Shown: one piece after another, positions 1-64,000 of the stretch | How positions within the stretch are numbered: the first letter of the stretch is position 1 | How the letters are laid out: each line of letters opens with the position of its first letter | Assembly (NCBI GenBank): GCA_021797915.1 | Contig: JAJZYT010000004.1 | Span: 45,076 to 109,075 of the forward strand | Source of the DNA: Thermoplasmata archaeon | GTDB taxonomy: Archaea > Thermoplasmatota > Thermoplasmata > Thermoplasmatales > GCA-001856825 | Length of the DNA stretch: 64,000 bases | Direction: 5' to 3' | Made by a program: the position numbers and the translations under genes | Notes under the pieces: generated by a model | Told to the model about the DNA's origin: nothing | Seen by the model: only the letters and a program-made list of their open reading frames with translations | Database searches by the model: none

Positions 1-1688
1 TCAGGGGTGGAACTGTAACCGGATTAATGGTAGCTTCTCTTGCTCTCCTTGGACTAGTTCTATTTTACATGTGGTTTGGAAGTCCCATTCCTATGATAGG
101 TTACATATTCGGAGCTTCTCTCGTTAGCCTCTTTGCCAGAGTCGGTGGAGGGATTTATACGAAGGGTGCAGACGTTGGTGCAGATCTAGTTGGAAAGATT
201 GAAGCAGGAATACCAGAAGATGATCCAAGAAATCCCGCGGTAATAGCCGATAATGTGGGGGACAATGTTGGGGATTGCGCCGGAATGGGGGCAGATTTGT
301 TCGAGACTTATGTTGTTACTGCTCTATCCGCAATGCTTGTTGGATACTTCATTTACATTAACAGTCTGAGTGCAAACGTGTCACAAAGCTTAGTCATCAT
401 GCCTCTGGCGATAGGAGGAACTGGAATTTTAGCGACTATAGTTGGGTCTTTCTTCGTAAAAAAAGGTCCGAAGCAGCGAATAATGACCGCACTTTACAAG
501 GGTCTTATAGTGACGGTAGTACTATCCGCGATAGGATTCTACGCAATAGACTACTATCTTATGAATGGAAATCTTGCAATCTATTTCGATGCAATCATAG
601 GTATGATCATCATGGGGGCAATAGTCTATGTGACCGAGTATTATACTTCTGAACGGTTCTCCCCGGTTGCAAAGATTGCAAAGTCATCAGTAACCGGAAC
701 CGGAACGAACATAATCACAGGTCTATCATACGGTCTCCAGGCTGTTTTCATTCCTGCGGTTGTGATCGTCGGAGGTATCGTGGTTTCATACTATATTACA
801 TTCACGTCTTTTGGAAACAACTCTTACATGGGTCTCTATGGGATAGCAATCGCCGCCGCCAGTATGCTGTCGGCAACTGGGATGATAATATCGATCGATT
901 CGTATGGACCGATAACTGATAATGCCGGTGGAATCGCAGAAATGTCAGGTTTCGATAAGAAGACGAGAGACGAAGTGACTGATCCGCTGGATGCAGTCGG
1001 TAACACAACCAAGGCTGTTACGAAGGGCTATGCTATTGGAAGCGCTGCGCTAGCCGCACTGACACTATTTGCAGCATACCAATTTTCCATAGATAAGATT
1101 GCCACGTTCAGCACGATTCAACTCACTGACCCAATAGTAGTCGCGGGCCTTATAATTGGAGGATCGCTTCCATTCTTCTTCACATCATACCTGATGAATG
1201 CTGTAGGAAAGGCAGCCTCTGCAATTGTAGAGGAAGTCAGGGCACAATTTAAACTCAAACCCAAGATTCTAACTGGAGAAGATGAACCAGATTATGGGAA
1301 GGCAGTTGACATAGTCACGAAAGAGGCGCTCAGACAACTCCTGGTACCTGCTTTAATCGCGGTATTGACACCAATCGTAGTTGGGTTCGTTCTCGGACCA
1401 CTTGCGGTCAGCGGTTTATTGATGGGTGTGATAATTGCTGGATTCCCACTAGCGATCATGATGACCGTAGGCGGAGGTGCATGGGACAATGCAAAGAAGT
1501 ACATTGAACAGGGGAATTACGGAGGAAAGGGATCCGAAGCTCACAAAGCAGCAGTGGTTGGAGATACGGTAGGAGACGCGACAAAGGACACAGCGGGCCC
1601 CGCAATAAATCCATTAATCAAAGTGGTCAACACAATATCGATTCTTTTTGTCACCATAATAATGTATCACTACCTCATCCACATCTAA
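1..1688 (+). CDS. hppA: Membrane-bound proton-translocating pyrophosphatase, 5' end truncated by window
   Basis: EAGIPEDDPRNPAVIADNVGDNVGDCAGMGADLFETY and C-terminal GDTVGDATKDTAGPAINPLIKV signatures; GNTTKA motif suggests K+-independent type. Confidence 0.96.
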   Translation, partial: RGGTVTGLMVASLALLGLVLFYMWFGSPIPMIGYIFGASLVSLFARVGGGIYTKGADVGADLVGKIEAGIPEDDPRNPAVIADNVGDNVGDCAGMGADLFETYVVTALSAMLVGYFIYINSLSANVSQSLVIMPLAIGGTGILATIVGSFFVKKGPKQRIMTALYKGLIVTVVLSAIGFYAIDYYLMNGNLAIYFDAIIGMIIMGAIVYVTEYYTSERFSPVAKIAKSSVTGTGTNIITGLSYGLQAVFIPAVVIVGGIVVSYYITFTSFGNNSYMGLYGIAIAAASMLSATGMIISIDSYGPITDNAGGIAEMSGFDKKTRDEVTDPLDAVGNTTKAVTKGYAIGSAALAALTLFAAYQFSIDKIATFSTIQLTDPIVVAGLIIGGSLPFFFTSYLMNAVGKAASAIVEEVRAQFKLKPKILTGEDEPDYGKAVDIVTKEALRQLLVPALIAVLTPIVVGFVLGPLAVSGLLMGVIIAGFPLAIMMTVGGGAWDNAKKYIEQGNYGGKGSEAHKAAVVGDTVGDATKDTAGPAINPLIKVVNTISILFVTIIMYHYLIHI

Positions 1689-2755
1689 ACTTCTCTTAAT
1701 TTTTTAATTATTTTTACCATTTCTAAATTTTCCTTTATGTCATGAACTCTGATAATATCTGCTCCCCTCAATATCGATATAGTATTGAATATCAAGGACG
1801 AAATCCCCCTTTCTTCCACTTTCTCAGACGTCACTTGTCCGATAAAGCTTTTCCTCGAAATACCTAACAAAAGCGGATACCCAAGTCTGATGTCCCTTAG
1901 ATTGTTGATGATTGTAAGATTATCTTCCAATCTCTTCCCAAATCCTATACCGGGATCTAGAATTATGTTATCTCCGATACCCAGCTCGTTCGCCAATGAA
2001 ATTTTCCTTATAAAGAATGCAATAATCTCGTTGATAACGTTATCGTAGTGAGGAGAGTCCTGCATTGTCTTAAAGTCTCCTTTCTTATGCATCACAACCA
2101 ACGGCACTCCGTATCTATTCGCAAGTTTTCCAATTTCCAAATTTTCTAGACCTGTCACATCATTAATAATGTGAGCCCCCATCTCTAGACATTCTCTGAG
2201 AACCTCAGGCCTGAATGAATCTATTGAAACAGTAAATTTCCTATTCAAAGCCCCTTCGACTGCTCTAGAAATTCTTTCAAGTTCCTCAACTGCTGAAATC
2301 TGACTACTACCTGGTCTTGTACTCTGCCCTCCGATGTCCACCAAGTTGCCTCCTGCATTTTTTATTTCATCCAGTTTAAGTTCTATTTCATCCTCCGAAA
2401 TCCTACTTGCTGGATAGAACGAATCGGGCGTCATGTTGATTATTGCCATTACTTCAGGAAAATTAAAGGGCCAAATTTTATCTTTAATTTTCAGCGAATA
2501 CTCCTTTTCCCAGAAGTCATTTTTCAGGAGTGGGAAGAATTTTCTTGCCAAATCTTTTATGTCTTTGTATTGAAGTGGGTAGACGTGGGTTAAACCAGAG
2601 ACCAGTTCGGTCGTGTCAAGATCTAAGCTTTGGGATGATATCAAAAAAACGGGAAAGCTGTTCACCTCAGATAGTGGAATCTTGTACTCTCTAGAAATGG
2701 CTGTCGGATTAAACCTGAAGTATGTTCCTTCACTCCAAGGTTGTGAATTGCGCAT
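1685..2755 (-). CDS. folP: Dihydropteroate synthase family protein with ~110-aa N-terminal extension
   Basis: MAIINMTPDSF, DIGGQSTRPGS, IDSFRPEVL, DPGIGFGK motifs; start trimmed to internal Met (MRNSQPW) because the longer ORF runs into DUF424. Confidence 0.85.
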   Translation of the reverse strand: MRNSQPWSEGTYFRFNPTAISREYKIPLSEVNSFPVFLISSQSLDLDTTELVSGLTHVYPLQYKDIKDLARKFFPLLKNDFWEKEYSLKIKDKIWPFNFPEVMAIINMTPDSFYPASRISEDEIELKLDEIKNAGGNLVDIGGQSTRPGSSQISAVEELERISRAVEGALNRKFTVSIDSFRPEVLRECLEMGAHIINDVTGLENLEIGKLANRYGVPLVVMHKKGDFKTMQDSPHYDNVINEIIAFFIRKISLANELGIGDNIILDPGIGFGKRLEDNLTIINNLRDIRLGYPLLLGISRKSFIGQVTSEKVEERGISSLIFNTISILRGADIIRVHDIKENLEMVKIIKKLREV

Positions 2756-3032
2756 GAGGGACTCCCTGAATGTATACGACATTCTCTGTTGATATAAATC
2801 CCGACTCGATTGCAATACCGACTGACCGGTCCCCGACCAGATTGGCAATAGAGCAGATTTGCAAAAGATCTTTCAGTGCAACATCGTCGACAAGCGTTTC
2901 CTTATAGAATTTCTCGGAAACACTGAGCTTGTATTTACCTTCTTTAAGTATCTTCCCTAAGAGCTCCTCGTCTGCAGCGGCAAGGAGTGTATCAGCAGGT
3001 GTTCTGAATACTCGAGTCCAGATCAAATTCAT
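2730..3032 (-). CDS. DUF424 family protein
   Basis: 100-aa ORF with DUF424-like SIANLVGDRSVGIAIESGFI; overlaps start of folP. Confidence 0.7.
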   Translation of the reverse strand: MNLIWTRVFRTPADTLLAAADEELLGKILKEGKYKLSVSEKFYKETLVDDVALKDLLQICSIANLVGDRSVGIAIESGFISTENVVYIQGVPHAQFTTLE

Positions 3033-3104
3033 CTTCCTTCTCAGTTAGTTTGGTAAAAGAAATCGTAACAGAATATATCAAGTATTAGTAAGACTGCTAA
3101 TTTC

Positions 3105-5210
3105 TCACTTCTCCAGTGCGCGATAGAAACCGGTCACTACTTCGATAACTTCTCCCTTGTCATTCAGAATCTTCAATTCCCTATCAACTTGCCTCTCCTC
3201 AATACCATGCTTCTTGGCTTCCTCTCGAATTTCGCGAAGAGATGCTCGTCTCCCAGTACTTGCATCCTGTAATTGCTTAATGATTTCCAAAATAGAGAAA
3301 GCCCCCTTGCGATCTTTTGAACTATACCCTGACATTATGACGTCTATATCCTGGATCCCATTTATCACAGTTGCTTGATTCAAGAACGCTTCCATCAATC
3401 TAGTAGCCCTCTCAACGTCGACCACTTCTACTCTATCAGAAAGTCTTACCCGCGCGGAAGCTTCAGAAAGTCTTATCAATGCTTCTAGCTGTCTCGGTGT
3501 AATTGTAACTGAACCCAGCTTTACACTAGTTGCCCTTTTCTCAACGTAGAACTTCTTTATTTTCTCCTCAGCCTTCGGGGACATAATCGGAAACGAATTC
3601 TTCCTCGCGTAAACAATGTACTTCTTAAGGAAATCCCGTTCAAAAGTTGGAAATATCTGCACCTTTTCAACACTTCTTCCGCTAGCAATTGTTTCACCAG
3701 ACTTATGAACTTTCAAAATGTAATCAGCCATTTCATTGTCCATCTTCCCTGGTCTGTCGACGATCATAAAAATAAGATCAAATCTAGACAGTAGTGTGAT
3801 TGGTAAATCTGTCTGACTCGTAAAAGGCTCGTCTTCCTCAAATCTTCCGTATTTAGGGTTTGCTGCTGCCAAGACGGCACATCTCGACATTAAAGTGGCA
3901 TTTATACCAGCTTTGGAGATAGAGATGGACTGCTGTTCCATTGCTTGATGCATTGCACCACTATCCTCCCTGTTCATCTTATCAAGCTCGTCGATTGCAG
4001 CTAATCCTCCATCTGCGAGTACTAAGGTCCCTGCCTCCAGAGTCCACCTTCCTTCTGATAGCTCGTCCTTGACTGCTGCAGCAGTAAGCCCTGCAGCTGA
4101 GCTTCCTTTACCCGAAGTGTAGACAGCCTTGGGGGCAATATTCGCAACATAAGTAAGAATCTGTGACTTCGCAACTCCAGGATCGCCTAGGAGAAGTACA
4201 TGCGCGTCACCTCTGATGTAAGTTCCGTCTGGGAACGCCTTCCTTTCTCCGCCAAAAAGTTGAAGGATTATAGCTTCCTTGACCATCTCATTTCCAAACA
4301 CCGCAGGAGCCACGCTTCCAACCAATTTTGAATAGACCTCTGGGTCACTTGCCGCTCTTTTTATCGCCGCGATGTCTTTGTCCTCAAGCGCAACTTCTTC
4401 ATATTCCGAAGATTCCCTCTCTATGAACATTGCTTCCAAGAATACATCGAATTGCCTCGATGCGCTCTGAACATTTTGCACCTTCTGCTTTCCCTTGAGA
4501 ATTCCATTGATGGAAACTCGGTCACCAGGGTTGTTCTTTCCGCATAGCTCTTCTTCTAGATGAACGACGAGTTTGGCTGGTTGTGCCGCTCCCTTGAGAA
4601 ATTCTGGTTTTTCTTCGATAGTGATTAACTGAGTATCATAATAGAGAGATTTTTCCGCAATGAATCTAAATTTTGTTTCTTCCTTTGTCTTACCGCAGTG
4701 GTCGCATCTTGGAGGATCAAGAATTCTGCTTCCAGATTGTGGATAAAGGTGAATCTCTCTGCAATAGGCGCACTGAAATGCTGCACTCACAACTGTAGGC
4801 ACCACTTCTGATACTCGCTTCACTACTCCATCAACCTGAAGGAAGGTGTTGAGATCTTCGCTTCGGAGTTCCCTTATATCTCTCTTAATATCAGGTAATT
4901 TGGAAGAGATCGAAATCCGCACTCTATTTTTCTTTTCTGTCTTGAAATCATCAGACAGGAGCCCTTCATGAGCTCTGTTTCCCTCTTCCCAACCATATAG
5001 AACCTCTTTTAGACGAACAAGATGATCTTCAGGGTACTTCAGAAAATTCAGAGCGAAATCCGTATTGACCTTATCCATTTCTTCATAATTGATCGGCAAC
5101 ACTTTGTCCTTTGAGTCCTTTGAATTTATCCTGAACATATCTGCAGTATGAGACTCAAGGACTGTACTCCATAGCGATCTTAACTCATCGTCCCTAAACG
5201 ACTCTCTCAT
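3105..5210 (-). CDS. mcm: Replicative DNA helicase MCM
   Basis: Walker A LLLGDPGVAKSQ, Walker B LADGGLAAIDELDKM, arginine finger LLSRFDLIF, zinc ribbon CAYC...CDHC; no intein. Confidence 0.97.
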   Translation of the reverse strand: MRESFRDDELRSLWSTVLESHTADMFRINSKDSKDKVLPINYEEMDKVNTDFALNFLKYPEDHLVRLKEVLYGWEEGNRAHEGLLSDDFKTEKKNRVRISISSKLPDIKRDIRELRSEDLNTFLQVDGVVKRVSEVVPTVVSAAFQCAYCREIHLYPQSGSRILDPPRCDHCGKTKEETKFRFIAEKSLYYDTQLITIEEKPEFLKGAAQPAKLVVHLEEELCGKNNPGDRVSINGILKGKQKVQNVQSASRQFDVFLEAMFIERESSEYEEVALEDKDIAAIKRAASDPEVYSKLVGSVAPAVFGNEMVKEAIILQLFGGERKAFPDGTYIRGDAHVLLLGDPGVAKSQILTYVANIAPKAVYTSGKGSSAAGLTAAAVKDELSEGRWTLEAGTLVLADGGLAAIDELDKMNREDSGAMHQAMEQQSISISKAGINATLMSRCAVLAAANPKYGRFEEDEPFTSQTDLPITLLSRFDLIFMIVDRPGKMDNEMADYILKVHKSGETIASGRSVEKVQIFPTFERDFLKKYIVYARKNSFPIMSPKAEEKIKKFYVEKRATSVKLGSVTITPRQLEALIRLSEASARVRLSDRVEVVDVERATRLMEAFLNQATVINGIQDIDVIMSGYSSKDRKGAFSILEIIKQLQDASTGRRASLREIREEAKKHGIEERQVDRELKILNDKGEVIEVVTGFYRALEK

Positions 5211-5303
5211 CCCGTATTGATACGTCTTCCTTATTTTACTTTTTTTGGAATTTGGAAAGAGTTAGATGCTTTATGCCAAGAGATTAAGAAAGAAGAAAAA
5301 AAA

Positions 5304-5810
5304 TTAAAATTGATGAACTGGAGTGAATTTAGACCTAATAATAGCGCCTATGATTACAAGTATCACGCCGATGACGGCAATTGCAGCGCCTACAATGATA
5401 AGAAGTCCATACACAACCAACTGGGAAAGATTCGATCCCAGGACGGCATAGGTAATCAAAGGTGGATGCTGACCGAAAGCTACTAGGTAGTAGGTTCCAC
5501 TCAACCCATCATAAATTATGGAATTCCCGGATGGTGTAGTGGGGTGGATTGCATAGCTTCCTACGTTTGTAGAATTCACTGTGTTTAGATCTTGGGAGGG
5601 AATAAGATAAGTTGTCGTATTACCAGTAACGAATACACTACCATTTGAACTAACAGTTAATTCGTCTGAATAATAAACTCCGATTGAACCTATCTTCATG
5701 GAAGTTCCGATGGTTTCAGTCCTACCACTAGCCTCGACTGTGGCAATCCCTGCAATGACGACACCGATTACAAGTAATATGATTCCCAGGTATAGTAAAT
5801 CCTTTCTCAC
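5304..5810 (-). CDS. Predicted membrane protein (two TM segments)
   Basis: Hydrophobic N- and C-terminal segments with a Thr/Ser-rich middle. Confidence 0.6.
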   Translation of the reverse strand: MRKDLLYLGIILLVIGVVIAGIATVEASGRTETIGTSMKIGSIGVYYSDELTVSSNGSVFVTGNTTTYLIPSQDLNTVNSTNVGSYAIHPTTPSGNSIIYDGLSGTYYLVAFGQHPPLITYAVLGSNLSQLVVYGLLIIVGAAIAVIGVILVIIGAIIRSKFTPVHQF

Positions 5811-5968
5811 GTTTACTCAGTTCTAAAAAATATAACAATTTTTCCTTGAGTCTCGCTGACAATAGAAACAAACAAAAATTTTTAAATTTCATTGCTTTCA
5901 TTGACTGCATCAGCGCGTCTGCGCTTGAAAACCTTTATTACAACGACGATAATTCACGGTCAGCCACT

Positions 5969-6041
5969 GCAGGTGTTGTGTAGCCTGGTAGCACAAAGGC
6001 CTTCCAAGCCTTTAGCCCGGGTCCAAATCCCGGCACCTGCA
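5969..6041 (+). tRNA. tRNA-Gly (anticodon TCC)
   Basis: Acceptor GCAGGTG/CACCTGC, anticodon stem AAGGC/GCCTT with loop CTTCCAA, T-arm CCGGGTCCAAATCCCGG. Confidence 0.93.
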
Positions 6042-6387
6042 CTCTGCACGGAGTTTAATGAAGTTGACTAAAAGTTATGGGGGTCCCATAAACCGATTTT
6101 TTAAATTTCTTTACAAGGATACTATTAAGGTATTCCTCTCGCGGCCAGTCCATATCACAACACGTAATTAGACTAGCATTCTCGTCTTCACTCATTATTA
6201 GCTGAAGAAGGTCATACTCTTTTCAAGTAGAGTCGTCAGTTGTTCAGGTCTGATAATATCAATTGAAGGGAGGACATATTCAAAAATGTTCCCAACAAAG
6301 ATATACGGGGCGGATGGCTTGAAGATTAGCAACGGTCATGTTTCTTTCCGTAGTTCACTCTTATTATCCTGCGGCAGCACTTTATTT

Positions 6388-7752
6388 TCACTGCCTTTCC
6401 TCTTCTTTAACTATTGATGGATAGTTGAATTCAGTTGCTTGGTAATCTTTAAGCTTACCGGAATTGTAAAGTTCATATGCAGAAAGATCGAGAAGGCCAT
6501 GACCCGAATTGTTGAAGACGATGACTTCTTCCTTGTTTTCCTTTTTGCACCTTATGGCCTCGTCGATTACGTACCTAATTTCGTGTGCTGATTCAGGAGC
6601 AGGTATGATACCTTCCGTTCTTGCAAAAGTTGTTGCTGCATCAAAAATTGCTGTTTGAGAATAGGCATGCGATTCCATGTACCCCCTCTGAATTAGATAG
6701 GAAATGATTGGTGCCATCCCGTGATATCTTAAACCGCCTGCATGGATCGGCGGATTTCTGTATTCACTTCCAAGTGTGAGCATTTTAAGAAGAGGAGTTA
6801 AATGACCAGTGTCCCCGTAGTCGTAAGTGTATTTCCCCTTGGTTGTGTGTGGAACCGCCGATGATTCGCATGCAACGAATTTTGCATCTAACTTTCCTTT
6901 AAGCTTCTTTCCCATAAATGGCAAACAGAAACCTCCGAAGTTAGAACCACCGCCGATGTTTCCTACTAGCAGGTCAGGTGTTTCATCAACTATTTCCAGC
7001 TGTTTTTCCACTTCTTGTCCTATAACCGTTTGGTGCATGAGGACGTGATTTAAGACTGATCCCAAGGTATACCTGGTATTTTCATGGGTGACTGCATCTT
7101 CAACTGCTTCTGAAATCGCTATCCCTAAGGATCCGGGATTATTTGGGTCTTCCTGCAAGAGTTTTTTACCATAGCTAGTCTGTTCGCTTGGGGAGGAGAA
7201 ACACTTTGCTCCCCATGTTTCCATCATAACTCTTCTTCCTGGCTTTTGATCGTAGCTCGCTGAAACCATGTACACACGAGCACGGATTCCAAAATAGGCG
7301 GCAGCCATTGCCAATGCAGACCCCCACTGTCCAGCTCCAGTTTCTGTAGTCAGGTTTTCAATTCCTTGTTTCGCATTGTAGTATGCCTGTGCTAAAGCAG
7401 TGTTCGGTTTGTGACTTCCTGATGGATTGGTGCCTTCCCATTTATAATATATTCTTGCTGGTGTCTTTAGGTATTCCTCCAGTTTTTTGGCTCGATATAG
7501 TGGAGTAGGCCTAGGAAGCCACCTATACGCCTCAAGGACTTCGTCCGGAATCTTAATGTATCTTTCAAGGGATACTTCCTGCATTACGAGTTCCTTTGCA
7601 AAAACCCTCAGGAGTTTTTCAGGATTGATGGGCTGTAATGTCTCAGGATCTAGCGGAGGAGGGAGTCGCTCGGGTAGGTCCGCCTGGATGTTGTACCATC
7701 TTGTTGGGATATCGTTCTGGTCGAGGAATATTGCCCTGTCTATTAATGCCAT
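6388..7752 (-). CDS. trpB2: Tryptophan synthase beta-like (TrpB2 type)
   Basis: EGTNPSGSHKPNTALAQ PLP-lysine motif, ETGAGQWGSALA, GNIGGGSNFGG; long N-terminus typical of TrpB2. Confidence 0.93.
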   Translation of the reverse strand: MALIDRAIFLDQNDIPTRWYNIQADLPERLPPPLDPETLQPINPEKLLRVFAKELVMQEVSLERYIKIPDEVLEAYRWLPRPTPLYRAKKLEEYLKTPARIYYKWEGTNPSGSHKPNTALAQAYYNAKQGIENLTTETGAGQWGSALAMAAAYFGIRARVYMVSASYDQKPGRRVMMETWGAKCFSSPSEQTSYGKKLLQEDPNNPGSLGIAISEAVEDAVTHENTRYTLGSVLNHVLMHQTVIGQEVEKQLEIVDETPDLLVGNIGGGSNFGGFCLPFMGKKLKGKLDAKFVACESSAVPHTTKGKYTYDYGDTGHLTPLLKMLTLGSEYRNPPIHAGGLRYHGMAPIISYLIQRGYMESHAYSQTAIFDAATTFARTEGIIPAPESAHEIRYVIDEAIRCKKENKEEVIVFNNSGHGLLDLSAYELYNSGKLKDYQATEFNYPSIVKEEERQ

Positions 7753-7873
7753 AGATAGAGAGGCAAGACTATTACATTAATGTTGTTATTTAGACAACAA
7801 TGTCTTAATGATATCAGTATCGCTTAAGGGCCAACATAATATCAAGTTTTCAGACTGATTTGGGAAATCTCAG

Positions 7874-8017
7874 ATGTTTTTAGGTCGAAAAGCAATCAAG
7901 AAAAGTGTTTCAAATATAAGATCAATAGTTGAAGAATCAATTGAGTCGATCAAACTAATCAAGATGAACGAGGAAAGTAAGAGTGATCACTTCAAGAAGA
8001 AGATTGAGTACCTTTGA
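7874..8017 (+). CDS. Possible small protein (47 aa), not in supplied ORF track
   Basis: ATG...TGA reading MFLGRKAIKKSVSNIRSIVEESIESIKLIKMNEESKSDHFKKKIEYL. Confidence 0.3.
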   Translation: MFLGRKAIKKSVSNIRSIVEESIESIKLIKMNEESKSDHFKKKIEYL

Positions 8018-8384
8018 AAGGAGTAACGATCGATCCGCAAAATTTCAGGCACATTCAAAGGACTGATACTAACTCGTGCTAAATCGACCTCCGTTTAGTC
8101 CAATGTTGTCAAGTTCGGTTTCTAGCAGATTATTTATTATTAATTCCATAGAAAAGTTCTGCCTAGTTCCAAGCGACCATTTCTAGCGAAGTTCCTGGAA
8201 CGACCTATAGGAGTCCAATGTATGATTCAGAGGTCTACCAAACCATAGACAAACCAACATTAACTGAAGTCATTGAAATTTAACAAAGTTATTTATCTAA
8301 ATATTTTTAATCTTAACAAAATATAATATTCGCAGAACTTAATTATCTGGAAGAAATTACGTATTCGAAATTTGGTGATCTATA

Positions 8385-9728
8385 TTGACCGATGCGGTCC
8401 TATTCAACAACATATGGATGGTATTCTCAGCCCTTTTAGTTTTTCTGATGACTATTGCGATTGGCTTTCTGGAATATGGCGAGCTTGGGAAACATTACTC
8501 TAATAGTCTAATAAAAACAATTTTGATAATGGGTACTGCCATTTTTTTAATGGCTCTCGTTGGTTTTAATTTGGCGTTTGCCCCAACGTATTACGGAATT
8601 ATTGGTATTCCAACGTATAACATCTTTTTCTTTGGCAGTTTGTCATCTAGTACTTCGGCTATAATCGAAGGGACATGGTGGTCTATGACGTCTCATTACT
8701 TTGGTACCGGTTTAACTACAGGAACATACTTCCTTTATGAGACAGCATTTGCCTCAGTCACGCTTGCCATAGTAGGGGTTGTCGCACTTAGAAAAATGAA
8801 ACTCAGTGCCTTTCTTGCCTATTCAGTCGTATATTATACAGTGATCTGGACTCTGCCTGCGGCCTGGATTTGGAATCCTACCGGTTGGCTTTATCAGCTA
8901 GGAGTTAGAGATTTTGGTGGAGGACTAGTGGTTCACGCGGCAGCAGGATTCGCCGGCCTCGCCATAGTACTTAAAATCTGGAGAGAAGAGAGGAGACAGG
9001 GGCACTCTGAGAGTCCACAAGCAGTTATCTCAATAAATCCAGCTTGGTTGACGTTATCTATTCTATTGTTGTGGATAGGCTGGTTTGGTTTCAACGCGGG
9101 AAGCGTACTTGCGTTCAACGGTGAAACAATTATAGTAGGTCTCAACACATTCTTAGGAGCTGCGTCGGCTTTGATTTCAACTATGTTTTTCAGATTCTTA
9201 ATCACAAAGAAAGATCCGGGATATTTGTATGCAATTAATGGAATATTGGTAGGTCTAATCCTCATGTCACCATTGTCGGGTTACATCAGTCCAATGGTAG
9301 CCATAGCAATTGGCTTAGTTGGTGGCCCCCTGTTTCTTGTTGGGGAGAGAGTTATGACGAGGAAGTGGTACAGTGACCCGATCGGCTTGTTCCCAACACA
9401 CCTCTTAATGGGACTCATTGGCTTCATAATGATTGCGTTCGTAGCTCAAACTGGATTTTCATCTGCTTCTGGTGCTTCAAATCTCCCTAATGGTCTTATT
9501 TTCGGCGGGGGAGTATCCGCACTTAGACAACTAGAAGTACAATCTCTGGCGATCATGGTGGTGGCTGCATTTGTTTTCTCATTAAGCTATGTCTCACTCT
9601 GGATAATTGGGAATTTAACTAATGGAATTACGACGGGCTATGAGAAATCGATTACAGGAGCAATAACTATTGAGGCCCCAAACAACCTTATTTCGGTAAA
9701 TACTGGAACAAGAGAGGGAAAGAAATAA
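8385..9728 (+). CDS. amt: Ammonium transporter, Amt family (TTG start)
   Basis: Multi-TM; DFGGGLVVHAAAGFAGLA and WIGWFGFNAGS Amt signatures. Confidence 0.93.
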   Translation: MTDAVLFNNIWMVFSALLVFLMTIAIGFLEYGELGKHYSNSLIKTILIMGTAIFLMALVGFNLAFAPTYYGIIGIPTYNIFFFGSLSSSTSAIIEGTWWSMTSHYFGTGLTTGTYFLYETAFASVTLAIVGVVALRKMKLSAFLAYSVVYYTVIWTLPAAWIWNPTGWLYQLGVRDFGGGLVVHAAAGFAGLAIVLKIWREERRQGHSESPQAVISINPAWLTLSILLLWIGWFGFNAGSVLAFNGETIIVGLNTFLGAASALISTMFFRFLITKKDPGYLYAINGILVGLILMSPLSGYISPMVAIAIGLVGGPLFLVGERVMTRKWYSDPIGLFPTHLLMGLIGFIMIAFVAQTGFSSASGASNLPNGLIFGGGVSALRQLEVQSLAIMVVAAFVFSLSYVSLWIIGNLTNGITTGYEKSITGAITIEAPNNLISVNTGTREGKK

Positions 9729-9947
9729 TTGCTTAACTTTGAGAATCGAAATACGCTAAAATTTCCTTTAACAATAGGCAAGTGACTCCACTTTCTCTCA
9801 GTGGACGTTAAATACTTCCAATGAGTTATTTAGGGGAACCGAACCATTTACTGCTGAAATGTTAAATACTAACTACTTTCAATTAACTGATAAATATTTA
9901 TGGCGTCACTGTTTAGAGCCTGGCCTCGTCTGAAGGCATAACTTACA

Positions 9948-10760
9948 CTATTTTTCTGCATTCCAATAGAAGGAATATTTGCGATAAGAAGTCGGAGTTA
10001 TCTTTTTCTTGTTCTGATTCTCGTATTCTACAATCTTGTTTGGTTTACCAAACACTGCAGCGGCAGCCGTGTCATTATTGTCAAAGGTTATCAGAAACTT
10101 TCCTTTTATGCTAGAAGTAACCTGTCTGAGTTTTTCAAGATCCAGCTCTGAAAAACCATATTCATACCACTTTTTGCTAGAATAAGGTGGGTCACAGAAG
10201 AAAAGGGTATTGAAGCTATCATACTTTTCGAAAATCTCGACATAATCCAGGTTCTCAATTTCCCACTTTGACACTTTTGTGCTAATTTCTTTGAAGCTTG
10301 TCACTATCCTTTTCATTAGAGTATAGCTAGATTTTTCTTTGCGTGTGCGATAAGTCGCCCCCATCCCACCAAAACCAACATTGAATTGATAAAATGTTCT
10401 CAGAGCTTTGTCGTACTCGTCAATATTGATTGATCCCACTTTCTTGAGCACTTCTCCATATCTTAGGAACTCCTCCTTGCTCTTGGTCCAATATTCAGCC
10501 CTCTTCAAAAACTCGTTAGGTCCCTCTTTTATGACTTTAAAGAGGTTGTACAAATCCACATTGAGGTCATTATAGATTGTTTTAGATGCTTCAATGTTTA
10601 GGGAAACAACACCCGAACCCCCAAAGACGTCTACAAAGTTACTCTTATTTGAATCGCAGAATATCTTAGATATTTCTGGCAATAGAACCGTCTTCGAGCC
10701 CGGGTATTTGATCAGTTTGAGAGGTTTCATCCCAGCCACGAGTGTGAGAGGTAGAGTCAT
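9948..10760 (-). CDS. D12-class (Dam-like) DNA adenine N6-methyltransferase
   Basis: IKYPGSK, VDVFGGSGVVSL SAM motif and FFCDPPYSSKKWY catalytic DPPY motif. Confidence 0.9.
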   Translation of the reverse strand: MTLPLTLVAGMKPLKLIKYPGSKTVLLPEISKIFCDSNKSNFVDVFGGSGVVSLNIEASKTIYNDLNVDLYNLFKVIKEGPNEFLKRAEYWTKSKEEFLRYGEVLKKVGSINIDEYDKALRTFYQFNVGFGGMGATYRTRKEKSSYTLMKRIVTSFKEISTKVSKWEIENLDYVEIFEKYDSFNTLFFCDPPYSSKKWYEYGFSELDLEKLRQVTSSIKGKFLITFDNNDTAAAAVFGKPNKIVEYENQNKKKITPTSYRKYSFYWNAEK

Positions 10761-11194
10761 TTGAACTTGAGACCCTGGTTCTGATAGTGTCCCGAACGTT
10801 TTTCATAGGTCTTAACAGCTTCTTTGTCCATGTTTAGAAAGATCATCTGAAAGACACCCTTCTCCTTTACTACATCTACAGTCTCCTCTCCCAGATTCTT
10901 AAGATAGAACCTGATCTTGCCATTGAAACCTGCATCCACAAACCCGAAACTTGCCACAACCCCTCTCCTCGCATAAGAGGATCTGAGGAACATCATAGAA
11001 CCCATGAATCCGGGTAGTGAAACAGCCTCAACAGTCTCTACCTGTGCCCCGTGGTTCGGTTCAATTACAACTCTTTCAGTAATGCTGAAATCATAACCAT
11101 TTGGTGTTAGCTTAGCAGGGTCAAATGGGTCTATGGACATTGTCCCGTTCTGAATAAGCTCAAGAATAGTGCCGTCAGATACGATCATAAACAA
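10757..11194 (-). CDS. dcd: dCTP deaminase / dUTPase-like
   Basis: DFSITERVVIEPN, FLRSSYARRGV, GFVDAGFNGKI motifs; stop overlaps methyltransferase start by 4 nt. Confidence 0.87.
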   Translation of the reverse strand: MFMIVSDGTILELIQNGTMSIDPFDPAKLTPNGYDFSITERVVIEPNHGAQVETVEAVSLPGFMGSMMFLRSSYARRGVVASFGFVDAGFNGKIRFYLKNLGEETVDVVKEKGVFQMIFLNMDKEAVKTYEKRSGHYQNQGLKFK

Positions 11195-11228
11195 AGAAAA
11201 CTTTTATGTTTAAAATATTTGTCAAGTA

Positions 11229-12293
11229 ATGTTTGACGAAGAAACAGTGAATGCTTTCTCAGGGGGATATAAAGTTTCTAAGTCGGGCGTCGTGACTCTA
11301 TTCGGAAGACCTGCTGTCTCTACCTTAAAGAGGGTTATCGCGTTCCCCGCATCTCTTTCAATTCATTCTCTAGTAAGGAAAAGTGAGTCGGTTGTCTGGA
11401 GAGGTACAAATGCTATAGATCTCCCTTACGAAATTTCTAAACTCTCTAATGACTGGTACGATCCAATAAGAATGATGGTCAACATTGCAATCCAGAGAGG
11501 GTGGAAGCATCCCCCATATATAATGGCGGATGAACATCTAGGTTACCAGATGGCTTTAGGATATTATTCTGCATTCATAGATTTACTAGTCCAGGCTTTT
11601 TCAACAATTAACGAAATAACCCTGAGCCCTGCCGAATTCAATCAGATCAGTACCGAGATTCAAGGAAAGGTCAAAGGGCAGACTTATCTATATGAGACCC
11701 TTGCAAGACAGCAGGGAAAAAATAACAACTTATTGTTCTTCGAGTCCTCCTCAAACTCATTCAGAAATGAAATCGTCAACTTTGAGCCCTTTTCAATGTT
11801 TCTGATATCTGAGAATTATCTAGGAGATAACCAGAATTATGCGAATTTCGTTAGAAACTTCAAGAAATTTAGAGATAGTGGTATGGATAACAGAGATCCA
11901 GCCACTCTCAGTTTCCCTTATGTTGGGATCAGAAATCACTCAATAGTTGAAGAAGAGATGTATGATCGCACCACAAAGGCATTCGAAGAGAATGATGTTG
12001 ATTCATTCATTCAGTTTCTTTCGAAGTACTCCCAGTCGCTTGGCTACAACTTGGGAGTCCTATCTGATTTTCAGAAGAACATTGCGAATCTCCTTGAAAG
12101 GTACAAAATTAAGAATTACCTCTTCAGCGTTGGAGAATATTCGGGTTCGGTTCTGGTTTTTGTGGATTCCCAAGAGCTTGCCACGATTAGAGACAATTTG
12201 ATTCGTGAATATTACAACAAAACAAACAGGACTTTGAGATTTGATGAGTTGCAGGTTCTCAACAACTCGTCACGAGAACCTATCCGAGCCTGA
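11229..12293 (+). CDS. Divergent GHMP-kinase-like protein (possible alternative-mevalonate-pathway enzyme)
   Basis: N-terminal GVVTLFGRPAVSTLKRVIAFPAS and C-terminal YLFSVGEYSGSVLVFVD resemble GHMP motifs 1 and 3; canonical GLGSSA loop absent. Confidence 0.4.
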   Translation: MFDEETVNAFSGGYKVSKSGVVTLFGRPAVSTLKRVIAFPASLSIHSLVRKSESVVWRGTNAIDLPYEISKLSNDWYDPIRMMVNIAIQRGWKHPPYIMADEHLGYQMALGYYSAFIDLLVQAFSTINEITLSPAEFNQISTEIQGKVKGQTYLYETLARQQGKNNNLLFFESSSNSFRNEIVNFEPFSMFLISENYLGDNQNYANFVRNFKKFRDSGMDNRDPATLSFPYVGIRNHSIVEEEMYDRTTKAFEENDVDSFIQFLSKYSQSLGYNLGVLSDFQKNIANLLERYKIKNYLFSVGEYSGSVLVFVDSQELATIRDNLIREYYNKTNRTLRFDELQVLNNSSREPIRA

Positions 12294-12368
12294 TTTTTCT
12301 GCTGCTGATTGGTAAATACCGGCTCAACTAAAAGCAAAATATTTGTATTTGCCTTCTAATAACGTACA

Positions 12369-13703
12369 ATGCCACTCTTTGGTACGAATGGAATCAGGGG
12401 GGTCTTGAACGAAACAATCACGCCCGAACTTGGTTATAGATTTGGCATGGCGGTTGGGACCTACTACAGTGACTCTGACGTAGCACTTTCTTACGATAAC
12501 AGGACGACTTCTCATTTGTTGAAGGATGCAGTCGAGTCTGGACTGCTGAATACTGGAAAGAACGTGGTGGACTTAGGCATGATACCAACCCCCACCGCGC
12601 AAGTTTATTGTAAACATAATAATGTCCCTGGGGCCATTGTCACTGCCTCTCATAACCCGCCTAAATTTAATGGTTTCAAAGTCGTCGCAAAGGACGGCTC
12701 TAATCCGGGAGAAAACGTTGTAACTAAGATTGAGGATTTGATAGTTGGTCAAAAATTCAACAAGGTTGGATGGGAGGACGTAGGTGAAGTTAGAAATGAT
12801 GATGCTGTTGGACTGTACCTGAATGAGATACTCAAGAACGTAAATGTACCTAATATCAAGCAAAGGCATTTCAGAGTATTAGTTGACTGTGCCAACGGCA
12901 CTACTGTAGTAACTACACCAAAACTTTTTCGACGCTTGGAAGTCAACTATGTGAGTGTAAATTCAAATGCTGACGGTTTCTTCCCTGGAAGGGGTTCTGA
13001 ACCCACAGAAGAGACACTTAAAGAATTAATTTCATTTGCAAAGAGTGCTCCTTTTGACCTGTCGGTAGCTCACGACGGGGACGGAGACCGCTCTGTGTTT
13101 TTGGATGAAAAAGGTGAGTTGATAGATGGGGACAAGTTGGTGGCTCTCGTTGCAGATCACTTGTTAGAACTCAAAAAGGGAGACCTGGTGTTTCCGGTAG
13201 CTTCAAGTTTCTTGATTGACAGAATAGCTGAAAAGCATGGTGTCAAGGTTATAAGAACTCCAGTAGGGGCACCTGTGATATCAGAGGTTCTTACATCCTC
13301 AAAGGGATTGATGGGAGGGGAGGAAAATGGAAAGGTGATCCTTCCACACTACCTGAACGGAGGAGACGGAGGGTTGGCGGTGGCCCTTGCCCTAGACATC
13401 ATTTCTTCTGGGGGAAGGGAGATATCGAGTTTGATAAGGGAACTACCAGACTATAAACTAAAGCGAATTAAACTTTCAAATAGATCAGACTTTGAACGGG
13501 TAAAGAACTTGTTAATGCAGCGATATACAAATATGAAACATGATGAGATAGATGGCCTGAGGCTTGTGGAAGGCGATAGTTTTATCCTCACCCGGAAGTC
13601 GGGGACGGAACCAGCAATTAGGATTTATATTAGCTCAACAAGTTCAGACTGGATAAAGTCCCGCGAAAGGGAAGTTCTGAAGATTATCGGGAACCCAAGT
13701 TAG
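12369..13703 (+). CDS. glmM: Phosphoglucosamine mutase / phosphohexomutase
   Basis: FGTNGIRG, TASHNPPKFNG (catalytic Ser), DGDGDRS, GGEENG, RKSGTEPAIRIY. Confidence 0.93.
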   Translation: MPLFGTNGIRGVLNETITPELGYRFGMAVGTYYSDSDVALSYDNRTTSHLLKDAVESGLLNTGKNVVDLGMIPTPTAQVYCKHNNVPGAIVTASHNPPKFNGFKVVAKDGSNPGENVVTKIEDLIVGQKFNKVGWEDVGEVRNDDAVGLYLNEILKNVNVPNIKQRHFRVLVDCANGTTVVTTPKLFRRLEVNYVSVNSNADGFFPGRGSEPTEETLKELISFAKSAPFDLSVAHDGDGDRSVFLDEKGELIDGDKLVALVADHLLELKKGDLVFPVASSFLIDRIAEKHGVKVIRTPVGAPVISEVLTSSKGLMGGEENGKVILPHYLNGGDGGLAVALALDIISSGGREISSLIRELPDYKLKRIKLSNRSDFERVKNLLMQRYTNMKHDEIDGLRLVEGDSFILTRKSGTEPAIRIYISSTSSDWIKSREREVLKIIGNPS

Positions 13704-13743
13704 TATAAAAAGGACAAAATAATTATATTATCAGCCAGTCTTT

Positions 13744-14115
13744 ATGGCTATGCAGATAGGGATAGAGGGAGTAGCAAGAAAAGCGGGACAGCGGATCAAA
13801 ACAATTTCAGAGGTGTTCTATCCTCCAATCGACATTTCTGAAGAAGGGGAGGAAATTCACATCTACCTAGATTTACCTGGATTCAAGAAGGAAGACGTCA
13901 AGATACTGAGCACCAAAAATGGGCTTAAAGTCTCTGGAAAAAGAGAGAAGAATCCCACGGGTAAGCTTGTCTACGAAGAAAGGGTTGATGAGTTCTCAAA
14001 ATTCATCAGAATCAATGGCGAATTCGAACCTGACTCCATCAAAGCTTCGATGGTTGACGGTGTCCTAGGAATAACGGTCAAAAGGAAAGAAGTAAAAACA
14101 GTACCCATAAGCTAG
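13744..14115 (+). CDS. hsp20: Small heat-shock protein Hsp20
   Basis: Alpha-crystallin domain: IYLDLPGFKKEDVKI, GVLGITVKRKE. Confidence 0.9.
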   Translation: MAMQIGIEGVARKAGQRIKTISEVFYPPIDISEEGEEIHIYLDLPGFKKEDVKILSTKNGLKVSGKREKNPTGKLVYEERVDEFSKFIRINGEFEPDSIKASMVDGVLGITVKRKEVKTVPIS

Positions 14116-15638
14116 TTTCGGAAAGATAGCGCAGCAAAGATTGTCCCGCCTGCGAAAAGCACTAGTCCATAAAGTGTAGTTGTAATGATAATAGCACCTG
14201 AGATTAGGAAACCGGATGCGATAATTGCACTTGAGTAATTAGGACTCTTCTTTTTGGGCTGAGTTCTATTGATATTTCTGATAAGTTCAGGTATGCTTAG
14301 GTAGTCGTTTAACAGCTTCTCAATCCTCTTAGGAATTTCGAGGATTCTTCTCTTCAAGACCTTAAATGCAGCTTTTTCGTTCTTCATAATTTCAGCAACT
14401 ACCTCAATGAAATTGAAATTCTTATCGAGGGTCTTGCAGACACCATCTAGGATAACAGACATTCTCGCAAATAATGCAAGACCATATGGGAGCCTGAAAG
14501 GAAATCTCAAGAGGACCGTATTTGCCTTATGTACAAGTTCTTCATATTCCATCTTGCTGATTTCCTTTCCTTCTAAGTCCTTGAAAATGGTGTTAAGAAC
14601 CTCTTCCATGAATATTTTGTCTGCCATCGGGTCAATTAGGTCTATATCCACCAGAACATTGAGTAGATGCCTAGCGTCAAATGTGGATAGATAGTAGTAA
14701 CCCATGAGCAGTTTGTCTCTCATCTCTTCTGGCAGTTCGGAAGTCATTCCATAATCGAGTAAGACAAGTTTGTTGCTCTTGTTCCATCCAATATTCCCCG
14801 GATGTGGGTCTGCGTGGAAACGACCTTCCCGAAGTGCGAGTCTCAGAAATAGCTCGTCTAAGACCTTAGCAATTCTGGGAAGGTTGGCATTGTTCTGTTT
14901 CAGGGCATCAATGTCTGTGATCTTTATGAAGTCCATGAATTCCATAACTAGTACTTTCGACGTTGAGACTTCTTTGTAAGTTTTAGGAACCATTACCTCC
15001 ATTTCAAGCTCCAGTTCCTTTATCTTCTCACCAATACTTTCAATAGATTCCGCCTCCCTCTTGTAATCAAGTTCCAGTTCAAGACTAGTGAGAAATTGAT
15101 CCGCAAAACTGGATAAAGAAAATGATTTGCCGGTAAACCGTTCCAGTAGGGCAACAAATGCATAGACCTTATCCTTATCCTTCCTAATTCTCTCTCTGAT
15201 GTTTGGCCTGTTCACCTTCACGGCCACATCATGACCTCTGTATTTTGCCTTGTAAACCAATCCAAGACTTGCACCGGATATTCCAGACTTATCAAATTCC
15301 TCGAACACCTCTTCTAGTTTTCCGATCTCTGATTCTATAAGTTCCTTTACCGGTTCAAACAGAGGCATCGGTACGGAATCTTGTAAATCGGTTAGTATCT
15401 CAATGTACTCCTCAGGTACGACATCTCTCCTGGAAGATAACATCTGACCTAATTTAATGAAGAGGGGACCAGATTTGATCATTGTGTCTCGTAGTTTAAT
15501 TGCCTCAGCGATACTCCTTTTCCGATCGGGTGGTTCTCCCTTAGACTCTAGTATCCTCTGATAACGTTTCAGATATCGTGCTCGTGGGTAATATCTGATA
15601 GCGACACCCAGACCCTTCAGTTTTCCAGTGAAAGTCAT
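14112..15638 (-). CDS. ABC1/AarF/UbiB-family atypical kinase
   Basis: GPLFIKLGQMLSSRRDVVPEEY, GRFHADPHPGNIG, LLDYGMTSEL. Confidence 0.93.
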   Translation of the reverse strand: MTFTGKLKGLGVAIRYYPRARYLKRYQRILESKGEPPDRKRSIAEAIKLRDTMIKSGPLFIKLGQMLSSRRDVVPEEYIEILTDLQDSVPMPLFEPVKELIESEIGKLEEVFEEFDKSGISGASLGLVYKAKYRGHDVAVKVNRPNIRERIRKDKDKVYAFVALLERFTGKSFSLSSFADQFLTSLELELDYKREAESIESIGEKIKELELEMEVMVPKTYKEVSTSKVLVMEFMDFIKITDIDALKQNNANLPRIAKVLDELFLRLALREGRFHADPHPGNIGWNKSNKLVLLDYGMTSELPEEMRDKLLMGYYYLSTFDARHLLNVLVDIDLIDPMADKIFMEEVLNTIFKDLEGKEISKMEYEELVHKANTVLLRFPFRLPYGLALFARMSVILDGVCKTLDKNFNFIEVVAEIMKNEKAAFKVLKRRILEIPKRIEKLLNDYLSIPELIRNINRTQPKKKSPNYSSAIIASGFLISGAIIITTTLYGLVLFAGGTIFAALSFRN

Positions 15639-15815
15639 TGGGCCATGAAGGTATTTGCTGTATAAGAATATTCAATTTGCTTATATTGCTACTGGAAGGG
15701 TATAAATCGCCGGAACTTGATATCACAAGTTTCCTTTTAAATTATGGAGTTTAAATGCCCCAAATACGACAATGAAAAGTTATTATCTGTATTCAAATAT
15801 AGGTAAAAGGTTCAA

Positions 15816-17030
15816 ATGGAGACCTTGACTCTTGTCGGATGCCAGTTTGGTGATGAAGGGAAAGGAAAGATCATAGATTACCTTTCGAAGGACTTCGATA
15901 TCAATATACGCTTCAATGGTGGAGAAAATGCTGGACACACTGTCGTAGTGGGAGACAAGACAATAAAGTACCATCTTGTGCCAGCTGGATTCCTCGGAGC
16001 TAAGACAGTAGTTATTTCAAACGGAGTCGTGATAAATCTAAGGAAATTAGTGGAAGAGATTAACTTTTTGAAACAATTTAAAAGCAATTTCGATTTAAAG
16101 ATCTCTGAAATGGCTCATATCGTTACAGAATTGCATTTCAAGAGGGACAGATATTTGGAGCAGCTCCGAGGAGCTGGACTTATAGGAACCACTCTTAAGG
16201 GGATTGGTCCAGCATATGAATCAAAATTCGGACGTTATGGTATCAGATTAGTAGACTTTAGAAATGTGAATAGGCTGAAAGAGAATCTTGACCTCTTGAG
16301 CAAGATTTACCAGATTCCATACGACGAAAAATATATCGATTCCCTTGTTCAAGATTATAATCAAATAAAGAGTTATCTCTTCGACACTCGGTCGTATTTA
16401 GAAACGGAATTGGAAGCAGGCAAGACGGCACTATTCGAAGCTGCTCAGGGAACTTTCATAGATGTAGAATCTGGCACATATCCCTTTGTGACTTCCTCCC
16501 ATACTACGTCCGGAGGGGTGACTGTGGGAACGGGCCTTTCTCCGAAATATTTTTCAAAATTCATTGGTGTTGCAAAAGCTTACACGACACGAGTTGGAGA
16601 AGGGATGTTTCCTACTGAGATCTTCGGGACAGATGCGGACAAACTTAGAAGACTCGGCAATGAATTCGGAGCTACAACGGGAAGGCCAAGAAGGGTCGGC
16701 TATCTCGATATCCCTATGTTGAGGAGGGCGGTCAAATTAAATTCCCTCGATTACCTGGCACTGACCAAAGTCGACGTTTTAGGAAAGTTCAATAATATTA
16801 AGGTAGCAGTTTCGTACGAATCCAATGGAACTGAAATCAAAGAATTTGACCCAATAAACGCTCCTGATAGAATCAACTATGAAAGTTTCAAGCCTTGGGG
16901 CAGTAGTGAAGGTAAACTCCAGGATTATGTGGAGTTCATTCAGGACGAACTTGGAGTACCCATAGTTCTGATCGGGGTTGGGGAAAAGAGGGACGCAGTA
17001 GAACTTAACGGGAAAATGGTGCTAACATAA
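15816..17030 (+). CDS. purA: Adenylosuccinate synthetase
   Basis: GCQFGDEGKGKIIDYL, NGGENAGHTV, EAAQGTFIDVESGTYPFVTSSHTTSGG. Confidence 0.97.
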   Translation: METLTLVGCQFGDEGKGKIIDYLSKDFDINIRFNGGENAGHTVVVGDKTIKYHLVPAGFLGAKTVVISNGVVINLRKLVEEINFLKQFKSNFDLKISEMAHIVTELHFKRDRYLEQLRGAGLIGTTLKGIGPAYESKFGRYGIRLVDFRNVNRLKENLDLLSKIYQIPYDEKYIDSLVQDYNQIKSYLFDTRSYLETELEAGKTALFEAAQGTFIDVESGTYPFVTSSHTTSGGVTVGTGLSPKYFSKFIGVAKAYTTRVGEGMFPTEIFGTDADKLRRLGNEFGATTGRPRRVGYLDIPMLRRAVKLNSLDYLALTKVDVLGKFNNIKVAVSYESNGTEIKEFDPINAPDRINYESFKPWGSSEGKLQDYVEFIQDELGVPIVLIGVGEKRDAVELNGKMVLT

Positions 17031-17061
17031 AATTTAAAGTTCCAGAAATTGTTCTAATGAG

Positions 17062-17490
17062 GTGAAGAGGCATTTTCTTTCTAAAAGGGAAACTAAAGAG
17101 TTCAAAAGTCTTCTAGATGGCTTCGGGATAGTGGTTGAGTCAAAGACTCTAGAAATAGAGGAGAATGATCACTCTGTAGTCTATGATGGTACAGTTCCGA
17201 TACTACTCAAATATCAAGACAAATGGTTGCCTACCCTAAAAATCATGAGGTCCAAGGACTTTCCAAGGGTAATCATTGACCAGGGGGCATATAATGGAAT
17301 CAGGAACGGTGCAAATTTGTACTCTGCTGGAATTAAAAATATAGTTGGAAATCTCAAGAAGGGGTCTACCTGCATCATCGAAAATTTGGAGGGAAGACAG
17401 ATTGGTTCTGCCTCTGTAGACTCAGAGGAAGCTGACATCCAGAGCAGGAAGAAAGGAGCTTATCTAAAAGTATACGAATTATACAGGTAG
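17062..17490 (+). CDS. PUA-domain RNA-binding protein
   Basis: VIIDQGAYNGIRNGANLYSAGI...GSASVDSEEADIQSRKKGAYLKV PUA-like pattern. Confidence 0.75.
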   Translation: MKRHFLSKRETKEFKSLLDGFGIVVESKTLEIEENDHSVVYDGTVPILLKYQDKWLPTLKIMRSKDFPRVIIDQGAYNGIRNGANLYSAGIKNIVGNLKKGSTCIIENLEGRQIGSASVDSEEADIQSRKKGAYLKVYELYR

Positions 17491-17567
17491 GAGAATACAG
17501 GTATTCTGGATTTTATATATTCAAGAAAGTTGAGAAGTGTTAAATAACAAAGGCCAACTTCAGTCTT

Positions 17568-18512
17568 GTGAAATTCATAGATCTGCATCAGGACATGGGC
17601 ATAACTTCTCAAAGAGAAGACGTAATTTCAGAGACTAAGCAATCGAATCTCGAAGAGATCAAGAAATTCGAGGATGCAATTGTATTTGGAGTCAATTTTC
17701 CCCACATCTTCGTGGTCAACGATAGGGGGGACGAGTTAACCAGACAATATAGAACACCATCGAGGGCATCTGTAGCACTGTGGGATGACTTGATGGAACA
17801 ACTGAAATTCTACGGATACATCGAGAGAAAAGGACTTGTAGACCTTGTTCTGAAAAAGGACGATGTGAAGAAGAAAGGTACAAAGATACTTCTCAGTCTT
17901 GAAGGAACTGATTGCCTGAAGGATCCTTTTGATTTGTACCTTCTGAAGGACTTGGGGCTAAGGGCTGTTGGCCTCACCTGGAACTATGATACAAAATTTG
18001 CAGCTGCTGCAATGTCCAAGAAGGATTATGGGCTGACGGGATCGGGAGAAGAGCTGATAAAGATAGCAAACGAGCAGGGGATTTTGGTAGATGTCGCTCA
18101 CGGAAGCAGAAACACTATACTAGATACTTGCAGTCTTTCAAAGAAACCAGTCATTTCTTCTCATGGAAATACCAAACACGTATTTGACCACTCTAGAAAT
18201 CTGGATGATGACTCTCTTGCTGCAATATCAAGAACGGGTGGTGTCATCGGCATTACTGCAATCAGAGCGACACTCAGTCAGGAACCGTCAATTGCAGACC
18301 TGATTAAGCATATGGAGTACGTAGGGGACAACTTTGGATGGGATTACGTTGCTCTGGGGACGGACTTCTTAGGGATAGAGAATACTCCAAAGGGGTTCGA
18401 AAGTGTTTCAAAAATCAGCGAGCTTGCAGAGTTGTTAGGTTCTAAAGCACAGAAGGTACTATGGGACAACCCGCTAAGAGTTATTAATCAGGTTCTGCCG
18501 TCAAATCTCTAA
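17568..18512 (+). CDS. Membrane dipeptidase (peptidase M19) family
   Basis: DLHQDMG, LSLEGTD, LTWNYDTKFA, VDVAHGS, ISSHGNT, ALGTDFLG. Confidence 0.9.
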   Translation: MKFIDLHQDMGITSQREDVISETKQSNLEEIKKFEDAIVFGVNFPHIFVVNDRGDELTRQYRTPSRASVALWDDLMEQLKFYGYIERKGLVDLVLKKDDVKKKGTKILLSLEGTDCLKDPFDLYLLKDLGLRAVGLTWNYDTKFAAAAMSKKDYGLTGSGEELIKIANEQGILVDVAHGSRNTILDTCSLSKKPVISSHGNTKHVFDHSRNLDDDSLAAISRTGGVIGITAIRATLSQEPSIADLIKHMEYVGDNFGWDYVALGTDFLGIENTPKGFESVSKISELAELLGSKAQKVLWDNPLRVINQVLPSNL

Positions 18513-18548
18513 CCCATCACCTACTTAGCTGGAGAACGACTGCCAAAT

Positions 18549-18719
18549 TTAGAGCTTGAATCCAGAATCTCTTTGTGCTTCAACCGAAAATTTCATCACT
18601 TCTAAATTGCAGCTTGGGTGCGTAGAGCACCACTCGCTGCAATTCCTAGCAAATTCTCTAGAACTGTAATGCAGGTGGCACTTGTCACATTCATATAGTT
18701 CATTTTCCTTCTCCCTCAG
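18549..18719 (-). CDS. Small Cys-rich zinc-finger protein without in-frame ATG (CTG start assumed); possible frameshifted gene
   Basis: Manual translation RRALDGWGSSVIYSINTQHLREKENELYECDKCHLHYSSREFARNCSEWCSTHPSCNLEVMKFSVEAQRDSGFKL*; CxxC..CxxxC..C pattern; below 60-aa cutoff so absent from ORF track. Confidence 0.6.
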   Translation of the reverse strand: MREKENELYECDKCHLHYSSREFARNCSEWCSTHPSCNLEVMKFSVEAQRDSGFKL

Positions 18720-18776
18720 GTGTTGAGTGTTTATAGAATATATGACACTTGACCCCCATCCGTCTAATGCTCTTCT

Positions 18777-19064
18777 TCAGAGGTATTTAAGAATATCCCG
18801 CCCCTTCATTCCTTCCTTTATTCCCACGTCTCTCGCTTTAGTACTTACTCTCATTACCTCTTTGTTTAGAAGGTCATCAAAGGTGTTCACACCTGAAATG
18901 GACGCAGCGATAGCTCCTATCTTGTCTGCCGCTTCCATGTTGAGAATGCCACACATCAAGAATCCTCGTTTTCCATTTATCAGAACTATCGGTGCTGGTT
19001 TTGTCTCTATCTTCACTCCAGTGTATACCTCTCCATTTTCTGATATATTTTCAATTTGTATCAT
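18777..19064 (-). CDS. DUF1805 family protein
   Basis: KPAPIVLINGKRGFLMCGILNMEAADKIGAIAASISGV. Confidence 0.8.
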   Translation of the reverse strand: MIQIENISENGEVYTGVKIETKPAPIVLINGKRGFLMCGILNMEAADKIGAIAASISGVNTFDDLLNKEVMRVSTKARDVGIKEGMKGRDILKYL

Positions 19065-21033
19065 AATCCTCCATACTCCTCTGGTGTATTATAGGTTGAT
19101 GTCTAGAGGGATATGAAATGCTCTCCCAAGCCATTTCAAGCTTCCTGAGATAGTAATTCTTGTCGTATCTGTTCTCCAGGTTTCCTATATCTACCGAGCC
19201 CCTATTTTCATCTATGACAAACATTGATACATTGTCTCCTGGTCCGACATCCTTTGCCTTTTCTATCGCCATTTTCCTTATGCCATTAACTTTGTACTGC
19301 TCGGGTCTGCGAGTTGCCATTATAGATAATTTCAGGTCGGAATCTTCCACCCTCCCGTTGACTATTCTGTCCTTGTAAGAATCGTATATTCTCCTGATTT
19401 CATTGTAATGTCCTGGGAAGTCTACAATTCTTGATACCTTGGAGTAAACTTTCAGAATGTCTTCCTGCATCTTCTTGCATATGTTTGGAAAATCCGTTCT
19501 CCGAAGCTCTATTCCCCTGACCTTGAATTTTCCACTGTCCATAAGACCAAAGTATCTGTTGAGGGCACCACTTCCATCTTTCGCTGGAAGGAATACTATC
19601 CACTTATAGAAACCCTCGAGGGAGATATTGAGCCTGCTCATTTCTTCTATCTTATCCATCACTCTGTTGATATCCCCAGTACCCCGGAGCCATAGAGAAT
19701 CAACGATCCCGTGTATTGTCCCGAACCCTTCATCTTCTGCAATCTTCACGCTCTCAGTCAGTATCCTTCTACCGAGACAGGTTATTGACTCGTGGACCTC
19801 TATCCTGCCGAACTTTGCATTTTTGTATCCCGTATAGCCGAATGATGTCAGCAGCAACCACTTCAGCACAGCGTCCCTTCTCCTGTACCGCTCGTCCGAG
19901 TTCTTCCTTGCCTTGTAATACAGTCTAAGCTCCAGAAGGTCCGACAGGAATTCTGAGAGCGTACCTCTCTTATCCATACAGATATCGTAACCCAGGTCTT
20001 CTATCCTCCATTTATCTTTGCAATTCACGTTTATGGTCTCGGGTGAGAGGTTGTATTTCACTATTATTGACGGGTACATTGAACTGAAATCTATTTCAAA
20101 CACTCCCTCATATACGCCGGGCACCGGTTGAAGGTAGAGCCCACCCCTATCGGAGCTGATGAACGTGTCTAGGTCTTTTATCATCTCATGATCTTCCTTG
20201 TAGAGAGGTATCATTATTCCCTTCTCGAGTGATTTTCTCACCTCATAGGATGATACGGCAGTTCCCGGGGTGATCCTGGCAGAATGGAAGAGCGGTAGAG
20301 AGGTAATCTTAGATATGGTAGCTAGGCCTTCCAGTCCCCCCTCACTGAATATGAAGGACGTATCTCTGTCTATGTGCGGGATTCCGTAAATAATGAATCC
20401 ACTGGCTCTGTGGTTGATCCTTCCATAAGAGGTGAAGGTCCTTTCCCTACTCCTAGAAGTTCTAGCAGAATAACCATGAACCTTGGCAGCCGTGAAGAAT
20501 TGAGGAAAATATCTATCTCCCCCCTCAGAAATTATCAGGTTTGCATCTGTCATGTTCGAAAAGAAGTAATCCAGGGACGAGGGAATGTTTGTGAACAGCT
20601 GACCATCAATCTCAACCTCTTCCAAGCCATCTATGAATTTTATATCCAGAGTGTTGAGATTAGGTATGTCGAAATCCATCCTCCTATCATCATTGAAGAA
20701 GTGAAGATCGTTTTTGACCATGAATGACTGGACGATGTTTATGTCTGCATTGTAGATCTTGTAATCCCTGAAATTTCCTATCTTCTCTATTGCGAGAATT
20801 AGATCATTCACTCTGTTTGGAGGCAGAGTTAAGCTTACAACTTTTTTGCTCGAGAAAATGTCCCGTCGTTCGTCTAATTTCCACGTTATCCATGGTACTA
20901 GGTCTATTTCGTCGGTGATCTTTTCCAGACGATCTCCTGCAACGTAAATGGTGTGTTCATAGTTCCATTTCTTTATTTTCTTGTTCTCGTCAATGGTGAA
21001 AAGAGAATTTCCACCCCATGCATCTACTATCAT
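19051..21033 (-). CDS. Variant B-family DNA polymerase (PolB2-like)
   Basis: Motif A FEIDFSSMYPSII intact; motif B KWLLLTSFGYTGY (N to T); motif C HGIVDSLW instead of YGDTDS; degenerate exonuclease motifs; 660 aa. Confidence 0.85.
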   Translation of the reverse strand: MIVDAWGGNSLFTIDENKKIKKWNYEHTIYVAGDRLEKITDEIDLVPWITWKLDERRDIFSSKKVVSLTLPPNRVNDLILAIEKIGNFRDYKIYNADINIVQSFMVKNDLHFFNDDRRMDFDIPNLNTLDIKFIDGLEEVEIDGQLFTNIPSSLDYFFSNMTDANLIISEGGDRYFPQFFTAAKVHGYSARTSRSRERTFTSYGRINHRASGFIIYGIPHIDRDTSFIFSEGGLEGLATISKITSLPLFHSARITPGTAVSSYEVRKSLEKGIMIPLYKEDHEMIKDLDTFISSDRGGLYLQPVPGVYEGVFEIDFSSMYPSIIVKYNLSPETINVNCKDKWRIEDLGYDICMDKRGTLSEFLSDLLELRLYYKARKNSDERYRRRDAVLKWLLLTSFGYTGYKNAKFGRIEVHESITCLGRRILTESVKIAEDEGFGTIHGIVDSLWLRGTGDINRVMDKIEEMSRLNISLEGFYKWIVFLPAKDGSGALNRYFGLMDSGKFKVRGIELRRTDFPNICKKMQEDILKVYSKVSRIVDFPGHYNEIRRIYDSYKDRIVNGRVEDSDLKLSIMATRRPEQYKVNGIRKMAIEKAKDVGPGDNVSMFVIDENRGSVDIGNLENRYDKNYYLRKLEMAWESISYPSRHQPIIHQRSMEDYDTN

Positions 21034-21221
21034 TTCATTTCTTTCTTCATTTCTAATAGGGCAAAAATGAGAAACGTGAAATATGGGTCAAGGCTGGTTA
21101 TAGAAGCCTCAGGAATGTGAAGTTTTATCTTTTTGATGAAGTCTTCGACTATCTCCCTATCTGCACTCTTCATCAACCTCTCCGCTTTCCTTATCTCTTC
21201 CGTTATGCTCTCTATTTCCAT
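21030..21221 (-). CDS. 63-aa helical protein between RecA-like and PolB genes
   Basis: MEIESITEEIRKAERLMKSADREIVEDFIKKIKLHIPEASITSLDPYFTFLIFALLEMKKEMK; overlaps both neighbours (10 nt upstream, 4 nt downstream). Confidence 0.65.
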   Translation of the reverse strand: MEIESITEEIRKAERLMKSADREIVEDFIKKIKLHIPEASITSLDPYFTFLIFALLEMKKEMK

Positions 21222-21682
21222 TCTAAGGCTAGGGGTGTTTCTTCCCATTTCTTTACTACCTCTAGTATTTTCCTGTGGAAAACGTGATCCAACCAATATG
21301 GTCTGAATTCCTCGTCTCCTACTAAATAGAGAATGTTCGGCGTTCCAGTCCTTCGCGATATCCCTTCTAGGGAGTTTGATATGTTGAACATCACGTCTTC
21401 TTTCCATTCCTTTAACTCAGACAACCTTACGACTATGAAAATTGAGAAATCGTCATAGTAAAAATCCTCTACAATGGTCTTCTGGAACTGATACACGTTG
21501 AGAATTCTCTGTATGTACAGTTGGTTTCCTAATTTTCTTTTTAAATAATGGGCGTCAACAAAGACGCCGTCTCCGAGAAGTAACAAAGTCTTCCCGTAAC
21601 TATTGACGAAGTCTTCCAATAATATTGAGTTGAATTCCTCCATTTCCATAAGATATGAATGCCTTGGATTTGCTCGGAACAT
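21212..21682 (-). CDS. Degenerate RecA/Rad55-like ATPase homolog, no Walker A
   Basis: NQLYIQRILNVYQFQKTIVED resembles the RecA-family segment after the nucleotide-binding strands; P-loop not identifiable. Confidence 0.55.
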   Translation of the reverse strand: MFRANPRHSYLMEMEEFNSILLEDFVNSYGKTLLLLGDGVFVDAHYLKRKLGNQLYIQRILNVYQFQKTIVEDFYYDDFSIFIVVRLSELKEWKEDVMFNISNSLEGISRRTGTPNILYLVGDEEFRPYWLDHVFHRKILEVVKKWEETPLALEWK

Positions 21683-21777
21683 GACTAAAAATCAGTCTGA
21701 CTATATTTGAACTTTATAGACCATTGTAAAAAATGAAAAAATTGAAAAAATGAATTTAGTCTCTCTTAAACTACCAA

Positions 21778-22593
21778 TCAGCCCTTATAGAAAATCATCT
21801 TTAAATGATCCAAGTCGTACACCACAGTGAACCTCTTTAGGAAATCATTTCCCAGCAACCCATCATAAATAATGTCCTGAAACACGACCCTGGGGCTCTC
21901 TTGGAAAATACTTGACGCGTAGCCAATTTCGAGCTTACCCTTTATCTCAGAAGAGTATCTCTTATAACTATACGAAGTTTCATCTGTGCCGGTGAAGACC
22001 TTGACGTTGGGATCTTCTGGAGAAACACCGAGTCTGGACATGAACTTTGAATTCAAGATAAGCACATCTGATCCTGTATCTACCTCCAGTTTCACGATAT
22101 CACCGTTCGGCAGGGTAGCGTCAATGAAGATGGTGATAGTGGGCCCATTATATTCAATATCAACAGGTACGACTGCCCCTTCACCGGTACCTTCCCATTT
22201 AACCGGTTCTTCAGAAACGAGAATCAAGGAATGAGTGTAATCAAATGTCAAGACTTTGTTTTGGAAGTAATTTACGGCAAGGATTCCTTTGATCTTACTG
22301 AATGCGGGAGGAAGTCCACCTAGTTCGTATATTCCTACTTCCAAGTCCTTTCTTACCAGTCCTCCGACTTCAATTTCTGGAAATTGTGCCAGAGGAATTT
22401 TCAACTGTTGTCCAGACATCCTCCGGCCCGAGAATTCCCCTATCGGTTCTAGTCCCATTTCGTCAGCAAAACTCTTGAGAATCACCGTTAGTCCAATACC
22501 CGTGTCAAGTAGGAAATTGAAGTCTTCACCTTCCAGCTTAACAGGAATTTTCATCAGGTGACCTCCTATGTATGAAAAGGGAATCTGTTCCAT
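21778..22593 (-). CDS. Retropepsin-like aspartyl protease with two DTG motifs
   Basis: FLLDTGIGLTVI and LEVDTGSDVLIL in one 271-aa chain; no signal peptide. Confidence 0.85.
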   Translation of the reverse strand: MEQIPFSYIGGHLMKIPVKLEGEDFNFLLDTGIGLTVILKSFADEMGLEPIGEFSGRRMSGQQLKIPLAQFPEIEVGGLVRKDLEVGIYELGGLPPAFSKIKGILAVNYFQNKVLTFDYTHSLILVSEEPVKWEGTGEGAVVPVDIEYNGPTITIFIDATLPNGDIVKLEVDTGSDVLILNSKFMSRLGVSPEDPNVKVFTGTDETSYSYKRYSSEIKGKLEIGYASSIFQESPRVVFQDIIYDGLLGNDFLKRFTVVYDLDHLKMIFYKG

Positions 22594-22724
22594 AGTTCAA
22601 TGAAGGAATTGTTGATCTATATTTATCTTTTAAGCATCCTTTACCTTTTATTTTGGTATCGAGAATGAAACGTACTTCCTGGCTATGCATAAATAAAATA
22701 AACCCGAGATGGATTTTAAACGGA

Positions 22725-23210
22725 ATGATAGAACTCGTAAAAATGAGCAAGCGGGAACTTGAAACCTACCTTCAATTTGCGATTGAAAATTACGCGAATG
22801 AAAAGGTGAAATCCGGCAATTGGAGCGAGGAAGACTCCATTCAGAGATCAAGAGAAAGTTTCGCCGATCTTCTTCCAAATGGCGTAGACACAGAAGACCA
22901 ATTTCTTTTTACAATCAAGGATATCGACGGAGGAAGAAATGTAGGTATGATCTGGGTTGGGTGGGGAAAGTACGGCGACCAGACTTCTTCACCTTGGATC
23001 TGGGATTTTCTCATTTACGAACAGTACAGAGGAAAGGGATATGGGAAAGAGGCACTCAATGCACTTGATGAGGTGCTTAAAGAAAGGGGACAAAAGAAAG
23101 TCTCTCTCCAGGTATTTGGGCATAACTCAATAGCCATCAATCTTTATCAGAAGTCGGGATATAAGATTACGAACATTGTGATGTCTAAGGAATTAGATAC
23201 AGATCAGTGA
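22725..23210 (+). CDS. GNAT-family N-acetyltransferase
   Basis: IYEQYRGKGYGKEALNAL acetyl-CoA motif, NSIAINLYQKSGYK; start trimmed to internal Met. Confidence 0.87.
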   Translation: MIELVKMSKRELETYLQFAIENYANEKVKSGNWSEEDSIQRSRESFADLLPNGVDTEDQFLFTIKDIDGGRNVGMIWVGWGKYGDQTSSPWIWDFLIYEQYRGKGYGKEALNALDEVLKERGQKKVSLQVFGHNSIAINLYQKSGYKITNIVMSKELDTDQ

Positions 23211-23408
23211 ATCTGGTCCTCTTAGCAGTAAACATAAATTTCCTAGGAATCGTGTTCGACAGCAAGATCCCGTTCGCAACATCCATAAATTTACCCGATA
23301 GTACGGAGAAAAAGAAGGCAAAAAGTTAACCGATTCTTATAAACTCGAATCTTTAAAGAATGGAAGAAAAGAGGGAAAAAAATAAAAGGATCAAACTGGG
23401 TTGAATAT

Positions 23409-24686
23409 TCAGTACCAGCCGCGAAGCTTCATTGCTTTTGCGATTCTATCTACTGCCAGGATGTACGCTGCCATTCTGGGATTTGTGTTGTACTTGACCA
23501 TTGTCTCAGTCGTCTCCCAGAAGCTCTTAGACACTTTCCTGTCTAACTTGTTGTACACTTCGTCCAGATCCCAGTAGAATCCATTGATGTTCTGTACCCA
23601 CTCAAAGTAAGAAACTATGACTCCACCTGAGTTTGCCAGGAAGTCAGGGATATCGAACACCTTGTTCTTGACAAGGATTTCGTCCGCATCTGGTGTGGTC
23701 GGTCCATTTGCCAGCTCGAGAACTATCTTTGCCTTGACATTGGCAGCATTCTTTGAAGTGATCTGGTTCTCCAGGGCGGACGGAATGAGTACGTCAACTT
23801 TGAGTTCCAGAAGGTCTGCATTTGAGATCTCCTTTGCTCCCTTGAATCCAACAACACTTCCAGTCTTCATTTTGTGAACTTTCACTGCCTCAAAGTCAAG
23901 TCCATCTGCATTGTATATTCCACCCTTGCTGTCAGAAACAGCCACTACCTTTGAGTGAAACATTTCCGTGACCAGCTTGTGCGCAAACTCGCCCGCATTT
24001 CCAAATCCCTGGATAGCGACGTTTGCCTTTGCCAGGTCAACGTGGAGGTGTTTAGCAGCTTCTCTCAGTATGAACATTCCTCCCCTTGCGGTTGCATCTC
24101 CTCTTCCGAGTGATCCACCTATCTCAAGGGGCTTACCTGTTATAACTCCCGGGACATTGTATCCCTCCATCACTGAGTATTCGTCCATCATCCAAGCCAT
24201 TATCTGTGGGGTAGTATAGACATCGGGGGCCGGTATATCGATATCAGGTCCGATGTATTCCCCTATCGCCCTAACGTACCCTCTTGACAGTCTCTCGAGT
24301 TCTGAAACGCTCAGACTCTTTGGATCGCATATGACTCCGCCCTTCGCCCCACCGTACGGTATGTCTGCCAGAGAAGTCTTCCAGGTCATCCATGCTGCGA
24401 GTGCTTTAACTGTTGATAGACTTTCCTGAGGGTGGAATCGAATTCCTCCCTTGGTAGGCCCTCTCGCAAAATTGTAGTGAACTCTGAATCCAGTGAAAAC
24501 TTTAGTAGATCCGTCATCCATTCTCACCGGAATCTGAACCTGTACCATGCTCATCGGTTCGCGTAAAATCGCGAGTGCTTGGGGGTCCAGTTTCATTATC
24601 TTGGCAGCTTCGTCCAGTTGTTTTTGTGCATTCTTAAAGGGGTCGAGTTCTTCGGGTTTTTTTTCGCTCTTAGATTGTTGCATCAT
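23409..24686 (-). CDS. gdhA: Glutamate dehydrogenase
   Basis: [40 protein letters not shown]. Confidence 0.96.
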
Positions 24687-24821
24687 CGTTTCACCTATAA
24701 TGCGTCCCGTAATCGCATCTTAATTCATAAAGGTTCTCTATTATCCTCGTTTTAGCGCTCCTAAGGTTGCAAAGAGAGCTCACATCAATAAAGGTTATTT
24801 TGGACTTCAATATTAAGAGTC

Positions 24822-25637
24822 ATGAAGGTAGACTTCTGGTTCTCTGAACTTCAGAGTGAAGATGTGAAATTTGGGGTGAGAGTCAAGTCCCACCTATTCA
24901 CGAAAGAGTCAAAGTACCAAAAAATTGACATTTTCGACACAGACTTCTTTGGTAGGGTGATGGTACTCGACGGTTGCTTTATGATAACCGAAAAGGATGA
25001 GTTCCTGTATCAGGAGATGCTTTCACATCCCGCAATGGTTTCCCACCCGGACCCGAAGAATGTTTTGATTATTGGAGGGGGGGATGGAGGCGTAGCAAGG
25101 GAAGTGCTCAGGTATCCTGTAAAGAGCGTTGATCTGGTTGAGATAGATGAAGAGGTCATAGCCGCATCCAGACTCTACCTACCCGAGATTGCAGCCTCCT
25201 TCAATGATAGAAGATTGAAGGTCCATAACATGGACGCATTTGAATTCGTAGATTCGAACAGAAGCTATGACGTGATCCTGATTGATTCCACAGACCCAAT
25301 TGGGTTTGCAGCTTCGCTATTTTCTGACGTGTTCTACATGAAGGCTAAAAAGATACTGAATGAGCAAGGAATAATTGCAACTCAGAGCGGTTCCCCTTTC
25401 ATGAATCCCGACTTTATCAGGAAGGCCCACAGAGGCCTTAAAGGCCATTTCAACACAATAAAGCCGTATCTATCGTTTGCACCCACTTATCCTTCTGGAA
25501 TGTGGTCTTATATCATGGCCTCTAATGGGAAAATACAGAAGCATAGAGACTTTGTTGGACGATACATTAACAACGACATCTACCAATCATGCTTTTCTTT
25601 ACCAGAGTTCGTGAAGAAGATTATTGAAGAAAAATGA
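24822..25637 (+). CDS. speE: Spermidine/polyamine aminopropyltransferase
   Basis: MLSHPAMVSHPDPKNVLIIGGGDGGVAREVLRY, DVILIDSTDPIGFA. Confidence 0.96.
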   Translation: MKVDFWFSELQSEDVKFGVRVKSHLFTKESKYQKIDIFDTDFFGRVMVLDGCFMITEKDEFLYQEMLSHPAMVSHPDPKNVLIIGGGDGGVAREVLRYPVKSVDLVEIDEEVIAASRLYLPEIAASFNDRRLKVHNMDAFEFVDSNRSYDVILIDSTDPIGFAASLFSDVFYMKAKKILNEQGIIATQSGSPFMNPDFIRKAHRGLKGHFNTIKPYLSFAPTYPSGMWSYIMASNGKIQKHRDFVGRYINNDIYQSCFSLPEFVKKIIEEK

Positions 25638-25656
25638 ATGCAATGGCCTGAACTGC

Positions 25657-26034
25657 TCACTTCACCCTGAGTTGATCCTTCTTTACTTCATATCTCGCCC
25701 TGAACGAAGGTCCCAGTTTCTTAGAGATGATATCTAGGTCCTTGGCGTTCTTTACAAACGTTGCCTTGCTGTCGGTGTAAATGAGTTCCTCAAACTTCCT
25801 TCTCTGAGTCACTGTCACCGCCAGCAGGTAAGCGAAATAGAGTAGACCTGCCAGAGATAGAACAAAAATGTAGTATGCCCAGTAACCGATAGAGTTCAGG
25901 AATGACTGGAAGCTCAACGGCAGGGTACTCAGACTGAAGAACTTGATCACGACAATTGCGAAAAGGAAAAGTGTTATCGCGAGCATCACTAGGGATATCG
26001 GTATTTTGAACTCCTTATATTTGCCTCGTTCCAT
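25657..26034 (-). CDS. Predicted membrane protein
   Basis: Two hydrophobic segments; otherwise unassigned. Confidence 0.6.
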   Translation of the reverse strand: MERGKYKEFKIPISLVMLAITLFLFAIVVIKFFSLSTLPLSFQSFLNSIGYWAYYIFVLSLAGLLYFAYLLAVTVTQRRKFEELIYTDSKATFVKNAKDLDIISKKLGPSFRARYEVKKDQLRVK

Positions 26035-26054
26035 CCAACTGGAATTTTAAAGGT

Positions 26055-26603
26055 CTATATTTTCTTTTTCTTAAGGTAGTTTAAGAACTGCAATGTCGCT
26101 TTTGACCTATGGGAAATGGAGTTCTTCTCTTCTAGGGTCATCTCCGCATACGTTTTCTTCCTGTTCTCAGGAATGAATATCGGGTCAAAGCCAAAGCCCC
26201 TCTTTCCCTTAATTTCCTTCGCAATGTATCCTCTTGTAACCCCTGTAAAAAGGTTTAGGTGGCCGTCATAGTATGCTATGCATGTCTTGAATTCTGCCTT
26301 TCTGTTAATCTTGGAATCCATCAGTCGTAGTATGCCCTCGTTGTCCAGAGTTCTCTTAACATAGGAGGAATAGACGCCTGGAAACCCCTTCAGCTGTTCA
26401 ATGAAAAGGCCAGAGTCGTCTATGAAGAAGTCGTCTTTTATTATCCCCTTGAGGTAGCACAAAGATCGCTCCGCAACCTCCTCTATCGTGTCTAGCTGTT
26501 CCTCGGGGTAGCTCATCAGTACAAGATTTAGTTCTATTCCGTTTTGTTCCATCATCTGCTTGAATTCGGCATACTTGCCTTTATTGGAAGTCACTATTAT
26601 CAA
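26055..26603 (-). CDS. rdgB: XTP/dITP diphosphatase (Ham1/RdgB)
   Basis: VTSNKGKYAEF, DDSGLFIEQLKGFPGVYSSYV, GFGFDPIFIPE. Confidence 0.94.
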   Translation of the reverse strand: MIIVTSNKGKYAEFKQMMEQNGIELNLVLMSYPEEQLDTIEEVAERSLCYLKGIIKDDFFIDDSGLFIEQLKGFPGVYSSYVKRTLDNEGILRLMDSKINRKAEFKTCIAYYDGHLNLFTGVTRGYIAKEIKGKRGFGFDPIFIPENRKKTYAEMTLEEKNSISHRSKATLQFLNYLKKKKI

Positions 26604-28168
26604 GCATACCTCCTCCTAGCTTCAATTTCCCTTACCTTCTGAAGGACCTCGGCGTATCTGCTGCTCTTCTTGTACCCCCTCAGGAAGGATTTGTATGACT
26701 TCTCCTTACCGAGGGCTTTCAACGATTCCTTCATCAGGTGGATATCCACTCCGAGTGGTTCAAGCTCTGAGTCAAGTTCACCCATAGACGGGTCAATGAG
26801 ATACACTTCGTCTCCTACAAGTATGTTTCCCAGGTTTAGATCACCGTGACTGATTCCTTTGTCGTGCATAACCGCCACGTGTCTTCCAACCTTTTCTACC
26901 AGTTCATCAAAATTATTCTCTGAAGTGAGCTGACTAAGGACTTTTCCCTCCAATTTGTTAAGGATTATGGTAGAATCTTTAAGATTCACGTAAAGCGCCT
27001 CTGGGCAAGGTATTTTAACTGCTTTCAAAGAATGTAAGACTCTTATCTCCCGTTTGATTCTTTGGCCGTTTATGAATTCGTTTATCTTAGAGTTGCGGTA
27101 CTCACCTCCTCTCCTTCTTTTCACCACGCAGTTCATACCCTGAAACGTGGATTGTTTAACAACACTCTCCCCTCCAACCATTGCCTTTGGAGTAAGCTTT
27201 CTGCTTCCAATCCAGTTACTCTTTCGAGAATCAACTCTGTCCATTTGCTGGAACTCAACACTCTCGTCCGTTGTGAGATCGCTCATATATCCCGCGAGTG
27301 CGATCATCGCCCCATTGTCTGATAGAAGCTTGTCTTCCGGGAAGTAATATCTGTAGCCGCGCATTTTGGCCATTCCCTTAAGCAGCTCCCTCAATCTCCT
27401 ATTCCTTGCGACTCCACCCGTGATGCTGAACTCAGTGAGACCGAAATGAGCCATCCCCCTCTCAACGATTTCAGCCAGAGCAGTGAACGCATACTCCTGT
27501 GCATTGAAAGCAATATCTTCGTTCCTTTCAGTTGAAACCTTGTTTTTTAGAAAGGTGTAGAGCCCAGAATATGAAACGTCCATTCCTCTAACCGAATAGG
27601 GACAGTTAAGGACCTTATCGCCATCTCTTGCCAACTTTTCAAGAACAGGCGCACCGGGAAAAGGAATTCCAAGGTCCCTTGCCAGCTTATCCAAGAAGTT
27701 TCCAACTCCGATATCCAGCGTTTCTCCGAGAACCGAATAGTTTTGATCTCCTATCGTTACCAGCTGTGTGTTGCCACCGGAAACATAGAGAAACAGAGGA
27801 TTCTCAAAGTTGGAAAATCTTCTCGATACCTCGATATGACCAACACCGTGGTTCACCGGTACTAGCTTTTTTGAGTATCTTATAGACAAGTATCTTGCAA
27901 GCTCTACACCGGTCTTCAGTGCAGGTCCCAGTCCTGGACCGATACTGAATGCAATCTTCTCTATCTCGCTGACATCCGTCGCTTGCTCGTTCAACAGTTC
28001 TGTCAACAAGGTGTGAAATACAGATCTATGGTGTTCTGCTGCGTCCCGTGGGTTAATGCCGCCGCTTGAAGGGCGATATGAGTCCGATCTGGATCCCTTT
28101 ATTTGGCCGTCTTCTACCAGACCAACGGATGCAGTATGAGCAGTGCTTTCTATACCCAAAACGAGCAT
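26600..28168 (-). CDS. kae1-bud32: Kae1-Bud32 fusion (t6A synthesis ATPase/kinase)
   Basis: LGIESTAHTASVG, AAEHHR, VNHGVGHIE, LYVSGGNTQ then kinase HDKGISHGDLNLGNILVGDEVYLIDPSMGE. Confidence 0.96.
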   Translation of the reverse strand: MLVLGIESTAHTASVGLVEDGQIKGSRSDSYRPSSGGINPRDAAEHHRSVFHTLLTELLNEQATDVSEIEKIAFSIGPGLGPALKTGVELARYLSIRYSKKLVPVNHGVGHIEVSRRFSNFENPLFLYVSGGNTQLVTIGDQNYSVLGETLDIGVGNFLDKLARDLGIPFPGAPVLEKLARDGDKVLNCPYSVRGMDVSYSGLYTFLKNKVSTERNEDIAFNAQEYAFTALAEIVERGMAHFGLTEFSITGGVARNRRLRELLKGMAKMRGYRYYFPEDKLLSDNGAMIALAGYMSDLTTDESVEFQQMDRVDSRKSNWIGSRKLTPKAMVGGESVVKQSTFQGMNCVVKRRRGGEYRNSKINEFINGQRIKREIRVLHSLKAVKIPCPEALYVNLKDSTIILNKLEGKVLSQLTSENNFDELVEKVGRHVAVMHDKGISHGDLNLGNILVGDEVYLIDPSMGELDSELEPLGVDIHLMKESLKALGKEKSYKSFLRGYKKSSRYAEVLQKVREIEARRRYA

Positions 28169-28268
28169 TGGTTACCTTAATTGGGGATTTTGTTCTCAAA
28201 TAAAACAGTTTTATGACTATTGCTTTTTCCTACGAAGGGATAAATTTCTGTTACGGGATTATACTTTA

Positions 28269-28484
28269 CTATTTGCCAGAAATCCGGACTACGTTGCTTC
28301 CTCTCAATATAACGGTGCCTAGTTTTCTCTTGTTTGTCTCTGTTATCTCTTCGGTGTTGGAAATGACTATGTTCATGTAATCGTCGTAACTCTCCAAAAC
28401 GCCTTCCAGTACCGTATTGTCCTTCAACAACAGCGATATTGGTTTTTGCATCAAACTCTGCATAACAGCCATCGGAATTGCCAT
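28269..28484 (-). CDS. LSm/Sm-like archaeal protein
   Basis: KPISLLLKDNTVLEGVLESYDDYMNIVI...GTVILRGSNVVRIS. Confidence 0.93.
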   Translation of the reverse strand: MAIPMAVMQSLMQKPISLLLKDNTVLEGVLESYDDYMNIVISNTEEITETNKRKLGTVILRGSNVVRISGK

Positions 28485-28493
28485 TTATATCAC

Positions 28494-28655
28494 CTAGGTA
28501 TATTCGTAGTAATCGTCTTCCTCTTCATTCTCCATTACTACTTGGAGGAGCCCTCTCAAAATGACCTTCATATTCTCAACTTCCTTCCTGAGATGTTTGA
28601 CTTCCACGTCGAGCTTCTCGACGCTCGCGTTGTTTTCTTGCCTTTCAATCTTCAT
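28494..28655 (-). CDS. 53-aa coiled-coil protein with acidic/Tyr tail
   Basis: MKIERQENNASVEKLDVEVKHLRKEVENMKVILRGLLQVVMENEEEDDYYEYT; start internal to longer ORF, overlaps csl4 3' end. Confidence 0.6.
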   Translation of the reverse strand: MKIERQENNASVEKLDVEVKHLRKEVENMKVILRGLLQVVMENEEEDDYYEYT

Positions 28656-29220
28656 TCTTCTTGACTCCTTCGGAGAGTTCTCCATATTTCTTCGAGACCT
28701 TTCTGATCTCGTTCTTCTGACAGTAGGTACAATAGAGACCGCTATTAATCCTTTGCAGAGGTTTCCTGCAGCGCGAGCAATAGGCATAGATAACTCCCTC
28801 GTCTGGAGGTTCCATTGTGAGATCAATCTTTCCCCTAGTTGAAACTACCTTCCCCCTAATGACGTCCCTTGCCTTCACCACTTTCGAGCACTGATCGAGA
28901 TACTGTCCGGTGATTCTGCTGGCGTGAACGAGCGCTCTGGCTTTGATCTGATAAACTTTCCCTGCACGTATGAGGTATTCTCCCGCTACGACCACTAGGG
29001 GCTCGTTTATCTCCGTGACGACCCCTATTATCTCGTCTCCGGATTGCACCACAATTTCTTCCCTCTTGCCCTTTACCTTTACCTTGTAGTCGGCACCTAC
29101 TTCCACATTTCCGATGTTGGAAGAATACACTCTACCGTTTTCTTCGAAGGTGCCCTGTCCTGCAATAAACTCCTCCTCTGTGCCTATGAATTCACCTGGT
29201 AATACTAATCGACCTACCAT
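28645..29220 (-). CDS. csl4: Exosome subunit Csl4-like
   Basis: N-terminal LVLPGEFIGTEEEFIAGQGTFEENG, S1-like middle, zinc ribbon YCSRC..YCTYCQ. Confidence 0.9.
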   Translation of the reverse strand: MVGRLVLPGEFIGTEEEFIAGQGTFEENGRVYSSNIGNVEVGADYKVKVKGKREEIVVQSGDEIIGVVTEINEPLVVVAGEYLIRAGKVYQIKARALVHASRITGQYLDQCSKVVKARDVIRGKVVSTRGKIDLTMEPPDEGVIYAYCSRCRKPLQRINSGLYCTYCQKNEIRKVSKKYGELSEGVKKNED

Positions 29221-29810
29221 ACTTTCACCCTAGTCATTCTGGCTCTTATCGTCTTTACATCTTTCCTGTGAAAATCATAAGAATGAGCAAGAGGGATCTC
29301 GACAACTTCATCCCAGGAAATCTCCCCTTTTCCTTCAATGATCCTTTCCAAGAAATCGCCAGCTTTGTAGTTAAGCAGGATATAAAAATCTTTAGAGAAT
29401 TCTAGTGCCTTCTCTATAAAGGGAATGTCAGCATCTCTCCGTTGACTGCCAAAAGGAGGATTCATTATGACGGTATCGACACGGACCTTGAAATCCCTTA
29501 TATCGGAATGTATGAACTCAACTTCGCACCCCAGAGCCTTCGAGTTTTCTTTAGCAACATCGATGGCCGACTGGTCCTTCTCAACCGCATAGACCTTCTT
29601 TGCTCCCAGGAGTGAGGCACCAATGGCAAAAATTCCATTACCGGAACCGAAGTCTGCAACCACTTTATCCCGAATACGGTCTTCACTGAGGGCATAGTAT
29701 AGCATTTTAGCAGCAATTGTAGATGGAGTAGAGTACTGTTCCAGTGAAACCTTCTTACGGTTTGTGTCCTTCAATTTGGACAATTCAATTTCCAGCATCA
29801 CTTGTTTCAT
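29214..29810 (-). CDS. METTL5-like RNA methyltransferase
   Basis: LEQYSTPSTIAAKMLYYA, VADFGSGNGIFAIGA, MNPPFGSQRRDADIPF. Confidence 0.9.
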   Translation of the reverse strand: MKQVMLEIELSKLKDTNRKKVSLEQYSTPSTIAAKMLYYALSEDRIRDKVVADFGSGNGIFAIGASLLGAKKVYAVEKDQSAIDVAKENSKALGCEVEFIHSDIRDFKVRVDTVIMNPPFGSQRRDADIPFIEKALEFSKDFYILLNYKAGDFLERIIEGKGEISWDEVVEIPLAHSYDFHRKDVKTIRARMTRVKVW

Positions 29811-29899
29811 GTGTTCTTCTCGTTGCGGATCGAGCTACTGGCAAAGCTTGCTCCACAATTCTCACATAAATTCTGCAATAATATCGTTAACGGTCTCAT
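29807..29899 (-). CDS. Possible 30-aa CxxC microprotein upstream of the METTL5-like gene
   Basis: MRPLTILLQNLCENCGASFASSSIRNEKNT; TGA stop shares ATGA with downstream start. Confidence 0.25.
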   Translation of the reverse strand: MRPLTILLQNLCENCGASFASSSIRNEKNT

Positions 29900-29967
29900 G
29901 AGTACATTAAAAGAGGAAATTTGAAAAAAATCAAACTCATTCCACGCTTACGTTGTTCCCTTCAATC

Positions 29968-30240
29968 CTACTCTAGTACTGTCTTGACCAGATCCCTTGC
30001 GTCTTTCTCTGCCTCCTCCTTGGATTCCCCCTTCATTTTAAGAAGCGCAGTAATGTACTTCTCGGCTCGCGACAGTTTCCATGTGCTTCTTTCGTGGACT
30101 ATCTTGACTATGACCTCAGCAATGTCGCTATCTACCTCAAGCCCGAATTTTTCCTTTATTCTGATCTGCCAGAGCTTGATTAGAAAGCGCGGGACATAGT
30201 CACCTTCTCTTCTCAGTTTCTGGTAGATTCCATTGCTCAT
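29968..30240 (-). CDS. Conserved-looking hypothetical protein (90 aa, helical)
   Basis: Coding-like composition; no recognised family. Confidence 0.55.
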   Translation of the reverse strand: MSNGIYQKLRREGDYVPRFLIKLWQIRIKEKFGLEVDSDIAEVIVKIVHERSTWKLSRAEKYITALLKMKGESKEEAEKDARDLVKTVLE

Positions 30241-30307
30241 TAAGTTTTAAACTGCTTATACCTTAAATACCTTATGGGACAATTTTCTAATGAGTTATAT
30301 ACCCCGT

Positions 30308-31225
30308 TTAATTTATCACTTTCTTAAGTATTATTTTCTCGGCGTGCAACCTGTTTTCTGCCTCTTCGAAAATTACGCTATTTTCCGAATCTGCGACTGC
30401 GTTTGTAACTTCAAGCCCCCTATGTGCTGGAAGGCAATGCATGAAGATATAATCCTTCTTGGCTAGTGCGACCATCTTTTCGTTGACCTGGTACTTCTTG
30501 AATGCCTTCTCTTTCGTCTCTTTCTCCTTTTCCTCACCCATCGAAACCCAGACGTCGGTGTAAATAACGTCAGCACCTGCAACGGCTTCCTTCCATTCGT
30601 TCGTAACTTCAATCTCTGACCTTTGCTTCTTTGCTAATTTCTTTGCCATCATTACAAATCGGTCCAGCGGTTCGTACCCTTTTGGAGTGGCGATCCAGAA
30701 GTCTGATCCGACGAGTCCCGATGCAAGCATTAGAGAGTTGGCAGTATTGTTGCCATCTCCCACATATGCGACTTTCAGTCCCTTCAGACTGCCCTTCTTC
30801 TCCTTAATGGTCATGAAGTCTGCGACTATCTGCGTGGGATGTTCAAGGTTGTCCAGTCCATTGATGACGGATATGGCTGAATTTTTAGCGAGTTCGACCA
30901 CATTGTCGTGTTCGAAAGCCCTGTATAGCACCCCGTCTACCATTCCGGACAGAACCCGGGCGGTATCAGCAATTGATTCACCTCTCCCCATCTGCATGTC
31001 TCTTGGCGACAGATATATTGCATGTCCACCCAGCTGCGTCATAGCGGTTTCGAAGCTCACTCTCGTCCTCGTGGACGCTTTCTCGAAAATCATTCCGAGC
31101 GTCTTCCTTTCCATCGATGAGTCTCTCTTTCCAGCCTTGAAACTCTTCTTCAGTCTGATTCCATCGTCTACGAACTTTTCGAAGTCACTTTTCATGTCCA
31201 TTATTGAGATGATGTCTCTCTTCAC
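30308..31225 (-). CDS. argF: Ornithine carbamoyltransferase
   Basis: EKASTRTRVSFETAM, HPTQIVADF, MHCLPAHRG. Confidence 0.96.
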   Translation of the reverse strand: MKRDIISIMDMKSDFEKFVDDGIRLKKSFKAGKRDSSMERKTLGMIFEKASTRTRVSFETAMTQLGGHAIYLSPRDMQMGRGESIADTARVLSGMVDGVLYRAFEHDNVVELAKNSAISVINGLDNLEHPTQIVADFMTIKEKKGSLKGLKVAYVGDGNNTANSLMLASGLVGSDFWIATPKGYEPLDRFVMMAKKLAKKQRSEIEVTNEWKEAVAGADVIYTDVWVSMGEEKEKETKEKAFKKYQVNEKMVALAKKDYIFMHCLPAHRGLEVTNAVADSENSVIFEEAENRLHAEKIILKKVIN

Positions 31226-32088
31226 TTTAGCACCTCTTTCAGCAGAGATGGTATTTCGTACGGATAAGAGGCAACACTTACTCCAGCATCTTCAAGCGCC
31301 TTGACCTTTGACTCGGCTGTCCCTTTTCCCCTTGATATTATTGCTCCAGCGTGCCCCATCCTCTTTCCCGGAGGAGCGCTTCTTCCGGTAATGTAACTCA
31401 CAACAGGTTTGTTGAAACGATCCTTTATATACTCGGCTGCCTCTTCTTCGGCCGTACCGCCTATTTCTCCCACCATGGCTACTGCATCGGTTTGATCATC
31501 CTTCTTGAATTCATCAAGGGCATCTATGTAGTTCATGCCTGTCACAGGATCTCCTCCCAGTCCAACCACAGTGCTTTCCCCTAGTCCGTTAGTGGTGATG
31601 AGGTTCACGATCTCGTAAGTCAGAGTTCCGCTCCTTGAAATCACACCTACATTACCCTTCTTGAAAATCTGATTTGGCATGATCCCGAGCTTGCAAGTGA
31701 AAGGTGAAGTTACACCTGGTCCATTCGGTCCCACGACCTTCTTCCCGAGTTTACCAGCTAGACTCACTATTTTCATCGTGTCCTGGTAGGGTACCTTTTC
31801 AGTAAGGATATAAATAAGGTCGATCCCACTGTACATGGCTTCTTTTGCAGCATCGAGGACGTATGGGGATGCAACGGATATGAACGTAGCATTGGGGTCC
31901 TCTTTCATGGCTTCTTTGACTGTGTTGAACACCTTAATTCCATTAACTTCACTTCCCCCCTTTCCCGGGGATGTTCCAGCAACGACTTTGGATCCAAATT
32001 TCTGCATCTGTATTGCGTTGAATGAACCCTGATGACCCGTTATTCCCTGCACCATAATTCGCGTGTCTTCGTTAACAAGTATACTCAT
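31222..32088 (-). CDS. sucD: Succinyl-CoA synthetase alpha subunit
   Basis: GITGHQGSFNA, GPNGPGV, SRSGTLTYE, GHAGAIISRGKGTAESK. Confidence 0.97.
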   Translation of the reverse strand: MSILVNEDTRIMVQGITGHQGSFNAIQMQKFGSKVVAGTSPGKGGSEVNGIKVFNTVKEAMKEDPNATFISVASPYVLDAAKEAMYSGIDLIYILTEKVPYQDTMKIVSLAGKLGKKVVGPNGPGVTSPFTCKLGIMPNQIFKKGNVGVISRSGTLTYEIVNLITTNGLGESTVVGLGGDPVTGMNYIDALDEFKKDDQTDAVAMVGEIGGTAEEEAAEYIKDRFNKPVVSYITGRSAPPGKRMGHAGAIISRGKGTAESKVKALEDAGVSVASYPYEIPSLLKEVLK

Positions 32089-32090
32089 CT

Positions 32091-33191
32091 CTACTTCACC
32101 ACCTTAACAGTTTCATTTATTGCATCCATCATGTCTGAATATGATTCGATTCCATTTTCCTTCAGAATCTGTCTTCCGAGGTCTTCATTCACTCCCGAGA
32201 GCCTGACCACGATGGGAACGTCGATTCCAACTCTCTTCTTTGCCTCTGCTATACCGTTTGCAACAGTGTCGCAGTGAGTGACCCCCCCAAAAATATTGAT
32301 CAGAATTCCCCTAATCTTCGCTTCCTTCAGTATCTGGAACGCGCCGACGACCTTCTCAACGTCATCGCTTCCTCCCAGATCGAGGAAATTCTTAGGTTTG
32401 AGTCCCTTGAGGGTAAGTCCGTCCAGAGTTGCCATGGTCAAACCTGCCCCGTTTGCAATTACTCCTATGTCTCCTCCCAGTTCAACGAGAGCATAACCCC
32501 TCTTGAAAGCAAGCTCTTCCAGTTCGGTCCTTTCTGCAGGATTCTCAGACAGTTCCTTGTGTCTGAAGAGCGAGTCTGAGTCCACTACAACCTTCGCGTC
32601 TCCCGCAAGTATCTTTCCATTCTTTAGTACGACGAGTGGATTAATTTCGACGAGTTCGCAGTCGTATCCCTCATAAAGAGCATAAATCCTACCAAGCACG
32701 TCCTGGAACTGTTTGGATTCCTCAGGTGAAAGTCCCAACTTGAAAGAGACTTCCCTCCCTATAAACGAAGAATACCCCAGAGTTGGATCTATCCAGTACT
32801 TTACGATCTTAGAATCCTCAACATCTTCAATTTCCATTCCTCCAGAAGTTGATGCTATAATGACCGGTCTCTTGGTGCTCCTGTCTAAAGTGATTGAGAG
32901 ATAGTATTCCTTTTCAATTTCCAGTTTCTCCTCAAGGAGAAGACTCCTTACCTTCAGACCCTTGATACTCATCGCAAGGATCTCCTTCCCTTTCGCCTGT
33001 AGATCGCCAATGTCTTTTGCGAATTTTATGCCTCCAGCCTTTCCTCTACCACCCGTTAGCACCTGTGCCTTCACGACAACTGGAAACTTGTCCCACTGCA
33101 GATCTGACTCGGTGGCTACGTGTTTTCCAGCTGGTATTGAAATCCCAAATTTCTTAAAGAGTTCCTTTGCCTGATATTCATAGAGGTTCAT
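32091..33191 (-). CDS. sucC: Succinyl-CoA synthetase beta subunit
   Basis: MNLYEYQAKELFKKFGI, GGRGKAGGIKFA, LVEINPLVVLKNG, FGGVTHCD. Confidence 0.97.
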   Translation of the reverse strand: MNLYEYQAKELFKKFGISIPAGKHVATESDLQWDKFPVVVKAQVLTGGRGKAGGIKFAKDIGDLQAKGKEILAMSIKGLKVRSLLLEEKLEIEKEYYLSITLDRSTKRPVIIASTSGGMEIEDVEDSKIVKYWIDPTLGYSSFIGREVSFKLGLSPEESKQFQDVLGRIYALYEGYDCELVEINPLVVLKNGKILAGDAKVVVDSDSLFRHKELSENPAERTELEELAFKRGYALVELGGDIGVIANGAGLTMATLDGLTLKGLKPKNFLDLGGSDDVEKVVGAFQILKEAKIRGILINIFGGVTHCDTVANGIAEAKKRVGIDVPIVVRLSGVNEDLGRQILKENGIESYSDMMDAINETVKVVK

Positions 33192-33232
33192 CTGATATCC
33201 ACAGGAAATGGATGAATATTATTTATGAATTG

Positions 33233-35629
33233 TCATTTTGGTGTTCTTTGTACAAGCTTTTCGTTAATCTCCAATCTCTCCAGTCCGTTTTTAATAGCTC
33301 TAGCTGCCTCGGGTACATCTGCCGATTTGAGGAATGCGTCCACGCTTTCCCTGTTCCCTATACCGGCTCGAGAAATGAGCTCCTCGACGTACCTAGATAC
33401 AGTACTGCTTCCAACAAAAATCTCCCTTACCCCGTTCAGGTGAGTGGAGGTCCAGCTCCAGAGATCCTTCCTGTAGTTCTTATTCGAAATGGCTTCAAAC
33501 ATTGAATAGATGAAGTTTCCCCTGTATTCAGGTTTCGAAATAACGAAATCGAAGAACTGGGTGACTTCTTCGTTCTTTGGAAGATGGGTCATCGCGTGCA
33601 TTACCCGGATCACTTCCATGTCATTCTCGGGAGCCTTGAGCATGTTCCAGAGTGCTTCCTTGTTGTATTCTTCAATCGATGCGGATAGCAGAACAGCCGT
33701 CCTCTCTTCTGCGGTAAGACTGTTGTATTCTCCCACCTTCACCTTCTCTGTAGATCTGAATTCTTTGTCATTGAGTGCAAGCCCAGTTAAGATGCTCTCC
33801 AGGACCACTTTAGAGTTCTCGTCCGGCGAGTCCTTGAATGCGCTCAACTTGCTTCTGAAGTAGCCAACCGCCATATTATTCAGTCCATCGGAATCGAGGA
33901 TCTCCGCGAGTGAAGAGAATATCTCCACCAGTCTCATGACTATGCTGTACTCGTTCCTCTCCTTGATCTTGTCCACCATTCCTACGAACTGCTGCATATC
34001 GATTCTTCCAGAGAGGAGAAATGCGTAATAGTCGTCTATGAGTTTCATGACAAATTCAGAGGACGATTCTTGGGTGAGCATTTTATCCAGTAAGTTTCCT
34101 TCCAGGAGCAATCTATAGTAGCCCTCTCCGTTGGAATTAATAAGTAGTTTTTCTGCACCCTTGATCTTCGTCTGTTTCTTCTTTAGGAGTATTTTTCTCT
34201 TCTTTCCGTCTCTCTCCAGGAAGATCGGTATCTGCCAGACATACGAGTCATCATTGGGCAGGTATGAGAACTTCTGCTGACTCATTTTCAATTCCCCATT
34301 CTCTTCCTTTACAATTACCAGAGGAAATCCAGCCTTCTCCAGCCATGACTTCATGAGGCTACTGACATCGACCCTGCTGGCATTTGTGAGGGATGACCAT
34401 AGATCCTCTCCAGACGCATTGGAATATTCATGCCCTTTGAGGTACTGATAGATACCCTCCCTGTACTTCCCTTCCCCTATGAACTGTTCTGTCATCCTGA
34501 GGATCGATGCACCCTTTCCATAACTGATGTCATCAAAGATTTCTGAAATTTCATACGGATCCTTGACTTCTACCCTGATTGGATGCGTGGTGAGCAGACC
34601 GTCTTTTCTCATGGATGGTAGTGTCTCCTCTCTCTGGAAATCCTCCCAGAGGTTCCAGTCCTTATGAACTTTAGCAAGTATCTTGTAGCCAACGAACGTT
34701 GCAAAAGATTCATTGAGCCATAGGTCATCCCACCACTTCATTGTTACAAGGTCCCCAAACCACTGATGGGCAAATTCGTGTGAGACCACGTAAGCTACTT
34801 GTTTCTTGAACCTGAAACTGGTAGAGTTGTTTACAAGGAGTGCGATTTCCCTGAACGTAATGGCCCCCCAGTTCTCCATTGCTCCGGCGCCGAATTGTGG
34901 AAGCGCAACGAGATGCATCTTAGGCAGCGGGAAAGGAATCTTGTAGTAGGCCTCATATTTGGTGAAGAGTTTGCTGAGGAGATTTAGAGAAAATTTTCCC
35001 TCTCTTGCCTTTCCGGGAGAAGTTGCAAGATAAAGGAATCTGTCCTTGTTCTTCCTAGATATTGTCTGGAATTTTCCTATTCCCAGGTAGAATAAGTAGG
35101 TAGACATCGATGGCGTTTCATCGAACACAAAGTGAGCACGTCCGTTTCCAACTTCCTTGCTTAGATGGCGAGTGTTGAAAATAACCTCAACCTCTTCATC
35201 AACGGTTACCTCTACCTTGAACTTGGCTTTGGTTGCAGGTTCATCAAAGCACGGAAAGACAGACCTTGCCCCTGTCGGCTCCATCTGGGTTGTAATAATG
35301 TGCCCTCCATCGTACTTCGCGTCGTGAATTCCCATCAGCGAAGTTTCCGATACTGCTCCAGAAAATGTAATCTTGAGCTCGCTCCCCTCAGTGGGTCCTA
35401 CAACGAGTTTCTTATTACTAACGCTGAATAGGACGTCGGCTCCATTCATCTTTACTGTACCTACAGTTAAGTTCTCAATGTCCAATTCAACTTGCCCTGA
35501 GAATTTTCCATTAACGGTTTCGACACACTCATATTTCAGTTCCTTGAATTTAAAATTAAAATTTAGCTCATACCTTTCTAGACTGTACATCAGGCTCTTA
35601 TCATTACAAATGGTATAATTGTTTTCCAA
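33233..35629 (-). CDS. M1-family aminopeptidase (tricorn-interacting factor F2/F3 type)
   Basis: GAMENWGAITFRE, HEFAHQWFGDLVTMKWWDDLWLNESFA. Confidence 0.94.
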   Translation of the reverse strand: MENNYTICNDKSLMYSLERYELNFNFKFKELKYECVETVNGKFSGQVELDIENLTVGTVKMNGADVLFSVSNKKLVVGPTEGSELKITFSGAVSETSLMGIHDAKYDGGHIITTQMEPTGARSVFPCFDEPATKAKFKVEVTVDEEVEVIFNTRHLSKEVGNGRAHFVFDETPSMSTYLFYLGIGKFQTISRKNKDRFLYLATSPGKAREGKFSLNLLSKLFTKYEAYYKIPFPLPKMHLVALPQFGAGAMENWGAITFREIALLVNNSTSFRFKKQVAYVVSHEFAHQWFGDLVTMKWWDDLWLNESFATFVGYKILAKVHKDWNLWEDFQREETLPSMRKDGLLTTHPIRVEVKDPYEISEIFDDISYGKGASILRMTEQFIGEGKYREGIYQYLKGHEYSNASGEDLWSSLTNASRVDVSSLMKSWLEKAGFPLVIVKEENGELKMSQQKFSYLPNDDSYVWQIPIFLERDGKKRKILLKKKQTKIKGAEKLLINSNGEGYYRLLLEGNLLDKMLTQESSSEFVMKLIDDYYAFLLSGRIDMQQFVGMVDKIKERNEYSIVMRLVEIFSSLAEILDSDGLNNMAVGYFRSKLSAFKDSPDENSKVVLESILTGLALNDKEFRSTEKVKVGEYNSLTAEERTAVLLSASIEEYNKEALWNMLKAPENDMEVIRVMHAMTHLPKNEEVTQFFDFVISKPEYRGNFIYSMFEAISNKNYRKDLWSWTSTHLNGVREIFVGSSTVSRYVEELISRAGIGNRESVDAFLKSADVPEAARAIKNGLERLEINEKLVQRTPK

Positions 35630-35699
35630 AAAATGATTTGAAAAAGATAACTATTTCTTGGTTCAAAAAAATAAGAAAAAAAATAAAGACGGCTTTACT

Positions 35700-36854
35700 C
35701 TACTTTTTTGTCGTTCTGTTTCGTACCATTAATGCCGTTGCACCTACAGCTACGAGGATCACTATGCCCACAACAACGACATCAATTGAATTCAGGCCCG
35801 CTGAAGTCGGTGCTGCGGCACTTGAAACCACCAACTCGTTTGCTGAACTTGGCTTTGCATTCCCATTTGTAGTTATGGTCGCGCTAGGATCCGTCTTCAG
35901 TTTTATGGTGTAGTTTGATCCGTTATAGGACATAGAAGCGTTAAGAGTATAGTTGCTTGTTGCATTGTAGAAGAATGTTGTACTGTTGGTAGAGCTATCA
36001 TATACCCTAGCCCACTGATTGAGTGGCACGGAGAATACGTGGAAATTTATCGTATTGAATCCAATGACATTAGAACCGAACCCACCGTCCTGGAAGACCG
36101 ATCCGAATTGCAAGTAGTTGTTGGAGTGATCACCCTCGCCAAAACTGCCAAAGTCGCCTAGCTGATTGACATCCATGTTCATATTGACTTCCGTCTGCGT
36201 CATTGTCATGTTATGAGATGGATAGTGAACCCTGAGATTGCCACGGAAGTCGCTCGAGAGGACTCCCTGGACACCAAAGGCTCTCCACGACATGTCAATT
36301 ATAGTTGAGTTGTTTCCGACCTTCTTGGTGATGTTGGATATCTTGAGATTTATTGTCAAGTTCCTGAATACTGTAAGGTTGGTCGAATTTGCAAATACAT
36401 GGAGCTGGTAATTCAGTGTAGCATTTACGACGTGTACTAAGGGAAGGATTGTGGTATTTGTGGTTGAGTTAGACGTACCGTTAGTGGTGGAATTGGTGGT
36501 AGAATTAGTGTTGTCCGTTGAATTAGAGGAGTCGTTGACCTCGTTAGGATCCATTGCGGGATGATTGTCGTGGTTCGATCCCTGTGCGTTGTTGTTAATG
36601 TCTTCACCCAACGACTGCATGCCGCTAGAGTTGAGATAAGATGTTGCGTTCAACCATATCACCACGCCATTAAGCTGCTGCGATGCCGAGCTGTTGTTGG
36701 GGTAGGTATAGTACATTACGTAGTTGCTTGTAGCATTTACGTATCCCTCGTTGGTCTTGGTATTGATGGTGGCGTGGATTGTCGTGGCCGAGCTCAAAGG
36801 AACTGCCATGAGGATGGCAATCACCACCAAGGCGGCTATTAGTACTTTTCTCAT
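35700..36854 (-). CDS. Secreted/surface-anchored glycoprotein, sequon-rich
   Basis: N-terminal signal peptide, many N-x-S/T sites including NSTNSTTNSTTNGTSNSTTNTT-like tract, C-terminal TM followed by basic tail RNRTTKK. Confidence 0.75.
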   Translation of the reverse strand: MRKVLIAALVVIAILMAVPLSSATTIHATINTKTNEGYVNATSNYVMYYTYPNNSSASQQLNGVVIWLNATSYLNSSGMQSLGEDINNNAQGSNHDNHPAMDPNEVNDSSNSTDNTNSTTNSTTNGTSNSTTNTTILPLVHVVNATLNYQLHVFANSTNLTVFRNLTINLKISNITKKVGNNSTIIDMSWRAFGVQGVLSSDFRGNLRVHYPSHNMTMTQTEVNMNMDVNQLGDFGSFGEGDHSNNYLQFGSVFQDGGFGSNVIGFNTINFHVFSVPLNQWARVYDSSTNSTTFFYNATSNYTLNASMSYNGSNYTIKLKTDPSATITTNGNAKPSSANELVVSSAAAPTSAGLNSIDVVVVGIVILVAVGATALMVRNRTTKK

Positions 36855-36925
36855 AAGACAAAGACCGGTGCTTATATTAACTATTTATTGGTACAAGATT
36901 CGAAAAGTAGTACAAATTTCTACTT

Positions 36926-37888
36926 CTACGGGTACCTCTCAACTGACTTGATCTCAAGCTGGGATTCTTGGAATTCCTGCTCCTTGATCTTCCCGATCGA
37001 CCTGAAGAATGAGTCCAAACTGCTCTTCTCGAAGATCATTGTAACTTTGGACTTCTCGCCAGAGACTTCAATAGAATAGTTAAAAGGAAGGTCCACGTCT
37101 GAGAATTTGTAAGGATCGATGAGTATTCCTTGTTCTGGCACAACGGCACGGAAGACCTTCAAACCAGATTCGTTCTTATGGATGAGTTCAAACTCCTTGG
37201 CCTGAGCTTTTAGCGTGCTTTCCCACTCTGGGAAATCACTTTCGATTTCATAGAACACATCGAGGAAGCCAGCTCGATCGACGCTTCTGACGGAGACTCT
37301 CACCTTGAAATTTCTGTTTGCTCTAGCGTACTTCTGAGTGAAAGAATTGGTGGGAAGGACATAGAAAACGAGCTTCTTCATTTCCCACCCCTTCTCGTTT
37401 TCAAGCAACCATTCTTTGTCGTTTCTCACCGGGCCCAGGTAATCTATGCTGAAGAAATCCCTCTTTTCAGAATCCTTGAACACAATTCTCTGGAGTTCAG
37501 CTGAAGATGTGAAGAACTTGATCCTGAGTATTATGTCACCGTCGGACACAAATATCGGAACGTCAATTAGAGCATTCTTAACAGATAGGAGCGAGTCAAT
37601 CATTTCACACACGTAGCACTCTTCTCCGACCTCAATCGAAATTCCCGCTTTCCTGTCCACGAAGTCGTACCCTTTAGTCCTGATCGCTTTCCTCAGCTCG
37701 TCCATTGCCTTGCCTTCCCTGAGGTATGTAACCACTGCCTCGGTCTTCTGTCCCTTCTTGTAATAGTTCAGGAAACCGTTGAACCCGTAAACCCTTGAAA
37801 AATAACTTATTGGTGATCTCATGTCCTGGAATCTAACTACCATCTCGCTGTCGAATTCAACCATATAAACCGTCAGGGATTCCCTCAT
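36926..37888 (-). CDS. Uncharacterised 320-aa protein
   Basis: Long ORF with coding-like composition; no family recognised. Confidence 0.6.
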   Translation of the reverse strand: MRESLTVYMVEFDSEMVVRFQDMRSPISYFSRVYGFNGFLNYYKKGQKTEAVVTYLREGKAMDELRKAIRTKGYDFVDRKAGISIEVGEECYVCEMIDSLLSVKNALIDVPIFVSDGDIILRIKFFTSSAELQRIVFKDSEKRDFFSIDYLGPVRNDKEWLLENEKGWEMKKLVFYVLPTNSFTQKYARANRNFKVRVSVRSVDRAGFLDVFYEIESDFPEWESTLKAQAKEFELIHKNESGLKVFRAVVPEQGILIDPYKFSDVDLPFNYSIEVSGEKSKVTMIFEKSSLDSFFRSIGKIKEQEFQESQLEIKSVERYP

Positions 37889-38046
37889 TTAATATTTTTT
37901 GTATTTATTAAACTCTTCATATCTTGCACGAAAACGTCTCAAAATCCGTCTTTTACTAGATGATTAAGGTATATTAAGTTGATGAAGTTACTAATCATTA
38001 AGTTTATAACCTTTTTTGTACTTACATGCAAGTCAAGTGACTCAGT

Positions 38047-38463
38047 ATGACACTAGTAGAACAATCTTTCATTGATGGACCTATTACCGTTGACCTAATG
38101 GCAAGGGCAATATCTAATGGGATGAGCAGGCAGAGCAAACGAATGAGTGAGCAGGAAGCTTATGACATAGCGTTCCACGTTCTGAACTTCTTTGGTTATA
38201 GCAGGTACGTCATAGACAACATGCTTGAGCCAGAGGACAGGGATGCTTTTTATATGTTGGAGGACCTGGGCATATTGGACACAGAAAGAGAGGAAACGAC
38301 ACTCTTCGACGGAAGGGAGTGGAGGATTCACTACTGGTTGATCAGACCTGAAAATGTGAGAAAGCTTGCCTTCAATAATGGAACAAAACCGGAAGATCCT
38401 ATCGCGAATGAAACGATGATTTATGACGGGCTCCCTGAAGACATCTGGAGAATGAAAGTTTAG
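38047..38463 (+). CDS. Conserved archaeal protein (possibly DUF6015 family)
   Basis: RMSEQEAYDIAFHVLNFFGYSRYVIDNMLEPEDRDAFYMLEDLGIL...WRIHYW. Confidence 0.65.
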   Translation: MTLVEQSFIDGPITVDLMARAISNGMSRQSKRMSEQEAYDIAFHVLNFFGYSRYVIDNMLEPEDRDAFYMLEDLGILDTEREETTLFDGREWRIHYWLIRPENVRKLAFNNGTKPEDPIANETMIYDGLPEDIWRMKV

Positions 38464-38469
38464 ATTGAG

Positions 38470-40224
38470 ATGCACGTAGCCGTCATTGATTTTGACAAGT
38501 GCCACTTCAAGAAATGTAAACAGGAGTGTCAATATTACTGTCCTCCTGTGAGGAATGACATAATGGCTGTCGATTTTATGGAGAGTGGCTATCCTCAGAT
38601 TCATGAGGATCTCTGCATCGGTTGTGGAATTTGCGCCCATAGGTGTCCCTATGAAGCGATAAAGATAATAGGGGTTCCAGAGAGGGAAAACGGTAAAGAA
38701 GTTCACAGGTACGGAACAAATGGATTTGTACTTTATGGGCTCCCATCGCTTGAGGTGAAGGGAGTTACTGGAATTCTGGGTCAAAATGGAACAGGGAAGT
38801 CGACTATACTCAATATCCTGAATGGAACTCTTGTACCAAACTTCGCGAATGAAGAAGGAAACAAGGAAAAGGTCCTGGAGAAGTACAAGGGAACTTACCT
38901 TGGAGACTATATGGAAAAGGTCTATTCCGACAAGATCAAAATTTCTTTGAAACCCCAATACGTGGATTCCATATCAAAACACTTTAAGGGAAAAGTCAGC
39001 GGACTTCTGAACCAATACGGGGAGGATGCGAAAATGATGCTCGACAATATGGGGGTAGAAGGGATCTTTGAAAAGGACGTCAAATATCTTTCTGGAGGAG
39101 AGCTGCAACAGATGGCAATTGCGGCTGCATTATTGAAGCGCGCAGACCTTTACTTCTTTGATGAACCATCTTCATATCTCGATATTTCTCAGAGACTGAA
39201 GGTCGCGGGAATTCTGAGAAAACTCTCGGAAACGAGCAAAGTCATAGTTGTTGAACATGATCTCGCAATTCTTGACTTCATGACCGACTACATTTACCTT
39301 ACTTACGGGGAACCAAGGGGCTATGGAATAGTCAGCAACTCCTATTCCACGAGACAGGCTATTAACACTTACCTGGAGGGTTACATCAAGCAGGAGAACA
39401 TGAAGTTCAGGGAATATGAAATCAAGTTCTCAAAACGACCGCCGGAGATTGACAGGAGTCTGGTCCCTTTTATTTCTTGGACCCCGCTAACCAAGGGATT
39501 CGATAACTTCCAATTGAGTACGGACTCTGGAGAATTGAGACACGGCCAGGTTGTTGGGGTTATTGGTCCAAATTCGACGGGGAAATCAACTTTTGTGAAG
39601 ATGATGGCAGGAGAGATATTACCAGACAGCGGATCAATCGTCAATTCGGTCAAAACATCATTCAAACCTCAGAGCCCCGAATCAGATTTCCAAATCCCCA
39701 TGCTGGAGTTCCTTGAAAATAACCTCGGAGATAGGGTCTCTGAAAACCAATTCAAGAACGAAGTCCTGAGACCTCTCAACCTAGAGAGCCTTGGAGATAC
39801 CCTTGTCTCAGAGCTGTCCGGTGGAGATCTTCAAAAGGTCTATATTGCTAAGACTTTAGGCAAAGAAGCAGACGTTTACATCCTTGACGAACCGTCTGCA
39901 TACCTGGATGCTGATCAAAGAATGATCGTGGCCAGGATGATCAAGAGATTTGCAGAAAACAACAAGAATGCCGTAATGATAGTAGATCACGACATTTACT
40001 TCATTGATTTGATATCGACGTCACTGATTGTTTTCAGTGGAGAAGGGGGCAAAAATGGAAAGTCGTATGGTCCACTGAATCTTAAGGACGGAATGAATCT
40101 TTTCTTGAAGAACCTTGGAATCACTTTCAGGCGGGACGAAAATACACAGAGACCTAGGATAAACAAAACAGACTCGAAACTCGATACCGAGCAGAAAAGG
40201 GTCGGAGAATACTACTATTATTGA
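38470..40224 (+). CDS. abce1: ABCE1/Rli1 ribosome-recycling ATPase
   Basis: CX4CX3CX3CP and CIGCGICAHRCP Fe-S sites; two ABC domains (GQNGTGKST, LSGGELQQ, GPNSTGKST, LSGGDLQK). Confidence 0.96.
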   Translation: MHVAVIDFDKCHFKKCKQECQYYCPPVRNDIMAVDFMESGYPQIHEDLCIGCGICAHRCPYEAIKIIGVPERENGKEVHRYGTNGFVLYGLPSLEVKGVTGILGQNGTGKSTILNILNGTLVPNFANEEGNKEKVLEKYKGTYLGDYMEKVYSDKIKISLKPQYVDSISKHFKGKVSGLLNQYGEDAKMMLDNMGVEGIFEKDVKYLSGGELQQMAIAAALLKRADLYFFDEPSSYLDISQRLKVAGILRKLSETSKVIVVEHDLAILDFMTDYIYLTYGEPRGYGIVSNSYSTRQAINTYLEGYIKQENMKFREYEIKFSKRPPEIDRSLVPFISWTPLTKGFDNFQLSTDSGELRHGQVVGVIGPNSTGKSTFVKMMAGEILPDSGSIVNSVKTSFKPQSPESDFQIPMLEFLENNLGDRVSENQFKNEVLRPLNLESLGDTLVSELSGGDLQKVYIAKTLGKEADVYILDEPSAYLDADQRMIVARMIKRFAENNKNAVMIVDHDIYFIDLISTSLIVFSGEGGKNGKSYGPLNLKDGMNLFLKNLGITFRRDENTQRPRINKTDSKLDTEQKRVGEYYYY

Positions 40225-40322
40225 TGGGAGAGGTGTCTCTTCCATATTTAGGCGGATGCATTTATCATCAAAAATTAAAGAAATATTATTAGCCATCATT
40301 GTTTTGCGAAATAGGTGATTAA

Positions 40323-41615
40323 TTGCCAAAGAAAGTAGCGGCGGTGGCCGGTGGATTGACTTATTTTTCAAAGGCGAGGAAGGACAAGACCCAGGAAGAA
40401 CTTGTGGCTGAGGCCGCAAGAATGGCCTTGTTTGAAAACGACATCAATCTTGCAAAAGATGATATCGATGGGACCATAGTGTCTTACTTCTCAGATCATT
40501 TTGAGGATCAGTTGCTCTTCGGATCTATAATCCAGGATTATCTAGGGTTCAACCCCAAACCTTCAGTCAGAATAGAGGGGGGAGGAGCTACAGGTGGCTT
40601 AGCTGTAAGGGATGCGTATGCCCACGTTGCTTCGGGCCTATTGGACGTTGCAATGGTAATCGGCTTTGAAAAGATGTCCGAGGTAAACACGGCGAAAGGG
40701 AACGAGTTCATAGCACTCGCCTCTGATACGGACTGGGACTTCCCTATTGGAGGATTCTACAGCGGTTACTACGCACTGATGGCCAGGAGGCACATGGAAG
40801 AGTTCGGTACTACAGAAGAGCAAATGGCCATGGTCGCTGTGAAAAATAGAAATAACGCCCAACACAACAAGTTTGCCCAGACAAACCCCAATATGAATCC
40901 TTTCGCAATGAAGGACGGTGGGAAGATAACGGTGGACGATGTGTTAAAATCCCCCTATGTGTCCTATCCATTGAAGAGGCTAGATATTTGTCTTATGAGT
41001 GATGGAGCAGCGGTCCTCATACTCGCGTCGGAAGAGAAGGCAAAGAAGATAACTGACACACCAGTCTGGATCACAGGAACTGGCGCTGGAACAGATGCCA
41101 TGAGGGCTGGAGATAGGCCAAGGACTGTCGGAGGAGTCCCAATGTTGCCCCACGAGAAGAAAGAATGGTACAGGAAATTGGAATATCCTGGCGTTCACTC
41201 ATTCAGGGCTGGCAGGGAATCTGCAAGACAAGCTTACAAGATGGCAAACATAACGAATCCTCTAAAGCAGCTGGATGTCATAGAACTCCACGATGCTTAT
41301 ACCAGCAGCGAGATTCAGACTTATGAAGATCTGGGTCTGACAAAATATGGGCAAGGTGGTAAATTGGTGGAGGAGGGAGTGACAGCTATTGACGGAGATT
41401 TGCCTGTTAACCCATCTGGTGGACTCATAGGAGCCATGCACGCCGTGGGTGGAACTGGCGTGATGCAGGCGGTCGAAATGTTGTGGCAACTACAGGGGGT
41501 CTCTGGTAAATTCCACGGATCTGACAAGACTCAGGTCAAGAATGCGGAGAGGGGTTTGATACATTCCCACGCTGGAACTGGTACATATGTTACCGCAACT
41601 ATAATGGAGAGGTGA
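40323..41615 (+). CDS. Thiolase (SCP-x-like acetyl-CoA C-acetyltransferase), TTG start
   Basis: GGGATGGLAVRDAYAHV, ELHDAYTSSE, NPSGGLIGAMHAVGGTGVMQ; DUF35 partner downstream. Confidence 0.9.
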   Translation: MPKKVAAVAGGLTYFSKARKDKTQEELVAEAARMALFENDINLAKDDIDGTIVSYFSDHFEDQLLFGSIIQDYLGFNPKPSVRIEGGGATGGLAVRDAYAHVASGLLDVAMVIGFEKMSEVNTAKGNEFIALASDTDWDFPIGGFYSGYYALMARRHMEEFGTTEEQMAMVAVKNRNNAQHNKFAQTNPNMNPFAMKDGGKITVDDVLKSPYVSYPLKRLDICLMSDGAAVLILASEEKAKKITDTPVWITGTGAGTDAMRAGDRPRTVGGVPMLPHEKKEWYRKLEYPGVHSFRAGRESARQAYKMANITNPLKQLDVIELHDAYTSSEIQTYEDLGLTKYGQGGKLVEEGVTAIDGDLPVNPSGGLIGAMHAVGGTGVMQAVEMLWQLQGVSGKFHGSDKTQVKNAERGLIHSHAGTGTYVTATIMER

Positions 41616-41619
41616 AAAT

Positions 41620-42066
41620 ATGACAGAAGTTTATTCTATCGACCCGTTGATAATAAAGACACCCTATGAAATTACATACAAACATTCGTACGGTAAGACA
41701 AGCAAATTTTTCACGTCCCTTTCTTCAGGTAAGTTGATGACAACTAGGTGCGAACACTGCAAGGTCACCTTCCTGCCTCCAAGAGCAGACTGTCCAAATT
41801 GCTTGAGGGAGACCAAGTGGGTTGAAATTTCTGGAAAGGGTACTATCCATACCGTTACGACTCTTTATTTCTCTGGTGAGAGATTCCTTAAAGATCTTCC
41901 ATTCCAACTCGTTTACGTGGACTTGGAAGGCGTTAATACACTCTTTCTTACGAGGTTGAAGACAAAAGACATGAAGAAAGTCAAAGTTGGGATGAAGATC
42001 AGAATGAGGATATCGAAAGAGTTAGAATGGAGATCTTCTGATGTCTGGGCAGAACCTGATGAATAG
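41620..42066 (+). CDS. DUF35 / Zn-ribbon OB-fold acyl-CoA-binding protein
   Basis: TRCEHCKVTFLPPRADCPNCL zinc ribbon, GKGTIHTVTTLY OB strand. Confidence 0.92.
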   Translation: MTEVYSIDPLIIKTPYEITYKHSYGKTSKFFTSLSSGKLMTTRCEHCKVTFLPPRADCPNCLRETKWVEISGKGTIHTVTTLYFSGERFLKDLPFQLVYVDLEGVNTLFLTRLKTKDMKKVKVGMKIRMRISKELEWRSSDVWAEPDE

Positions 42067-42181
42067 GTTCAGAATCTATTGACTCTACTTGGGACCAGTT
42101 GGCCTGTCTTGAGAGTTAGTAGTATTCTTTAATTTTTTTTATTATTACTCGGACTAAGACAATCAATTTATCAGCAGAGCC

Positions 42182-43018
42182 CTAGTACTTGTAGAAACCC
42201 TCTCCCGTTTTCCTTCCGAGTTTACCTGCCTCCACCATCTTTCTAAGTATTGGCGCCACCCTGAATTTTGGATCCTTAAAGGCATCGAACATAACATCCA
42301 TTATGTTAACGACTGTATCCAGTCCTATCAGGTCTCCGAGTGTTAGGGGACCCATTGGGAAGTTACCTCCTAATTTCAAAGCCTTATCAATATCTTCCTT
42401 TGAGGCAAGACCCTCTGAGAACTCGAATGCTCCCTCGTTAACCAGCAACCCTATCACCCTTGTCGTAACGAATCCTGGAGAATCGTTGACTACAACGAAC
42501 TCTTTTCCAACGCTCTTGGAGAATTCGATTGCCTTCTCAATTGACTCTTTTGATGTCTTTACACCTTTTATTAATTCTATCAGATTCATTAACGGGACAG
42601 GGTTAAAGAAGTGAATACCGAGGAATCTGGAAGGGTCCTTTAGGCTTGCTCCAAGGGCAGTGATGCTTATCGAGGATGTGTTCGACGCGATGATTGCGTT
42701 TGGAGAGACTATCACTTCAATCTTCTTGAAAAATTCAACTTTTTCCTTGTAATTCTCGATAACTGCCTCTATGACAATATCACAGCCTGAGAAAGATTTT
42801 AGGTCGTCCGTGTAAACTATCCTCGACAGAATTTTACCTCTGTCTTGGTTGACAATTTTCTTTTCTATCAACTTATCAAGGCTCCTTCCGATCGAAACAA
42901 CAGCCCTGTCGAAGAATGTCTTGTTCACGTCAGTAACTACAACGTCATGACCAGAAGTTGCCGCAAGTTGTGCTATGCCTGAACCCATAATTCCCAATCC
43001 AGCTACTCCCACCTTCAT
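42182..43018 (-). CDS. hbd: 3-hydroxyacyl-CoA dehydrogenase
   Basis: GVAGLGIMGSGIAQLAATSGHDV, ASNTSSISIT, HFFNPVPLMNLIE. Confidence 0.95.
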   Translation of the reverse strand: MKVGVAGLGIMGSGIAQLAATSGHDVVVTDVNKTFFDRAVVSIGRSLDKLIEKKIVNQDRGKILSRIVYTDDLKSFSGCDIVIEAVIENYKEKVEFFKKIEVIVSPNAIIASNTSSISITALGASLKDPSRFLGIHFFNPVPLMNLIELIKGVKTSKESIEKAIEFSKSVGKEFVVVNDSPGFVTTRVIGLLVNEGAFEFSEGLASKEDIDKALKLGGNFPMGPLTLGDLIGLDTVVNIMDVMFDAFKDPKFRVAPILRKMVEAGKLGRKTGEGFYKY

Positions 43019-44179
43019 TTAGACCGCCTCGAGTGCCATGGAATAAGCGCCACCTCCACCGTGGCAAATGGTGGCAATTCCCCTCCCCAGCTTTAGATCT
43101 TCCAGTTCCCTCAGAAGAGTTATAACGATTCTTGCACCAGATGCGCCTAAAGGATGACCTAACGCAATCGCACCTCCTCTGATGTTGAACTTCTTCCAGT
43201 CAATTCCAAGGCCGTCCCTAACAGCTATAGAAGCGACTGAAAACGCTTCGTTGTGCTCGACCAGGTCGAAGTCGGCAATTCTCATTCCGATTCTCTTCAA
43301 CAGGTTTTTAACAGAAGGCACGGGGACATAGGGGAAATCGAATGGGTCCATTGAAGTGGTGTCGAACCCGATTATTCTTGCCTTCTTTTCGAGCGAATTT
43401 TGGTTGATGAAATCTGAATTTGCTAGGACAAGAGCAGCAGCTCCGTCGGTCAGTTGTGATGAGTTTCCTGGAGTAAGCACTCCATCGGGACTGAAAGATG
43501 GTTTCAATCCTGCCAGCATTTCCTTATTCGTTTCTCTTATTCCCTCGTCAATATCGAATCCCTTGATTGGGGTAATTTCTTTCTTGAAATAGCCGTTTCG
43601 AGTTGATTCGGAAGCCCTCTTATAACTTTCGACGGCGAATTCATCCGCCATCTCCCTGGTGACCTGATGGTTCTTTGCCCACTCGTCGGCTATCGCTCCC
43701 ATGTGCTTATTGTATTTGAAGTCCCAGAGACCATCTTTTATCATAGAATCCATGACTGGCCTGGAAGCACTTATCCCCTTGTTTTCTCTTCTGAAACTTG
43801 AGTCCAGCAGGAAGGGTGCGTTGCTCATGCTTTCCATTCCACCGACAACCATTACGTCCCGCTGTCCAGCCTTGATTTGATAGTACGCATTGGCGATCGA
43901 AAGCATTCCTGATGCACAGACCATGTTTACAGTCGACCCGGAGACTTCAACGGGTATTCCCGCAGCAATCGCTGCCTGTCTTGCCGGATCCTGGCCCAGA
44001 CCTGCCTCGATCACATTCCCCATTACAACTTCTTGTACCTTGGAAGGTTGTACGCCTGCATCTAGAAGGGCGGCTTTAATCGCTGAAGTGCCCAGTTCTA
44101 TTGCACTATATCCTGCTAGTGCTCTCCCATATTTCCCTAAGGGAGTCCTCATTCCACCAATTATGAAAACGTCTACCAT
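43019..44179 (-). CDS. Acetyl-CoA acetyltransferase (thiolase II)
   Basis: NMVCASGMLSIANAY, GGMESMSNAP, EHNEAFSVAS, GHPLGASGARI, ICHGGGGAYSMALE. Confidence 0.96.
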   Translation of the reverse strand: MVDVFIIGGMRTPLGKYGRALAGYSAIELGTSAIKAALLDAGVQPSKVQEVVMGNVIEAGLGQDPARQAAIAAGIPVEVSGSTVNMVCASGMLSIANAYYQIKAGQRDVMVVGGMESMSNAPFLLDSSFRRENKGISASRPVMDSMIKDGLWDFKYNKHMGAIADEWAKNHQVTREMADEFAVESYKRASESTRNGYFKKEITPIKGFDIDEGIRETNKEMLAGLKPSFSPDGVLTPGNSSQLTDGAAALVLANSDFINQNSLEKKARIIGFDTTSMDPFDFPYVPVPSVKNLLKRIGMRIADFDLVEHNEAFSVASIAVRDGLGIDWKKFNIRGGAIALGHPLGASGARIVITLLRELEDLKLGRGIATICHGGGGAYSMALEAV

Positions 44180-44449
44180 TTTAGGTCCCTCTTACCGAAC
44201 CGGCAATATCGTCCACTTCGCGAAATGAACGATAGTTCTCGAAAATGGATATAATAAATCGCAATTGAATCGATTCGTGATTTACTATTCAAATAAAAGC
44301 ATTTAGAGCTTCCCAAATCGACCTTCTTCTGAAGTGCTCACTTTTGATGAATAAGTTTTGTTTTTTTTAGTATATGCAACTTACAGGCGCCAACCTGATC
44401 CTGATGAATTCACGGAACAATTTAGTTCTAACAAAAATTATTAGGTTCT

Positions 44450-44664
44450 TTACAAAAAGGCAATTATCAATGACCTTTACAATGCCGATGTAAATGAATC
44501 GTTCAATATCGCAAGAAGAAATAGCATTGGTCAATTCAACACAGACAGGGAATGTGTTGAAGGGCAGCACTGATACGCCCCAGAGGTGCAACTCTATGAA
44601 CAAAAGTGACACCGAACCAAGAGGACCCCCAGAGAATTTATTCGTGGGAGGATGCCAGGATTGA
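44450..44664 (+). pseudogene. Degraded 3' end of an IS200/IS605-type TnpB
   Basis: One frame reads YKKAIINDLYNADVNESFNIARRNSIGQFN (RuvC-III-like D-x-N); another continues as GNVLKGSTDTPQRCNSMNKSDTEPRGPPENLFVGGCQD*; stops and a frame shift intervene. Confidence 0.6.
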
Positions 44665-44732
44665 GTTGTTTCCAATATTTCTTATCAGGATAGTTTAGTT
44701 GTGTATCGCAAGACAGTTAGTGATGTTTATAA

Positions 44733-46523
44733 GTGGAAAAAGTATGCAAGCTCGTGAGATTCCTCGAACTTGCAGAAACACTTGATAAAATCGAAAGCAC
44801 CACGAAACGTCTTGAAATTGTGGATCTGATTTCAGGGTTGCTCAAGAAAACGGAAGAAGAGGATATAAAGGAGACTGTTTTTCTTCTGCAAGGGAAGGTA
44901 GCTCCGGATTACGAAGGCATAGAGTTAGGTATTGCAGAGAAGATTGCTATAAGGGCTTTAGCTTCGTTAAGCGGATTGCGCGAGGCTGTCATAGATACCG
45001 AACTGATCAAGAAAGGCGATCTCGGAAAGATAGGGGAAGAGGTACTTAAAAGCAAGAGTCAAGCGACTCTATTTACGGAGAGTCTCATGGTCAGAAAGGT
45101 ATACGGATCCCTTCTTAGAGTTTCGAAAGAGAGTGGAGATGGATCTCAGAATAGGAAACTCCAGATCTTGCTAGACCTTCTGCACAACGCAGAGCCCCTG
45201 GAAGTAAGGTACATTCTGAGAATAGTCACGGGTAAGATGAGGATAGGCGTTGCAGATATGACTATAGTCGATGCAATCGCACTGGCGTATGGTTCCAAGG
45301 AAAAGAGTGACATGGTCGAACACGCTTACAATATAATGCCAAACCTTCCCGAACTTGCATACAGGGCAATGGAAGGGGGTATAGACTCACTCTCCACCAT
45401 CAGGATCACCCCTGGAATTCCCATAAGGTCGATGCTGGCGGAAAGACTACCCTCGCTCAGGGAAATATTTGATAGAATGGAAGGAAAGTTTGCCATTGAA
45501 TACAAATACGATGGACTCCGGGTTCAAGTCCACAAGACTGGCGAAGGAGTCGAGCTGTTTTCCAGGAGAATGGAAAAGATAACGGCACAATTCCCTGATA
45601 TTGTAAAGGAAGTGAAGGAGAACGTGAAGGCTGAGAATGCCATTCTGGATGGAGAGGCCGTTCCCTTCAATCTCCAGACAAACGAGATGCTCCCGTTTCA
45701 GGAGATCTCGAGGAGGAGAGGAAGAAAAAACGACCTTAATGAAACCATAGAAAGGATCCCGGTCGTTCTTTTCCTTTTTGATGCAATGATGCTTAATGGA
45801 AAGAGCATGATGAATATTCCGTACGCAGAAAGAAGAGTCAAACTTACTAACGCCATTCGTGAAAACGAAAAGTTAAGAATCGCAAAGAGCCGGGTAGTGA
45901 CGGATGTCGAGTCAGCTGACAAGTTTTTCAACGAAGCCCTTGAAACTGGCTGTGAGGGGATTATGGCAAAGAACATTGAGGATAAATCAATTTACAAACC
46001 TGGTGCGAGAGAATTCCTATGGATAAAGTACAAACGGGAATATCAGCTCGAAATGGAAGATACGGCAGATCTGGTAGTCGTTGGTGCTTTCGGTGGACAG
46101 GGGAGAAGGAGTGGCGGTTATGGAGCTCTGCTCATGGCCGTGTACTCAAAAGAGGATGACAAGTTCAAGACGATATGTAAGCTAGGTTCGGGTTTTTCTG
46201 ACGAGCAGCTCGATAACTTGCCCAGAATGTTGCAACCGTATCTAATCAAGAAAAGGGATCAAAGGGTAGAGAGCAATATCAATGCAGATTTTTGGTTTTC
46301 CCCATCACTGATGCTGGAGGTGAAGGGTGCAGAAATTACGCTGTCACCAACACACACTTGTTGTCAAGATATTGTAAGGAAGGGGGCAGGACTCGCAATC
46401 AGGTTTCCCCGGTTTACCGGAAAGTGGCGAACTGACAAGAGGATAGATGAAGCGACAAACGAACTGGAGATTCTTGAAATGTACCACTCTCAGCGAAAGA
46501 AGATTCTTGCTGACAATGCCTAA
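44733..46523 (+). CDS. lig: ATP-dependent DNA ligase
   Basis: EYKYDGLRVQVHK adenylation motif, LDGEAVPF, EGIMAKN, WIKYKREY; likely initiates at the downstream GTG (VRFLELAETLDKIE) or at 44733. Confidence 0.95.
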   Translation: MEKVCKLVRFLELAETLDKIESTTKRLEIVDLISGLLKKTEEEDIKETVFLLQGKVAPDYEGIELGIAEKIAIRALASLSGLREAVIDTELIKKGDLGKIGEEVLKSKSQATLFTESLMVRKVYGSLLRVSKESGDGSQNRKLQILLDLLHNAEPLEVRYILRIVTGKMRIGVADMTIVDAIALAYGSKEKSDMVEHAYNIMPNLPELAYRAMEGGIDSLSTIRITPGIPIRSMLAERLPSLREIFDRMEGKFAIEYKYDGLRVQVHKTGEGVELFSRRMEKITAQFPDIVKEVKENVKAENAILDGEAVPFNLQTNEMLPFQEISRRRGRKNDLNETIERIPVVLFLFDAMMLNGKSMMNIPYAERRVKLTNAIRENEKLRIAKSRVVTDVESADKFFNEALETGCEGIMAKNIEDKSIYKPGAREFLWIKYKREYQLEMEDTADLVVVGAFGGQGRRSGGYGALLMAVYSKEDDKFKTICKLGSGFSDEQLDNLPRMLQPYLIKKRDQRVESNINADFWFSPSLMLEVKGAEITLSPTHTCCQDIVRKGAGLAIRFPRFTGKWRTDKRIDEATNELEILEMYHSQRKKILADNA

Positions 46524-46552
46524 ATTTTTATCTGTCGCCGTCATCTGCTTCG

Positions 46553-47473
46553 ATGGCTTCGATATCGACGAAGATAGGTCGCTTCTCACTTGAGAACCCC
46601 GTTATCCTGGCCAGCGGAATTCTAGATGAAACTTCCGGCTCGATACTTCGCTCTCTCAAGTCAGGTGCAGGAGCTGCAGTCACCAAATCAATAGGTACAG
46701 AGGAGAGAAAGGGGTACCAGACCCCAGTCATTTCGGAAATAGGCACTGGGCTACTAAATGCGGTTGGCTTGTCCAACCCAGGCATAGATAATTTCGTGGA
46801 AGAGTACCGTAATTTTCCAGAAAAGAAGAGAACGATTGTTTCAATATTTGGCGGCAAGGTCGAGGAATTTGTTTCACTTGCCAGAAAAGTAGAGGGAATT
46901 GGGTTTGACAAGGTTGAATTAAACCTATCCTGCCCTCACGTGAAGGGAGTAGGATCTGAAGTTGGCCAGGATCTGGGTATGGTGGAAGAGATAATATCAG
47001 AAATCAGTGGCAAGACCAATCTTCAAATTTGGGCAAAACTGACTCCAAATGTCACCGACCTTATCTCTCTTGCAAAGGCGTCAGAAAAGGCAGATGCATA
47101 CGTTCTCATCAACACCCTGAGAGCTACAGGCGTCGAAATATACTCCAGGAAGTTTGTGCTTTCTAACACTGTCGGTGGTTACTCTGGACCTGGGGTAAAA
47201 CCTGTTGCCCTAAGAGCAGTCTATGACGTGTATAAGGAAACTGGGAAAGACATCATCGGTGTTGGAGGAATCACTACCTGGCAAGATGCGATTGAATTCT
47301 TCTTGCTTGGGGCAAAAGCAATACAGGTAGGTACAGCTATACTCTATGAGGATTACCCGATATTTAACAAGATTAATTCGGGAATCCGCGACTACCTTGA
47401 TAAAGAAGGATTTTCAAAACTGGATGATTTAGTGGGGGTGATGGTGGGTGATGCTGCATTCAAGAATCATTGA
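46553..47473 (+). CDS. pyrD: Dihydroorotate dehydrogenase catalytic subunit
   Basis: NPVILASGI, NAVGLSNPGID, ELNLSCPHVKG, GVGGITTWQDAIEFFLLGAKAIQVGTA. Confidence 0.95.
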   Translation: MASISTKIGRFSLENPVILASGILDETSGSILRSLKSGAGAAVTKSIGTEERKGYQTPVISEIGTGLLNAVGLSNPGIDNFVEEYRNFPEKKRTIVSIFGGKVEEFVSLARKVEGIGFDKVELNLSCPHVKGVGSEVGQDLGMVEEIISEISGKTNLQIWAKLTPNVTDLISLAKASEKADAYVLINTLRATGVEIYSRKFVLSNTVGGYSGPGVKPVALRAVYDVYKETGKDIIGVGGITTWQDAIEFFLLGAKAIQVGTAILYEDYPIFNKINSGIRDYLDKEGFSKLDDLVGVMVGDAAFKNH

Positions 47474-48200
47474 ATTGAACAAAGAGAATAAAGACGTTTT
47501 CACTCTTAAGTTCGATTCAACCATAGCTGCTATGCCTGGTCAGTTTATAATGATCTGGGCACCTGGCGGTAAGGAAATACCAATGTCACTTTCTGATACT
47601 TCCAACCCTCCAACAATCACGTTTAGAACCTTTGGAGAAACCACCAAAACAATTGCAAAGCTCAAAGTTGGCGACAGGTTCTTCTACCGCGGACCATACG
47701 GCAATTCGTATCCCGTTCCAACTGGAAGGGTTGCATACGTTGCTGGTGGAACTGGTCTAGCATCTATCAACGCTATGTTGCTGAAGTATAGAGGAGATGT
47801 CTACGTTGGTGCTAGAACGAAAGAGGATCTGTTTCTCCTGAGGAATGACTTCAAGATAGCTACTGACGACGGCTCCGCAGGATTCAAGGGAACGGTCATT
47901 GACCTGTTCCTTCCCCACGTGAATGAATACGATTACATTTTTGTCTGCGGTCCAGAGCCTATGGTAAAGACTATGCTGGACCGGATTGACAGGAAGATAA
48001 AGGCTAAAGTCTACATTTCCCTGGAGCGGCTCATGAAATGCGGCGTTGGAATCTGCGACAGTTGCAGTATAAACGGAGTCCGAGTCTGCAAGGATGGAAC
48101 AGTATTCAGCATGGAAGAAGTTCTGAGTTTGTCTGAGTTTGGGGTCTATAAGAGGAATGAGGCAGGGAAAATAGAATTCTTTGTTAACGGCAAAAGGTGA
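47448..48200 (+). CDS. pyrK: Dihydroorotate dehydrogenase electron-transfer subunit
   Basis: FAD/NAD domain and CGVGICDSCSINGVRVCKDG 2Fe-2S site; overlaps pyrD. Confidence 0.92.
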   Translation: MMLHSRIIELNKENKDVFTLKFDSTIAAMPGQFIMIWAPGGKEIPMSLSDTSNPPTITFRTFGETTKTIAKLKVGDRFFYRGPYGNSYPVPTGRVAYVAGGTGLASINAMLLKYRGDVYVGARTKEDLFLLRNDFKIATDDGSAGFKGTVIDLFLPHVNEYDYIFVCGPEPMVKTMLDRIDRKIKAKVYISLERLMKCGVGICDSCSINGVRVCKDGTVFSMEEVLSLSEFGVYKRNEAGKIEFFVNGKR

Positions 48201-48864
48201 TCCTCTGATTTACCTTTCGGATTATCCGTACCTGCAACTGGTCCTTTTGGTCTTGCTCGTTAATGCAGGATATGAAGATTTCAAGAGGAGAAAGATAAAC
48301 ACCCTCCCCTTCCTTGCCATCAACATCGTGTTGATTTTGTATTATGCTTTCACGGATGCATGGATTTTGGTTTTCTTCGTGCCCATACTCGGTGAATACT
48401 TTCTCAAAAAATACTCAATCTTGCTATATCCGCTTTTGATTGTTCCGTTCTTTTTCCATTTCTCTTTAATAACCTTAACGTTGGCATATTCGCTCCTACT
48501 GATCAAGCTGTTTGAGGTTCTGGTCAAGAATTTTGGTAAAGGAGATGTGAAGGTGCTTCACACGATAGCAGTGACCTTTCCACAGTACCATAATATTCAG
48601 ACACTCTACTCACTCTTTCCTCCGATGCTTGCCGTAGCCATGATTGCGAGCATCTTAGGAATAGTTGCAGCTGCACAAAGTGGTAGCAAGAGAGAAAGGG
48701 CATATTCTGTTAGAAAATTTTCTATCTCTCCCCATCCGGCTTTACCCAGGGGCGACAAGTTCTGGATTGATGGAGACAAACTAGTCTACAAGATTCCATT
48801 TGTGACATTCCTGATGGTAGGGTATGCAATCTTGCTTACCCTTTCATTACTCCGATTGGTCTAA
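48181..48864 (+). CDS. A24-family (prepilin/preflagellin) peptidase-like membrane protein
   Basis: YEDFKRRKI aspartate motif and GKGDVKVL GxGD motif in multi-TM protein. Confidence 0.8.
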   Translation: MLTAKGDPLIYLSDYPYLQLVLLVLLVNAGYEDFKRRKINTLPFLAINIVLILYYAFTDAWILVFFVPILGEYFLKKYSILLYPLLIVPFFFHFSLITLTLAYSLLLIKLFEVLVKNFGKGDVKVLHTIAVTFPQYHNIQTLYSLFPPMLAVAMIASILGIVAAAQSGSKRERAYSVRKFSISPHPALPRGDKFWIDGDKLVYKIPFVTFLMVGYAILLTLSLLRLV

Positions 48865-50284
48865 GCCTTGCAACTATTCTGGAAATGCCAGCACACTCAA
48901 CGGATCCAACAACCTGGTCAACGTCCTTGTAAGCCTGAGGGGCTTCTTCTTGAAGCACATACTTAGTTGCCGCCCTCACGTAAATGCCTTGCCTTTCCAA
49001 GTTTGAGCTTATACCTTGACTAGTGTACTGTTTCACGGCGCGACTTCTGCTCATTACCCTCCCGGATCCATGACAACTCGATCCGAATGTTTCGTTGAGT
49101 GCTTTTGGTTCTCCCACAAGAACATAAGATGCAGTTCCCATAGTTCCCGGGATAAGCACAGGATGTCCCGTCTCCATAAACAGGGCAGGCAACTCCTTCC
49201 TTCCTGCCGGAAATGATCTTGTTGCTCCCTTCCTGTGGACAACAACATTCTGGGATTTTCCATCAACTATGTGTTCTTCCACCTTCGCCATGTTGTGAGA
49301 CACGTCATAGATGACACCCATTTCCATGTCTTCCGGGTCTCTCTTGAACACCCTCCTGAAACTGTCCCTTATCCAGTGAGTGATAACCTGTCTGTTAGAG
49401 AAACTGAAATTAGCTGCGGCTCCCATTGCACCCATGTAATCCTGTCCCTCCTTGGAATTAAATGGTGCTGAAGCTAGTTGTCTATCCGGAACTGAGATGT
49501 TGTATTTCTTCATCGCCTCCTGCATTATCTCAATGTAGTCTGTGGCAACCTGATGCCCGAATCCCCTCGAACCAGTATGAATCATGATAGTCACCTGTCC
49601 TTCAGAGTTCAGTCCAAATTTTCTCGCAAGTTCCAAATCAAATATCTTATCGACGACCTGAATTTCAAGGAAATGATTTCCTGCACCAAGGGATCCTAAC
49701 TGTGAGAAACCTCTTGCACGTGCCTTCTGTGATACCTTGCTTCTGTCAGAAAATGTGATGGACCCGTTCTCCTCAATCCTCTCGATGTCGCTAGACCAGC
49801 CATATCCTTCCTTGACCACGTATTTGACCCCCTCAGAAAGTAGGTCTTCCATCTTGCTTGGGGACAGGTTGACTTTGCCCTCCCTACCGACCCCAGAAGG
49901 TACACTCTTGAAAATTTCGTCTACCAGCTCATTTATTCTTGGACTCACTTCGTTGTAATTAAGATTGGAACCTATCAGCTTCACTGAGCAATTTATGTCG
50001 AACCCAACAGCTCCTGGGCTAATAATCCCGTCATCCAGATTGAATGCTGCGACCCCCCCTATTGGAAATCCATATCCCAAATGAATATCGGGCATTGCAA
50101 TTGAAGCTCCAACAATTCCCTGGAGTTTAGCCACATTGATCACCTGGTCAAGTGCCTGATCAGAACCCAAATCCTTGGCGAGATTTTCATTTGTAAATAC
50201 GATTCCCGGTACCCTCATCCCCTTGTTCTTATCTAATGGAATTTCATACTTACAAGGACCTATTTTATTTAGAGTTACGACCAC
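48836..50284 (-). CDS. rtcB: RNA-splicing ligase RtcB
   Basis: MPDIHLGYGFPIGGVAAF, GFDINCSVKL, SLGAGNHFLEIQ, HTGSRGFGHQV, YDVSHNMAKVE, SSCHGSGRVMSRS. Confidence 0.97.
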   Translation of the reverse strand: MVVTLNKIGPCKYEIPLDKNKGMRVPGIVFTNENLAKDLGSDQALDQVINVAKLQGIVGASIAMPDIHLGYGFPIGGVAAFNLDDGIISPGAVGFDINCSVKLIGSNLNYNEVSPRINELVDEIFKSVPSGVGREGKVNLSPSKMEDLLSEGVKYVVKEGYGWSSDIERIEENGSITFSDRSKVSQKARARGFSQLGSLGAGNHFLEIQVVDKIFDLELARKFGLNSEGQVTIMIHTGSRGFGHQVATDYIEIMQEAMKKYNISVPDRQLASAPFNSKEGQDYMGAMGAAANFSFSNRQVITHWIRDSFRRVFKRDPEDMEMGVIYDVSHNMAKVEEHIVDGKSQNVVVHRKGATRSFPAGRKELPALFMETGHPVLIPGTMGTASYVLVGEPKALNETFGSSCHGSGRVMSRSRAVKQYTSQGISSNLERQGIYVRAATKYVLQEEAPQAYKDVDQVVGSVECAGISRIVARLRPIGVMKG

Positions 50285-50385
50285 ATTACATCAATGTTAT
50301 ACTGTGTATAATCATTATCGCCTTGCACTGAAACTACCGATGGGACACATTTTATTAGGGCTACCTACTTATCTTAATGCCTTAA

Positions 50386-50949
50386 ATGAAAGCTGTCCTA
50401 TTCGCCAAGCCGAGCAAAAGGTTGCCAGGGAAACACTTAATGGATTTCTGTGCGGAACCAATGATAAAGAGAATTTTCAGAACATTAGAAAGCACGGGGT
50501 TATTTGAGAGGGTCATTATCCTTTCCAAATATGACAATCTAGGAATAGAAGGATGTCAAGTCGAAAAGGATGAGTCAGAAGGCACCTTGATAAATTCTTT
50601 AGTCGACTCAATCAATATTCTAGAAGAATTCATTGCCGTTGGTGGTGACATGCCACTGCTGGACGCAGATATTATAAAGAATTTGGTAGGCCACTACCAT
50701 GGCAGACCAGTTGCCGCAGTAAACTCCGACGGGTTAATCGAACCATTATTTGCCATCTACAACACAAGTATATTCGCTGATTTGCTTGAATTTTCAAAGG
50801 AGAACAGGAAAATATTTCCATTTGTAGAAGAAAGGTTTGAGCTGGTGAGAATGAGCCGGGAGCAAAGTGCTAAACTAGTCAATGTAAATACTCTGGAAGA
50901 ACTTAATAATGCGAGGCTACAAGCAGGATGCTTGAATTTGAATAGATAG
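50386..50949 (+). CDS. mobA: MobA-like molybdenum cofactor nucleotidyltransferase
   Basis: AKPSKRLPGKHLMDFCAEPMIKRI, GGDMPLLDADII; first gene of Mo/W island. Confidence 0.8.
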   Translation: MKAVLFAKPSKRLPGKHLMDFCAEPMIKRIFRTLESTGLFERVIILSKYDNLGIEGCQVEKDESEGTLINSLVDSINILEEFIAVGGDMPLLDADIIKNLVGHYHGRPVAAVNSDGLIEPLFAIYNTSIFADLLEFSKENRKIFPFVEERFELVRMSREQSAKLVNVNTLEELNNARLQAGCLNLNR

Positions 50950-50987
50950 TAAGATAACTGTTTATAGCGTCCTGTTATTGTAGAAGA

Positions 50988-53000
50988 GTGTCTGTTCTAA
51001 CCGTATGTCCCTACTGTGGGACAGGTTGTCAGATGGTTATTCCGACCCAAGCCTCTGGAGAGAGAGTGATAGGTTATTCCAAGTCTCCAGTAAATGAAGG
51101 AAAACTTTGCTTGAAGGGTTATTCCGGTCTTTCATACAATTTCTCCAAGGAAAGGCTGAAGTACCCTCTCATAAAAAGGAATGGAGAATTTGTGAGGGTC
51201 AGCTGGGAAGCCGCTCTAACGGAGACATCGAACAGACTGAAGAAAATAATCAAGGAATATGGACCAGATTCGGTGGCTTTTCAATCATCCGCAAAGTGCA
51301 CCAATGAGGAGAATTATCTGATGCAGAAAATCGCGAGAGTGATTGGGACAAACAATATAGACCACTGTGCTAGAAGTTGCCACAGTCCAACTGCGATGGG
51401 ACTGATCACAACCCTGGGTGCCGGGGCTGCAACTGGATCAATAAACAGTCTTGATGACTCAAAAACTTACTTCGTCATTGGATCAAACACCACCGAACAA
51501 CACCCAATAATCGGCACGAGAATCATTAAAGGTAGAAAGAAAGGAAAGAATTTGATAGTGGCTGATCCCCGGAAGACCCAGCTGGCAGAGATAGCATCAA
51601 TCCACCTTCAGTTCAATCCAGGAACAGATGTCGCACTCCTCAATTCAATCATGCACGTCATTCTTGAAGAGAATCTTGAAGATACAAAATTTATAGAGGA
51701 AAGAACAGAGGGATTTAGTGCCCTGAGACAAGAACTCGCAAAGTATTCCCCTGAAATTGTGGAGGGAATCACTGGAATCGAACCAGAGAAGTTAAGAGAA
51801 GCGGCCAAGATTATAGCCAAAGAGAAGCCAACTTCAATCCTTTATGCCATGGGTATAACGCAGCATGTTCACGGAACTGAGAATGTGATGTCCATCTCGA
51901 ACCTCGGCCTGCTCACTGGAAACTTAGGTGTCAGGGGAGGCGGGATTTTTCCGTTAAGGGGCCAGAACAATGTACAAGGGTCCTCTGACATGGGTGCACT
52001 TTCAGAGTGGTATCCGGGATACATTCCAGTCAATTCAGACTCTGTTAAGAGATTTGAAATCCTATGGAAAAGGGGTCTGCCAACAAATACAGGGCTCACC
52101 CTTTCTGAGATGTTTGATGCAGCTGTGGACGGGAGTTTAAAGGCGATTTACATCATGGGCGAAAATCCGCTGGTAACAGAGGCTGCGATATCAGACGTTG
52201 AGAAGGGTATTGAAAACCTTGAACTCCTCATTGTGCAGGATATATTTATGACCCTGACGGCTGGGGTAGCAGACGTAGTTCTACCGGCAACCACTTCTCT
52301 CGAAAAAGAAGGCACATTCACTAACACCGAAAGAAGGATCCAAAAAGTGAATGTCATTTACGATAGTCCGGGAGAAGCGATGCCAGATTGGTGGATACTA
52401 AATGAGATTGGTAAGAGAGTAGGAGGCTTGGAAAGCTATGATAATCCGAGGAGTATATTCGAAGAGATTCGTAAGGCGATTCCGAACTATTCCGGGGCAA
52501 CTTATGAAAACATTTATCCCACCGGCAAGCAATGGCCAATCAACAAGGATAATCCTGACGGCACAGAAATACTTCACACAAAGTCATTTCCAATCGGAAA
52601 GGGAAAACTAGTTCCAATCCCCTATAGACCACCTGCTGAGGTAACAGATGCAAACTACGACTTCATAATGACTACCGGCAGGAATTATTATCATTTCCAC
52701 TCCGGCACAATGAGCAGAAGGACAGACGTTCTGGAAAGAGAGTCCCCTGAACCGTACGTTGAAATAAACACCGAGGACGCTAAGAGAATCGGCGCTAGAA
52801 ATTCCCAGAAAATTACAATCGAGTCTAGGCATGGTTCAATCGAGACCAAGGTGAAGACAACTGACAAAATACCGGCTGGAATAGTTTTCGTTCCTTTTCA
52901 CTTCGACGAGTCAAGGGTGAACAGGTTGGTGGGAAAGAATCTTGATCCCCTTTCAAAGATTCCGGAGTTCAAGGTGGTAGCTGTGAGGTTAGTGGTTTGA
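50988..53000 (+). CDS. fdhA: Formate dehydrogenase-type molybdopterin oxidoreductase alpha subunit (Cys form)
   Basis: CPYCGTGCQM 4Fe-4S site, DHCARSCHSPTAMGL active-site Cys context, GGGIFPLRGQNNVQGSSDMG, TGRNYYHFHSGTMSRRT. Confidence 0.92.
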   Translation: MSVLTVCPYCGTGCQMVIPTQASGERVIGYSKSPVNEGKLCLKGYSGLSYNFSKERLKYPLIKRNGEFVRVSWEAALTETSNRLKKIIKEYGPDSVAFQSSAKCTNEENYLMQKIARVIGTNNIDHCARSCHSPTAMGLITTLGAGAATGSINSLDDSKTYFVIGSNTTEQHPIIGTRIIKGRKKGKNLIVADPRKTQLAEIASIHLQFNPGTDVALLNSIMHVILEENLEDTKFIEERTEGFSALRQELAKYSPEIVEGITGIEPEKLREAAKIIAKEKPTSILYAMGITQHVHGTENVMSISNLGLLTGNLGVRGGGIFPLRGQNNVQGSSDMGALSEWYPGYIPVNSDSVKRFEILWKRGLPTNTGLTLSEMFDAAVDGSLKAIYIMGENPLVTEAAISDVEKGIENLELLIVQDIFMTLTAGVADVVLPATTSLEKEGTFTNTERRIQKVNVIYDSPGEAMPDWWILNEIGKRVGGLESYDNPRSIFEEIRKAIPNYSGATYENIYPTGKQWPINKDNPDGTEILHTKSFPIGKGKLVPIPYRPPAEVTDANYDFIMTTGRNYYHFHSGTMSRRTDVLERESPEPYVEINTEDAKRIGARNSQKITIESRHGSIETKVKTTDKIPAGIVFVPFHFDESRVNRLVGKNLDPLSKIPEFKVVAVRLVV

Positions 53001-53914
53001 ATTACATCCTGTCGAAGTCCGAGATGGAAACTGCTTTCATAGCTATCTCAAGAGACTTCCAAACCTATGGAGCGGTAGAAAGAGATGGAGAGGTGATATT
53101 CGACCGGGTAGCAGGATTTGATCAGGTATCAGAAGAGAGATCCAGATATGCCCCCAAGGAATTTCTGATGAAGAGAAATGAAAATGTACTCATCCTCAAT
53201 GTGGAGAACAAGACAGCCGTTTTTGGAATCAAAAGCTGTGATCTGAAGGGCTTTTACTTGATGGATAAGCAGGTATTCGGCAAGGATCCCTTCTACACTG
53301 AGAAGAGAGAAAAGACACTGTTTGCCAACTTTGTGTGCAGCGAACCTTGCAGTGGAGGGTTCTGCTCATCATTTGGAGGACCAGTGCTGGACCAATACGA
53401 TCTCCAGATACTGAGGGAGGGTGAAAAGTTTCACGTTATGGTCTCTGAAAAGTACGACAGATACTTTGGAGAATTCAAGAAAGAGGCCGGAACTTTCTAC
53501 AGCGATTTTTCGAACAGATTTAATTCTAAACTCGAACCGCTGCCAGTCGAGGGAATCGAGAGGAGGATCAAGTGGAATTCGGAACTGTGGAAAGAGTATG
53601 CTTCGGCTTGTATCTCGTGTGGGGCTTGCAATTTTGAGTGCCCTACGTGCTATTGCTTCGACCTATATGATGACGGAAATGAAAGAAAGAGAGAGTGGGA
53701 TTCCTGCATTCTTTCTGGTTTCACTTCATCATCTGCGGGGAACATAAGAAAGGATCTAGACGAAAGATTGAGACAGAGGTTTTACCATAAGTTCGTCTAC
53801 TTCAAGAAATCAAAGGACACGTACCTCTGTACCGGATGTAACAGATGTGTTGAGGATTGCCCGGTCGGAATAGACATAAAGGAGGTGATTACTTACGATT
53901 ACAACAGAGAATGA
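52997..53914 (+). CDS. Sulfhydrogenase beta-like 4Fe-4S protein (HydB/AsrA family)
   Basis: GIKSCDLKGFYLMD, CISCGACNFECPTCYCFD, CTGCNRCVEDCPVGIDI. Confidence 0.88.
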   Translation: MNYILSKSEMETAFIAISRDFQTYGAVERDGEVIFDRVAGFDQVSEERSRYAPKEFLMKRNENVLILNVENKTAVFGIKSCDLKGFYLMDKQVFGKDPFYTEKREKTLFANFVCSEPCSGGFCSSFGGPVLDQYDLQILREGEKFHVMVSEKYDRYFGEFKKEAGTFYSDFSNRFNSKLEPLPVEGIERRIKWNSELWKEYASACISCGACNFECPTCYCFDLYDDGNERKREWDSCILSGFTSSSAGNIRKDLDERLRQRFYHKFVYFKKSKDTYLCTGCNRCVEDCPVGIDIKEVITYDYNRE

Positions 53915-53936
53915 ATATCGTCCTCGCACCCTGAAA

Positions 53937-54680
53937 ATGTCTAAAATGACGGAAGAAACCCTTGAAGTCTATACGATCGAAATGAATTCGAAAAACGAAG
54001 GAAGGGCTGGGCAGTTCTACATGCTTTCAGTGCCAGGGGTGGGAGAAGCTCCTATATCAGTTGCATCTGGATTCGGAAGGAATCTCATTTTCACAATTAG
54101 AGATGTAGGGTCGGTAACTTCAAAATTGAAGAACCTTCAGTTCGTTGGAATCAGGGGCCCGTACGGCACAGGATGGCCTTGGAAAGAGTATGACGAGGTT
54201 ATAGGAGTCGCTGGAGGAATCGGGATTCCGCCAATCAGAAGTCTTTTGGAGGAAATGATGGACTCTGGAAGACAGCAGGACCTGGAAGTAATGTATGGCG
54301 CAAGAACGCCTTCAGATTTAGTCTACAAGAAGGAGTTTGGAGACTGGACTAAATCTCTCAACTTTCAAATCACAGTTGACACGGCAAATGCTGAATGGAA
54401 GGGCAATGTTGGATTCGTACCAACCCTCTTGAGGAAAGCGCATCTCAGCAAAATGGCGGCCGTATTCGTGATTGGACCGCCCCTGATGATGATGAACACC
54501 GTGAAAGAGGCACTCAAACTGGGCTACAGGGAAGATAGGATCTTCATATCGCTAGAGAGGAGAATGGAATGTGGAATAGGTGTTTGTGGGCACTGCAATG
54601 TAGGTGAATACTATGTCTGCGAGTCCGGTCCAATCATTAATTACTCTAGAGTAAGGGACGATAAAGAGCTCTTTCTCTAG
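53937..54680 (+). CDS. Sulfhydrogenase gamma-like FAD/NAD(P)-binding subunit (HydG/AsrB family)
   Basis: GIRGPYGTGWP, GVAGGIGIPPIRSLL, YGARTPSDLVYK, CGIGVCGHCNVGEYYVCESGP. Confidence 0.9.
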   Translation: MSKMTEETLEVYTIEMNSKNEGRAGQFYMLSVPGVGEAPISVASGFGRNLIFTIRDVGSVTSKLKNLQFVGIRGPYGTGWPWKEYDEVIGVAGGIGIPPIRSLLEEMMDSGRQQDLEVMYGARTPSDLVYKKEFGDWTKSLNFQITVDTANAEWKGNVGFVPTLLRKAHLSKMAAVFVIGPPLMMMNTVKEALKLGYREDRIFISLERRMECGIGVCGHCNVGEYYVCESGPIINYSRVRDDKELFL

Positions 54681-56533
54681 ACCTCTATCTTCAGTTCTTT
54701 AAGCACACTTTTCGTTGGTCTGCCGTCCTTTTCGATTCCAACTTCCTCGAGGTATTCCTTTACGAGTGTTTTGTAGTCTACGCTCACATCTCCCGTCGGA
54801 CCTCTTCCGAGCGGAGGGTTTCCAACCATGCGTCCGTTGGGTGATACCTCCCATGGATTGACTCCTGCCTTGTAATTGAAAAGATGCCTGGCAACTTGAA
54901 TTCTCTTTCCTGCGTCCATTAGTTCTTCCGCAGTCATATCCCATCCCATTATGGCCTTGAAGAGTCTCAGATATGGATAGCTGTTCGGCCAAACAGCCGT
55001 TGAAAATTGACACATACCAGTCGAGTTCATAATCTGCATTCCGAAGACTGACAGTGCCTGCATCTTTCCTTTGCCGGAATACTTGTATCTCTCCACACTC
55101 TTTCCTGACCACCCGTCGAACTCAAATGGTAAAGTGAGTTTTCCACCTTCGTCGAATCCTATACCACCTGCGGTGTGTCTTCCGGGAGTTGGGTCAGCTA
55201 GATATGTTGTCGCCAAGCTAGGCATTAACTTCGGATCGTGCATAGGTAAGTCCTGTCCGTGAACGTGCATCGCAAACTCTTCGCTTCCCTTTCCGATTTC
55301 CTGAGACGCCTTTGCAGCACCGTTGCCTAGTAGAGATGCAATGCCCTCTCCGCTTGCTATAAGTTTGACCATCTTTATCATGGCATCAGCGTCTCCAAAA
55401 CCTATCTCGAATCCTATGTCTTCCTTTGTCAGAATTCCCTTTTCGAAACACTCATTTGCGTAAGCAATAACAGCACCGGTCGAAATTATGTCCAATCCTT
55501 CCACGTTGCACAGTTCAAATGCCATTGCCATGGCATCTAGGTCTGAAATGAGGTTAAGCCCACCAAAGGAACCGGTGCCTTCATATTCCAACCTATGGCC
55601 CTCAAGTGGTCCATATTTGGTGTTCCTCTTGACGTGGCCACCGCAAGCAAGTGTGCACTGTGAGCAACCGTATGATCTCAGCTTGTCCTTGGCTATTTCT
55701 TTCCCACTTATTTTGGATGCCTTGTCTTCTCCATAATCCACCAGTCCAGCACCGGCCCAGTTCTTAATCGGGGTGTCTCCATTCAGGTGTGCGCCTTCCG
55801 TGATATCAGTGGTCCCATACAGCTGCCACGGTTTGGCAAGCTCAATGTTCTTAGAAAACTGTATCTGGATGTCTCTGTTTGTAATTCTGAGCATCTCGGG
55901 GTCAAACGGGTCTATCTTCCTGGTGCCCCTCGTTACTATCCCTTTTAATTTTTTTGAGCCCATTACGGCTCCAAGCCCGGAACGTCCCGCTGCCCTTCCA
56001 TAGTCAGTCATAATGGAGGCAATTAGCATCTTCCTTTCACCAGGAACTCCTATTACCATAGCTTGTCCCTTAGGCTCAATCTTTTTTAGATAATCCTCTG
56101 CCTCATATGCGTTCTTACCCCAGACCTCACTAGCGTCTTCAAGTGAATATTCCCCATCTACTAGTTTCAGGAACACAGGTTTGCTCGAAATACCCTTAAA
56201 AAATACGGCATCGAAACCGGAATTTTTCAGCTCTGGTCCGAACTTACCTCCGCAGTTTGCGTCTCCCCACGTTCCTGTGTATGGCGACTTACCTACAACC
56301 TCAAACCTTCCTCCTAGAGGAACCGAGTGACTGTTGAAAATTCCCGTCATAACTCCAAATATGTTTTCTGGGCCAAGTGGATCTTCAGTCCCATTCATTT
56401 CGCGGTTTAGAATGTAGGCACCTAATCCATATCCTGTCAGGTATTTTCTGTAAACCTCTTCCGGAATTTTTTCCTCATCAAAGGTTGAGTGAGTCAAGTT
56501 GACCCAGAGTACTTTACCATTAACTCCGAACAC
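54677..56533 (-). CDS. aor: Tungsten-containing aldehyde:ferredoxin oxidoreductase family
   Basis: GPENIFGVMTGIF, WGDANCGGKFGPELK, GRSGLGAVMGSKKLK, CSQCTLACGG, CNVEGLDIISTG. Confidence 0.95.
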   Translation of the reverse strand: MFGVNGKVLWVNLTHSTFDEEKIPEEVYRKYLTGYGLGAYILNREMNGTEDPLGPENIFGVMTGIFNSHSVPLGGRFEVVGKSPYTGTWGDANCGGKFGPELKNSGFDAVFFKGISSKPVFLKLVDGEYSLEDASEVWGKNAYEAEDYLKKIEPKGQAMVIGVPGERKMLIASIMTDYGRAAGRSGLGAVMGSKKLKGIVTRGTRKIDPFDPEMLRITNRDIQIQFSKNIELAKPWQLYGTTDITEGAHLNGDTPIKNWAGAGLVDYGEDKASKISGKEIAKDKLRSYGCSQCTLACGGHVKRNTKYGPLEGHRLEYEGTGSFGGLNLISDLDAMAMAFELCNVEGLDIISTGAVIAYANECFEKGILTKEDIGFEIGFGDADAMIKMVKLIASGEGIASLLGNGAAKASQEIGKGSEEFAMHVHGQDLPMHDPKLMPSLATTYLADPTPGRHTAGGIGFDEGGKLTLPFEFDGWSGKSVERYKYSGKGKMQALSVFGMQIMNSTGMCQFSTAVWPNSYPYLRLFKAIMGWDMTAEELMDAGKRIQVARHLFNYKAGVNPWEVSPNGRMVGNPPLGRGPTGDVSVDYKTLVKEYLEEVGIEKDGRPTKSVLKELKIEV

Positions 56534-56619
56534 ATTTTGCTATGGTTATCTCGATATATCTAATTTGCCAAGAAAGCTCGAGTCCAGTGTTGCTCTTTGA
56601 GAACCAGTTAAAATAAATA

Positions 56620-57867
56620 ATGAGTAATTATGCTCATTCGATGCATAACCGAATTATTGTTGTGATCACGGTCGCGATGTTGTTGGTAGGAATAGGAATC
56701 GGATTTACTGTGGGTTACTATGCTGGCCATCCGACTGCTAAGGAACCTCAGACCATTTCGGTTTTCGCCGCTGGTTCAATGACTTACGCACTGGGAACGG
56801 GCTTCTACCCTCAATTCAAGAATATCACTGGCATCGGAGTGGCTCCAACATTTGGCGGTTCAGTTTCGGGTGCTAGTGAAGTTGATGCTGGTACCCCGTT
56901 TGATGTTTTCATATCCGCTGCGGCTGGAGTGATTCCACAATACTTGTTCGCTAACAAGACTGCCAGCTGGATGGTCATTTTCGCCTCGAACGAAATGGCA
57001 ATCACTTGGCTGAATAATAGTCTAAACATTACAACACCATACTGGTTCGAAAACCTAACGTCTCCGGGTATCAAGGTGGGAGTTTCGAACGCCAGTCTGG
57101 ATCCCAGCGGTTTTCAAGCGATCGAAATGCTGAAGCTTGCTGGTTTACTCTACACTCAGTACAACAGTACTGCCACCATTGGTAACTCAACCGAAACTGT
57201 AGGCAACTATGTAAAAGAAGCGTGGGGAAATAACTACACACTATATTCTAAATACAACGCCGCATGGAATGACTGGTTTGGTCACAACGGAAGCCTCGTC
57301 AAGGATAATCTAGGGAATGGTTATCCTGACAATTACTCGCTTGCTTTATATTATCAGATCTTTAATTATTCCTACAAGCACGGGAATCTCATCCTCACAA
57401 CAGAGGAATATGGCCTAGATGCATACCTCAAGTCCGGTGCCGTCAACTATGCCTTGACCTATAAGTCGCAAGCAATCAATCAAAAGTTGAATTACTACAA
57501 GACAGCAAATGGAGAGAACGGCCTTTCTAAATGGATAAACCTAGGTAACATCAGCAAGGACGTGGACAATTTCTATGGAGCGGTAACCACAGGGGGGCCA
57601 GGTTATAGCAACATTGGCAATTTCCCTGGAGGCCCAATCCTGTACTCTGGAACGATTATCAGTTCATCAAAAAATATACAAAATGCACAGCAACTGATAT
57701 ACTACCTTGTGACCAATCTCGGCGACTCTATGCTTGCGAAATCTGATTTCAATCCGATACCGGTACCGTTTGTTTATGCCCCTACTTCGGCTGCCCCATC
57801 ATTCCTTGACGGAGTAACCCAGTCAGTACCCGTCTACATCCCGCCTTCATCTTACGAAGAAGTATGA
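56620..57867 (+). CDS. wtpA: Tungstate/molybdate ABC transporter substrate-binding protein
   Basis: Signal peptide then ISVFAAGSMTYAL...GGSVSGASEVDAGTPFDVFISA; adjacent permease and ATPase. Confidence 0.87.
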   Translation: MSNYAHSMHNRIIVVITVAMLLVGIGIGFTVGYYAGHPTAKEPQTISVFAAGSMTYALGTGFYPQFKNITGIGVAPTFGGSVSGASEVDAGTPFDVFISAAAGVIPQYLFANKTASWMVIFASNEMAITWLNNSLNITTPYWFENLTSPGIKVGVSNASLDPSGFQAIEMLKLAGLLYTQYNSTATIGNSTETVGNYVKEAWGNNYTLYSKYNAAWNDWFGHNGSLVKDNLGNGYPDNYSLALYYQIFNYSYKHGNLILTTEEYGLDAYLKSGAVNYALTYKSQAINQKLNYYKTANGENGLSKWINLGNISKDVDNFYGAVTTGGPGYSNIGNFPGGPILYSGTIISSSKNIQNAQQLIYYLVTNLGDSMLAKSDFNPIPVPFVYAPTSAAPSFLDGVTQSVPVYIPPSSYEEV

Positions 57868-58655
57868 AGAGAGGGAATTCACTTTTTTATCTATTTCTTC
57901 CTTTTTTTGCCCTCTATCTCTTATTTATCATAACCCCGATCTTTAGAACGCTCACTTACCAGAGCTTTTCTTATATCATAAATGATACATCGTCCGGAAT
58001 CGTTCAGAGCCTCGAATACACATATCTTCTAGCTCTACTAGTATCACTGCTCTCCATAGGGTTCTCGATTCCTTACGTTTATTTTGTATCGAGAGCAAGA
58101 AATATAGTGATCAAATCTCTTGACAGTCTACTTGAACTTCCAATAATGATTCCCCACACGGTGGTAGGAATCATGATGCTCATTACGTTTCTACCGACTA
58201 TGCCTGTTGGTAGATTCCTCGCCAGAATCTTTCCTGGATATGGGTTCTTGGATACATTTCTGGCCGTGGTCATAACGTTGTTCTTCCTGTCCTCCACGTA
58301 TGCCATAAGGGCGGTCCAGATTTCTTATTCTGGAGAGGTTATGAAGTACGAGAACATAGGAAGAACCCTCGGCATGACTCCACTTTCTAGCTATTTTGTG
58401 ATTGGAATCCCTATGATGGGCAAGACCCTACTGAGGGGGCTTGTTCTAGCTTGGGCGAGGTCTGTATCCGAGGTGGGAAGTCTCCTGATCGTTGCTTATT
58501 CGGTCCTGCCAAACGGGATTCATCTCGCAGGGGTTCTCATTTACTCGCAGTTCACATCTGGTGCGCTTGAGTACGCTGTTGCCTCATCCGCGATATTGAT
58601 AATTACGGGCCTCATCACTCTCCTTTTGGTAAAATTTCTGGAGCGTGAAAAATGA
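57864..58655 (+). CDS. wtpB: Tungstate/molybdate ABC transporter permease
   Basis: LELPIMIPHTVVGIMML, GRTLGMTPLSSYFVIGIPMMGKTLLRGLVLAWARSVSEVGSLLIVAY. Confidence 0.9.
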   Translation: MKRGNSLFYLFLPFFALYLLFIITPIFRTLTYQSFSYIINDTSSGIVQSLEYTYLLALLVSLLSIGFSIPYVYFVSRARNIVIKSLDSLLELPIMIPHTVVGIMMLITFLPTMPVGRFLARIFPGYGFLDTFLAVVITLFFLSSTYAIRAVQISYSGEVMKYENIGRTLGMTPLSSYFVIGIPMMGKTLLRGLVLAWARSVSEVGSLLIVAYSVLPNGIHLAGVLIYSQFTSGALEYAVASSAILIITGLITLLLVKFLEREK

Positions 58656-59545
58656 TACGCATAAGGAACTACAGAGTTGAAAGAGGTGGATTTCTAGCAG
58701 ATATCCCAGAACTGATATTAAGCGGAAAGAAGAACTTCGTCATAGGGAAGAACGGATCGGGTAAGACGACTCTGTTGCAGTCGTTTGCAGGTATCATCGA
58801 AAGTTCTGGAGTTTTTGAAGTGAACGGGGAGGACCTTAGCGAACTACCCCCTGAGAGAAGGAACATCGGTTACATCCCGCAAGACTTGCTCCTTTTCGGA
58901 AAGATGACTGTCGAGAGCAACCTCCTGGCTTCGGTGAGATATGGTAAAGGGGATGCGGAAATTTATAACGAACTTGTAAACAAGATGCACCTGGAATCAC
59001 TTCTCAGCAAGAAGGCAACTGAAATTTCCTTTGGGCAGGCTCAGAAAGTTGCAATAGCAAGGGCCATAATTTCGAAACCGAAGTTGGTCTTAATGGATGA
59101 GCCATTTTCATTCCAGGACGAAATATCAAGATTCAGTTTGATCAGCATGATAGATGAACTCTCCGAGAAGTACGGGTTCGATTACTTGTATGCTACACAC
59201 AACTCGAGAGATCTGGAAACTGGGTTTTCTAGTCTAGTTTCGATCGATGGAGGAAGAGTCATTGAAGTGGCAAATTCGATTCCAGAAGTACGACACTTCA
59301 GGACACTTTCTTTGATGGATTACAGGAATCTCGCTTTCATAAATGATAGGTACTATTTGCTCAACCCTCAGTCCTTATACTTTAATGATATTGAAGGAAG
59401 CGAGTTCGATGTTATTGGTAACGGGTCCACTAATTATGTCAGATTCAAAATTGGAGAAAACTACTTCTTCTCATCAATAAACCGTGAGCCGACTGAGAGA
59501 TTTGTGAAGATAGACCTAAAGAATGCACAAGAAATTGAATATTAG
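58652..59545 (+). CDS. wtpC: Tungstate/molybdate ABC transporter ATP-binding protein
   Basis: Walker A GKNGSGKTTLLQ, signature variant SFGQAQKVAIARAI, Walker B LVLMDEPF. Confidence 0.92.
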   Translation: MIRIRNYRVERGGFLADIPELILSGKKNFVIGKNGSGKTTLLQSFAGIIESSGVFEVNGEDLSELPPERRNIGYIPQDLLLFGKMTVESNLLASVRYGKGDAEIYNELVNKMHLESLLSKKATEISFGQAQKVAIARAIISKPKLVLMDEPFSFQDEISRFSLISMIDELSEKYGFDYLYATHNSRDLETGFSSLVSIDGGRVIEVANSIPEVRHFRTLSLMDYRNLAFINDRYYLLNPQSLYFNDIEGSEFDVIGNGSTNYVRFKIGENYFFSSINREPTERFVKIDLKNAQEIEY

Positions 59546-59578
59546 CAAACGTTTTAGAACAGAAGCCAATTTTTAGTC

Positions 59579-60772
59579 ATGGAAGTGAAATCGTTCATCA
59601 GCCTAGATGAAGCGATTCGGAAGGGAATAAAACACAAACCCAAACTAACGACCAAGAATGTTTCAGTCCTGGATGCTGTTGGAAAGTATTCAGCCAGAGA
59701 CATTCTATCGGGCTCAGACTATCCAGCTTTCGATAGAAGCGCGGTGGATGGGTATGCCGTTAGGTCTGATGAAACAATCTCATCGAGCAAGACAAATCCC
59801 TCGACTTTTATTATAGTTGGAACGGTCTACCCTTCGACTTCAGAAGTGCTCAAAGTTGGGAAGGGAGAGGCAATCAAAATAATGACCGGCTCAAAAATTC
59901 CCAAAGGTGCTGATTCCGTTGTAATGCTAGAAGATGCTAAAGCTGACGGAGAGACTCTTGGTGTATTCGTTCCCGTCAGGAAATTTCAAAATGTTAGCAG
60001 GAGGGGTGAAGATATAAAGAGCGGTTTCTGCATCATCGGAAAGGGAAAAAGAGTTACACCTCCTCACGTCGCTGCTCTGCTAGAGTGTGGAATAACGAAG
60101 CTAAACGTTGTCTCGGTTTCAATTGGAATTCTTTCCACTGGTGACGAACTGGTCTCAGGTGAAGTGAAAAATTCCACTCAACCAATGTTGCAATCGTTCC
60201 TAAGAAGCAAGGGGTTTGAAGTTTCGTTATATGGTGTTGCCAGAGACGATGAGGATGAGATAGAGAGAGCACTCGAGAAGGTCCGGGAAGGGATCGTGAT
60301 AGTTACTGGTGGAACCGGTCCGGGTGAAAAAGACGTCATGCCAAGCGTAATAGAGAGGAACGGAAAGGTTGAATTTAGGGGAGTGAGAATCAGGCCTGGA
60401 AGGACTACATCGTTCGGGATCTTCAGAGGAAAGCCCATATTCCTAGTTTCAGGTCTACCAGTAGCGGCACTTATTTCCACCGAGAATCTCATCATAAGGT
60501 TAATCTCCAAGTGGTTCGGACTTGCAGATTTAGAGAAGGAATACAGAACAGGGATTCTGGCTAGAAGTGTTGTCAACACCTTAGGTTTCAAGAGTTTTGT
60601 CAGAGTCAAGGTGATGGAGGAGAGGAATGGAAGGAGAATCTATCCTACCAGAGTGACTGGTTCTGGAGTGATTTACTCCATGATTGATGCAGACGGAATC
60701 CTAGTATTAGACGAAAATTCAGAAGGAATTGAAGAAGGGAATACCGTTTCTTATGAGGTTCTGAGGTGGTAA
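59579..60772 (+). CDS. moeA: Molybdopterin molybdotransferase MoeA
   Basis: YPAFDRSAVDGYAV, GSKIPKGADSVVMLED, STGDELVSG, VTGGTGPGEKD, GLPVAALIS. Confidence 0.95.
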   Translation: MEVKSFISLDEAIRKGIKHKPKLTTKNVSVLDAVGKYSARDILSGSDYPAFDRSAVDGYAVRSDETISSSKTNPSTFIIVGTVYPSTSEVLKVGKGEAIKIMTGSKIPKGADSVVMLEDAKADGETLGVFVPVRKFQNVSRRGEDIKSGFCIIGKGKRVTPPHVAALLECGITKLNVVSVSIGILSTGDELVSGEVKNSTQPMLQSFLRSKGFEVSLYGVARDDEDEIERALEKVREGIVIVTGGTGPGEKDVMPSVIERNGKVEFRGVRIRPGRTTSFGIFRGKPIFLVSGLPVAALISTENLIIRLISKWFGLADLEKEYRTGILARSVVNTLGFKSFVRVKVMEERNGRRIYPTRVTGSGVIYSMIDADGILVLDENSEGIEEGNTVSYEVLRW

Positions 60773-62667
60773 GAATGGCTAAAGTTTTTCATGTTCTGGA
60801 GAAACCGGGAAATGCTCAGAAAATTTTGGCAGATGAATTTGATAGACTGAAGAAATCTGTCATTAAATCTATTTCTGAGGCATCTGGATACGTTTCGGCT
60901 GAAGACGTCGATTCAGTTGAGGACGTTCCGCCGTTTGATAGGTCCGAAGTGGATGGGTATGCTGTTGATCACAAATGGGTAGAAGGATCTGAAGAGGACT
61001 CTCCCACTGAACTGGAAGTTGTCGGAGAAATTGAAATAGGAAAGTATCCGAAACTTGAGATAAAGGGAGCGAAGGCAGTTTACATCTCGACTGGATCTGC
61101 CTTACCAAGAGGAGCTGACTCCGTGGTGATGGTAGAATATACTTCCAGAACTGGTAACCACGTCAAAATCTTCAGGCCCGTTGTTCCGGGGGAGAACATT
61201 GCCCATGCTGGTTCAGATTTCTTTGTGAGTGAACCATTATTGAGAAAGAACGGAATCGTTTCTTCAGAGAATATAGCGTTACTCGCATCCTCAGGAATCA
61301 GTAGAATCAGAGTGTATGACAAGTTGAAAATTGGAATCATATCCACGGGGAATGAACTCGTAAGTCCTGAAGGGAAGATAAAACAAGGTGAAATATATGA
61401 CAGTAACGCATATTATTTCAAATCGATGCTTGAGGGGACTGGATTGGTGGAGTGTTCATTGCTCGGTATCCTTCCTGATGACAGAATAAAGACTGAGGAT
61501 TTTATAAACGGCAACAAGGATACGTACGACGTCCTGATTTCATCTGGTTCCACTTCTGCCGGATTCCACGATTTGTTGTACAAGGTTATAGAAGATTTGG
61601 GTGGTAAGATGCTTTTTCACGGTATTTCCATCAAACCCGGAAAACCTACTTTCGCTGCTACTTTTGAGACGTCGATTTTTCTGGGGATGCCAGGATTTCC
61701 ACTCTCAGCCGGTTCCGTAATGAGGTACATAGTGGTGCCGGCAATCCAATCTGCGTTTAAATTCCCAGAAGTGGAAAGTAAGTTGGTTGCTCTCCCCTTC
61801 AGGATAAACTCAGAACGAGGAAAGGATTTGGTTTTGCCTGCTATCATAAGCGGAACCAAAAGGGCATATCCAATATTCGGGGAGTCGGGATCAATCAGTA
61901 GGCTTGCATATGCAGATGGTTTCATAGTAATTGGAAGCGGAAAGAGCTATTATGAGATGGGAGAAAAAGTTCCCTTCTTCCCTTTGAGTCACGCTAAGCG
62001 GGAAATATTATTCATTGGGTCAAACGATCCTTTAATGGAAAGAGTGATTCTTGATGCATCTCGGTACCCTACAATCATCAATGCTGGTTCCTGGGGGGGA
62101 GTAGATGCAATCAGGGCGGGAGAGGCAGATGTCAGCGGAGTCCATTTGCTAAAAAATGGCGAATACAACACGTTTCTGCTTAGAGAAGACGATCAAAGGA
62201 AATATGTGATGCTTAGAGGCTTTTCCAGAACACAGGGGTGGGTTTCCAAGAGCGGAATCTCATCGTTCTCAAAGGTGCTTAGAGGGAACCTTACTTTCGT
62301 AAACAGAAACAAGGGTTCTGGAACGAGGGATCTTATCGAGAGCGAAATAGAAAGAGAACTCGGACACAACTTTGAAAAGGAAAATATCAAGGGGTACTAC
62401 TGGGAGGCAAAAAGCCATGCCGCCGTAGCAAGAGCAGTCCAGCAAGGTCGCGCAGACACCGGAATTTCGATACAGTTTTATGCGACCATCCTGGGCCTGA
62501 AATTTCACAAAATTCGGGACGAGAATTATGACATACTGATTCAAAGAGATTTTTTGAATTCTAAGCGTGGGAAGAAGTTAGTCTTAGAGTTAAAGAAAGC
62601 GAAGAAATACTCAATGGATTTTCCAGGTTATCTGTTCCCGCAAAATATCGGAGATACGATCTCCTGA
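60766..62667 (+). CDS. MoeA-like protein fused to C-terminal PBP-like domain
   Basis: PPFDRSEVDGYAVD, GSALPRGADSVVMVEY, STGNELVSPEG; then FIGSNDPLMERVILDA...FVNRNKGSGTRDLIESEI PBP-like region. Confidence 0.93.
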   Translation: MVRMAKVFHVLEKPGNAQKILADEFDRLKKSVIKSISEASGYVSAEDVDSVEDVPPFDRSEVDGYAVDHKWVEGSEEDSPTELEVVGEIEIGKYPKLEIKGAKAVYISTGSALPRGADSVVMVEYTSRTGNHVKIFRPVVPGENIAHAGSDFFVSEPLLRKNGIVSSENIALLASSGISRIRVYDKLKIGIISTGNELVSPEGKIKQGEIYDSNAYYFKSMLEGTGLVECSLLGILPDDRIKTEDFINGNKDTYDVLISSGSTSAGFHDLLYKVIEDLGGKMLFHGISIKPGKPTFAATFETSIFLGMPGFPLSAGSVMRYIVVPAIQSAFKFPEVESKLVALPFRINSERGKDLVLPAIISGTKRAYPIFGESGSISRLAYADGFIVIGSGKSYYEMGEKVPFFPLSHAKREILFIGSNDPLMERVILDASRYPTIINAGSWGGVDAIRAGEADVSGVHLLKNGEYNTFLLREDDQRKYVMLRGFSRTQGWVSKSGISSFSKVLRGNLTFVNRNKGSGTRDLIESEIERELGHNFEKENIKGYYWEAKSHAAVARAVQQGRADTGISIQFYATILGLKFHKIRDENYDILIQRDFLNSKRGKKLVLELKKAKKYSMDFPGYLFPQNIGDTIS

Positions 62668-62681
62668 AGGGAAACCGTCTA

Positions 62682-63161
62682 TCACTCCTTGTAGAGCTCC
62701 TCGTAGAGGTGTCCCATAATGGAGTTGACTATTGAGAACGCAACTCTCGTGGCATCGGGTGAACCGGGGATGCAATAGAGCTGCTTCCTGTCCTTGATGA
62801 AAAGGGTTGAGTTTGAGAGATAGGCAAATCGTTCGTGTGACTCGGACCTGAATAGCTCACCGAATCCAACCATTTCTCTTTCGGCAATTTTACTCAGGCT
62901 ATGAACAGTGACGTCCCTCCTGCTTGGCCCCGTTCCACCCACGTAGATAAATACATCGTGATCCGGGTTGGAATAGAATGTATTTACTATCTGTTCTTCA
63001 TCGTCAGCGCAAACAATCCTCTCAACAGAATGTGAATTTTTGGCGAACTCTTGTCTCAGATTCTCTCCTGAAACATCTGTTTCGTCTGTTCTAGAAGTCG
63101 AAACAGTAACTATGAGAATCTTAAGCTTCCTTTCAGGTCCTTCGCTGTGAACCATCCTCAT
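62682..63161 (-). CDS. moaB: MoaB/MogA-family molybdopterin protein
   Basis: YVGGTGPSRRDVT, GFGELFRSES, IPGSPDATRVAF. Confidence 0.9.
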   Translation of the reverse strand: MRMVHSEGPERKLKILIVTVSTSRTDETDVSGENLRQEFAKNSHSVERIVCADDEEQIVNTFYSNPDHDVFIYVGGTGPSRRDVTVHSLSKIAEREMVGFGELFRSESHERFAYLSNSTLFIKDRKQLYCIPGSPDATRVAFSIVNSIMGHLYEELYKE

Positions 63162-63582
63162 CTTTCCTCTTTTCTAGCACTCTAACGCCTAGAATCTCTG
63201 TGGTGCTGTATTGGCCATCCTTGTCCTTTTCCAGATATTTTGTCATGTCCCAGATATTGAGGAGCATTGCATTCGTGCAGCTTAGGGCTTCCATCTCTAC
63301 CCCCGTTTTGTAGTGGGTTTTTACCAGACACTTGACTTCGACTCCTTCATCCCTTAAGATCACCTCTGGAGTCACCGATTCGATTGGGATGGAATGACAA
63401 TGAGGAATATTTAGGTGCGTCATTTTCGCACCCATGACTCCGGCCACTTTTGAGATTTCGAGCACGTCACCCTTCTTAACATTCTTGTTCCTTATAACTT
63501 GAACAGTCTCTGGCTTGAGTTTGATAAACCCTGCAGCACGGGCTTCCCTTAACACAACTGGTTTCTGACCAATATCTATCAT
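63133..63582 (-). CDS. moaC: Cyclic pyranopterin monophosphate synthase MoaC
   Basis: AGVMGAKMTHLNIPHCHSIPIESV, KTHYKTGVEMEALSCTNAMLLNIWDMTKYLEKD. Confidence 0.93.
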   Translation of the reverse strand: MIDIGQKPVVLREARAAGFIKLKPETVQVIRNKNVKKGDVLEISKVAGVMGAKMTHLNIPHCHSIPIESVTPEVILRDEGVEVKCLVKTHYKTGVEMEALSCTNAMLLNIWDMTKYLEKDKDGQYSTTEILGVRVLEKRKDEDGSQRRT

Positions 63583-63766
63583 GTTCGAGTATCTGGTAAG
63601 AATGAAGTTGCTTATCTAAACGTTTTGCTATCCAGAAGTGATCCGACCTCCGGTTTTATCTAAAAAACAATCGTTTAGTTTTGAGAAATAATAACAGAAT
63701 AAAAATAGGAAAAAATAAAAAAACTGATGGAAAGTGCGGAATACCTGACTAATTATGAAAAGAAGA

Positions 63767-64000
63767 TTATTCTTCCTCCTGTAAGTATTGTGTTCCCAAA
63801 GTTCCTATCTCCACTATCTCTTCCGTTTTATATCCGCTGTAGAGTGACCAGAAGTAGAAGATCAGTGCTACGAATGCGACCACAATCAAGTCAAGAGGGA
63901 ACGATAAGAACCCTCTGCCACCGAAAGAAGCTCCGCCGATGTAAGAGAGAATGACCAACACGATTACGAAAACTGGTACCCACATTCCTGCCTTAAGACT
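63767..64000 (-). CDS. C-terminal part of a membrane transporter (APC-permease-like), truncated by window end
   Basis: Reading frame stays open to the window edge; LKAGMWVPVFVIVLVILSYIGG hydrophobic segments. Confidence 0.5.
   Translation of the reverse strand, partial: SLKAGMWVPVFVIVLVILSYIGGASFGGRGFLSFPLDLIVVAFVALIFYFWSLYSGYKTEEIVEIGTLGTQYLQEEE

Follow-up and report, generated by a model that had tools for sequence, protein, structure and literature searches.

Four genes on the minus strand of a 64,000-nt stretch of DNA (hereafter, the window) overlap head to tail from 21682 down to 18777 and encode, in this order, iRadA, PPB2, PolB2 and a DUF1805 protein. We consider it very probable that this locus is the PolB2 mutasome operon of an archaeon in the 'I-plasma' group of Thermoplasmatales, and that it works by the mechanism described below. 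The first-pass annotation of the sequence had proposed a candidate archaeal translesion mutasome here, which was essentially right, except that the candidate is not a new one: the iRadA-PPB2-PolB2 set has already been published, with the same gene order, as the PolB2 mutasome (Makarova 2014, PMC4104785; Feng 2020/2022; Timinskas 2025, PMC11791011). The reports mentioned in that annotation, of PolB2 genes near inactivated RecA-like genes, do exist, PolB2 being linked to an inactivated RadA and arCOG07300 (PMC4104785). The locus is an ordinary member of this known, recent and little-tested system, and what is new here is the corrected start of PPB2, the apparent setting of PolB2 as sole translesion polymerase, the clamp-like motif on PolB2 and the conserved promoter element. 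The features of the locus, in positions of the window, are as follows.

21729-21753, minus strand: candidate operator, a tandem element TCATTTTTTCAATTTTTTCATTTTT made of three CAWTTWT units (spacing 8 and 9 nt)
21713-21718, minus strand: TATA box (TATAAA) following closely on the element, aligned across the family
21212-21682, minus strand: iRadA, 156 aa, RecA fold without Walker A (AlphaFold, Foldseek, profile chain, synteny)
21030-21248, minus strand: PPB2 (arCOG07300-type), 72 aa, corrected start (arm conservation, helices, translation)
21234-21248, minus strand: PPB2 N-terminal arm MGRNT, within the iRadA overlap, the motif published as the MGRT arm (PMC11791011)
19051-21033, minus strand: PolB2, 660 aa, B-family DNA polymerase (Pfam, NCBIfam, alignment A1)
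20146-20151, minus strand: PolB2 D(K/R) motif, D295-R296 (alignment A1)
20065-20091, minus strand: PolB2 motif A DFSSMYPSI, intact (D315, invariant in A1)
19699-19713, minus strand: PolB2 motif C HGIVD, H441-D445 (H441 and D445 invariant in A1)
19063-19083, minus strand: PIP-box-like motif QRSMEDY near the PolB2 C-terminus, conserved in family relatives
18777-19064, minus strand: DUF1805 protein, 95 aa, 14-nt overlap with the PolB2 stop (PF08827, 3.5e-22)

The three minus-strand reading frames and both overlaps reported earlier were recovered (156 aa at 21212-21682, a 63-aa reading at 21030-21221 and 660 aa at 19051-21033). iRadA, PPB2 and PolB2 are encoded on the same strand and in the same order in 29 of 29 related genome loci, and in an independent public scan of 80 loci each of the 78 that could be scored has PPB2 as the gene directly upstream of PolB2, the contigs of the other two beginning inside PolB2. 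The arrangement is therefore not due to chance. As the scan loci include Archaeoglobi, Methanoregula and Methanomassiliicoccales, the gene set reaches well beyond the species, which the first-pass annotation had named as a check. Given its short iRadA and altered polymerase motifs, the cluster might be taken for a decaying or chance assembly without function; synteny and selection have already refuted this reading, to which we assign almost no probability: Thermoplasmata, Methanomicrobia and Archaeoglobi all have the genes in this order, and dN is 0.05-0.14 for iRadA, PPB2 and PolB2 against synonymous sites near or at saturation. In another Thermoplasmata genome, iRadA and PPB2 form a single open reading frame (L067:4261-4920), a type of fusion known from the 2025 paper. 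Upstream of the operon, the window encodes on the minus strand (21778-22593) an archaeal single-chain aspartic protease with two retropepsin-like halves and two DTG motifs, which appears to be broken in a 97% identical relative (L004).

Of 13 family relatives, 12 likewise have the fourth gene overlapping the stop of PolB2, by 14-17 nt, and the gene's product has a solved homologue (1qw2/TA1206, 4.6e-19). DUF1805 was not found beside PolB2 outside the family; it is a lineage-specific fourth gene of the operon, and as a fourth overlapping gene it sets the window apart from the published PolB2 mutasome.

Searches of the 156-aa protein sequence against Pfam, NCBIfam and PDB returned no match. Its AlphaFold model (pLDDT 83.9, pTM 0.81), when searched with Foldseek, matches UvsX, RecA, Rad51, KaiC and Rad51 paralogues (XRCC3/RAD51C) with E-values of 3e-5 to 5e-4 and a probability of 1.00, bearing out the RecA fold that had been suggested for it. 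A direct profile comparison between the iRadAs of the window's clade and RadA gave no match, therefore we relied on the fold and on intermediate families for this link. The longer iRadA equivalents that other euryarchaea encode at this place in the operon score above the Pfam Rad51 cut-off, and profile comparison connects them both to the iRadAs of the window's clade (95.6%, E 1e-8) and to RadA (95.1%, E 3e-8). On the structural model and this chain of profiles, we identify the 156-aa protein as iRadA. As claimed earlier, no Walker A motif was found in it: its sole 'GKT' (SYGKTLLLLG) is not conserved, and in the model it comes before a strand rather than after one. The lack of ATPase residues and of the N-terminal helical domain is shared with the published iRadAs, whereas the reduction to 156 aa is not. 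At the end of one contig of a further genome (L141, G011:C22:231-255), we noticed a second iRadA start that is nearly identical to that of the window's genus, besides the genome's own divergent copy, which is probably cross-contamination of the metagenome bin.

This fold, which is like that of the Rad51 paralogues, might suggest that the locus is a recombination-mediator module that assists RadA where forks stall and does little translesion synthesis, and both RadA and RadB, each with its Walker A intact, are encoded elsewhere in the same genome. We consider such a role quite improbable, as the module is strictly linked to a polymerase whose metal ligands are conserved, and in the published models PolB2 sits on iRadA and scores with RadA are poor (PMC11791011).

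The small gene exists and overlaps PolB2 as had been reported, but its start was placed too far downstream. An in-frame ATG at 21248, 27 nt before the one at 21221 and inside iRadA, gives a protein of 72 aa beginning MGRNTPSLRM, and this start is conserved in 29 of 29 aligned PPB2 homologues. With it, the gene overlaps iRadA by 37 nt (not 10) and PolB2 by 4 nt. Met1, Gly2 and Arg3 are invariant and Arg9 is near-invariant (at least 90%) in the 29 sequences, and the bases encoding the conserved C-terminal KWEE tail of iRadA also encode the MGRN arm of PPB2. The model of the protein consists of three long helices (pLDDT 86), a three-helix fold like that of the published PPB2; in a fold search against PDB it gave no significant match, and the published resemblance to sigma factors was not reproduced. 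Judged by its conserved arm and predicted helices, the 72-aa protein is PPB2, and the corrected start, which is a new point, restores the MGRNT arm that defines PPB2.

Within PolB2, only the polymerase domain was found: Pfam DNA_pol_B (PF00136) matches at 3.7e-22 over residues 294-629 only, and no Pfam match to an exonuclease domain was obtained. The protein also scores 526.9 bits against the NCBIfam model for archaeal type B polymerases (NF004416), whose cut-off is 516. The altered polymerase motifs noted in the first-pass annotation were borne out, motif C having lost its first catalytic Asp while keeping the second (D445), which gives the HxxxD form described as the signature of PolB2 (PMC8764526). 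A further mark of PolB2 is the D(K/R) motif (PMC11791011), whose D295 is invariant in alignment A1, with K or R next to it in 21 of 23 sequences; motif C follows it after about 149 residues, as it does in Sulfolobus islandicus. Four genomes of another family of the order (G017, G021, G024 and G046; L117-L119 and L121) encode a short extra B-family polymerase of about 590 aa, which we tried as PolB2 and rejected because its DTD motif is intact and the iRadA and PPB2 neighbours are absent.

The loss of the first Asp of motif C and of the exonuclease domain would also fit a catalytically dead PolB2, in a cassette with a structural or regulatory part in replication, for example at origins, as was proposed in 2008 and 2014. 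We regard this as improbable, though somewhat less so than the recombination-mediator role: D315 of motif A and D445 of motif C are invariant, the active Sulfolobus Dpo2 carries the same changes (PMC8764526), and Orc1/Cdc6 is absent among the neighbours that we examined. PolB2/Dpo2 of Sulfolobus, the only PolB2 for which a damage phenotype is known, is a damage-induced extender that is solely responsible for targeted mutagenesis (PMC7390963, PMC8764526). The window's protein belongs to the same polymerase subfamily, with the same motif changes, as Dpo2 of S. islandicus, a damage-inducible extender of mismatches and lesions (PMC7390963, PMC8764526).

A clamp-like Q..[ILM]..Y motif is found at the C-terminus of PolB2 in 13 of 13 family relatives, and none is found in iRadA of the same 13, while in an Archaeoglobi and a Methanomicrobiales relative iRadA ends in QTTLEVF or QTTLEAF. 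In the published mutasome, some members only have a clamp motif, which is on PolB2 or on iRadA and rarely on both; in the window it is putative and on PolB2 only. In the family, the C-terminus of PolB2 probably anchors the complex to PCNA.

The locus thus shares with the PolB2 mutasome its gene order, the MGR arm of PPB2, the inactivated RadA fold, HxxxD, D(K/R) and the one-sided clamp motif. Since this is the anatomy of the Sulfolobus and other published systems, we infer the same mechanism, including the complex, the PCNA contact and the damage induction in the window's organism. PolB2 would most likely be a non-proofreading enzyme that extends primer ends beyond lesions in the DNA. As in the modelled PolB2-iRadA-(PPB2)3 complex (PMC11791011), iRadA, with its RadA fold and lost ATPase site, would dock on PolB2, and the trimeric, helical PPB2 would insert one N-terminal MGR arm between the two, near the DNA, with the whole probably held at PCNA by the PolB2 C-terminus. 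Transcription would probably be controlled by the tandem CAWTTWT element, which immediately precedes the TATA box, and induction by damage would follow by analogy with Sulfolobus.

No Y-family polymerase was found in the 15 genomes of the family, the window's included, while the same search finds one above the cut-off in eight other genomes of the order. As the family genomes are 52-93% complete, this absence is strong but not absolute. PolB2 may therefore be the family's only translesion polymerase, which, with the clamp-like motif on PolB2, differs from the published mutasome; Sulfolobus has, besides Dpo2, the Y-family Dpo4 and an Orc1-2/ANTTTC response, neither of which was found for the window's family or promoter. 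The known but barely tested archaeal mutasome is thereby extended to a lineage in which PolB2 seems to be the sole translesion polymerase, and in this setting a polB2 deletion would be a direct test of whether PolB2 alone carries induced mutagenesis.

The earlier comparison with bacterial ImuA-ImuB-DnaE2 holds as an analogy of function, although the comparison made in the literature is with Pol V (UmuD'2C-RecA). Both bacterial systems combine a specialised polymerase with a RecA-fold partner and a small accessory protein, but their polymerases are of the Y or C families, their small partners are unrelated and they are under LexA control. We rejected membership in either, the cassette polymerase being of the B family and no Y-family polymerase having been found in the genome; the resemblance is one of analogy.

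Family members share no related DNA upstream of the operon apart from TCAWTTTTTCAWTTTTTTCAWTTWT, which immediately precedes the TATA box. This element precedes the operon in 14 of 14 family loci (the window and L033-L045), and each of the 15 family genomes has at least one match to it, the reversed control giving none. The window's copy has zero mismatches, and no match arose in 100 shuffles. Outside the family, 32 of 42 Thermoplasmata-type loci have a two-unit version, CAYTTNNNCAYTTT, upstream of iRadA, at a distance from its start that is mostly 59-62 nt, and none of 142 other intergenic gene starts of the same loci has it; several of the remaining ten loci have one-base variants, as judged by eye. 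The enrichment of the two-unit element over all 51 loci has p = 1e-23, a value that overstates independence because the loci are related. At the protein level these loci share only 35-40% identity with the window, and their intergenic DNA is otherwise diverged. The element is real and associated with the operon, and it probably controls operon transcription, its response to damage being conjectured by analogy with Sulfolobus. The ANTTTC element, which Orc1-2 binds in Sulfolobus (PMC9738581), does not fit as a description of the window's element and was rejected; the operon has tandem CAWTTWT in its place. In the open-access literature we found no description of the tandem element, nor of any damage-response element for archaea outside Sulfolobales.

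Within the window's own genus, the triple repeat also occurs about 75 nt before a gene for a 75-aa protein (MKEGNLDKEYSTGRRDQFDLDL...; L232, G000:C27:1376-1600), and does so in all nine genomes, the window's included, that have a close homologue of this protein (84-100% identity; L229-L237). The protein has a weak, sub-threshold match to the UVR motif, and its gene is likely to be a second member of the regulon. A broad repair regulon was tested on the repair gene nreA and is not supported, since nreA generally lacks the element: there was one hit (G055), at chance level or lineage-specific, and none in the other loci read. We tentatively propose a dedicated damage-response switch of Thermoplasmatales, which we rate as possible but somewhat short of an even chance, in which a putative regulator on tandem CAWTTWT upstream of the TATA box would control the PolB2 mutasome, as the only translesion polymerase of the window's family, together with a very small regulon including the 75-aa protein. 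The promoter element is the part most worth following, as its conservation offers a handle on how mutagenic repair is switched on in archaea outside Sulfolobales.

A few further sites of the element precede small open reading frames. In three genomes it stands before IS605 OrfB/TnpB-like genes (L264, L269 and L153), the first of which has a Cas12f1-like TNB domain.
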